Assembly (NCBI GenBank): GCA_016868395.1
Contig: VGGW01000008.1
Span: 1-32,730, forward strand
Reading direction: 5' to 3'
Length of the DNA: 32,730 nucleotides
Source of the DNA: Bacteroidota bacterium
Lineage (GTDB): Bacteria > Bacteroidota > Bacteroidia > Sphingobacteriales > Sphingobacteriaceae
Part shown: positions 1 to 32,730 of the stretch, piece by piece
How positions within the stretch are numbered: position 1 is the first letter of the stretch
Layout of the letters: each line of letters begins with the position of its first letter
Notes under the pieces: generated by a model
Database searches by the model: none
Told to the model about the DNA's origin: nothing
Seen by the model: only the letters and a program-made list of their open reading frames with translations
Position numbers and translations under genes: made by a program

Positions 1-125
1 CACTTTCCCGCAAAAAATTGGGGCAGAACACGGCACCGGGAGCAACAGACTGAGAAAAATTATCAGGATCCGGCAATATCTTTTATCAATCTCACCTAAG
101 TTAGATTGTTTTTATCGATCTCAGG
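1..125 (+). mobile_element. MITE-like element, copy A (right end only)
   Basis: The first 125 bases match the right-hand third of the two complete copies at 11381-11806 (inverted) and 21907-22327 (direct). Shared blocks include TTTCCCGCAAAAAA, GGGCAGAACACGG and the terminal ATCGATCTCAGG. The element ends at the GG at 124-125, followed by TTATTTACC. The left end lies outside the window, so length and target duplication cannot be judged. Like copy B it carries the extra subterminal segment around 84-115 (TATCAATCTCACC and on) that copy C lacks. No coding capacity is visible. Confidence 0.75.
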
Positions 126-261
126 TTATTTACCATTCGAATTGCAAATGAAAATATTTTTTATTGAATTATTTTTCAGTTTTCATTCTATTGTTCGTTA
201 TTTGCCGAAATTTCATAATTCCTGTTTAGAAATCATTTTTTAACTATTTAACGGTTTCTGC

Positions 262-303
262 AATTCGTAATTCGTAATTATTAATTCGTAATTAATAATT
301 CAT
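262..303. repeat. Short AATTCGTAATT-type tandem repeat
   Basis: Degenerate iterations of TAATTCG/TAATTA units lie immediately upstream of the pdhB promoter. The rest of 126-308 is A+T-rich and shows no ORF or structure I can support. Similar low-complexity units are common between genes in this group of bacteria, so no function is claimed. Confidence 0.6.
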
Positions 304-308
304 AGCCT

Positions 309-316
309 TATATTTG
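309..316 (+). promoter_or_regulatory. pdhB promoter -7 box
   Basis: TATATTTG is an exact match to the Bacteroidota -7 consensus TAnnTTTG. It would place transcription start near 321. It overlaps the GTG at 316, so that GTG cannot be the start codon if this promoter is used; this supports the ATG at 340. No clear -33 TTTG is seen. Confidence 0.55.
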
Positions 317-339
317 TGCTCCAAATATTGGTTTTACAT

Positions 340-1326
340 ATGAGAGAAATACAATTCAGGGAAGCACTTCGTGAGGCATTAAGTGAAGAAATGCGTAAGA
401 ACGAAAAAATTTTCTTAATTGGTGAGGAAGTTGCGGAATATAACGGAGCTTATAAAGTGAGTCAGGGAATGCTTGATGAGTTCGGTCCGAAGCGTGTAAT
501 TGACACCCCGATTGCCGAACTGGGTTTTGCCGGAATAAGTATAGGTGCCGCAATGAATGGATTGAATCCTATCGTGGAGTTTATGACTTTTAATTTTTCT
601 CTTGTTGCGATCGATCAGGTAATCAATTCTGCCGCAAAAATCCTAAGTATGAGCGGGGGTCAGTTTTCCTGCCCTATTGTATTCCGTGGTCCAACCGGAA
701 ATGCAGGGCAGCTGGGTGCTCAACATTCTCAAAACTTTGATAGTTGGTATGCAAATTGCCCGGGTTTAAAGGTTGTTGTCCCTTCTACCCCATATGATGC
801 AAAGGGCTTGTTAAAACAAGCTATTTTGGATCCGGATCCGGTAATTTTCATGGAATCTGAAGTCATGTATGGTGATAAAGGAGAGGTGCCTGAAGAGGAG
901 TATTATTTACCAATTGGTAAGGCAAACGTAGTTAAGGAAGGATCGGATGTAACCATCGTTACATTTGGTAAAATGCTTTCGAGGGTGGTATTGCCTGCCG
1001 TTGAAGAGTTAAATAAAGAAGGTATAAATGCTGAGGTAATTGATCTTCGAACCATACGACCTATTGATTACGATACGGTTATTCAATCAGTTAAGAAAAG
1101 CAATCGAATGGTTTTTGTAGAGGAGGCATGGCCATTGGGCTCTATTGCCACTGAGGTAACATTTAAGGTTCAGAAAGATGCATTTGATTACCTTGACGCA
1201 CCAGTCTTGAGAGTTGCCTGCGCAGATGTTCCTCTTCCTTATGCTCCGACATTGATAAAAGAAGCACTTCCAAATGCAGAACGTGTGGTTGCTGCTGTAA
1301 AGAACGTTCTTTACAAAGAAGCATAG
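340..1326 (+). CDS. pdhB: Pyruvate dehydrogenase E1 component, beta subunit
   Basis: This is the thiamine-diphosphate-dependent E1 beta subunit, which with E1 alpha decarboxylates pyruvate and passes the acetyl group to the lipoyl E2 core (cytoplasmic complex). The 328-residue product has the family's usual length. It begins MREIQFREALREA, then the pyrimidine-binding domain (IGEEVAEYNGAYKVSQG, GFAGISIGAAMNG) and the transketolase C-terminal domain (VVKEGSDVTIVTFG, EVIDLRTIRPID, VEEAWPLGSIATEV). A GTG at 316 would add eight residues, but the -7 box covers it. The gene stands alone: no E1 alpha or E2 gene is next to it, so the partner subunits must be elsewhere, as is usual in this phylum. It ends in a strong terminator. 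Confidence 0.96.
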   Translation: MREIQFREALREALSEEMRKNEKIFLIGEEVAEYNGAYKVSQGMLDEFGPKRVIDTPIAELGFAGISIGAAMNGLNPIVEFMTFNFSLVAIDQVINSAAKILSMSGGQFSCPIVFRGPTGNAGQLGAQHSQNFDSWYANCPGLKVVVPSTPYDAKGLLKQAILDPDPVIFMESEVMYGDKGEVPEEEYYLPIGKANVVKEGSDVTIVTFGKMLSRVVLPAVEELNKEGINAEVIDLRTIRPIDYDTVIQSVKKSNRMVFVEEAWPLGSIATEVTFKVQKDAFDYLDAPVLRVACADVPLPYAPTLIKEALPNAERVVAAVKNVLYKEA

Positions 1327-1343
1327 TATGCCCGGAATTTAAT

Positions 1344-1380
1344 AAATAGCCTTCAGCGGTGCATCCGCTGAAGGCTATTT
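1344..1380. terminator. Bidirectional intrinsic terminator, pdhB / Lrp gene
   Basis: A perfect 16-bp stem, AAATAGCCTTCAGCGG (1344-1359) with its complement at 1365-1380, closes a five-base loop. It is T-rich on the plus-strand 3' side and, read from the minus strand, is also followed by Ts. It lies between convergent genes, so it can serve both. Confidence 0.9.
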
Positions 1381-1400
1381 ATTTTTGTAATTACCGAATG

Positions 1401-1877
1401 TTAAAGTGTGATCTGACGTTTTATACTTTCTTCAAGTGAGATTAAAGTCTCTGTCCTTTGTATGCCTTTTACCCCCTGGATATCCTCGTTAAGTACCTGC
1501 CTTAAATGATTGGTATCCCTGCAGATTATTTTTGCAAACATGCTGTAAGAACCGGTTGTATAATGTAGTTCTACTACTTCTTTAATTTTTCTTAAATTTT
1601 CAACGGCATCTTTGTATTGAGAACCTTTTTCAAGATAAATACCCAAAAATGCACATATATCATAACCAATTTTTTGAGAGTCAATAATGAGATGAGAGCC
1701 CTTAATAACTCCCAGGTCATGCATTTTTTTCATCCGCACATGAATCGTGCCGCCTGAAACAATCAACTTTTTTGCAATTTCAGTGTATGGAATAGTTGCA
1801 TCTTCCATTAGTATACATAAAATCTGCGTGTCCAGATTGTCAAGTTCGAAATTTTGGCCTCTATTTTCCATATTCAT
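1401..1877 (-). CDS. Lrp/AsnC family transcriptional regulator
   Basis: The 158-residue protein has the two-domain plan of feast/famine regulators. An N-terminal winged helix-turn-helix (residues about 13-60: LDNLDTQILCILMEDATIPY, TEIAKKLIVSGGTIHVRMKK) is followed by a RAM (ligand-binding, oligomerising) domain with the family pattern GYDICAFLGIYLEKG and VVELHYTTGSYSMFAKI. Such proteins usually sense amino acids and bind DNA as octamers or hexadecamers. It is transcribed alone and converges on pdhB. The start could be the ATG at 1877 or the one two codons in. The specific effector and regulon cannot be read from the sequence. Confidence 0.93.
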   Translation of the reverse strand: MNMENRGQNFELDNLDTQILCILMEDATIPYTEIAKKLIVSGGTIHVRMKKMHDLGVIKGSHLIIDSQKIGYDICAFLGIYLEKGSQYKDAVENLRKIKEVVELHYTTGSYSMFAKIICRDTNHLRQVLNEDIQGVKGIQRTETLISLEESIKRQITL

Positions 1878-2011
1878 TTATAAAAATATTAACAATTACG
1901 CAATATAATTATATTTTAAATAAAAATTAAAATAGTTTGTTAAAATATTTGCAATAAATAAAGACTTGTTATAAATTCGTCACATACAATCGAAATAGAT
2001 TGTTTACACAC

Positions 2012-2124
2012 TGTAGGGTGGTGAAATTTGGCAGACACACCTCCTCGTCTCGGTGGCGAAGATTTGGGAAATACCTTAACCGGGAAATAACTGCTTCGTG
2101 GAGGTTCGAATCCTTCCCCTACAG
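2012..2124 (+). tRNA. tRNA-like gene, Leu-type body with aberrant anticodon loop
   Basis: A full cloverleaf can be drawn. Acceptor stem TGTAGGG (2012-2018) pairs perfectly with CCCTACA (2117-2123). T8-G9 are present. The D arm is GTG/CAC with a Leu-like loop. The anticodon arm is CCTCC (2040-2044), loop TCGTCTC (2045-2051), GGTGG (2052-2056), with one T-T mismatch. The variable arm is closed by CGAAG/CTTCG (2057-2061, 2094-2098). The T arm is GGAGG-TTCGAAT-CCTTC (2100-2116). Oddities: position 33 is C, not the near-universal U; the formal anticodon is GTC (Asp) on a Leu-type body; the first pair is T1-A72; the discriminator is G; CCA is not encoded; and the variable region is about 43 nt, with GGGAAATA occurring twice. 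It has its own terminator. It could be a divergent tRNA, a tRNA-like regulatory RNA or a decaying gene. Confidence 0.7.
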
Positions 2125-2163
2125 CAAACCTTATTCAACAGGTTTATAATTGGTTAGTTTAAA

Positions 2164-2188
2164 TAAGCTCCTGCCCATCAGGAGCTTA
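2164..2188 (+). terminator. Terminator of the tRNA-like gene
   Basis: A perfect 10-bp stem, TAAGCTCCTG (2164-2173) with CAGGAGCTTA (2179-2188), has a five-base loop and is followed by ATTGTTT. It lies 40 nt beyond the tRNA-like 3' end, so the RNA appears to be transcribed as a single-gene unit. Confidence 0.7.
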
Positions 2189-2269
2189 ATTGTTTAAAGA
2201 GGCTCGAGAATTTTTATTTATTCTGGCCCATTCATTAAAATAGCTTGAGAATTTATTCATTACATCTCT

Positions 2270-2277
2270 TACCTTTG
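2270..2277 (+). promoter_or_regulatory. Promoter -7 box for the lipoprotein gene
   Basis: TACCTTTG matches TAnnTTTG exactly. A TTG at 2245-2247 lies 22 nt upstream, close to the expected -33 spacing. The predicted start near 2282 leaves an untranslated leader of about 95 nt. Confidence 0.5.
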
Positions 2278-2377
2278 AATCTAATTGTTAAACCATCATG
2301 ATTTAGCCAAAACCCGCAGGATTATGATTATTAGATCATGATTGCTTCATCAATATTAAAAAACAATAAATAAACAG

Positions 2378-3394
2378 ATGAAAACAAGATTCCTGTTCAC
2401 CTTGATTTGGCATCTCTTTCTTTTCTTTTTCCTAAGCTCCTGTGTAAAAGATGAAAATGAATCTGTGCCAAAGAGCACGGTTTCCAGGCTGTATGTTTCA
2501 AATGCCGACACCGATGCGGCAGTGATGAATACTTTAATTTTTGATCCTGCCGATCAGACTTCCTTTCCGGAACCTTATAAATTCAATTCCCAATTACCTG
2601 ATGGAAATGGAATTTTATTTAATCCATTTTCTGGTGTGGTGTATCAGGTTAGCAGAGTAAATAGAAATATCAGGTCTTTTAAGGTAAATACTGACGGGAC
2701 ATTGGTAAACAAAAGCTCATTTATTCATGAAGGTTTGGTAAGTGCACGTGAAATTGCCCTCGATCGCTCCCGTGACATGATGTATATCTCGAGCAATACA
2801 GATAGTGCAATCTATGTCTATCCAAGCGTTAGTACATTAAATGGTACAGTTCTGGCAGGTAAAAAATTAAAACTTAATGGCCAGCCTTGGGGTATTCATC
2901 TTGATAATGACCGTCTTTTTGTGGTTATTGATCAGAATAGGGCCGAAATTCAATTGTATGAAAATGCCTCAGCATTGGTGGTAGGACCAATACAGCCGAC
3001 TAAGAGAATCAGGCTTAATGGTGCAATTAGACTAAGAGGCATTACCTACTCAGCCTCAAGGGATGTACTTATTCTGACTGATATTGCCGAAGCAACTGGA
3101 TCGGGATTTGATACGGATGGCTCTATTCACATCATCACTGAGGCTAGCTCAAAGTTCACAGAAGCTGGTTCAAGCATTAGTCCTTCAAGAACAATAAAGG
3201 GTGTTTTAACAGGCCTTGGAAACCCTGTTGATGTGGCATGGGATGATAGGGAGGGTAAAGATTTGATCTACATAGCTGAAAAAGCCGGCCGAAAAATTCT
3301 AGTCTTCAGGTATTCAGCTGCAGGAAATCTTGCCCCATTGGTAACCGCCAAATTAAATAGTAGTCCGGAGGCCATTTACCTTGATGCCCGATAG
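2378..3394 (+). CDS. Lipoprotein, probable beta-propeller (function unknown)
   Basis: The 338-residue product starts with a type II signal peptide: a short basic start, a Phe/Leu-rich core, then the lipobox LSSC with the acceptor Cys near residue 22. It is therefore likely lipid-anchored on the periplasmic or outer-membrane side. The rest consists of repeated strands of the kind found in NHL/YVTN-type propellers (for example RLYVSNADTDAAV, MMYISSNTDSAIYVYP, LFVVIDQNRAEIQLYENA, DLIYIAEKAGRKILVFR), each repeat giving a short 'visible as X' beta motif. No catalytic residues stand out. The gene has its own promoter, and the next gene follows 64 bp later on the same strand. I do not recognise a named family or function. 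Confidence 0.85.
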   Translation: MKTRFLFTLIWHLFLFFFLSSCVKDENESVPKSTVSRLYVSNADTDAAVMNTLIFDPADQTSFPEPYKFNSQLPDGNGILFNPFSGVVYQVSRVNRNIRSFKVNTDGTLVNKSSFIHEGLVSAREIALDRSRDMMYISSNTDSAIYVYPSVSTLNGTVLAGKKLKLNGQPWGIHLDNDRLFVVIDQNRAEIQLYENASALVVGPIQPTKRIRLNGAIRLRGITYSASRDVLILTDIAEATGSGFDTDGSIHIITEASSKFTEAGSSISPSRTIKGVLTGLGNPVDVAWDDREGKDLIYIAEKAGRKILVFRYSAAGNLAPLVTAKLNSSPEAIYLDAR

Positions 3395-3458
3395 GCAATT
3401 TATGGATTCTTATAAGTGCCGGTTTTTTCTTTAATTTGTATATATAAATTAAATAGAT

Positions 3459-3896
3459 ATGTACTCTAGCTTATTTGGTCTACACTCCGGACTTCGATAT
3501 ATAGTCCTTTTGTTACTTGTAATTGCCTTATTATTGGCTTTAATCGGATTATTTGCAAAGAAGCCTTATACTCAAGCCAACCGCAAAATCAATTTATTTG
3601 CAATGATCTTTACACACACCCAGTTTCTGGTTGGATTGATCCTCTATTTTTTTAGTCCGCTGGTTAATTTTTCTGACATGGGTGCGGCCATGAAAGATAC
3701 CCAAACCAGGTACTGGACTGTAGAGCACCTGGTTATGATGCTTTTTGCAATTGTTTTGATTACCATTGGTCATTCGCGTTCCAAAAAAGCGTCAGATGCT
3801 TTTAATAAACACAGATCAATAGTTTTGTATTATGGTCTGGCAGTTTTGGTTATTGTGGTGGCAATTTATCAGAGTGGTCGCCCGATTTTGGGGTAA
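3459..3896 (+). CDS. Small four-helix membrane protein, cytochrome b-like
   Basis: A 145-residue integral membrane protein with four predicted hydrophobic helices (roughly residues 12-32, 45-65, 88-105 and 121-140). Histidines sit near helix ends (HSGLRY near the N-terminus, FTHTQF in helix 2, VEHLVMM in helix 3, IGHSRSKK after it), an arrangement that would suit haem ligation. Proteins of this type in Bacteroidota are often labelled cytochrome b-like, but the haem assignment here is an inference from histidine placement. It follows the lipoprotein gene and precedes the trp leader region. No clear terminator of its own is visible. Confidence 0.8.
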   Translation: MYSSLFGLHSGLRYIVLLLLVIALLLALIGLFAKKPYTQANRKINLFAMIFTHTQFLVGLILYFFSPLVNFSDMGAAMKDTQTRYWTVEHLVMMLFAIVLITIGHSRSKKASDAFNKHRSIVLYYGLAVLVIVVAIYQSGRPILG

Positions 3897-3967
3897 ATAA
3901 TCCTGAATTCTCGGGGAATAATTAAAACATGTAAAATTGAAAAAATTTGCTTTCTCAAATTTCTTTA

Positions 3968-3975
3968 TATTTTTG
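3968..3975 (+). promoter_or_regulatory. Candidate trp operon promoter
   Basis: TATTTTTG matches TAnnTTTG, with TTTG at 3946-3949 lying 18 nt upstream as a -33 element. This is close to the consensus spacing. It would start transcription near 3980, almost on the leader ORF's ATG (3979 or 3982), implying a nearly leaderless message. A weaker box, TAAAATTG at 3932-3939 (one mismatch), would give a longer 5' leader and is the alternative. Confidence 0.45.
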
Positions 3976-3978
3976 TCA

Positions 3979-4056
3979 ATGATGAGTTTCAAACAAAATA
4001 CTGCAAATTGGTGGTGCATGGTAGAAAAGGGCCAAGGGGATAGGTATTTTGATTAA
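3979..4056 (+). CDS. trpL: Tryptophan leader peptide (attenuator control peptide)
   Basis: A 25-codon ORF begins with two consecutive ATG codons and ends in TAA. Residues 11-15 read NWWCM: tandem TGG codons at 4009-4014 in an otherwise ordinary short peptide. It sits 105 bp upstream of trpE and is followed, 27 nt after its stop, by a strong intrinsic terminator. Tandem Trp codons in a short ORF between a promoter and a terminator ahead of trpE are the hallmark of ribosome-mediated attenuation, as in the Escherichia coli trp leader. The peptide itself is not expected to have another job. Assignment rests on position, codons and RNA layout, not on homology. Confidence 0.75.
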   Translation: MMSFKQNTANWWCMVEKGQGDRYFD

Positions 4057-4116
4057 ATCTAAAAAGCAAAACCTAAAAAATACAAAACCCGACGCCCTGA
4101 GACGTCGGGTTTTTTT
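4029..4116 (+). promoter_or_regulatory. trp attenuator: antiterminator/terminator switch
   Basis: Two exclusive folds can be drawn. Terminator: 4084-4094 with 4103-4113. Antiterminator: GGGC at 4029-4032 with GCCC at 4094-4097 plus GGG at 4036-4038 with CCC at 4088-4090, separated by a symmetric 3x3 internal loop; this would occupy the terminator's 5' arm. A ribosome stalled at the Trp codons (4009-4014) would leave 4029-4038 free and allow antitermination; one that reaches the stop codon at 4054-4056 would cover it and allow termination. A weaker hairpin, 4043-4052 with 4067-4074, may also form. Pairings were found by eye, and the antiterminator is only seven pairs. Confidence 0.6.
4084..4116 (+). 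terminator. Intrinsic terminator upstream of trpE
   Basis: The 11-bp stem AAAACCCGACG (4084-4094) with its perfect complement (4103-4113) has an eight-base loop and a run of Ts to 4116. It ends 44 bp before the trpE start, so it is positioned to control the operon, and could also end read-through from the gene at 3459. Confidence 0.9.
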
Positions 4117-4160
4117 ATGTTATTTGATCGCAAAACAACCCAGATGATCAGACAAAAAAA

Positions 4161-5576
4161 ATGATTATGAAAAACTATAAATTATACACTTCCCACAAGA
4201 AATTACTGGCCGATACCACAACTCCGGTGAGTATTTATTTGCGTTTACGTGATGTTTTTCCGAACAGTATATTGCTTGAAAGCTCTGATTATCATAGTAG
4301 AGAAAATAGTTTGAGTTATGTTTGCTGTGACCCCATTGCAGGTATAGTTTTAACTGATGATCAATTGAAAACCTATTTTCCTGACGGCCAAAGGGAGCAA
4401 TTTCCCTTGAAAGATCTGGATTTAAAGAAACACGTTTCAACGTTTAGAAAACAATTTGAATCTGCGGCAGCAGATGATTTTAAATTTATTTCAAATGGCT
4501 TATTCGGCTATTTTGCCTATGAAACGATAGAGCATTTCGAGGACATCAAATTACATTCTAAGTCTGCTTATGGAAGAGAAATCCCATTGATGCAGTATCA
4601 CATTTACAGGTATATTATTGTCATAGACCATTTCAAGAATGAATTATACCTCATTGAACACAGGCCAGAAAAAAATACAGATCAGGGTATTGATAAAATA
4701 CAGTATTTGATTCAGAATAAAAATTTTCCGGAGTATAAATTCAGTTTGAACGGGACTGAACAATCTAACTTTACGGATGAACAATTTATTAGTTTGGTAG
4801 AGCATGTAAAACAACACGTTTACCGGGGTGATGTTTTTCAAATTGTTCCCTCCAGAGCATTTTCTACACCATTTTTAGGAGATGAATTTAATGTTTATCG
4901 TGCCTTACGTTCCATCAATCCCTCTCCTTATCTATTTTACTTTGATTACGGTGATTTCAAATTGTTTGGGTCTTCGCCGGAAGCGCAGTTGACCATAAAG
5001 AATAATATCGCAACGATTTATCCTATTGCAGGCACTTTTAAAAGAACAGGGAATAGTCATCAGGATGCCGAACTTGCCGAAAGCTTGAAAAAAGATGTTA
5101 AGGAGAATGCTGAACATGTCATGTTGGTCGATCTTGCAAGAAATGATTTAAGCAGGCATTGCCACAAAGTAGAAGTCAAGTCATTTAAAGAAATCCAATA
5201 TTATTCACACTTGATTCATATGGTTTCTAAAGTTACCGGGCAATTGCAAAGTTCGGTCGATCCTTTTGATGTGGTTGGAGATACTTATCCCGCCGGCACC
5301 CTCAGCGGAGCACCAAAATATATGGCCATGCAGTTGATAGATCGTTTTGAGGGGCAGAAGCGTGGGTTTTACAGCGGAGCAATCGGATTTATGGGTTTCA
5401 ACGGTGATTTTAATCATGCAATCATGATACGATCGTTTCTTAGCCAGAATAATGTGCTGCATTACCAGGCGGGTGCAGGCATTGTGGCAGATTCAGATCC
5501 TAAAAGTGAGTTAAATGAAGTAAATAACAAGATTATGGCATTAAGAAGGGCTTTGGAGATGGCAGGTGAATTATAA
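4161..5576 (+). CDS. trpE: Anthranilate synthase component I
   Basis: TrpE converts chorismate to anthranilate using ammonia supplied by TrpG, the first committed step to tryptophan. The 471-residue product matches the family. The N-terminal domain carries LLES at 38-41, the motif that forms the tryptophan feedback site, so the enzyme is probably inhibited by its end product; this also argues for TrpE over PabB or isochorismate synthase. The chorismate-binding domain shows VFQIVPSRAFS (225-235), SPYLFYFDYG, PIAGTFKR (288-295), ENAEHVMLVDLARND (315-329), YPAGTLSGAPK (376-386) and GAGIVADSDPKSE (438-450). ATGs at 4161 and 4167 are both possible starts. It is the first structural gene after the leader attenuator; trpG follows after 76 bp. 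Confidence 0.97.
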   Translation: MIMKNYKLYTSHKKLLADTTTPVSIYLRLRDVFPNSILLESSDYHSRENSLSYVCCDPIAGIVLTDDQLKTYFPDGQREQFPLKDLDLKKHVSTFRKQFESAAADDFKFISNGLFGYFAYETIEHFEDIKLHSKSAYGREIPLMQYHIYRYIIVIDHFKNELYLIEHRPEKNTDQGIDKIQYLIQNKNFPEYKFSLNGTEQSNFTDEQFISLVEHVKQHVYRGDVFQIVPSRAFSTPFLGDEFNVYRALRSINPSPYLFYFDYGDFKLFGSSPEAQLTIKNNIATIYPIAGTFKRTGNSHQDAELAESLKKDVKENAEHVMLVDLARNDLSRHCHKVEVKSFKEIQYYSHLIHMVSKVTGQLQSSVDPFDVVGDTYPAGTLSGAPKYMAMQLIDRFEGQKRGFYSGAIGFMGFNGDFNHAIMIRSFLSQNNVLHYQAGAGIVADSDPKSELNEVNNKIMALRRALEMAGEL

Positions 5577-5652
5577 GATTATAGAATTTTTTTCTGGGTA
5601 TTGAATCCAGCCTTTGACAACACAACAGAAGCATAGAAATAAATAAGTATAG

Positions 5653-6216
5653 ATGAATATTTTAGTAATAGATAATTACGATTCTTTTACCTTTAACTTG
5701 GTACATCTTTTGAATGAAACTGGACATCAGGCTACGGTTTGGAGAAATGACAAATTCAATTTGTCTGATGTGAATGATTTTGAAAAAATCTTACTTTCTC
5801 CCGGGCCCGGCATTCCATCAGAATCCGGACTCCTACTCGATGTAATCAGAATGTACTCATCCAGTAAAAGTATTTTGGGTATTTGTTTGGGCTTACAAGC
5901 GATAGCAGAGGTTTTTGGAGGCGAGTTGTATAATCTGTCGCGTCCTGTTCATGGTAGAGCCACTGAAATTACAGTTCTTGATAAAAATGAAAAATTGTTT
6001 AGCGATTGTCCACAACAATTTAAAGTTGGAAGATACCATTCATGGGCAGTACGTAAAGAAGTCATTCCTGATGAGATTAAAGTAACCGCCATTGATACTA
6101 AAGGAGTAATAATGGCTTTAAGTCACCTCAGGCTTGATGTGAGAGGGGTGCAGTTTCATCCTGAATCAGTTCTAACTGAACATGGAAAATTAATGATTTC
6201 TAATTGGCTAAGTTGA
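5653..6216 (+). CDS. trpG: Anthranilate synthase component II (glutamine amidotransferase)
   Basis: TrpG hydrolyses glutamine and channels ammonia to TrpE. The 187-residue protein is a complete class I amidotransferase domain: oxyanion segment SPGPG (49-53), nucleophile Cys78 in LGICLGLQAIAE, and catalytic His169 and Glu171 in VQFHPES. The RYHSW segment near residue 127 is typical of the TrpG/PabA group. In some bacteria the same subunit also serves PabB for folate synthesis. It sits between trpE and trpC, only 16 bp from trpC, with no trpD fused to it or following it. Confidence 0.96.
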   Translation: MNILVIDNYDSFTFNLVHLLNETGHQATVWRNDKFNLSDVNDFEKILLSPGPGIPSESGLLLDVIRMYSSSKSILGICLGLQAIAEVFGGELYNLSRPVHGRATEITVLDKNEKLFSDCPQQFKVGRYHSWAVRKEVIPDEIKVTAIDTKGVIMALSHLRLDVRGVQFHPESVLTEHGKLMISNWLS

Positions 6217-6232
6217 ATATAGGTTTTAAGAT

Positions 6233-7063
6233 ATGACGGTTAAAGGTAAAAAATATGGGCAGGAGTCTGGCAGAACAATTCTTGATAAGATTGTTCAAAA
6301 GAAAAGGGAAGAAATTGAACTGGCAAAACGCAGGACTACGATTGAACAACTTCAGTTACTTGAATTTTTTAATAGGGAATGCTTTGTTTTACGTGATTTT
6401 ATTTTAGATCCAAAACGTACAGGGATCATTGCTGAGTTTAAGCGTCGTTCTCCATCCAAAGGAACTATAAATGATCATTCATCCGTTCAGGAGGTGACCA
6501 ATGCTTATGATGAAGCCGGGGCGTCCGCACTTTCTATCCTGACCGACTTTAATTTCTTTGGGGGTAAAGATCAGGATTTACTTGATGCAAGAGCAGTCAA
6601 TAAGCTTCCCTTGTTGAGAAAAGATTTTATTCTTGATGAATACCAGATCACTGAGGCAAAAGCACTGGGAGCTGATATTATATTGCTTATTGCCGCTATT
6701 TTGACTCCCAAGGAAGTCCACAGGCTCGCAAAGTATGCCAAAAATCTGGGTATGAATGTTTTGCTTGAAGTTCACAACAAAGAAGAACTAGACAGAAGTT
6801 TGGCAGATGATTTGGATGCTGTAGGAGTTAACAATAGAAATTTGGCTGATTTTTCGGTTTCAGTCCGGCATTCTCATGACCTTGTTGATCATATTCCTTC
6901 TCGGTTTCTGAAAATTTCTGAGAGTGGTATCAGCCATCCTGAAACCATTATGGAATTGAGAGCTGCAGGATTCGATGGTTTTTTAATCGGAGAAAACTTT
7001 ATGAAGGAAGCCAACCCGGGATTATCTATGAAGGCTTTTGTATCCCGCATTCACCATTCATGA
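6233..7063 (+). CDS. trpC: Indole-3-glycerol-phosphate synthase
   Basis: TrpC closes the indole ring from carboxyphenylamino-deoxyribulose phosphate. The 276-residue protein is a (beta/alpha)8 barrel with the signature IIAEFKRRSPSKGTI at about 65-79 (catalytic Lys70 in FKRRSPS), SILTDFNFFGG, LLRKDFILDEYQI, LLEVHNKEEL, VGVNNRNL and the phosphate-binding end KISESGI followed by GFLIGENFM. It is monofunctional: no TrpF domain follows. The N-terminus is about ten residues longer than usual, so a later start near ILDKIV is possible, though no other ATG is available there. It ends the trp unit here: trpD, normally between trpG and trpC in this phylum, is absent, and so are trpF, trpB and trpA. Confidence 0.96.
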   Translation: MTVKGKKYGQESGRTILDKIVQKKREEIELAKRRTTIEQLQLLEFFNRECFVLRDFILDPKRTGIIAEFKRRSPSKGTINDHSSVQEVTNAYDEAGASALSILTDFNFFGGKDQDLLDARAVNKLPLLRKDFILDEYQITEAKALGADIILLIAAILTPKEVHRLAKYAKNLGMNVLLEVHNKEELDRSLADDLDAVGVNNRNLADFSVSVRHSHDLVDHIPSRFLKISESGISHPETIMELRAAGFDGFLIGENFMKEANPGLSMKAFVSRIHHS

Positions 7064-7127
7064 GCTATCAGTTCTGCTACAAGGAGATTCCGGTAGCCTG
7101 GGCTTCTATTCCTCTGGTGCAAACTCC

Positions 7128-7135
7128 TATCTTTG
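7128..7135 (+). promoter_or_regulatory. hflX promoter -7 box
   Basis: TATCTTTG matches TAnnTTTG exactly, within ACTCCTATCTTTGTA. It lies 20 bp before the hflX start and separates hflX from the trp unit. A -33 TTTG is not evident. Confidence 0.5.
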
Positions 7136-7154
7136 TAATTATTATTTCTAATTA

Positions 7155-8342
7155 ATGCCTAGACAAAAATTTTTTGATACAAGTGTAAAGCCCGAAAGGG
7201 CGGTCTTGGTGGGTATAATTACTCCCGGTGAGACGGAAGAACAAACGCAAGAATATCTCGAGGAACTTAAATTTTTAGTGCAAACAGCCGGTGGCGAAAC
7301 ACAACATTCCTTCACCCAAAGGATGCAGCGCCCCGATCGAGCTACTTTTGTTGGAACCGGAAAACTTGAAGAAATTAATGCCTACGTTAAGTCGGAAGAT
7401 ATTGATATGGTCATTTTTGATGATGAACTCTCTCCTTCTCAACTTCGTAATATTGAGCAGGAACTAAAGGTTAAAATACTCGATCGCAGCAACTTAATTC
7501 TTGATATTTTTGCAAAAAGAGCACAAACCTCTCAGGCCAAAACACAGGTTGAGCTTGCGCAGTTACAATATTTACTTCCACTGTTAACCCGATTATGGAC
7601 TCACCTCGAGCGGCAAAAGGGAGGAATCGGAATGAGAGGTCCCGGTGAAAGTCAAATCGAAACGGACCGCCGCTTAATTTTGAATAAAATAGCTTTACTG
7701 AAAGAGCGCTTAAAGGAAATTGATAAACAAAATCTGACTCAAAGGAAGAACAGAGCTCAATTAGTCAGGGTCTCGCTTGTTGGTTATACCAATGTTGGTA
7801 AATCAACAATCATGAACATGATTTCTAAATCAGAGGTATTTGCAGAGAATAAGTTATTTGCAACATTAGACACCACAGTTCGAAAGGTAGTGATCGATAA
7901 TTTACCTTTTCTACTCTCCGATACAGTTGGTTTCATACGTAAGTTGCCTCACCATTTAATCGAGTGTTTCAAGTCTACATTAGATGAAGTTCGGGAAGCT
8001 GATATTCTGATACATGTAGTTGATATTTCACATCCTAATTTTGAAGATCAAATCAACACGGTCAACGAAACTTTAAAGGAGATGGGTGCAATCGATAAGG
8101 AAGTCATCACTGTATTCAATAAAATTGATGCTTTCAAACCTGTCGATTTCGACCCGCAGGATGAGCATCCACCAATGACATTGGCTGATTTTAAAAATAG
8201 CTGGATGAATAAGGACAGAAATCCCGCAATTTTCATTTCGGCATTAAACAAAGAAAATATTGATGAATTCAGGACAATGCTCTATGAAAAGGTCAAGGCG
8301 ATTCATACGAAGCGTTACCCTTATGATCAGTTACTCTATTGA
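7155..8342 (+). CDS. hflX: Ribosome-associated GTPase HflX
   Basis: HflX is a translational GTPase that binds the 50S subunit and splits stalled or hibernating ribosomes. The 395-residue protein has the N-terminal HflX domain (RPDRATFVGTGKLEEI, residues 59-74; ELSPSQLRNIEQEL, 91-104), the linker signature RGPGESQIETDRR (161-173) and a complete G domain: G1 GYTNVGKST (210-218), switch ATLDTT (236-241), G3 DTVGF (256-260) and G4 NKID (322-325). It has a promoter box just upstream and is followed by rbfA after 91 bp, so two ribosome-related genes are adjacent. Confidence 0.97.
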   Translation: MPRQKFFDTSVKPERAVLVGIITPGETEEQTQEYLEELKFLVQTAGGETQHSFTQRMQRPDRATFVGTGKLEEINAYVKSEDIDMVIFDDELSPSQLRNIEQELKVKILDRSNLILDIFAKRAQTSQAKTQVELAQLQYLLPLLTRLWTHLERQKGGIGMRGPGESQIETDRRLILNKIALLKERLKEIDKQNLTQRKNRAQLVRVSLVGYTNVGKSTIMNMISKSEVFAENKLFATLDTTVRKVVIDNLPFLLSDTVGFIRKLPHHLIECFKSTLDEVREADILIHVVDISHPNFEDQINTVNETLKEMGAIDKEVITVFNKIDAFKPVDFDPQDEHPPMTLADFKNSWMNKDRNPAIFISALNKENIDEFRTMLYEKVKAIHTKRYPYDQLLY

Positions 8343-8433
8343 TCATAAGAGTCTATTCCATGAATCTCTCATTTTTAAAAAAGAAATATTCAGATTGATT
8401 TTTTAATTTAACCAATTCTTAATCCTCAGTTTT

Positions 8434-8817
8434 ATGGAATCTAAACGTCAACAGAAGTTTGCAGGAGTTATTCAGAAAGATTTGGCCGAGATATTCCAGC
8501 GGGAGGGCTTGAATCTTTTGCCTAATATTATGGTAACGATAACTAAGGTTAGGGTTTCACCCGACTTGGCAATTGCCAGGGTTTATTTGAGCTTTTTCAA
8601 CAGTATGAACAGCTCAATGGCTCTAAGTACTATTAAATCTCATTCGAACGAGATTCGCTATAAATTGGGTAATCGTATAAAAGATCAGGTAAGAATTATT
8701 CCCCATCTTGAGTTTTTTCTGGATGATACCAGTGAGTATGTTGAGAAGATGGATAAATTATTTGAAAAAATTAATAAAGAATCGCGTCAGGCAGAAGAGC
8801 CCGGAAAAGCTGATTGA
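8434..8817 (+). CDS. rbfA: Ribosome-binding factor A
   Basis: RbfA binds the immature 30S subunit near the 5' helix of 16S rRNA and helps late maturation, notably in the cold. The 127-residue protein is a single KH-like domain: the opening SKRQQKFAGVIQKDLAEIFQ, the central VTITKVRVSPDLAIARVYLS and the closing RIIPHLEFFLDDTSEYVEKM are family signatures, followed by a short charged tail. It follows hflX, and its stop codon is one base before the next gene's likely start, suggesting co-transcription and coupling. Confidence 0.95.
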   Translation: MESKRQQKFAGVIQKDLAEIFQREGLNLLPNIMVTITKVRVSPDLAIARVYLSFFNSMNSSMALSTIKSHSNEIRYKLGNRIKDQVRIIPHLEFFLDDTSEYVEKMDKLFEKINKESRQAEEPGKAD

Positions 8818-8818
8818 G

Positions 8819-9451
8819 ATGAGAACGATGAGAGAACCTGTTAATTTTTACACTCATCTTATTCCGGCAATCTTAGCTATTCCCGGCACAATCTTTTTAA
8901 TTAACCGTTCTGATCTACCTATTGAATATACAGCAGCCTGGATTTATGGTATCTGTACCATTGTACTTTTTGGAATAAGTTCAATGTATCACAGTTATCC
9001 CAATACAGATATTGAAATAAGGTTCTGGCAAAAATTTGATCATTGCTGCATTTACCTGATGATTGCAGGTTCTTACACACCAACAGCTCTTCTTGTTTTT
9101 GATGGTTACACACGTTGGACACTTTTTAGTATGATTTGGGTTATTGCATTTGCCGGGTGTACTCTTAAAATTTTCAATCGTCTTCAGCATAAAGGGCTAT
9201 CACTTGGGATTTACATTGCTATGGGTGCCTTGATTGTACCATTAATGAATGAAATGTCAGAAAAATTAAGTTTATCAGCCATTGGATGGATGTTACTCGG
9301 GGGTATATTTTACATCGGAGGAACCGTTTTTTACTATAAGGATAAGCCAATGCGAAATAATATCCACAGTCACGAAATATGGCATCTTTTCGTGGTTGCA
9401 GGTGCGACTTCTCATTATGTTTATAACTATCTCTATTTATTTAGGCAATAA
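8819..9451 (+). CDS. trhA: Hemolysin III / TrhA family membrane protein
   Basis: A 210-residue seven-helix membrane protein of the PAQR/hemolysin III superfamily. Conserved polar motifs are present: NFYTHLIPAI near the start, SSMYHSYP (about residues 57-64), the FDHCCIYLMIAGSYTP segment in the middle, and HEIWHLFVVAGATSHY at the C-terminus, whose histidines are the putative metal ligands. Family members affect membrane energetics or lipid homeostasis; the 'hemolysin' name is historical. The reading frame is open upstream into rbfA, but the start at 8819 (or 8828) is chosen because it lies just after the rbfA stop and gives the usual family length. Confidence 0.9.
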   Translation: MRTMREPVNFYTHLIPAILAIPGTIFLINRSDLPIEYTAAWIYGICTIVLFGISSMYHSYPNTDIEIRFWQKFDHCCIYLMIAGSYTPTALLVFDGYTRWTLFSMIWVIAFAGCTLKIFNRLQHKGLSLGIYIAMGALIVPLMNEMSEKLSLSAIGWMLLGGIFYIGGTVFYYKDKPMRNNIHSHEIWHLFVVAGATSHYVYNYLYLFRQ

Positions 9452-9534
9452 AAATAGAAGAACTAATAAATTATGGTAATTATTTACGCTGATCGTATGT
9501 AATCAATGCCCTATTTTTTCGTTAATTTGGGAAT

Positions 9535-10194
9535 ATGCCTCTTCACCTGCTTAGTTTTATATTTCTGCTTTTCGCATCATTTTTTAGTGATGATCGGCCC
9601 GTATTTAAGGATAAAAATCTCAACGTTTTTATTAGTAATATTCTCATTTACCCTGCATACTCTCGTGATAATTGTTTACAAGGAACCGTCAATGTGAGCT
9701 TCAAGTTAAATAAACAGGGTCGAATTTATCATTCGGAAGTGCAAAAGGGTTATGGTACCGATCTTGATTTTGAAGCCTTAAGAGTTGTTCGTATGACTTC
9801 CGGAAAATGGGAAGTTCCTCCCTCCCATGATACCTTGGTTTCGATGATTTTGCCAGTAAATTTTTCTTTGCGTGATTTTAAGTGTGAGGAACTTTCGAAA
9901 GATGAAATTAATGCAGCAATCAATGCCTATCAGGCTAGAAAGGGGATGAGCGAAGTTGTTTTTAATTATTACGAAAAAAAGGAGGCCGGAGTAATTGATG
10001 AAGCAGGTGAAATACGCGTTCAGGCACTTAAATATCAGTTAGGTTATGATGAACAGTTCATTGAAAAGTTATTAAAACAAGCTCAGCGGAAACTTAAACA
10101 AGAAGATACTGAAGGTGCTTGTGAAGACTTTTTGATTATTAAGAGATTAGGTAGTGATCGATCAGTTCCCTATTTAAATCAATACTGTAAATGA
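9535..10194 (+). CDS. Secreted protein with a TonB C-terminal-like domain
   Basis: The 219-residue product has a hydrophobic N-terminal signal peptide (about residues 3-18, ending near FASFFS), then a domain at about 47-110 with the TonB C-terminal pattern: QGTVNVSFKLNKQGRIYHSE, DFEALRVVRMTSGKW and PVNFSL. A charged helical region (about 118-215) follows. It lacks the transmembrane anchor and proline-rich spacer of true TonB, so it is probably a periplasmic TonB-fold protein rather than an energy transducer. The upstream frame at 9506 is a shadow in another frame. Function unknown. Confidence 0.8.
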   Translation: MPLHLLSFIFLLFASFFSDDRPVFKDKNLNVFISNILIYPAYSRDNCLQGTVNVSFKLNKQGRIYHSEVQKGYGTDLDFEALRVVRMTSGKWEVPPSHDTLVSMILPVNFSLRDFKCEELSKDEINAAINAYQARKGMSEVVFNYYEKKEAGVIDEAGEIRVQALKYQLGYDEQFIEKLLKQAQRKLKQEDTEGACEDFLIIKRLGSDRSVPYLNQYCK

Positions 10195-10227
10195 ATGTGA
10201 AATTTAAAGAACTTTATCAGCTTTAAA

Positions 10228-10527
10228 ATGCCGGGTCATTCTAATTCATTTAACAGGCCTGGAATTAATAAACTGATGTTTATCTCGGGCTTATTCGCCC
10301 TGCTTTTTTGTTTTCTGACAAAATCATGGAATGTTTATAATTATTCAATTATTGGAGCTGTCCTTGAACTTTTGTGGCTTCCTGTAATGATTATAGTCTT
10401 CATTGGGCCGATCTTTTCGATTAGCCTTTTTTTCAAAGACAACTATAACCCCCGTTCATTAGCATTATATGCAGCAATTTTGCAATTGACTGCCATGATG
10501 ATTCTTATTTTCTTTAAAAGGTTTTAG
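10228..10527 (+). CDS. Small membrane protein, unknown function
   Basis: A 99-residue protein with three predicted membrane helices (about residues 15-31, 41-64 and 77-95) joined by short polar loops, with a basic C-terminal end. It is not a family I recognise. It lies 33 bp after the TonB-C-domain gene and 15 bp before aat on the same strand, so it is probably part of the same transcript. Confidence 0.65.
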   Translation: MPGHSNSFNRPGINKLMFISGLFALLFCFLTKSWNVYNYSIIGAVLELLWLPVMIIVFIGPIFSISLFFKDNYNPRSLALYAAILQLTAMMILIFFKRF

Positions 10528-10542
10528 AACCAATCAAATGAA

Positions 10543-11193
10543 ATGTTAACCAGATTATCGGAAAATAGGATTTGGTTTCCCTCAACCGAGCTCGCGGAGG
10601 AAGATGGATTGTTAGCATTTGGAGGCGATTTATCAGCAGAAAGACTCCTATTAGCCTATTCTAACGGGATCTTTCCATGGTATTCTGAGGCTGATCCTAT
10701 ATTATGGTATGCGCCAAGAAAACGATTCGTATTGTTTCCTCAGAAATTGAAAATCTCTGCATCGATGATTAAAGTTTTGAATTCAGGTAAATTCAAAGTA
10801 ACGTACGATCAGGACTTTGCGCAGATAATACAATCCTGTGCAACAATAAAAAGAACAAAACAAAAAGGCACATGGATAACTGCCGAAATGATGTCTGCAT
10901 ACATTGCCTTGCATGAGCTGGGTCATGCACATTCGGTTGAAGTTTGGGAAAATAATCTTTTAGTTGGAGGTTTATATGGGGTACAAATTAATCAAGTCTT
11001 TTGCGGTGAAAGTATGTTTTCAAGAGTCAGTAATGCTTCAAAAGCGGCTTTGATTTATTTATGCCAAAAACTAGATTTTAAAATGATTGATTGTCAGGTT
11101 TATACCCAACATTTGGAAAGTATGGGTGCCGAATTTATCAGTTCGGATGAATATTTAAACGTGTTGCAGAGCAATAAAAAATCAGATTTTTGA
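10543..11193 (+). CDS. aat: Leucyl/phenylalanyl-tRNA--protein transferase
   Basis: Aat moves Leu or Phe from aminoacyl-tRNA to the N-terminal Arg or Lys of proteins, marking them for ClpS/ClpAP degradation (bacterial N-degron pathway). The 216-residue protein has the diagnostic N-terminal block IWFPSTELAEEDGLLAFGGD, LLLAYSNGIFPWY and ILWYAPRKRFVLFP, and in the GNAT-like domain GTWITAEMMSAYIALHELGH, HSVEVWENNLLVGGLYG and FCGESMFSR. A ClpS gene is not nearby. It is the last gene of the run from hflX; no strong terminator is visible before the repeat element downstream. Confidence 0.96.
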   Translation: MLTRLSENRIWFPSTELAEEDGLLAFGGDLSAERLLLAYSNGIFPWYSEADPILWYAPRKRFVLFPQKLKISASMIKVLNSGKFKVTYDQDFAQIIQSCATIKRTKQKGTWITAEMMSAYIALHELGHAHSVEVWENNLLVGGLYGVQINQVFCGESMFSRVSNASKAALIYLCQKLDFKMIDCQVYTQHLESMGAEFISSDEYLNVLQSNKKSDF

Positions 11194-11371
11194 ACTACCC
11201 TAACTGAATCAATTTTACTTTATAAATCGTCTGACCTCTTAATTAGTGCCCGAAATGAAATTACTATATTAAACTGATCTTTTTTTGACATATGCAACAG
11301 TAGCTATTATGACTATACGAGGCAGATCTGTTAAATTCAGCCTTTCACTACCCAAAATAGATTCCTGAGCT
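11194..11371. other. Intergenic segment without recognisable features
   Basis: Between the aat stop and the repeat element's flank I see no credible ORF, RNA gene or terminator on either strand. Confidence 0.6.
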
Positions 11372-11380
11372 TTAACTTAA

Positions 11381-11806
11381 CCTGAGTTCGATATAAGCAA
11401 TCTAATTTAGGTGAGATTGATAAAAGATATTACCGGGGCCTGATTATTTTTCTCAGTCTCTTGCTCCCGACCCTGGGTTATGCCCTATTTTTTTGCGGGA
11501 AAGGGAATCCTTATCCTAAAATTCAGTAAAGCAAAAAAAGATAGAGCTGCCACCCGGGTTTGTGCTTCTATTACCGGACTGCCCGTACCGATGAAAAACA
11601 GCAGCGGGTAAACTAAACCTTGCCGAGGGAGGTATCTTCCGGCGATGGAGCATTTGAGATAAGGTACCATTTCTTGCCGGAAATACTCCGGAGGAAAGGA
11701 CTAGAAGAAGCGATAACGTGCAGGGATTGCTTTCAAAAAACCAATCATAGGCGTCCGGAGCAATAGGAGATCCATCAAAAGGATAGTTTCTAATATCGAA
11801 CTGAGG
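11381..11806 (-). mobile_element. MITE-like element, copy B (complete, 426 bp)
   Basis: A complete copy in the opposite orientation to copies A and C. Its ends are near-perfect inverted repeats: CCTGAGTTCGATAT at 11381-11394, and CCTCAGTTCGATAT when the other end is read from 11806 inward. It is flanked on both sides by the direct repeat TTAACTTAA (11372-11380 and 11807-11815), consistent with a 9-bp target duplication. The right duplication contains the stop codon of the SNF2 gene. A 61-codon frame inside (11485-11670, minus) is disrupted in copy C by a shorter T run, so coding is unlikely. No transposase is present, so movement would need an enzyme supplied elsewhere. Confidence 0.85.
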
Positions 11807-14707
11807 TTAACTTAAGATTTCTTCAATATCTTTTACTGACAATGATTTAACAAAACTTTCTTCGGTTGTAATCAGCGACTCTGCCACTTTTCGTTTACGG
11901 TTTTGTAAGGCAAGGATCTTTTCTTCAACAGTGTCTTTAGTTATAAATTTATAAATAAACACATTTTTAGCCTGCCCAATTCGATGGGTCCGATCAATGG
12001 CTTGCTGTTCAACAGCTGGGTTCCACCAGGGGTCTAAAATGAAGACATAATCAGCCTCTGTTAAATTGAGTCCAACACCACCGGCCTTAATAGAAATAAG
12101 AAAGAGTTTAATATCCTTATCGGATTGAAATCTGTTTACTACCTCACCTCGTTTGGATGTTGAACCATCGAGATAAGAAAAGGCGACATTATTAACCTTA
12201 AAATATTCTCGGTATATATCCAAATGCTTCACAAACTGTGAAAAAACAAGGACTTTATGCCCTCTGGAAAGTACATTCTCCAGGGTATGAATCACATTTT
12301 CAAATTTGCCTGAATCACCTAGATAACCTTCATTAGTCATTTTAGGATGGTTTGCAATCTGCCTTAGCTTTGTTAGTCCCTGTAATACCTGGATTTGGGA
12401 TTTTTTGAAAGAGCCGTCTTCCAGATTTAACAAGAGTGCATTTCGATATTCTGATTTAATTTTTTCATAAAACTCCTTTTGTTCTTCACTCATTTGGCAG
12501 TAAAAGAGGTTCTCAGTTTTTGGGGGTAATTCGGTGGCTACTTGAGTTTTAGTACGTCGTAATACAAAAGGCTTAATTAAAGCCTGCAGCCTGCTAGCTT
12601 TCTCCTCATCTTTTTTCTTATCTATGGGTATAACGAATTCTGAATGAAACAAACTCTGCGTACCCAACAAACCGGGATTAATGAATGACATCTGAGTCCA
12701 AAGATCGTTAACAGTGTTTTCTACAGGTGTACCACTTAAAATTAGTTTGTGCTTTGACTTTAAGGATTTTACAGCTTTGAACGATTTTGAGGCCGGATTT
12801 TTGATGTTCTGACTTTCATCCAGAATAATATAATTGAAATAAAAAGTTTTTAATAGTTCAATATCGACCCTGCATATCCCATAGGTGGTAAACACCAAAT
12901 CGTATGCAGAAAATTTTTCAATCTCTTTACTGCGTAAACTTCCGCTATGAACATGTATTTTGAGTTTAGGTGCAAATTTCTTTGCTTCATTCAACCAGTT
13001 ATATACCAATGAGGTAGGCATTATAATCAATGAGGTCGAATGTATTTTTTCTTCATGATCTTCCTCTTTGATTTTTTGCATCAGGGCGAGAGTTTGTACA
13101 GTCTTTCCCAGACCCATATCATCGGCAAGGCAACCTCCGAAATTGTACTTTCTTAGAAAGTGAAACCAGTCATATCCTGCCTTTTGATAAGGACGTAAAA
13201 TACCATGGAAGGCTTTTGGAAGATCAAAATTTTCAATTTCTTCAAAATCAGCCAGTTTCTGCAGTTTACGATCCATGGTAACTTGGGCTAATTCACCATG
13301 GCTAAAATCATTAACCAGTCCGATGTGATATTTTTTTAGTTTAAGTTGCTTAGTCCCCTCAGTAAATTGAAGCAGATTACTATATCTTGAGAACCATTCT
13401 TCCGGAATGACGGCAATCTCACCGGATGGTAATTTAAATTCTCTAATCTTGTTTAAGATATGATTTTTGAGATCAATAAAGGGTATTTGATACTGTCCGA
13501 AATGAACAACTGCATGAATATCAAACCAGTCGTTATTCTCACGAATTTCTAAATCTAACTTACTTCTTGCGATTACATAACGTTTTGAACCTTCGGTTTG
13601 CTCAAATGAAAAGCCACGTTCTACGAGCTGATCATGGTGCTGATTTAACCAGTTTATTACACTGAGTGGTGCTGATTCTGAATCCTGGAATGGAACATCC
13701 GGATTATAAGTATTTAACAGTAAGGATCCTGAAGATTTTAATCCAAGCTCTTGTAGAATATCGACTTTATTTTTTTCCCAGTTCAAAGAACGTTTGATTC
13801 TGTGGAATAGATAATCATTTTCACGTTTTTCCATTCTGACTGTGATCCTTCGATCACTTCCTGCAGGGAAAATATAATCACCATACCTAAAATAAAGTTG
13901 AATTATAGGTGAATCAGTTGCAGAATGAATTAATTTTAGGATAGGTATCGCTTCAAATTGCTCGGTCAGAATCTCAAAACCTTCAGCATAAACTGAATGC
14001 TTTTCAATCAGAGGGGCAACGAATTTCTCAAAATATGTTTTTTCTGAAGATTTAGGTATAGATATATACCGTTTATTGAGAAATGGCAGCAACTTTTTAC
14101 CCTCCAAATCTTCTTCAAAAAAATAAAGCACATCTTCCAGAAGTAGCCAAGCAGGTTGGTTGCAAATGATTTGAGCATCTTTAAACATAAATTCGATACG
14201 TTGGCCCTGAAATTTAATGGTAGGGAAATATCGTGTTTCAGTGATACTACGTCTAAAATGAAATAATACGGAGGCAGATTCGGATGCAATGCAAAGTTTT
14301 CGTTCCACCGGCCAGCCTTCCTTGCTCATTAAAAAGAGATCTCTATCTCCGATTAATTTTAAGGCCTCTACAAGTTTTTTTTCAATTTTTGGTCTGATAA
14401 CATCGGCGATTCTATCATCAAAGATTGTTCTGAAATACTCAACAGGCCTTATGGCTTTTTTATGAAAACGTTTAATGATATGACTTTGCTCAACTTCTTC
14501 CAGAAGCCTAATAAGTTTAAGGTCAGTTTCATCTATAATGGATGAAAATTCATTAGCTGTCGCACTAAACAGACGTTGATAAGTAAGCGAGAAACCTTCA
14601 TCAGAGTTGAGTTGCACAACATGGGGTTCAATGAGGTAGCCAAGAAATTCATGCTTGCATATCGAGTAAACAATTTTACAAGGTTTACTGCTGTCAACTC
14701 TCAACAT
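11807..14707 (-). CDS. SNF2-family DNA-dependent ATPase / helicase-like protein
   Basis: The 966-residue protein has a long N-terminal region (1-490) typical of bacterial SNF2/RapA-like proteins, then the two RecA-like lobes: motif I DDMGLGKT (529-536), motif II DESQ (630-633, a DEAH-box variant), motif III LSGTP (657-661), VFSQF (821-825), and motifs V-VI from SIKAGGVGLNLT (872) to QAIDRTHRIGQ (902-912). All ATPase motifs look intact. Such proteins translocate on double-stranded DNA to displace bound proteins or RNA polymerase; the exact role here is unknown. dapF lies 237 bp upstream on the same strand. The stop codon TAA (11807-11809) coincides with the flanking duplication of the repeat element, so the insertion left the protein's end intact. 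Confidence 0.95.
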   Translation of the reverse strand: MLRVDSSKPCKIVYSICKHEFLGYLIEPHVVQLNSDEGFSLTYQRLFSATANEFSSIIDETDLKLIRLLEEVEQSHIIKRFHKKAIRPVEYFRTIFDDRIADVIRPKIEKKLVEALKLIGDRDLFLMSKEGWPVERKLCIASESASVLFHFRRSITETRYFPTIKFQGQRIEFMFKDAQIICNQPAWLLLEDVLYFFEEDLEGKKLLPFLNKRYISIPKSSEKTYFEKFVAPLIEKHSVYAEGFEILTEQFEAIPILKLIHSATDSPIIQLYFRYGDYIFPAGSDRRITVRMEKRENDYLFHRIKRSLNWEKNKVDILQELGLKSSGSLLLNTYNPDVPFQDSESAPLSVINWLNQHHDQLVERGFSFEQTEGSKRYVIARSKLDLEIRENNDWFDIHAVVHFGQYQIPFIDLKNHILNKIREFKLPSGEIAVIPEEWFSRYSNLLQFTEGTKQLKLKKYHIGLVNDFSHGELAQVTMDRKLQKLADFEEIENFDLPKAFHGILRPYQKAGYDWFHFLRKYNFGGCLADDMGLGKTVQTLALMQKIKEEDHEEKIHSTSLIIMPTSLVYNWLNEAKKFAPKLKIHVHSGSLRSKEIEKFSAYDLVFTTYGICRVDIELLKTFYFNYIILDESQNIKNPASKSFKAVKSLKSKHKLILSGTPVENTVNDLWTQMSFINPGLLGTQSLFHSEFVIPIDKKKDEEKASRLQALIKPFVLRRTKTQVATELPPKTENLFYCQMSEEQKEFYEKIKSEYRNALLLNLEDGSFKKSQIQVLQGLTKLRQIANHPKMTNEGYLGDSGKFENVIHTLENVLSRGHKVLVFSQFVKHLDIYREYFKVNNVAFSYLDGSTSKRGEVVNRFQSDKDIKLFLISIKAGGVGLNLTEADYVFILDPWWNPAVEQQAIDRTHRIGQAKNVFIYKFITKDTVEEKILALQNRKRKVAESLITTEESFVKSLSVKDIEEILS

Positions 14708-14944
14708 AATTGCTAAAAAATATACGAAAGCTGAGCATTAAAAAATTCTAAATCTAATTAGAAATTTCATTATTTATCTGTTTAGTTTAATAAATGCACA
14801 AATTTTGAAATAGGGCTGATTTTTTCAAAAAATTCATAAATATTCCAAGTGGCAGAATGATATTTTTGCCAATATTGAAATTATACGAATTGGAAATTTT
14901 AAGGATTCAATTCTTTTAGGAGGAAAGTTAGGTCTAATCTGGAA

Positions 14945-15733
14945 TTAGATATCGATTGTGCCAAGGAAAACAAAGCGGGCAGGGCCTTCTAAAAACACGT
15001 TTCGGAAGCTTGTTCCATCGAAATTAAAATTCACCTTCAAATTACCTCCCTTTACTTTGATTACCGAGTGTATTTTACCGCGCAATCCTTTTTTCTTGGC
15101 CATAGTCATTGCTACTGCTGTCACGCCGGTGCCACATGCAAATGTTTCATCTTCAACCCCTCTTTCAAAAGTTCTGACAAAATAATGATCACCAAGATCT
15201 TCAACAAAATTTACATTAATTCCTTCTGCTTTGTAGGTATCATTATTTCGAATAGTTTTTCCTTCATGATAAACATCCTTATTTTCTATGTCCTTTACTG
15301 AAAGAACATAATGGGGCGAGCCGGTATTCAGGACAAAGGCTTCACCATCAGTCAGGATACGGTTTACATCAATCATTTGAAGACTTACCCAGTTTCCGTT
15401 TTCTGAAATTTTGGCATAATGTGAACCATCAACTGCCAAAAAGGTAGTTTCACTGGATACGATTTCAAGATGTTTGGCAAATGCTGCTATGCAACGTCCA
15501 CCATTACCACACATACTGCCTGCTTTTCCATCCGCATTAAAATAAAGCATTTCAAAATCATAACCTTCCTTTAACTGAAGCACCATCAGTCCGTCTGCCC
15601 CGATACCGAAATGGCGATTGCATAGTTTTTTTATCGCATCGGGCTTATTTACCAAGGGAAATGATTGATTTCTGTTATCGATCAGGATAAAATCATTTCC
15701 TGCCCCTTCGTATTTATAGAAATTCAGATGCAT
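14945..15733 (-). CDS. dapF: Diaminopimelate epimerase
   Basis: DapF converts LL- to meso-diaminopimelate for lysine and peptidoglycan synthesis. From the ATG at 15733 the product is 262 residues, the usual length; the frame is open for 22 more codons upstream, but MHLNFYKYEGAGNDFILID is the normal family N-terminus. The two catalytic cysteines are in SMCGNGGRC (Cys75) and FACGTGVTAVA (Cys200), the thiol pair that works as base and acid. FGIGADGLM (42-50), FNADG and TGSPHYV are also family motifs. The gene reads toward the SNF2 gene and is divergent from the DegP-type protease gene. Confidence 0.95.
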   Translation of the reverse strand: MHLNFYKYEGAGNDFILIDNRNQSFPLVNKPDAIKKLCNRHFGIGADGLMVLQLKEGYDFEMLYFNADGKAGSMCGNGGRCIAAFAKHLEIVSSETTFLAVDGSHYAKISENGNWVSLQMIDVNRILTDGEAFVLNTGSPHYVLSVKDIENKDVYHEGKTIRNNDTYKAEGINVNFVEDLGDHYFVRTFERGVEDETFACGTGVTAVAMTMAKKKGLRGKIHSVIKVKGGNLKVNFNFDGTSFRNVFLEGPARFVFLGTIDI

Positions 15734-15920
15734 AATTAAATTGTAAAGAGAGCCTGAATGATTAAATAATTCTGTCCTTTTGACTACAATATCAGCCAAA
15801 TTTCGGGAAATAAATCGGAAATGTTTTATGAATAGCTTCAGAAATAAAACCTGATTTAATCTTTAACATTTTTTAACATAAAAAGGATAATCATTTTCAT
15901 GATTTGTCTTGAAGTGGTAT

Positions 15921-15928
15921 TAATTTTG
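15921..15928 (+). promoter_or_regulatory. degP-type gene promoter -7 box
   Basis: TAATTTTG matches TAnnTTTG exactly, about 32 bp before the protease start codon. The nearest TTTG (15903-15906) is too close to be a good -33 element. Confidence 0.45.
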
Positions 15929-15959
15929 AGGAGGATTAATATTAAATGAAAATACTACT

Positions 15960-17474
15960 ATGGAAAATATGAAAAAGATAGGTGTTACTTTTTTAGCGGC
16001 ATGCCTGGGTGGGGCTGTTGCCATCGGATCATACAAGTTTTTAGAAAGCAGGTATGGAAACAAATTGTCTTTTGAAGATAAGCAGAAGGTATATTTTACA
16101 AACAATCCCGGAGGAGTTGTCAATTCCTCTTCCGGATCTTTGGATTTTACGGAGGCGGCTGCGACAGTAACTCCTGCAGTTGTGCATATAAAAACAACCT
16201 ATAACGTCAATGCCAATCGGGGTTATCAGGGGCGAGATCAAATGCAGGATATGTTTGAGGAATTTTTTGGTGGTCGTCGTCGTCAGCAGGGTCCTGCACA
16301 AGGATCTGGTTCCGGTGTGATTATTTCTGATGATGGATACATTGTAACGAATAATCACGTGGTAGACAATGCGGATAAAATAGATGTGGTTTTGCCTGAT
16401 AAGCGTTCACTTGAAGCCAAGGTTATCGGACGTGATGCAAATACTGATTTGGCCTTGCTTAAAATAGAGGGATCAGGTTTTCCTATCGTCAAACTAGGAA
16501 ATTCTGATGATGTTCGTGTGGGGGAATGGGTTCTGGCAGTTGGATATCCATTTGCTTTGAATACAACTGTAACTGCTGGGATTGTAAGTGCTAAAGGAAG
16601 GCAGATAGGAATTTTGGATCAGGGGATCGAATCACGTGAGGAGGGTGAGCCACAAGCCAGAACAGCTATTGAATCTTTCATTCAAACTGATGCCGCAATT
16701 AATCGTGGAAATAGTGGTGGAGCACTAGTAAATACCAAAGGTGAATTAATTGGAGTAAATGCCGCAATTGCCTCGCAAAGCGGAAGTTATGAAGGATATG
16801 GTTTTGCAATTCCGATTAATCTTGCAAAGAAAGTATTAAATGATTTTAAAGAATTTGGGTCTGTTAGAAGAGGATACATTGGGATTAACTTTACCGGCCT
16901 GGATGCGGAACAATCAAAACGTTTGGGAGTTGATGAGATAAATGGTTTGTACGTCAATGAAGTTTTACCGGGTGGTGGTGCTGCTCAGGCTGGTTTAAAA
17001 GAAGGAGATATCATTACAAAAGTTGATGAAAAACAAATTATTTACCCTTCTGATCTTCAGGAACGTATAGGCCGATTGGGCCCAGGTGATAAAGTTTCAC
17101 TTTCCTACTTGAGAGATGGCAAGACTTTAACTTCCAACGTAACCCTTAAAGGTGAAGAGTCCATTAAGACTGCAAGAAGTTCATCAAGTGTGGTAACGAA
17201 AAACATTGGGGCAAGCTTTGCACCTGTATCAGAAAGTATTAAGAAAAAGTACAAAATAAATTCCGGGGTTATCGTGACTAATGTTAAAGCGGGTGGTTTT
17301 TTCGATCAGCTTGATCTCGTTCAGGGTACGATTATAACCTCAATAAACGGGGAAGCCATTAATAAACCAGAGGACATTGAACGTGCCATTACTGCCGGTA
17401 GAAATAACATGGCAACTGTAAATGCGATTAGTCCCGATGGAATGCAAATCAGATATCAATTTCAAGTGAGATAA
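15960..17474 (+). CDS. degP: DegP/DegQ (HtrA) family periplasmic serine protease
   Basis: HtrA proteases degrade or hold misfolded envelope proteins in the periplasm. The 504-residue protein has an N-terminal signal or anchor segment (IGVTFLAACLGGAVAIGSYK, residues 7-26), a trypsin-like domain with an intact triad (His133 in TNNHVVDNAD, Asp163 in NTDLALLKI, Ser252 in NRGNSGGALVN), a first PDZ domain (about 304-398, RRGYIGINF then GLYVNEVLPGGGAAQAGLKE) and a second PDZ (about 415-500, NSGVIVTNVKAGGFFDQLDL). The loop between the anchor and the catalytic core is rich in Gly, Arg and Gln. ATGs at 15960 and 15969 are both possible. An eight-codon ORF (15946-15972) overlaps the start and may be incidental. 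It is monocistronic, ending in a strong terminator. Confidence 0.95.
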   Translation: MENMKKIGVTFLAACLGGAVAIGSYKFLESRYGNKLSFEDKQKVYFTNNPGGVVNSSSGSLDFTEAAATVTPAVVHIKTTYNVNANRGYQGRDQMQDMFEEFFGGRRRQQGPAQGSGSGVIISDDGYIVTNNHVVDNADKIDVVLPDKRSLEAKVIGRDANTDLALLKIEGSGFPIVKLGNSDDVRVGEWVLAVGYPFALNTTVTAGIVSAKGRQIGILDQGIESREEGEPQARTAIESFIQTDAAINRGNSGGALVNTKGELIGVNAAIASQSGSYEGYGFAIPINLAKKVLNDFKEFGSVRRGYIGINFTGLDAEQSKRLGVDEINGLYVNEVLPGGGAAQAGLKEGDIITKVDEKQIIYPSDLQERIGRLGPGDKVSLSYLRDGKTLTSNVTLKGEESIKTARSSSSVVTKNIGASFAPVSESIKKKYKINSGVIVTNVKAGGFFDQLDLVQGTIITSINGEAINKPEDIERAITAGRNNMATVNAISPDGMQIRYQFQVR

Positions 17475-17514
17475 GTTTTTTGCAAGCAGATTGGATTATG
17501 GTTTTTAATCAATT

Positions 17515-17554
17515 AAAAAGTCCTTGTCAATAACCATTGACAAGGACTTTTTTT
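17515..17554 (+). terminator. Terminator after the DegP-type gene
   Basis: A 16-bp perfect stem, AAAAAGTCCTTGTCAA (17515-17530) with its complement at 17537-17552, has a six-base loop and a run of Ts. Confidence 0.92.
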
Positions 17555-17627
17555 AAGCTTTAACATTCCGAAGATCGATTTTACCAATCCTAAGGACTTA
17601 AGTTTGAATAGAATATTAAATGTAAAC

Positions 17628-17648
17628 CAGTCTTCAGTCTTCAGTTTT
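17628..17648. repeat. CAGTCTT short tandem repeat
   Basis: Three tandem 7-mers, CAGTCTT, CAGTCTT and CAGTTTT, lie upstream of the sdh promoter. No function is evident. Confidence 0.55.
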
Positions 17649-17753
17649 TGAACAAGAGCAACAAGAATATGGGGCGAAAATTTAGATTGTTTCTAAATAG
17701 ATAAAATTAGTAGTTCACAGCTTTGGATTTGCGTGATTTTTGGCATAATGTGA

Positions 17754-17761
17754 TAATTTTG
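17754..17761 (+). promoter_or_regulatory. sdhCAB promoter
   Basis: TAATTTTG matches TAnnTTTG exactly, with TTTG at 17728-17731 lying 22 nt upstream as a candidate -33 element. The predicted start is near 17766, about 30 bp before sdhC. Confidence 0.55.
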
Positions 17762-17796
17762 TTTCTTGAATAAATAAAAAAAATTAGAACAAGGTA

Positions 17797-18579
17797 ATGA
17801 GCAATTTCGCAAAAACGTTCTCATCATCATTGGGAAAAAAGTTGGTAATGGCTTTAACGGGCTTATTCCTGTGTACTTTCCTGATCGTGCATTTAATTGG
17901 GAACCTACAGTTGTTTAAAGATGATTCTGGGCAGGCTTTTAATGCCTATGCTTATTTCATGACACATTTTACACCTATTAAGGTGGTTTCATATTTGTTG
18001 TACTCCTCAATTATTATCCATGCAGTTTATGCATTAATCATAAGTGCTGGTAATAAAAAGGCACGGCCAATTGGATATGCAGTTCAGGTAGGTAATCAAA
18101 ACAGTCCTTGGACCTCAAGGAATATGGGAATTCTGGGCACCATTTTACTGGTTTTCATCGTGGTTCACATGGGTGATTTTTGGTGGAAATACCACAATGC
18201 AGAGTTGCCTTATGCTAAATATGAGATTAGTCTCGATAATCCGAATGATATTCGGGTTTCAGAACTAGCATATGATGCCAATCTGTTGGTTCATTCGGAG
18301 GTAACTGATTTACAGGCCCGAATAAGGATTGTTATTTCTAAGGATCTTTACAAGATTGTCAACAATTCCTTTCAGACTTGGTGGTATGTGGTACTATACC
18401 TAATCTCAATGGCAGCTTTATCTTTCCATCTCATTCATGGTTTCAGGAGTGCTTTTCAAACCATTGGTTGGGATAATAGCAGGTTTTTACCACTGGTAAG
18501 ATTTATTGGTATATGGGTATTTGGAGTTCTAGTACCACTCGCTTTCGCTGCTATGCCATTATATTTTTTCTTTAAATAG
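17797..18579 (+). CDS. sdhC: Succinate dehydrogenase cytochrome b subunit (b558 type)
   Basis: This is the membrane anchor of complex II, which passes electrons from the FeS subunit through haem b to menaquinone. The 260-residue protein has five predicted helices in the single-anchor arrangement, so no SdhD is needed. Histidines suited to bind two haems are in LIVHLIGNLQ, IIIHAVYAL, VVHMGDFWW and FHLIHGFRSAFQT. Between helices 3 and 4 there is a polar stretch at about residues 140-190 (ELPYAKYEISLDNP to VISKDLYKI), making it longer than compact members of the family. It starts the sdhC-sdhA-sdhB unit. Confidence 0.95.
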   Translation: MSNFAKTFSSSLGKKLVMALTGLFLCTFLIVHLIGNLQLFKDDSGQAFNAYAYFMTHFTPIKVVSYLLYSSIIIHAVYALIISAGNKKARPIGYAVQVGNQNSPWTSRNMGILGTILLVFIVVHMGDFWWKYHNAELPYAKYEISLDNPNDIRVSELAYDANLLVHSEVTDLQARIRIVISKDLYKIVNNSFQTWWYVVLYLISMAALSFHLIHGFRSAFQTIGWDNSRFLPLVRFIGIWVFGVLVPLAFAAMPLYFFFK

Positions 18580-18623
18580 ATTACACAATACCCCTTAAAT
18601 CGGGATTAAAATAAATTTCTGAG

Positions 18624-20558
18624 ATGAAATTAGATGCAAAAATACCTGAAGGCCCTCTTGCTGAAAAATGGTCTAAACATAAATTCAACCTGAAGTTGGT
18701 GAATCCGGCCAATAAAAGGAAATACACAGTTATAGTAGTCGGAACGGGTTTAGCAGGCGCTTCCGCGGCTGCATCGCTTGCTGCACTGGGTTATAATGTA
18801 AAAGCTTTTTGTTATCAGGATAGTCCGCGACGAGCTCATTCCATTGCGGCTCAGGGAGGTATTAATGCTGCGAAAAACTATCAGAATGATGGCGACAGTG
18901 TGTATCGTCTATTTTATGATACAATTAAGGGCGGTGATTACCGTGCCAGGGAGGCTAATGTATACCGTCTTGCTGAAGTTTCGGTGAACATCATTGATCA
19001 ATGTGTTGCACAGGGTGTTCCTTTTGCCAGGGAGTATGGGGGGTTATTAGACAATCGTTCCTTTGGGGGTTCTCAAGTTTCCAGAACATTTTATGCCAGG
19101 GGTCAAACAGGACAACAATTATTGCTTGGAGCATATTCTGCATTAAATCGTCAGATCAACCTGGGTAAAGTGAAGATGTTCACTCGACATGAGATGATGG
19201 ATGTTGTAACTGTTGAAGGCGAAGCTAAGGGAATAGTAACGCGTGATTTAGTTTCTGGTCAAATTGAAACGCATGCAGCACATGCAGTTCTTTTATGTAC
19301 AGGTGGATATGGTAACGTTTTTTACCTTTCAACCAATGCCATGGGATGTAATGTAACTGCAGCATGGAAAGCACATAAGCGTGGCGCATTCTTTGCAAAT
19401 CCATGTTTCACACAGATTCACCCAACATGTATTCCGGTAACCGGAGATCATCAGTCGAAATTAACTCTTATGTCTGAGTCATTACGAAATGACGGTAGAG
19501 TATGGGCACCAATGACTGCGGAGATTGCCCAAAAGCTTAGAAATGGTGAATTGCAGGCGAGCGATTTGAAAGAAGAAGATCGTGATTATTTCCTGGAACG
19601 TAAATATCCTGCTTTTGGTAATTTGGTTCCGCGGGATGTTGCTTCTCGTAATGCCAAAGAAATTGTTGATGAAGGTCGAGGTGTGGGTTCTTCCGGTATT
19701 GCAGTTTACCTTGATTTTGCCGAAGCGATAGGACGTTTAGGTGAAGATGCAGTCAGGGCAAGATATGGGAATTTGTTTGATATGTATCAGCAAATAACAG
19801 ATGAAAATCCATACAAACAACCGATGCGAATATATCCTGCTGTTCATTATACTATGGGTGGACTTTGGGTAGATTATAATCTGCAGACTACGGTTAAGGG
19901 ACTTTATTGTCTGGGTGAGGCAAATTTCTCTGATCACGGAGCAAACCGTTTGGGTGCCTCTGCATTGATGCAGGGACTTGCAGATGGATACTTTGTTATT
20001 CCATATACTTTAGGAGATTATTTAGCTACCATCGGTCCGAGTCCGGTTGATACCAAGAATCCTGCATTTGAAGAAGCCAAGAAAAATGTAGTGGATAGGG
20101 TCAATCAGTTGCTAGCCTTAAAAGGAACTAAAACGGTAACCGAATATCATCGTGAACTTGGTCATATCATGTGGGAGTATTGTGGAATGGCTCGGACAGA
20201 AGAAGGTTTGATTAAAGCAAAAGCGATGATTCGTGAACTTCGAGCTGATTTTTGGGAAAATGCCAGGGTATCAGGCTCAGCTAATGAGTTCAATCAGAGC
20301 CTTGAAAATGCGGGTAGAGTGGCTGATTTCCTTGAATTAGGTGAATTAATGATTGATGATGCATTGAACAGGAAGGAATCATGTGGGGGGCATTTTCGTT
20401 TGGAAAGCCAGACCGAAGAAGGTGAGGCATTGCGTGATGACAATCATTATGCCTATGCTGCAGCATGGGAATACCAAGGCGATAATCAGCCCGAAGTCTT
20501 ACATAAGGAAGAGCTGATTTTTGAGAATGTTAAATTATCGCAGAGAAGTTATAAATAA
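18624..20558 (+). CDS. sdhA: Succinate dehydrogenase / fumarate reductase flavoprotein subunit
   Basis: SdhA oxidises succinate to fumarate at a covalently bound FAD on the cytoplasmic face of complex II. The 644-residue product has the FAD-binding [10 protein letters not shown] (40-49), the flavinylation segment [14 protein letters not shown] with the FAD-linking His72, [18 protein letters not shown], the catalytic-loop [41 protein letters not shown] and the substrate-site [11 protein letters not shown], followed by [20 protein letters not shown]. The SdhA capping-domain and C-terminal domain appear complete. It starts 44 bp after sdhC. The following 139-bp gap before sdhB is unusually long for the operon and contains a repeat. 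Confidence 0.97.
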
Positions 20559-20576
20559 GACAGGAGATATCAGATC

Positions 20577-20691
20577 TGAGATTTGAGACAGGATAGTCTG
20601 GAATTTCAAATCAAACTCCACAATAAAAACCAAGATTGAGGCGGCGGGTAGAGCTAATTTTCATATCCAATGTTTCATATCTCAAATCTCA
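20577..20691. repeat. Inverted repeat pair between sdhA and sdhB
   Basis: TGAGATTTGAGA (20577-20588) has its perfect complement TCTCAAATCTCA at 20680-20691, with about 90 bp between. The 12-bp arms could form a long-loop stem in the sdhA-sdhB intergenic RNA. Units of this kind (TCTCAAATCTCA and similar) are, to my knowledge, frequent between genes in Sphingobacteriales, so this is most simply a relic of a small dispersed repeat. Confidence 0.55.
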
Positions 20692-20697
20692 ATAAAA

Positions 20698-21462
20698 ATG
20701 AGTAAAAATATGAATTTGACGTTAAAGGTTTGGCGTCAGAAAAATGCCGATACCAAAGGTAAGTTTGTTACTTATCAGGCTGATCACGTATCTCCTGATA
20801 TGTCATTTCTTGAAATGCTGGATGTTGTGAATGAAGATTTGACCAAAAAGGGTGATGATCCTATTCATTTTGATCATGACTGTCGTGAAGGTATCTGTGG
20901 ATCGTGCTCACTTCATATAAATGGTAGGCCGCATGGCCCGAAGCAAGGTATAACGACCTGCCAATTACACATGCGTTCTTTTAATGACAAAGATACAATC
21001 GTCATTGAACCCTGGCGAGCCGAAGCCTTTCCGGTGATTAAAGATCTTGCTGTTGATCGTAGTGCATTTGATCGTATTCAAACCGCAGGAGGTTTCATAT
21101 CAGTTAATACTGGCGGAGTTCCCGATGCCAATGCGATAGCAATTCCAAAGGTTGTTGCTGATGAGGCATTTAATTCTGCTACCTGCATTGGCTGTGGTGC
21201 CTGTGTAGCTGCCTGTAAAAATGCTTCAGCCATGTTGTTCGTTTCAGCTAAAGTTTCTCAATTGGCCTTACTCCCACAGGGACAGCCCGAGCGATATCGC
21301 AGAGTTCAGGCCATGGTTGCCCAAATGGATGCAGAAGGATTTGGAAGTTGTACGAATACCGGAGCCTGTGAAGCTGAATGCCCTAAAGAAATTTCAATCA
21401 CCAACATTGCAAGAATGAACCGTGATTATTTCACTGCCAAATTAATAAAGCAGGAAGAATAA
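20698..21462 (+). CDS. sdhB: Succinate dehydrogenase / fumarate reductase iron-sulfur subunit
   Basis: SdhB carries electrons from FAD to the membrane anchor. The 254-residue protein has the cysteines for three clusters: [2Fe-2S] at Cys62, 67, 70 and 88 (CREGICGSC and GITTCQLH), and the ferredoxin-like C-terminal domain with Cys163, 166, 169 and 173 ([11 protein letters not shown]) and Cys218, 224 and 228 ([15 protein letters not shown]) for [4Fe-4S] and [3Fe-4S]. It is of the type paired with b558 anchors. It follows sdhA after a 139-bp repeat-bearing gap and is followed by a terminator, completing the operon. Confidence 0.97.
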
Positions 21463-21489
21463 TAAATATAATTTGAATCATTCCAACTG

Positions 21490-21522
21490 AAGCTCAAATG
21501 CGATTTCGTGTTTGAGCTTTTT
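21490..21522 (+). terminator. Terminator of sdhCAB
   Basis: AAGCTCAAA (21490-21498) pairs with TTTGAGCTT (21511-21519). The 12-base loop contains an inner CGA-TT-TCG pairing, and Ts follow to 21522. Confidence 0.75.
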
Positions 21523-21906
21523 ACATTTAATACTTTCTTTATTCAATTAGGATGACAGAACGAATGTGAAGCAAAGTAAAGACTTAAAGTTCATCAGTTT
21601 TTTTCTTTGCCTAGATCATGAGATCCACCACAATGGTATTTCTTAATCTTACTTATGTGGAAGCTGGTTAAATGTTAATATTTAACTAGATAGATATTTA
21701 ACCCCATTAATTGGTTTTTCTAATGCTTTAGGGTAAACATAGCCAATAGATGGAAGGGTAGCTTCAGGGCTATCTATGTCTAAAAGGTAACTTATAAACT
21801 ATAAAATTCATGTTTCTTTATGGTTTTTTAAAGACTATTTCGAGCTCTTCTCAAATTGTCATTTATTTTTTGTTAAACATGGCTCCTTGGCTCATTTTTT
21901 ATTTAA
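21523..21906. other. Intergenic segment, no gene seen
   Basis: This A+T-rich stretch lies between the sdh terminator and repeat copy C. ATAGCC near 21741 can pair with GGCTAT near 21768, a weak structure. I see no convincing ORF or RNA gene. Confidence 0.5.
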
Positions 21907-22327
21907 CCTCAGTTCGATATTAGAAATTATCCCTTTGATGGATCTCCTATTGCTCCGGACACCTATGATTTGATTTTGGAAAGCAATACCTGCGTATTAT
22001 CGCTTCGTTTAGCCCTTTCCTCCGGAGTATTTCCGGCAAGAAATGGTACCTAATCTCGAATGCCCCATCGCCGGAAGATACCTCCTTCGGCAAGGTTTAG
22101 TTTACCTAAAGTTGTGTTTCATCGGTACGGGCAGTCCGCTAATAGAAGCACAAACCCGGGTGGCAGCGCTATCTTTTTTGCCTTACTGAATCTTAGGATA
22201 AGGATTCCATTTCCCGCAAAAAATAGGGCAGAACACGGGAATGGAACAGGTTAAGAGCAACAGACCCTTCTTTCCAAAATCTGATAAAAATAATCAGGCT
22301 CCGGCAAGAGCTTACATCGATCTTAGG
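21907..22327 (+). mobile_element. MITE-like element, copy C (complete, 421 bp)
   Basis: Aligns end to end with the reverse complement of copy B: shared blocks include GATGGATCTCCTATTGCTCC, TTTCCTCCGGAGTATTTCCG, GCCGGAAGATACCTCC and CACAAACCCGGGTGGCAGC. Terminal inverted repeats are CCTCAGTTCGAT at the left and, read inward from the right, CCTAAGATCGAT. TTAA borders both ends, but the wider flanks (TTTATTTAA and TTAAATAGT) are not a direct repeat, so any target duplication has decayed or differs. It lacks the roughly 30-bp subterminal segment seen in copies A and B and has an insertion near 22240. Short frames inside are not conserved as coding. Confidence 0.83.
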
Positions 22328-22486
22328 TTAAATAGTATTTTGATAACTGTGGTTATTCAAGCGCAGTGCTTGCTTTTAAAACCGAAATTTTCAACCGCCC
22401 AATTTTGTTCGAAAATGATCAAAATTAATGCCTTACCAAATTGGAAAGATAAAGACCCGGCCTCATTTAGCTGAGTTGAATGGCCA

Positions 22487-22663
22487 TTATTTAAAAATTG
22501 TGCAAACCAAGTGCTTGATTGGTGGTACTCGAAGTTTCAATCCGGCATTTTGCTTTTCCAAAAGAATTTCCTGATCAAGATTTGTGAGTAATAATCCGAT
22601 CAGAAGAAATAAAGGAACAAGTAGCATGATGAATGGAGATGCGCAGTTGGTTAGCTTTTTCAT
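22487..22663 (-). CDS. Possible small membrane or secreted peptide
   Basis: A 58-codon ORF starts MKKLTNCASPF and has one strongly hydrophobic segment at about residues 11-27 (FIMLLVPLFLLIGLLLT), then a charged and basic tail. Lysines directly after the start and a single helix suit a small inner-membrane peptide or an uncleaved signal. It lies divergent from the histidine kinase gene and downstream of nothing on its strand. I recognise no family. The lack of a clear -7 box on this strand and the neighbouring repeat make it tentative. Confidence 0.4.
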   Translation of the reverse strand: MKKLTNCASPFIMLLVPLFLLIGLLLTNLDQEILLEKQNAGLKLRVPPIKHLVCTIFK

Positions 22664-22829
22664 ATTTTTCTTTTTTGATGAAACAAATAAAAACTTTAAT
22701 CATAGTTTCTGGAAATCTATTAGACTAACGAGCGTTTTTTAAAGACCAACGGTATATTTAACTAATCTTGAGATTAATAGTTAATTATTGTTTGTTGGCA
22801 GATTGATTATGGCAGTTGGTCGATACTGA

Positions 22830-22837
22830 TAATTTTG
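22830..22837 (+). promoter_or_regulatory. Kinase gene promoter -7 box
   Basis: TAATTTTG matches TAnnTTTG exactly and lies inside the 5' extension of the kinase frame. It would start transcription near 22842, which supports the ATG at 22864 over the upstream TTG at 22816. Confidence 0.45.
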
Positions 22838-22863
22838 AATCATCAGAAAAGGTATTTTTGAAT

Positions 22864-23874
22864 ATGAGTAAATCATCGCGGGTTCTGTTTCATGTCTTTG
22901 TTTGGATTGCAATAATCCTGCTTTTTATGTTCTTGGTTGGTAATGGGAAACTGGAATACAAGACCGTAGTTGTAATTGTTTACTTCGGACTAATAAACAT
23001 TGTTATTTTCTATGCCAATTATCTCTTTATTCTACCTACATTTTTGAATCGTAAAAAGTATGGATGGTGTGCCCTGATTATGATTGCTTTGGTACTTATT
23101 TCATCTTTTATTAAATGTGGGTTGGCCTATTACTACTATGATTTAATAATAATAAGAGATCCCGGAAAATATGTCATGACCTTTTGGGATTATTTTATGA
23201 GCACTGTTCTAATTGGCAGTCTGTTCATTTTTCTGAGTACTGTCCTAAAATTTGTTAGCGATTGGTTTTTAAATGAAAAAATTAAGACCAAGCTTGAAAA
23301 TGAGAAACTATTTGCCGAACTGGCCTTTTTAAAATCTCAAATTAACCCGCATTTTTTGTTCAATTCACTAAACAATATTTACTCACTTGCCTACCAGAAG
23401 TCTGATAAAACACCTGAAGCCATATTAAAACTCTCCGAGATCATGAGATATATGCTTAATGAAAGCAATGAGGATAAAGTCTCGCTTGCAGATGAAATAA
23501 GATACCTTGGGAACTACATAGAGCTACAGAAATTAAGATTTAAGGATGAGAGCTACATTAGTTTTTTAATTACAGGGGAAATCAAGGACCAAAAAATTAC
23601 ACCACTTATCCTTATTTCCTTTGTCGAAAATGCTTTTAAGCATGGAATAGCTACTGATAAGCAGGCACCCATTAATATTTTTTTGAATATAGAGCCGGAA
23701 AGGATTTTCTTTAAAACCACTAATAAAAAGAATAATCAGAATAAGGATGAAGCCGGTGGAATTGGTTTACAAAATGTACAGAGGAGGTTAGAATTATTGT
23801 ATAAAGACAATTTTGTTTTTAATATTGAGGATAAGAATGAGATGTATAATTGCGAATTAGGTCTAAATTTGTAG
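22864..23874 (+). CDS. LytS/YehU-type sensor histidine kinase
   Basis: A 336-residue membrane sensor kinase. Four hydrophobic helices occupy roughly residues 8-135 without a recognised extracellular sensor domain. Then comes a short coiled segment (KTKLENEKLFAELAFLKSQI) and the LytS-type phosphoacceptor block INPHFLFNSLNNIYSLA, in which the His is the phosphorylation site. The ATPase domain has SFVENAFKHGI (N box) and GGIGLQNVQRRLELL (G box). The frame extends upstream to a TTG at 22816, but a promoter box there favours the ATG at 22864. It overlaps no gene and ends one base before its cognate regulator's ATG, so the pair is surely co-expressed. Confidence 0.92.
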   Translation: MSKSSRVLFHVFVWIAIILLFMFLVGNGKLEYKTVVVIVYFGLINIVIFYANYLFILPTFLNRKKYGWCALIMIALVLISSFIKCGLAYYYYDLIIIRDPGKYVMTFWDYFMSTVLIGSLFIFLSTVLKFVSDWFLNEKIKTKLENEKLFAELAFLKSQINPHFLFNSLNNIYSLAYQKSDKTPEAILKLSEIMRYMLNESNEDKVSLADEIRYLGNYIELQKLRFKDESYISFLITGEIKDQKITPLILISFVENAFKHGIATDKQAPINIFLNIEPERIFFKTTNKKNNQNKDEAGGIGLQNVQRRLELLYKDNFVFNIEDKNEMYNCELGLNL

Positions 23875-23875
23875 C

Positions 23876-24592
23876 ATGATACGTTGTTTGGTGTTAGATG
23901 ATGAGCCCTTGGCTTTAGATATTTTGGAGGATTACATCAAAAAGGTTCCATTTCTGATTTTAGTAAAAACAACAACCAGTGCATTTGAAGGTCTATCTTT
24001 GGTTCAGAGCGGTACCATAGATCTTGTATTTTTGGATGTTCAGATGCCTGAACTTACAGGAATTCAGTTCTTAAAAATTATTAAAGGAAAGTGTGAGGTC
24101 ATCCTTACCACTGCGTATTCACAGTATGCTCTTGATGGTTACGATCTTGATGTTGTGGATTATTTGCTTAAACCTATTGCATTTGATCGTTTTTATAAAG
24201 CGGCGCAAAAGGTTCTTCAGAATAAGGGGATCAATCAAACTTCAATCGCGGAATTACCTGCTATTCAACAAAACAATCACGATTTTATTTTTGTAAAAAC
24301 TGAACATAAAATTCAGAAAATATACCTTGATGATATCTTATATATTGAGGGCTTAAAGGATTACATCTCAATTTTTACAAAAACAGAAAGAATAATTACC
24401 TTACAGAATATGAAGAAAATGGAGGACTCCTTGCCCTCCAAGTCATTTGTAAGAGTTCATAAGTCCTACATTATTGCTCTGGGTAAGATTGAAAGTATTG
24501 AACGAAGCAGAATTTTTATTAGTGATAAGACTATACCCATTGGCGATACCTACCGCGATTATTTTTTTAGATTAATAGAAAATAAAATATAA
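23876..24592 (+). CDS. LytTR-family response regulator
   Basis: The 238-residue protein has an N-terminal receiver domain (1-120) with the acidic pair DDE near the start, the phosphoacceptor Asp54 in LVFLDVQMPELTG, the TTAYSQYA switch segment and Lys99 in DYLLKPI. The C-terminal LytTR DNA-binding domain (about 140-238) shows FIFVKTEHKIQKIYLDDILY, EGLKDYISIFT and SFVRVHKSYIIAL. It is the output partner of the kinase directly upstream. Targets cannot be predicted; such pairs often act on adjacent genes, but here the next gene is convergent. Confidence 0.94.
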   Translation: MIRCLVLDDEPLALDILEDYIKKVPFLILVKTTTSAFEGLSLVQSGTIDLVFLDVQMPELTGIQFLKIIKGKCEVILTTAYSQYALDGYDLDVVDYLLKPIAFDRFYKAAQKVLQNKGINQTSIAELPAIQQNNHDFIFVKTEHKIQKIYLDDILYIEGLKDYISIFTKTERIITLQNMKKMEDSLPSKSFVRVHKSYIIALGKIESIERSRIFISDKTIPIGDTYRDYFFRLIENKI

Positions 24593-24611
24593 GGTATAAA
24601 CTCTGTATTTT

Positions 24612-25340
24612 TTATAGAGCCCTGCCGACTGCCTCTTGTGCAATACCTACAATTTCTTCCATGGATTTACCTTCCGGTTCGTATGGTTCAAGTATTTCCC
24701 AACTCATTTTCTCCCCAAAACTCAAGGGGAATGAGCCAAATTGTACAAATTTCCAGGAGTTTCTAATAACAACAGGTACGATTAGAGCGTTTGGAGCCTT
24801 TTTTAAAATTGTTGCAACACCACCCACAGCAAATGGTTTTAACTTACCATCCCTCGAACGGGTACCCTCTGGGAAAATTACGGTAGACCAATTATTAGCT
24901 CTCATCCTTTCGGCTAGCAAAAGAATTTCTGCTACTGCCTGCTTACTGTCTTTTCGATCAATATTGGCTCCGCCACCATATTTTAAATTAAATGAGACAC
25001 TGGGTATACCTTTTGTAAGTTCAATTTTTGATATGAATTTCGCATGGTATTTTCTGAGAAACCAAATCAGTGGTGGTATATCATATAAACTTTGATGGTT
25101 TGCGATAAAAATGATTGGTCTGTTTGTTGGTAATTGATAAGGATTTTTGAAGCTTATCGTACTACCAAGCAGATAATAAGTGCCTAGCAGCAATAAGTTT
25201 AAAACGTCAACTGATTTCTTATGTATTTCCTGACCACCTAATTTAAAGCATAGCCACTGAATAGGCTGAAACAAACAGAGGATGATGCCAAAAAACAAGT
25301 AGTGAATAGGTGAAAAAATATAACCTAAAAACTTATTCAT
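24612..25340 (-). CDS. plsC: 1-acyl-sn-glycerol-3-phosphate acyltransferase (PlsC-like)
   Basis: Adds the second acyl chain to lysophosphatidate in phospholipid synthesis at the cytoplasmic membrane. The 242-residue product has an N-terminal hydrophobic region (about 4-60), the HX4D catalytic motif NHQSLYD in FIANHQSLYDIPPL (about residues 79-92), the glycerol-phosphate-binding FPEGTRSRDGKLKPFAVGG (about 158-176) and VPVVIRNSW. It is downstream of the Nudix gene on the same strand (20 bp) and converges on the LytTR regulator. Another acyl-acceptor specificity cannot be excluded. Confidence 0.92.
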   Translation of the reverse strand: MNKFLGYIFSPIHYLFFGIILCLFQPIQWLCFKLGGQEIHKKSVDVLNLLLLGTYYLLGSTISFKNPYQLPTNRPIIFIANHQSLYDIPPLIWFLRKYHAKFISKIELTKGIPSVSFNLKYGGGANIDRKDSKQAVAEILLLAERMRANNWSTVIFPEGTRSRDGKLKPFAVGGVATILKKAPNALIVPVVIRNSWKFVQFGSFPLSFGEKMSWEILEPYEPEGKSMEEIVGIAQEAVGRAL

Positions 25341-25360
25341 ATTGATTTAATTGAACCAAC

Positions 25361-25927
25361 TTAACCGCCAAGTTTATCGGTTAAAATCAAAATTTTTAAT
25401 TTAAATAACGCGGCAACACTTAATGAATCAGTAATTTCACCGTTCAAGACCATCTGATACGCTGTTTCAAATGGTAATTTACGAACAGTTAAAGCTTCAC
25501 TTTCTTCCGGTCTTGATTCTCCGAAGTTAAGTTCCCTGGCCAAATAGATAATGCCCAACTCATCACTTACAGAATTTGATAGATGAATCCTTTGTATTTC
25601 CTGCCATGAATTAGCTTTAATTCCTGTTTCCTCCAATAATTCCCTTTGAGCACTTATTAGTGGATTAATATCCAGGCTACCACCGCCTTCAGGGATTTCC
25701 CAGCTATACTTTTTTAAGGGGAAGCGATACTGTCCAACCAGCCAGGTATTATTCTCATGGTCTAAAGGGATAATGCCAAGGGCTATATTTTTAAAATGTA
25801 CCTCACCGTAAATCCCCCTTCCACCGCCGGGATTTATCACCTGATGTTCCTCAAGGCAAATCCATGGATTTTCATAGATTTTCTCACTGGAGAGGGTTTG
25901 CCAAGGATTTAAATTCTGATTCTTCAT
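25361..25927 (-). CDS. Nudix hydrolase, ADP-sugar pyrophosphatase-like
   Basis: The protein is 188 residues from the ATG at 25927; the frame is open for seven more codons (start at 25948). Nudix hydrolases cleave nucleoside diphosphates linked to another moiety. The box is GGGSLDINPLISAQRELLEE followed by TGI: the catalytic REXXEE core is complete, but the first box Glu is Ile at that spacing. The upstream elements NIALGIIPLDHENNTWLVGQ, YRFPLKKYSWEIPEGG and the distal LSNSVSDELGIIYLA resemble ADP-ribose/ADP-sugar pyrophosphatases (NudF/YffH-type). It sits between metK and the acyltransferase on the same strand. Substrate not determinable. Confidence 0.88.
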   Translation of the reverse strand: MKNQNLNPWQTLSSEKIYENPWICLEEHQVINPGGGRGIYGEVHFKNIALGIIPLDHENNTWLVGQYRFPLKKYSWEIPEGGGSLDINPLISAQRELLEETGIKANSWQEIQRIHLSNSVSDELGIIYLARELNFGESRPEESEALTVRKLPFETAYQMVLNGEITDSLSVAALFKLKILILTDKLGG

Positions 25928-25996
25928 CCATGCAATCTTCAAAAACAAACCCCTCTAGCCATACAGAAAGAAGGCTTCATTCAAAACCGACATTGA

Positions 25997-27253
25997 TTAA
26001 GCAATATTAAATGCTTTTTTAACCGGTTCAATATAATCTAATTTTTCCCAAGTAAACAGCTCAACTTCAACGGTTTTGCTATCGCCATTGTTTCCTGAAA
26101 AAGTTTTGCTTATCACTTCACTTTGACGTCCCATATGACCATAAGCTGCGGTTTCAGAATAAATTGGATTACGAAGTTTTAAGCGGGTTTCGATTCCATA
26201 TGGAGTCATATCAAAAATGGCAGATATTTTTTGTGCAATCTCACCATCATTTAAACCAACCTTTGAAGTTCCATAAGTATCGACGAATATTCCCATCGGG
26301 TCTTTAACACCAATAGCATAAGAAACCTGTACCAATATCTCACTACAAACTCCTGCGGCGACTAAATTTTTTGCAATATGTCGAGTGGCATAAGCTGCCG
26401 AACGATCTACTTTTGAAGGGTCTTTTCCTGAGAATGCACCACCACCATGAGCACCTTTTCCACCGTAAGTGTCCACAATGATTTTACGGCCGGTTAGTCC
26501 GGTATCTCCATGTGGTCCTCCGATTACAAATTTTCCGGTAGGATTGATGTGATATTTTATGTCAGATGTGAAAAGTTTCTGAAGTTCCGGTTTAAGTTGC
26601 GCTTTTATTCTTGGAATGAGAATGGATATAATATCCTCCTGAATTTTTCTCTGCATGGTTATTTCTGTATCAAAGTCATCATGCTGAGTAGATACCACAA
26701 TTGCATCAATACGAATTGGTTTGTGATCATCACCATATTCAATGGTAACCTGCGATTTCGCATCAGGTCTAAGATATTTAATTGCAGAGTTCTCTCTCCG
26801 AAGGACAGCAAGCTCTGTTAAAATCTTATGTGCCAGATCTAAAGCCAATGGCATATAATTATCAGTTTCGCTGGTGGCATATCCAAACATCATACCTTGA
26901 TCCCCTGCACCTTGGTCTTGTTTCTTTACTCTTTCTACCCCCTGATTGATATCTGCCGATTGTTCATGAATCGCTGAAATAACACCGCAAGAATCAGCCT
27001 CAAACATATATTCAGACTTGGTATAACCAATTTTTCGAACCACTTCACGAGCAATTTTTTGTACGTCCAGGTAAGTTTGTGATTTAACTTCTCCTGCTAA
27101 TACAACCAAACCCGTGGTAACTAAAGTTTCACAGGCAACTTTTGAATCAGGATCCCAGGCTAAAAAGTTGTCAATTAATGCATCTGAAATCTGGTCAGCC
27201 ACTTTATCCGGGTGGCCTTCTGATACTGATTCGGAGGTAAATAAATAAGGCAT
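25997..27253 (-). CDS. metK: S-adenosylmethionine synthase
   Basis: MetK makes S-adenosylmethionine from methionine and ATP as a cytoplasmic tetramer. The 418-residue protein starts [20 protein letters not shown] with the methionine/ATP-binding His, then [17 protein letters not shown] (ATP loop), and the signature [20 protein letters not shown] with the catalytic Lys and Asp, and [18 protein letters not shown]. The length is somewhat above that of the 384-residue E. coli enzyme, as usual in Bacteroidota. The 5' leader (27254-27412) shows no recognisable SAM riboswitch. The Nudix gene follows after about 70 bp. Confidence 0.97.
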
Positions 27254-27404
27254 AGTGTGTCAATTAATATTAAAAAATGAGATGTTTTAATGTGTTGCGA
27301 AAAAAGATGGAAGGAAATTGATCGAAGTAAAAATCAGCAAATTGTTTTAGCACTTTTTTTTACGTGGTTGCAATCAACGCAAATCGATCCACTTTCTCGC
27401 ACAA

Positions 27405-27412
27405 CAAAATTA
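27405..27412 (-). promoter_or_regulatory. metK promoter -7 box
   Basis: On the minus strand TAATTTTG (27412 to 27405) matches TAnnTTTG exactly. It implies a metK leader of about 145 nt, with no structure that I recognise as a riboswitch. Confidence 0.45.
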
Positions 27413-27444
27413 GGGTAAAAATTATGTTCTAAAAAATTTAAAAG

Positions 27445-27452
27445 TAATTTTG
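27445..27452 (+). promoter_or_regulatory. Lipid kinase gene promoter -7 box
   Basis: TAATTTTG matches TAnnTTTG exactly, about 21 bp before the TTG start. It is divergent from the metK box, 32 bp away. Confidence 0.45.
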
Positions 27453-27473
27453 AGTTAATAATCTACATATTAG

Positions 27474-28346
27474 TTGAAAAGAAAAATTTTATTCGTTATC
27501 AATCCTGTTTCGGGCGGGAAGACCAAATATAATTTCCTCAAAAATTTAGATAAATACCTGGATAAGAGCAAATTTGACTACGAAAGTGTGTTTACTGATT
27601 ATCATGGACATGGAACTCTTCTTGCAGCCGAGGCGGTAAAAAATGGAGTAGATATCATAGTTGCAGTCGGCGGAGATGGAACAATTAATGAAATCGCAAA
27701 TGAACTTGAGGGTACCGATAAATTAATGGGAATAATCCCACTGGGCTCAGGGAATGGACTCGCCAGATCTTTAGGAATTCCGTTGGGAGATTATAACGCT
27801 ATAAAACGGTTGAACAGGCTTCATGCCAGTAAAATAGATACCGGAGTTTTCAATGGTAAGAAGTTCTTTAATATGGCTGGAGTCGGGTTTGATGCTCAAA
27901 TTAGTGCTCGTTTTGCTGAGAATGGGAAGCGAGGACTTGGTAGTTATGTTAAAATTGCCTACTCTGAAGTTTCAAACTATCATTCACAGTTTTACCGGCT
28001 GAATATTGATGGTAGAGATTACGAGCAACAGGCATTTATGATTAGTATAGCAAATTCTTCACAATACGGGAACAACGCTCATATTTCCCCCCATGCATCC
28101 TTAAATGACGGGATGCTTGATGTCTGTATTTTAAAGCCATTTCCTTTATATAAATTCCCGGCATTGGCATTCAGAATGTTCGCAAGGAATACCCATAAAT
28201 CAGATTACCTGGAGATAATTAGAGGAAGTAACATCAGCATTATTCGTGAAAGCGAGGCAGCAGTTCATGTAGATGGAGAGCCTTTGATTATGGGAAAGGA
28301 ACTTAATATTACCTTAAAAAGCCAATCATTAACTATTCTTCATTAG
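27474..28346 (+). CDS. Diacylglycerol/sphingosine-kinase family lipid kinase (YegS/BmrU type)
   Basis: The 290-residue protein begins at a TTG: MKRKILFVINPVSGGKTK, where NPVSGG is the family's opening nucleotide-binding motif. GGDGTINEIAN (about residues 66-76), GIIPLGSGNGLARSLGIP and FFNMAGVGFDAQIS are the other diagnostic blocks; VHVDGEPLIM closes the domain. These enzymes phosphorylate lipid acceptors such as diacylglycerol, phosphatidylglycerol or sphingoid bases; the last is plausible in Sphingobacteriales but is inference. No ATG precedes the conserved motif in frame, so the TTG start is well supported. The SUI1-like gene starts 3 bp after its stop. Confidence 0.92.
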   Translation: MKRKILFVINPVSGGKTKYNFLKNLDKYLDKSKFDYESVFTDYHGHGTLLAAEAVKNGVDIIVAVGGDGTINEIANELEGTDKLMGIIPLGSGNGLARSLGIPLGDYNAIKRLNRLHASKIDTGVFNGKKFFNMAGVGFDAQISARFAENGKRGLGSYVKIAYSEVSNYHSQFYRLNIDGRDYEQQAFMISIANSSQYGNNAHISPHASLNDGMLDVCILKPFPLYKFPALAFRMFARNTHKSDYLEIIRGSNISIIRESEAAVHVDGEPLIMGKELNITLKSQSLTILH

Positions 28347-28349
28347 TCT

Positions 28350-28694
28350 ATGTCAAAAAAAAATAAAGATTTTCAAGGTATTGTTTATTCTACTAATCCT
28401 GATTTCAGGTATCTGTCTGATGATTCAGAAATTACAGAAACCATAGAACCGAATATGCAGGATCTAAGAGTGCAGCTTGACAGAAAGCAACGGGCCGGCA
28501 AAGCGGTAACTTTAGTAACGGGTTTTATTGGGAAACAGAGCGATTTGGAATTACTTGGTAAAAAGCTGAAACAAAAATGCGGTGTTGGAGGTAGTGCAAA
28601 GGATGGACAAATAATTATTCAGGGTGATTTTCGCGAAAAGATATACAACTTATTGCTTTTAGAGGGTTACAAAGTAAAAAAATCAGGGGGCTGA
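28350..28694 (+). CDS. SUI1/YciH-like translation initiation factor
   Basis: A 114-residue protein with the eIF1 (SUI1) fold: a disordered N-terminus, then LRVQLDRKQRAGKAVTLVTG, LLGKKLKQKCGVGGSAKDGQ and IIIQGDFREKIYNLLLLEGY. Members in bacteria (E. coli YciH) are thought to influence initiation fidelity. The KCGVGGS segment corresponds to the conserved loop of eIF1. It is co-transcribed with the lipid kinase, 3 bp downstream. Confidence 0.93.
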   Translation: MSKKNKDFQGIVYSTNPDFRYLSDDSEITETIEPNMQDLRVQLDRKQRAGKAVTLVTGFIGKQSDLELLGKKLKQKCGVGGSAKDGQIIIQGDFREKIYNLLLLEGYKVKKSGG

Positions 28695-29151
28695 AAAAAC
28701 ACATTAGTTTGTCAGGGTTAAAATTTTATCCCTAAGCTAATTCATGGCAATTGGTTTTTTGGGGTTCGGCTATTCTCTTACCGGACTTACACTCCTATTT
28801 TTGTAGAAAGTGAAATACTTCGTTCTCTGGTGAAGATTGTGGAAAGAGCGAACTAAACCCGATTTTTTTTGTATCAGATTTTAAACATTCATAAAAAAAG
28901 TTTTGATAATGAATCAGTTATAATTGTTCTTATCCTTTTTTATTTCTATTCTTCTTTAAAATCATTCATCAAATTTGCAATTACAATAAAAAATAGTTTT
29001 CATTGTAAAATGATTGCAATGAATTACAGATAATTTGTTCCAAAACATAATTTATCATGCAAAATTCTTGGGATGGCTTTGACAGGATGGAATAATTAAG
29101 ATTAATATTTCACAAAAAATTTTTTATTAATTCGAAAATTATATTTTTGTT
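28695..29151. other. Long intergenic region upstream of exbB
   Basis: About 590 bp without a supportable gene separate the SUI1-like gene from exbB. It holds a near-palindromic AGGGTTAAAATTTTATCCCT (28717-28736), an orphan exact TAnnTTTG box at 28796-28803 in ACTCCTATTTTTGTA followed about 60 nt later by TTTTTTTT (28863-28870), and very A+T-rich sequence. A short RNA of about 60 nt between box and T run is possible but no good terminator hairpin is seen. Confidence 0.5.
28796..28803 (+). promoter_or_regulatory. Orphan -7 box
   Basis: TATTTTTG is an exact TAnnTTTG match in the context ACTCCTATTTTTGTA, similar to that of the hflX promoter. It has no ORF directly after it. Confidence 0.3.
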
Positions 29152-29159
29152 ATCCCTTA
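29152..29159 (+). promoter_or_regulatory. exbB operon promoter -7 box
   Basis: TATTTTTG matches TAnnTTTG exactly. The predicted start near 29164 gives an A-rich leader of about 120 nt before exbB. Confidence 0.5.
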
Positions 29160-29284
29160 AATTAAATAGCAAAATTTTGATGCTTTGTAAAGCAGGAAAA
29201 AATCAACATTAAAATAATAACAGCAAACAACAAAACAATTAACTTACATTATCTAATCAACAACTAAAACTAAATTTTAAAAAA

Positions 29285-30112
29285 ATGGCGAACGCACCAA
29301 AACCAACAACAGCTAAGAAAGAGAGCTCTGGTTCAAACATTTTTGCAAGTCTATCTATTGTGATGTGTATTCTTGTCGGAGTACTTTTATGGAAATTCGT
29401 AATGGGAGATCCTGCTAATTTTGAAGGTGGAGATCCTGAGAACGGCCATCCACTACCAGGTAACTACTTTGGAATGGTTTACAAAGGAGGATATGTTGTA
29501 CCAGTATTGATGGGTTTATTCCTCATGGTGATCGTATTTTCATTCGAGCGTTTCTTTGTAATCGGAAAAGCTACCGGAAAGGGAAGCGTTGAAGCTTTTG
29601 TAAAAAAGGTTCAAAGTTTCATCAGTGCAGGTAATATTGATTCGGCAATTTCAGAATGCGATAAGCAGGCTGGATCTGTTGCTAACGTAATTAAATCTGG
29701 GCTCAAAAAGTACAAGGAGATGGAGTCTGAGACTAAGCTTGATACTGAACAGAAATGTTTGGCAATCCAAAAGGATATCGAAGAGGCAACTGCTTTGGAG
29801 ATGCCAATGTTAGAGCAAAACCTAACGGTTATTGCAACTCTGGTATCGATTGGAACTTTGATGGGTCTACTCGGTACTGTAACCGGTATGATCAAGGCCT
29901 TTGCGGCATTGTCTACGGCAGGTTCACCGGATCAGGCAGCTCTTGCAAATGGTATTTCTGAGGCCTTGATTAACACGGCAACCGGTATTGCTACTTCAGC
30001 TTTGGCAATTATCATGTACAACCTATTTACTTCTAAGATTGATAAATTGACATATGCTATTGACGAGGCAGGATTCTCTATCGTTCAAACGTATGCAAGT
30101 ACTCACAAATAA
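29285..30112 (+). CDS. exbB: ExbB/TolQ/MotA family proton channel protein
   Basis: ExbB forms the pentameric inner-membrane channel that uses proton motive force to energise TonB. The 275-residue protein has a soluble N-terminus, a first helix (about 21-41), a second (about 68-92, PVLMGLFLMVIVFSFERFF), a large cytoplasmic loop (about 95-180) and the conserved pair of C-terminal helices containing LIATLVSIG-type sequence (ATLVSIGTLMGLLGTVTGMI and ISEALINTATGIATSALAII), which carry the Thr and Gly residues of the proton path. The N-terminal helix is an extra feature of Bacteroidota members. It starts the exbB-exbD-exbD-tonB unit. Confidence 0.95.
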   Translation: MANAPKPTTAKKESSGSNIFASLSIVMCILVGVLLWKFVMGDPANFEGGDPENGHPLPGNYFGMVYKGGYVVPVLMGLFLMVIVFSFERFFVIGKATGKGSVEAFVKKVQSFISAGNIDSAISECDKQAGSVANVIKSGLKKYKEMESETKLDTEQKCLAIQKDIEEATALEMPMLEQNLTVIATLVSIGTLMGLLGTVTGMIKAFAALSTAGSPDQAALANGISEALINTATGIATSALAIIMYNLFTSKIDKLTYAIDEAGFSIVQTYASTHK

Positions 30113-30130
30113 TGGTAATTGAAAATCGAC

Positions 30131-30160
30131 TCCGGGTTTAACCTAAACCCGGAATCTTTT
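30131..30160 (+). terminator. exbB-exbD intercistronic hairpin (possible partial terminator)
   Basis: TCCGGGTTTA (30131-30140) pairs perfectly with TAAACCCGGA (30144-30153) around a three-base loop, followed by ATCTTTT. The stem is strong but the T run is short. It could partly terminate, or protect the 3' end of exbB mRNA, giving more ExbB than ExbD. Confidence 0.65.
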
Positions 30161-30199
30161 CATCTCTACAGTAAATAGTTAATAATTAAAAAATAAGCA

Positions 30200-30826
30200 A
30201 TGCCTAGAATTAAAGTTGCCAGAAAGAGTACAGCTATCGACATGACAGCAATGTGTGATGTGGCGTTTTTGTTGCTTACCTTTTTTATCCTGACAGCGAC
30301 AGCCCGTCAGCCTGAGCCACTTCCTGTTGATACTCCGGCATCAACGGTAAAGTTCAAACTGCCTGATTTGGATATAGCAACACTGACTATCGGTCAAAAA
30401 GGTAAAGTATTTTTCGGAGTTCCCGGTCAGCCTATTCGCAAAAGGACTCTTGAATTAATGGGCGAAAAGTATCAGATCCAGTTTACAGAGGAGGAAAAAA
30501 CTCGCTTTTCAGTAATTGAGAGTTTTGGTGTTCCAATTGGAAACCTGAAACAAATTATCATGATGAAAGGTGACGATCGGAATAAACCAGGATTGCAGCC
30601 TGGAATTCCTACAGATTCAGTGGGCTTGCGCCCATCTGAATTGCACGATTGGATAATATCAGCTCGTTATGCCACGAAAGAACTTAACAACGTCGATATG
30701 CGTGTCAGTATCAAGGGTGATTCAAGGGAAGAATATCCATCAATTAAGAAAATTTTGGAGATCCTTCAGGATCAGAATATAAACAAATTTAGTCTGATCA
30801 CCTCATTGAGGACAGGCGAAGAATGA
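30200..30826 (+). CDS. exbD: ExbD/TolR family protein, first copy
   Basis: ExbD sits in the lumen of the ExbB channel and couples protons to TonB. The 208-residue protein has a short basic N-terminus (MPRIKVARKSTAIDMTAM), a single helix CDVAFLLLTFFILTAT with the essential Asp20 at its start, and a periplasmic domain. That domain has an inserted stretch (about 65-145) compared with compact ExbD, and ends with VDMRVSIKGDSREEYPSIKK. It lies downstream of the hairpin and 23 bp before the second exbD. Confidence 0.93.
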   Translation: MPRIKVARKSTAIDMTAMCDVAFLLLTFFILTATARQPEPLPVDTPASTVKFKLPDLDIATLTIGQKGKVFFGVPGQPIRKRTLELMGEKYQIQFTEEEKTRFSVIESFGVPIGNLKQIIMMKGDDRNKPGLQPGIPTDSVGLRPSELHDWIISARYATKELNNVDMRVSIKGDSREEYPSIKKILEILQDQNINKFSLITSLRTGEE

Positions 30827-30849
30827 TCGTATCATTAATATAAATCACG

Positions 30850-31401
30850 ATGGCAGAATTAGACACCTCCGGCGGGGGTAAGAATAAAGGTGGCAAAATT
30901 AGAAGTAAAAAGCAGTCAACACGTGTGGATTTAACTGCCATGGTTGATTTGGCTTTCCTCTTGATCACTTTCTTTATGCTTACCACTACATTGGCTAAAC
31001 CTCAGGCAATGGATTTAGCGATGCCTGATAAGGATAAACAAGACCAGCAAGAATTGACAATAGCTGATAATAGAACAATGACCATACTTCTGGGTGCGAA
31101 TAACCGCTTGGAATGGTATATGGGACTTGTGGATAAGCCCCTGACTCCTCCACAGATTGATAATTATGGAAGAAATGGGATCAGGAAGGCTCTGGTTGAG
31201 AATGCTAAAAAAGTTATAGCAGCTACCGGTGATCCAAGTAAAGGACTGATTGTTTTAATCAAACCAAGTGAAAATTCAAATTATAGAAATTTTGTGGATA
31301 TCCTTGATGAGATGAAGGTATCAAACATCGAGAGATATGCGATAGTTGAGATCTCAGATCCTGACATTGCTTTGTTGAAGCGTGATGGTATCTACAAATA
31401 G
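30850..31401 (+). CDS. exbD: ExbD/TolR family protein, second copy
   Basis: A 183-residue paralogue of the gene before it. An acidic/Gly-rich head and basic patch (KGGKIRSKKQSTRVDLTAM) precede the membrane helix VDLAFLLITFFMLTTTLAK, with the conserved Asp33. The periplasmic part ends with PSENSNYRNFVDILDEMKVS. Adjacent pairs of divergent exbD genes are normal in Bacteroidota Ton systems and may form heterodimers in the ExbB channel; this is family knowledge rather than something visible here. Confidence 0.93.
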   Translation: MAELDTSGGGKNKGGKIRSKKQSTRVDLTAMVDLAFLLITFFMLTTTLAKPQAMDLAMPDKDKQDQQELTIADNRTMTILLGANNRLEWYMGLVDKPLTPPQIDNYGRNGIRKALVENAKKVIAATGDPSKGLIVLIKPSENSNYRNFVDILDEMKVSNIERYAIVEISDPDIALLKRDGIYK

Positions 31402-31441
31402 TTAGTTTAAACACAAATATTAACCCTTTAAAGAATTAAAT

Positions 31442-32266
31442 ATGTTAGCGTCTAAAATAGATTTATTCAACCCGCAATGGCTGGATGTTGTATTTGACGG
31501 GAGAAATAAAAACTATGGAGCTTATGATTTAAGGAAAGGTAATTCCAAAACCACAAGCCGAGCAGTAATTATTGGCTCTCTTTTATTTATCGTGATGGTT
31601 TCATTACCGTTAATCATCAGATATATCTCCGGTATATTGCCGGAAGAAGAGAAGGTGAAAATTACTGAAGTAGTTTTGGCGCCTCCACCACCAATTAACA
31701 AGGAAGAGTTACCTCCTCCTCCACCGGAGCCACCTAAACCCAAAGTTGACCAGATTAAATTCCCGCCTCCTGTGGTAGTTCCTGCAGAGCAAGTAAGGGA
31801 TGAGGAGCCTCCAACTGTTGAAGAACTTAAGGTTGCTGATCCTGGTCAAAAAACAATTGAAGGCGACCCTAATGCAGATATTGTAATTGATGAGCCGGTA
31901 GGTGAAGCACCTAAAGCGGTGGCAGTAATTGAAGACAATAGTATCAAAGATTTTGCAAGTGTTGAGGTTCTTCCTGAATTTCAAGGCGGTATGGCCGGAT
32001 GGGGTAAGTATCTCCAGAAAAACCTGAAATATCCACCGATGGCTCGTGAAAATAATATTACCGGTCGTGTCATTATGAGCTTTGTCGTAGAGAAGAACGG
32101 GAATTTAACAGACATCAAAGTATTGAGAGGTATTGGAGGTGGGTGTGATGAGGAAGCAATTAGGGTGTTGAAAAACGCACCAGCCTGGAAACCGGGTATT
32201 CAAAACGGTCGTCCGGTTCGTGTGGCTTATACCATGCCTATTTTTTTCCAGTTGGCCGGACAATAA
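31442..32266 (+). CDS. tonB: TonB energy transducer
   Basis: TonB spans the periplasm and transmits energy to outer-membrane TonB-dependent receptors, including SusC-type nutrient importers. The 274-residue protein has the Bacteroidota-type cytoplasmic head (WLDVVFDGRNKNYGAYDLRK, residues about 13-32), one helix (about 42-64, VIIGSLLFIVMVSLPLIIRY), a Pro/Glu/Lys-rich spacer (APPPPINKEELPPPPPEPPK, about 80-100, and on to 120) and the C-terminal TonB domain (about 180-274; FQGGMAGWGKYLQKNLKYPP, ITGRVIMSFVVEKNGNLTDI, EEAIRVLKNAPAWKPG, VRVAYTMPIFF). It follows the second exbD by 40 bp. Confidence 0.96.
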   Translation: MLASKIDLFNPQWLDVVFDGRNKNYGAYDLRKGNSKTTSRAVIIGSLLFIVMVSLPLIIRYISGILPEEEKVKITEVVLAPPPPINKEELPPPPPEPPKPKVDQIKFPPPVVVPAEQVRDEEPPTVEELKVADPGQKTIEGDPNADIVIDEPVGEAPKAVAVIEDNSIKDFASVEVLPEFQGGMAGWGKYLQKNLKYPPMARENNITGRVIMSFVVEKNGNLTDIKVLRGIGGGCDEEAIRVLKNAPAWKPGIQNGRPVRVAYTMPIFFQLAGQ

Positions 32267-32272
32267 CTGTCT

Positions 32273-32494
32273 ATGTCGGTTTCCAAAGAAGAAAAAGAAA
32301 TACAGAAATCGCCCGCAAAGCGATTTCTGTTTATTTTAGGGCTCGGGATGTTTGCGCTTTACTTTGCCTTAGGAATCGCGATTATTTTTTGGAAAGATTT
32401 TCCAATCAATCTTGATTTTGGTTACCGACTGGCTTTCGCGTTGCTCCTGATCATTTATTCTTTTATCAGGTTTGTGCGTTTACTGCGTTCATAA
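32273..32494 (+). CDS. Small two-helix membrane protein in the ton cluster
   Basis: A 73-residue protein with a polar, charged N-terminus (SVSKEEKEIQKSPAKR) and two helices (about 17-40, FLFILGLGMFALYFALGIAI; 49-68, YRLAFALLLIIYSFIRFV). It starts 6 bp after the tonB stop and precedes the PstS-like gene by 8 bp, so it is in the same transcript. Small proteins in this position recur in Bacteroidota ton clusters; function unknown. Confidence 0.75.
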   Translation: MSVSKEEKEIQKSPAKRFLFILGLGMFALYFALGIAIIFWKDFPINLDFGYRLAFALLLIIYSFIRFVRLLRS

Positions 32495-32502
32495 ATGTTA
32501 GT

Positions 32503-32730
32503 ATGAAAAGAATCAGGTACATATTTTTGGCAGGTTTTCTATTTGTTCTTTTTTCATGTCAGAATAATAGCGGTTCGGTTCAGCAATCTTATACAAGTGG
32601 TTATGAACAGATTTTAGTTGATGAATCATTTGCACCTATCATTGAGGATCAGGAGTATTTGTTTGAAAGTACCTACCCCAATGCTAAGCTTGATCTGGTG
32701 ATGAAATCTGAAAATGAATTACTAAATTTG
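32503..32730 (+). CDS. PstS-like phosphate-binding lipoprotein (5' part, runs off the window)
   Basis: The first 76 codons are visible and open to the window's end. A lipoprotein signal peptide, MKRIRYIFLAGFLFVLFSC, has its lipobox Cys at residue 19. The mature part begins with a Gln/Ser-rich linker and then GYEQILVDESFAPIIEDQEY, the N-terminal strand of periplasmic phosphate-binding proteins (PBP-like). Position directly after exbB-exbD-exbD-tonB and the small membrane gene matches the Bacteroidota cluster in which a PstS-type protein comes next. The identity rests on the N-terminus and context alone. Confidence 0.7.
   Translation, partial: MKRIRYIFLAGFLFVLFSCQNNSGSVQQSYTSGYEQILVDESFAPIIEDQEYLFESTYPNAKLDLVMKSENELLNL

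Follow-up and report, generated by a model that had tools for sequence, protein, structure and literature searches.

In Deinococcus, Thermus and Bdellovibrio, AspRS and GatCAB act on tRNA-Asn: a carrier with U1-A72 and G73 is loaded with aspartate, which GatCAB then amidates. The carrier in this route is the decoding tRNA-Asn itself, and a non-discriminating AspRS is needed. Bacterial GatCAB recognises the U1-A72 pair of tRNA-Asn, and Bacteroidetes are listed among the genera that have AsnRS and GlnRS but are missing asparagine synthetases (PMC4206432). The asnA gene of E. coli, which encodes an asparagine synthetase, is divergent from asnC and activated by AsnC, and asparagine lowers this activation (PMC8707732). 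The cell-wall tRNA-Gly and the allo-tRNAs stand outside ordinary decoding, as does the RNA described here. To our knowledge, no non-ribosomal tRNA is devoted to the synthesis of a free amino acid.

The stretch of DNA that we analysed (32,730 nucleotides, hereafter the window) carries at positions 2012-2125 of its plus strand a complete, non-decoding type-II tRNA-like RNA, as can be read directly. It represents a conserved and previously uncatalogued RNA of many Bacteroidota. We consider it likely that this RNA is a carrier reserved for tRNA-dependent asparagine synthesis, and thereby a variant of a known pathway: it would share with the carrier of Deinococcus, Thermus and Bdellovibrio the U1-A72 pair, G73, the load of aspartate and the amidation by GatCAB, whereas the proposed carrier is a separate, non-decoding RNA with an aspartate anticodon.

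The mature body, which extends to C74, was delimited from direct reading, homologues and covariation. Its acceptor stem (TGTAGGG/CCCTACA, 2012-2018 and 2117-2123) comprises seven base pairs, the first being U1 with A72 (2123), and the 3' strand continues into the discriminator G73 (2124) and an encoded C74 (2125), so that the acceptor 3' end spans 2117-2125; G73 is found in all RNA sequences and G73-C74 in 73 of 73 class-wide sequences. The D stem (2021-2023/2036-2038) is a three-base-pair stem of Leu type, and the D arm TGGTGAAATTTGGCAGACAC closely matches TGGCGAAATTGGTAGACGCA of the tRNA-Leu(GAG) of the same genome, in line with the Leu-type body that the preliminary description had recognised. 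The anticodon stem (CCTCC/GGTGG, 2040-2044/2052-2056) contains one U-U mismatch and closes the loop TCGTCTC (2045-2051), which reads as noted earlier, with C33 and the formal anticodon GTC (G34 U35 C36), followed by U37 and C38; positions 33 and 37 are variable among homologues. The mismatch, U29-U41 within 2040-2056, is near-constant in the bacterial family of the window and paired in most other families. The variable arm indeed measures 43 nt (2057-2099) and is built of a basal stem, a second short stem, an internal loop with GGGAAA opposite UAA, and an apical hairpin of varying length; compensatory changes occur in the basal, second and apical helices. The motif GGGAAATA, previously reported to occur twice, is present in both copies, but only the first lies in the conserved internal loop and the second is not conserved, and we therefore rejected the doublet as a meaningful repeat. 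The T arm (2100-2116) displays TTCGAAT and is backed by covariation as well as by direct reading.

The proof of this structure is comparative and is read from aligned homologues, with covariation in all arms, which bears out the earlier impression of a nearly perfect cloverleaf under constraint. Double changes were seen in 13 of 30 pairs among 54 family sequences, and in 21 of 30 pairs among 73 distinct class-wide sequences. In the class-wide alignment 97.7% of cells are paired, against 50-58% in slid controls, and none of 500 shuffles reached any of the five measures; that alignment was fitted to a covariance model and is biased towards structure, which is not the case for the family alignment of 54 sequences. 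Covariation backs the whole cloverleaf (seven-base-pair acceptor, D, anticodon and T arms), and the acceptor stem alone occurs in the compensatory variants TGTAGGG/CCCTACA, TGTTGGG/CCCAACA, TGTAGGA/TCCTACA and TGTAAGG/CCTTACA. Energy folding of the single sequence did no better than shuffles (z -0.20) and is uninformative.

ARAGORN called no tRNA in the window and missed every copy of the RNA that was tested. Rfam yielded no match to the RNA in the window even at E<=10, and among four other loci only one (L118) matched the generic tRNA model RF00005, at 36.1 bits. By BLASTN, relatives are found in many of the closest genomes; within the same family they were seen in 128 of 201 genomes, from 15 of the 25 genera sampled. 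Extending the search to 395 genomes of the class with covariance model R1 gave members in 67 of them, scoring 61-130 bits and, in 66 of the 67, at least about 67 bits, whereas ordinary tRNA-Leu-like matches of 77-88 nt reached at most about 66 bits. Length and features were used alongside the score to separate the two groups, and one genome (G539) was counted as a member at 61.5 bits since its 173-nt match has all the features. A pattern scan of named genomes listed matches in Daejeonella, Pedobacter, Arcticibacter, Chitinophaga, Ferruginibacter, Dyadobacter, Algoriphagus, Cyclobacterium, Echinicola, Fulvivirga, Saprospiraceae and others, and among the matches listed all are Bacteroidota. A literature search, mostly of openly readable journals, returned neither a published description of this RNA nor any separate, non-decoding tRNA set apart for making asparagine. 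The homologue search that the preliminary description had called for therefore shows a widespread RNA in which anticodon positions 34-36, position 38 and the variable-arm helices are conserved; the absence from relatives and random stem substitutions that were to indicate a pseudogene are not what is observed, and its first suggestion, a noncanonical tRNA, holds in the form of a non-decoding, conserved family.

The RNA is often present in several tandem copies per genome. One genome (G023) carries five near-identical copies in tandem at 150-nt spacing (L064:1004-1720), and other genomes hold up to five copies about 370-400 nt apart. Several of these are located at contig ends, and assemblies may consequently undercount them. 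One degenerate copy, situated between asnC and intact copies (L009:1343-1449), is probably a pseudogene. An extended subtype (26 sequences; L118:1699-1841, L030:1505-1680, L159:1501-1672 and others) has, in its variable arm, an apical module of 46-85 nt with the near-invariant GGGUUGACCAC.

Bacterial aspartate identity comprises G73, G10, G34, U35, C36 and C38 (PMC9976931). In the RNA, G34, U35 and C36 are each present in 113 of 113 family copies and C38 in 112 of 113, and these four positions are nearly invariant in the 73 class-wide sequences too. G10 occurs in 52 of 54 family sequences; class-wide, A10-U25 is commonest, and the AspRS identity set is thus matched except for G10 at that scale. 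Also absent is G1-C72, which helps to position the acceptor end in E. coli AspRS: U1-A72 is found in all 73 distinct class-wide sequences, with G2-C71 equally invariant. The window genome has a normal tRNA-Asp(GTC), with G1-C72, the loop CTGTCAC and a G73-C74 end without encoded CCA. With such tRNA-Asp (GUC) the RNA has in common G34, U35, C36, C38, G73, G2-C71 and a CC-rich anticodon stem, and it differs by U1-A72 in place of G1-C72, a pyrimidine at 37, a variable position 33, the three-base-pair Leu-type D stem and the long, structured variable arm. U33 is the commonest base at its position (89 of 113 family copies, 57 of 73 class-wide), the C33 of the window copy being confined to its genus and some relatives, and position 37 is a pyrimidine in 103 of 113 family and 67 of 73 class-wide sequences; U33 together with a purine at 37, as decoding would demand, is not a property of the family. 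The long variable arm is that of type-II tRNAs (tRNA-Leu and tRNA-Ser), and the D arm is Leu-like. Unlike tRNA-Leu, however, the RNA has a GUC loop and always G73 instead of A73, and the preliminary description was right that this discriminator does not suit LeuRS. The resemblance to serine-type identity that it saw is not supported: the bacterial Ser set includes C72 and C11-G24 (PMC9976931), whereas the RNA always has A72, C11-G24 occurs in 11 of 73 class-wide sequences and U11-A24 in most members, and the loop and G73 fit the aspartate set. Given the Asp-type anticodon positions and U1-A72, the RNA unites, on a Leu-type body, an anticodon end of aspartate type with an acceptor end of asparagine type, and its decoding features are lost.

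The gene content of the genomes is consistent with this combination. All 67 RNA-bearing genomes of the 395 have gatB, compared with 229 of the other 328 (99 without; Fisher P 6e-10), and not one of the 67 carries an AsnB equivalog, which 49 of the other 328 possess (P 1e-4), although the genome sets behind these P values were compiled by hand, the P values overstate independence since the genomes are related, and some genomes are incomplete MAGs. The presence of GatCAB was judged from gatB alone; in the window genome gatB is truncated where its contig stops, the match ending 4 bases before that point. Among 60 relatives, all with AsnRS (60 of 60), 44 bear GlnRS, and of these 29 have both the RNA and gatB, 14 have neither and one has gatB without the RNA, an agreement in 43 of 44 (P 1e-10, again counting related genomes as independent). 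In the single exception (G047) gatB and aspS form a fusion that encodes a protein of 1106 aa (L323:804-4124, contig C19) with GatB at its N-terminal and a bacterial-type AspRS at its C-terminal end, suggesting that aspartate charging and amidation are coupled in this lineage, which lacks the RNA. Weak gatB matches similar to this one exist in other genomes of its family (f12). Two members of the window's family (G027 and G029) have gatB and neither the RNA nor GlnRS, and without GlnRS they need GatCAB for Gln-tRNA; one genome (G049) has the RNA and no GlnRS, and its GatB is accordingly explained regardless of the RNA. Three genomes of the window's own genus (G006, G012, G015) and four of other genera (G022, G034, G035, G036) are without RNA and gatB and have an AsnB of 555-578 aa, with AsnA in addition in G035. 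In three genomes with RNA, GatB and AsnRS (G013, G023, G037) no asparagine synthetase exceeded any cut-off used. Most RNA-bearing genomes do have AsnB-like proteins of 600-650 aa above the TIGR01536 cut-off, which we take, from their size and general knowledge, to be putative polysaccharide-locus paralogues.

The only conserved neighbour of the RNA, in family and class-wide loci, is an AsnC-type gene; no toxin or transferase partner is conserved beside it. In the window this transcriptional regulator of the Lrp/AsnC family (1401-1877, minus strand) is divergent from the RNA gene and was assigned from NCBIfam, structure match and linkage. Its top NCBIfam model is AsnC PRK11179 at 178.9 bits, with Lrp at only 47.6; the score lies under the 227-bit AsnC equivalog cut-off, yet far above any other Lrp-type model. 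The AsnC model matches 27 of 27 neighbour regulators tested, and the solved structure nearest to the window protein is E. coli AsnC (2cg4). A divergent Lrp/AsnC gene lies about 110-265 bp from the RNA in some 80 of 101 family-set loci and in 39 of 64 loci class-wide. In E. coli asnC-asnA the AsnC-type gene is likewise divergent from an element apparently for asparagine synthesis, but the target is an enzyme gene there and an RNA gene here. Between regulator and RNA a promoter of Bacteroidota type (TTTG, 20 nt, TAnnTTTG) can be recognised in several genera. In the window it consists of the element TTAAAATATTTGCAA (1940-1955, plus strand), conserved 5' of the RNA in several genera and including the -33 box TTTG (1948-1951), and a putative -7 box TAAATTCG of the TAnnTTTG type (1972-1979, plus strand), which aligns with TACATTTG in related genera at the same 20-nt spacing from TTTG. 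TTTG with TAnnTTTG is the pattern of Bacteroidota promoters. An AT-rich stretch further upstream is also conserved and may contain the AsnC operator. Downstream, the separate terminator reported earlier corresponds to a terminator-like hairpin at 2164-2188 on the plus strand; one such hairpin was found where chance alone would give 0.2. We dismissed the ORFs that overlap the RNA, whichever their strand, as chance translations of a conserved RNA.

According to our hypothesis the RNA would be transcribed under the AsnC-type regulator, and trimmed and CCA-tailed as other tRNAs. First, the ordinary AspRS would load it with aspartate, because it has the Asp anticodon GUC, C38 and G73. Secondly, GatCAB would convert the bound aspartate to asparagine, because the first pair is U1-A72; this would not be expected on the normal tRNA-Asp with its G1-C72. 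Both steps are contingent on AspRS and GatB tolerating the long variable arm. The non-decoding loop and the bulky variable arm would bar from the ribosome an RNA that bears both Asn and an Asp anticodon, and asparagine would finally be released for AsnRS; no enzyme for this release was found. With somewhat more reserve, we also think it probable that we are dealing with a tRNA family solely for amino-acid synthesis, chimeric and non-decoding, with an aspartate anticodon, an Asn-type acceptor end and asparagine-responsive control, and that in many Bacteroidota this family takes the place of asparagine synthetase. If so, the RNA evolved as a pure metabolic carrier apart from decoding, an unannotated conserved RNA family is added to a large part of the Bacteroidota, and the supply of asparagine would be explained in bacteria with AsnRS, GlnRS and GatCAB, without asparagine synthetase and without a relaxed AspRS.

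The strongest competing explanation is that the RNA acts as a scaffold, binding AspRS and GatCAB as a transamidosome that amidates aspartate on normal tRNA-Asn, its own charging being unneeded. Thermus tRNA-Asn scaffolds a transamidosome, the same identity positions would serve for binding, and the co-occurrence with gatB fits equally; we nonetheless judge this role unlikely, since the invariant G73-C74 and perfect acceptor stem suggest a 3' end in use, and the GUC anticodon suits charging by the ordinary AspRS, which makes a relaxed enzyme unnecessary. The RNA could also donate Asn or Asp outside the ribosome for a different purpose, for example to modify a peptide, a lipid or the cell wall. 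Non-decoding tRNAs in such roles exist, the staphylococcal cell-wall tRNA-Gly among them, and tandem multicopy genes would suit a donor, but no transferase gene is conserved alongside and the complementarity with AsnB points to asparagine supply, so that we regard this as quite improbable. More doubtful still is a decoy or amino-acid sensor, by which an AsnC-controlled RNA would titrate AspRS or GatCAB and thereby regulate asparagine metabolism: the AsnC neighbour and the non-decoding loop agree with it, whereas U1-A72 would not be needed and the lack of AsnB in all RNA-bearing genomes is left unexplained, and a sponge, as once suggested, is a less probable role than that of GatCAB substrate. 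A decoding tRNA that is aberrant or in decay (a pseudogene, an isoacceptor for Asp, or a tRNA for Ser or Leu), which the Leu-like D arm and the C33 of the window copy might evoke, is hardly credible and already contradicted, given that class-wide conservation with compensatory changes rules out a pseudogene, a normal tRNA-Asp(GTC) is present, positions 33 and 37 break the decoding rules, and the identity positions misfit Leu, excluded by G73, and Ser, against which A72 argues.

Elsewhere in the window, an ordinary SAM-II riboswitch (27337-27398, minus strand) lies upstream of the gene for S-adenosylmethionine synthetase (25997-27253, minus strand).

Follow-up and report, generated by a model that had tools for sequence, protein, structure and literature searches.

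A predicted Trp-codon transcription attenuator ahead of trpE-trpG-trpC in a Sphingobacteriaceae genome, with wide conservation among sampled Bacteroidota

We found that trpE, trpG and trpC of this Sphingobacteriaceae genome are very probably controlled by a classical ribosome-mediated, Trp-codon transcription attenuator, as judged from the sequence and its comparison with relatives. The elements of this attenuator, their conservation, covariation and spacing come directly from computation. In the window, the whole stretch of 32,730 nucleotides that was analyzed, a short open reading frame (ORF) with TGG TGG and an intrinsic terminator lie, in this order, upstream of trpE-trpG-trpC.

Results

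Leader ORF and local layout

The leader ORF and the genes behind it are located as follows.

3982..4056, + strand: leader peptide ORF (trpL), 24 codons, peptide MSFKQNTANWWCMVEKGQGDRYFD, from the sequence and comparison with relatives
4009..4014, + strand: tandem Trp codons TGG TGG, predicted regulatory codons; Trp pair or triplet in 69/73 family leaders
4161..5576, + strand: trpE, anthranilate synthase component I, start at 4161 or 4167 (TIGR00564, PF04715, PF00425)
5653..6216, + strand: trpG, anthranilate synthase component II (TIGR00566)
6233..7063, + strand: trpC, indole-3-glycerol phosphate synthase (PF00218, NF001377)

The ORF with tandem TGG codons at 4009–4014, the terminator at 4084–4116 and trpE behind it all lie where a preliminary description of this DNA had placed them. 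That description had the ORF begin at 3979, in the longest frame (3979–4056), which encodes MMSFKQNTANWWCMVEKGQGDRYFD and ends in a stop codon at 4054–4056; the second ATG (3982) is the likelier start, since the −7 promoter box ends at 3975. None of 2000 dinucleotide shuffles of positions 3900–4160 gave a Trp-pair ORF and a terminator in a comparable layout. Given that the folding energy of the entire 171-nt leader was ordinary (z −0.17), the case rests on layout and conservation.

Promoter and leader start

3946..3949, + strand: −33-like promoter element TTTG, from the sequence; many relatives also have it, ~18–20 nt 5′ of the −7 box
3968..3975, + strand: Bacteroidota −7 promoter box TATTTTTG (consensus TAnnTTTG), by match to the consensus (PMC6847099); conserved near leader starts
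3980..3981, + strand: predicted transcription start, placed 4–5 nt past the −7 box

In Flavobacterium johnsoniae, transcription starts 4–5 nt downstream of such a −7 box (PMC6847099). Given that the box in the window ends at 3975, 6 nt 5′ of the second ATG, this usual spacing puts the expected start at 3980–3981, so that the transcript would lack part of the ATG at 3979 and would have 1–2 nt ahead of an ORF that begins at 3982. The leader ORF is thus probably leaderless or near-leaderless, and the ATG at 3979 is probably not transcribed intact. In 68/69 family leaders, 10 nt or less separated a −7 box (5-of-6 match) from the start codon of the leader, and the box-to-start spacing peaked at 6–7 nt across all leaders; a strict box 3–10 nt before the start was present in 70% of all 99 leaders, compared with ~1% in shuffled upstream sequence. 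Among other Bacteroidia, 16/30 leaders had the short spacing, and many Flavobacteriaceae had a spacing of 15–18 nt. A near-leaderless start is unusual in the phylum, given that ~3.7% of 5′ UTRs are shorter than 10 nt in B. thetaiotaomicron (PMC7366714) and that 5.5% of mRNAs are leaderless in F. psychrophilum (PMC9723704).

The promoter also bears on whether the hairpin, ~190 nt beyond the end of the upstream gene (3459–3896), could merely be the terminator of that gene, with the ORF present by chance. This distance would allow it; however, the promoter box at 3968–3975 intervenes, shuffled sequence did not reproduce the layout, and most of the sampled family genomes carry the same element ahead of trpE, with a related one before trpD. 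We therefore give this explanation almost no weight.

Conservation of the Trp-codon leader

TrpE was searched in 101 Sphingobacteriaceae genomes and was present in 86, and upstream regions were gathered from 73; the TrpE proteins of the closest named relatives, Daejeonella genomes of the same family, were 91–92% identical. In 69/73 family genomes, trpE was preceded by a terminator and, ahead of that, by a short ORF encoding WW, WWW or W-x-W. Three of the four exceptions (L045, L056 and L060, all of one genus) had a single Trp codon and kept the promoter, the same terminator and the layout, and the short ORF of the fourth (L071) had two Trp codons set apart from each other, with the terminator also kept. 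Beyond the family, a Trp-codon leader preceded trpE in 33/40 other Bacteroidia genomes whose upstream sequence was long enough, and such a leader was present in 14/20 phylum genomes sampled outside the class. Where trpE lay behind trpB, as in three of the remaining Bacteroidia genomes (L168–L170), the Trp-codon leader and terminator preceded the operon-opening trpB. A strict automatic rule applied to 80 named genomes (e.g., Pedobacter, Sphingobacterium, Mucilaginibacter, Pontibacter, Arenibacter, and Olleya) found the element in 67, and several genomes missed by this rule (Parapedobacter) do have it by eye.

Given that W-x-W (WLW, WQW) replaces WW in L057, L062–L064, L068, L118–L119 and others, including named Pedobacter genomes, the key Trp codons need not be adjacent. 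The position of the intrinsic terminator between the leader ORF and the first structural gene was the same in relatives. Conserved Trp codons and competing stems, which the preliminary description had put forward as a check, were kept with their spacing across family, class, and phylum, and the rarity in Bacteroidota that it had implied gives way to an element that is common in the phylum. Trp attenuation has been studied mainly in Proteobacteria, and for such a mechanism the wide conservation among the sampled Bacteroidota is unexpected. In family genomes of genera g6, g11, g23 and g24 (1.0–2.4 Mb, some incomplete), no match to TrpE reached the threshold used, which suggests that these small genomes lost tryptophan synthesis.

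Competing folds

4028..4038, + strand: region 2, predicted antiterminator 5′ strand (paired at 4028–4032 and 4036–4038), from folding and comparison
4044..4050, + strand: inner antiterminator helix, 5′ strand (partner 4077–4083), from the fold of 4027–4099
4077..4083, + strand: inner antiterminator helix, 3′ strand (partner 4044–4050), from the fold of 4027–4099
4084..4098, + strand: region 3, terminator 5′ strand at 4084–4094 and antiterminator 3′ strand at 4088–4090 and 4094–4098
4103..4116, + strand: region 4, terminator 3′ strand at 4103–4113, U tract at 4110–4116

The terminator hairpin (4084–4113, stem −16 kcal/mol) leads into seven T residues at 4110–4116. An alternative pairing had been proposed to block this terminator, and it is real in the minimum-energy fold of the 4027–4099 transcript (−18.4 kcal/mol), which joins 4028–4032 to 4094–4098 (AGGGC:GCCCU), 4036–4038 to 4088–4090 (GGG:CCC), and 4044–4050 to 4077–4083 (GUAUUUU:AAAAUAC). 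The proposed stalling geometry also agrees with the sequence, as the start of region 2 is 13 nt past the last Trp codon and its end is 15 nt short of the stop codon. The antiterminator of this window is interrupted, an internal loop dividing it into 5 + 3 bp (pairing 0.57), and the full-length RNA at equilibrium prefers the terminator (0.94). Across leaders, full-length RNA in the stalled state likewise favored the terminator at equilibrium (0.84 on average vs 0.11 for the antiterminator). Given this preference once region 4 is present, antitermination must be kinetic, which is usual for ribosome-mediated attenuation. In partial transcripts with a stalled ribosome, the mean probability of 2:3 pairing exceeded 0.5 in 93/99 leaders, and 3:4 (terminator) pairs formed at 0.96 on average for a ribosome placed at the stop codon. 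The 1:2 protector or pause hairpin had a family mean of −8.1, compared with −7.0 when permuted, with 24% passing shuffles at 0.05; in this window, such a hairpin was not evident.

Spacing and covariation of the antiterminator

Region 2 began 7–25 nt (median ~14) after the last Trp codon in the 99 complete sets, and the terminator started 47–83 nt after that codon in all 99; measured from the end of the stop codon, region 2 started between 44 nt before and 9 nt after. At this spacing, a stalled ribosome would not cover region 2. The duplex of regions 2 and 3 averaged −13.0 kcal/mol, compared with −7.4 with shuffled region 2. Own 2/3 pairs beat swapped pairs (z about −9, 0/100,000 permutations) across 43 genera represented by one sequence each, a design that does not fully remove shared ancestry. 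The preliminary description had pointed to covariation in both folds as a check, and the antiterminator strands do covary, both in this comparison and in individual leaders: in L062 and L064, region 3 reads CCCTGCG, region 4 offers AGGG-type partners and region 2 the matching A, and in L048 a GATG in region 3 is matched by CATC in both regions 2 and 4. About one third of family members have an unpaired antiterminator position, usually A opposite C. Overall, sequence comparison strongly supports an antiterminator that cannot coexist with the terminator.

The frame in which the GCGCCGGG motif of region 2 is translated varies, giving Ser-Ala-Gly (SAG), Arg-Arg-Glu (RRE) or Cys-Ala-Gly (CAG), and in L010, L028 and L055-type leaders the motif or its equivalent is located past the stop codon. 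Given that it is kept in different frames or past the stop, selection acts on the RNA and not on the peptide. As a conserved protein motif, GCGCCGGG was rejected, since its reading frame shifts between relatives.

A short Trp-rich ORF ahead of a Trp-related operon would also suit a TnaC-like nascent-peptide arrest sensor of free tryptophan, in which the peptide sequence, and not charged tRNA-Trp, would be sensed. However, outside the Trp residues the peptides diverge widely between genera and their ends differ, the downstream motif is conserved as RNA, and the layout is explained by an intrinsic terminator with a covarying antiterminator, so that we consider such a sensor very improbable. We attach similarly little probability to a non-translational RNA device (T-box, TRAP-type site, or riboswitch) that drives the terminator while the ORF is incidental. 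T-box and TRAP systems do use terminator/antiterminator pairs, but no Rfam family, T-box or other riboswitch, matched the leader at threshold, and the Trp codons, at a fixed distance from region 2, are kept throughout the class and recur across the phylum. Sub-threshold Rfam matches (e.g., STnc240 and Leu_leader) resemble generic terminator hairpins.

Proposed mechanism

For the Trp-codon attenuator, which we favor, we infer leader translation, ribosome stalling, the transcription start and the response to tryptophan as follows. Transcription would start at ~3980 from the Bacteroidota-type promoter, so that the leader mRNA would begin 1–2 nt before the AUG. With ample charged tRNA-Trp, the ribosome would pass 4009–4014, reach the stop codon at 4054–4056 and block the pairing of region 2; region 3 would then pair with region 4, and RNA polymerase would terminate at ~4116. 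If charged tRNA-Trp runs short, the ribosome would stall at the Trp codons and leave region 2 free to pair with region 3 once the latter is made, the terminator would come too late, and trpEGC would be transcribed.

The other half of the pathway

The next gene after trpC is hflX, and the adjoining part of the window therefore holds no further trp genes. The remaining genes, trpD, trpF, trpB and trpA, are together on another contig of the same genome, and the preliminary claim that the attenuator governs trpE-trpG-trpC alone holds for this copy. The draft assembly of the genome has 320 contigs, and given that the trpD-F-B-A contig ends inside trpD, the upstream control region of trpD is missing from the assembly. 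In 14/14 relatives (L124–L137; 13 in a first scan and L129 in a wider scan), trpD is preceded by its own Trp-codon attenuator. The sequence of this attenuator differs, with a terminator that is usually AGGGUUGCC...GGCAACCCU and a region 2 of UUGGCAAUC. Pairing in the trpD leaders was far beyond shuffles (−10.6 vs −6.3), and the comparison of own with swapped pairs revealed no covariation in them, because the sequences are too alike. The split pathway thus appears to be controlled twice in the relatives, by the same principle with unrelated RNA, and by extension the same may hold for the present genome.

A pattern search of the genome itself (promoter box, ATG, TGGTGG) returned 66 matches across many contigs, compared with 23 in a reversed control; only the trp leader stood out on inspection, and as the frame was not checked for each match, the search is uninformative on other genes sharing this control. 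Elsewhere in the window, a SAM-II riboswitch (RF01726, 56.6 bits) is located at 27337–27398 on the − strand, directly upstream of an S-adenosylmethionine synthetase gene (25997–27253, − strand).

Discussion

The leader studied here shows the testable features that define trp attenuators of the leader-peptide type, as far as sequence can tell, and the mechanism is a known one. It resembles the trp leader of E. coli and other enterobacteria (RF00513 Trp_leader) in its tandem Trp codons, short leader ORF, intrinsic terminator, competing antiterminator and trpE as the first gene. Unlike in the enterobacterial leader, translation here probably has a leaderless start, the 1:2 hairpin is weakly supported, and the trp genes are in two operons. 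Sequence homology to it was not detectable with the RF00513 covariance model (16.9 bits vs a cut-off of 41).

Comparative studies by Vitreschak, Lyubetsky and colleagues in the 2000s reportedly listed attenuator candidates in Bacteroidetes. We found no experimental characterization in Bacteroidota in the searched open literature, which omits most subscription journals. Within the same phylum, strong signs that leader peptides attenuate amino-acid operons were described for F. psychrophilum, with trp genes unnamed in the main text; covariation, phylum breadth and a leaderless start were not found in the searched text of that study (PMC9723704). In the Sinorhizobium meliloti trpL-trpE(G) attenuator (rnTrpL/peTrpL), the RNA 5′ end is the trpL ATG, and there, as probably here, a leaderless trpL precedes trpE(G) in a split trp pathway (PMC7298713). 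A leaderless trpL in itself is therefore not new. S. meliloti belongs to another phylum and its attenuator has another sequence, and only trpE(G) is attenuated there (PMC7298713), whereas trpD-F-B-A of the Sphingobacteriaceae relatives examined also has a predicted attenuator of its own. Of interest here are the breadth of the element in the phylum, the probable leaderless start and the apparent double control, as the mechanism itself is not new. Given that no Rfam family covers this element, current RNA annotation misses it across a major phylum.

Attenuation needs the first ribosome to follow close behind RNA polymerase. To our knowledge, Shine-Dalgarno initiation is absent in Bacteroidota, and the broad conservation of the attenuator therefore implies that transcription and translation are coupled in this phylum, for which the attenuator would be a natural reporter. 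On balance, we lean toward a broader picture in which tryptophan synthesis throughout Bacteroidota would be ancestrally under the control of Trp attenuation, the leaderless leader ORF of Sphingobacteriaceae would pair ribosome and RNA polymerase from the first nucleotides, and the two halves of the split pathway would each be under their own, sequence-unrelated attenuator.
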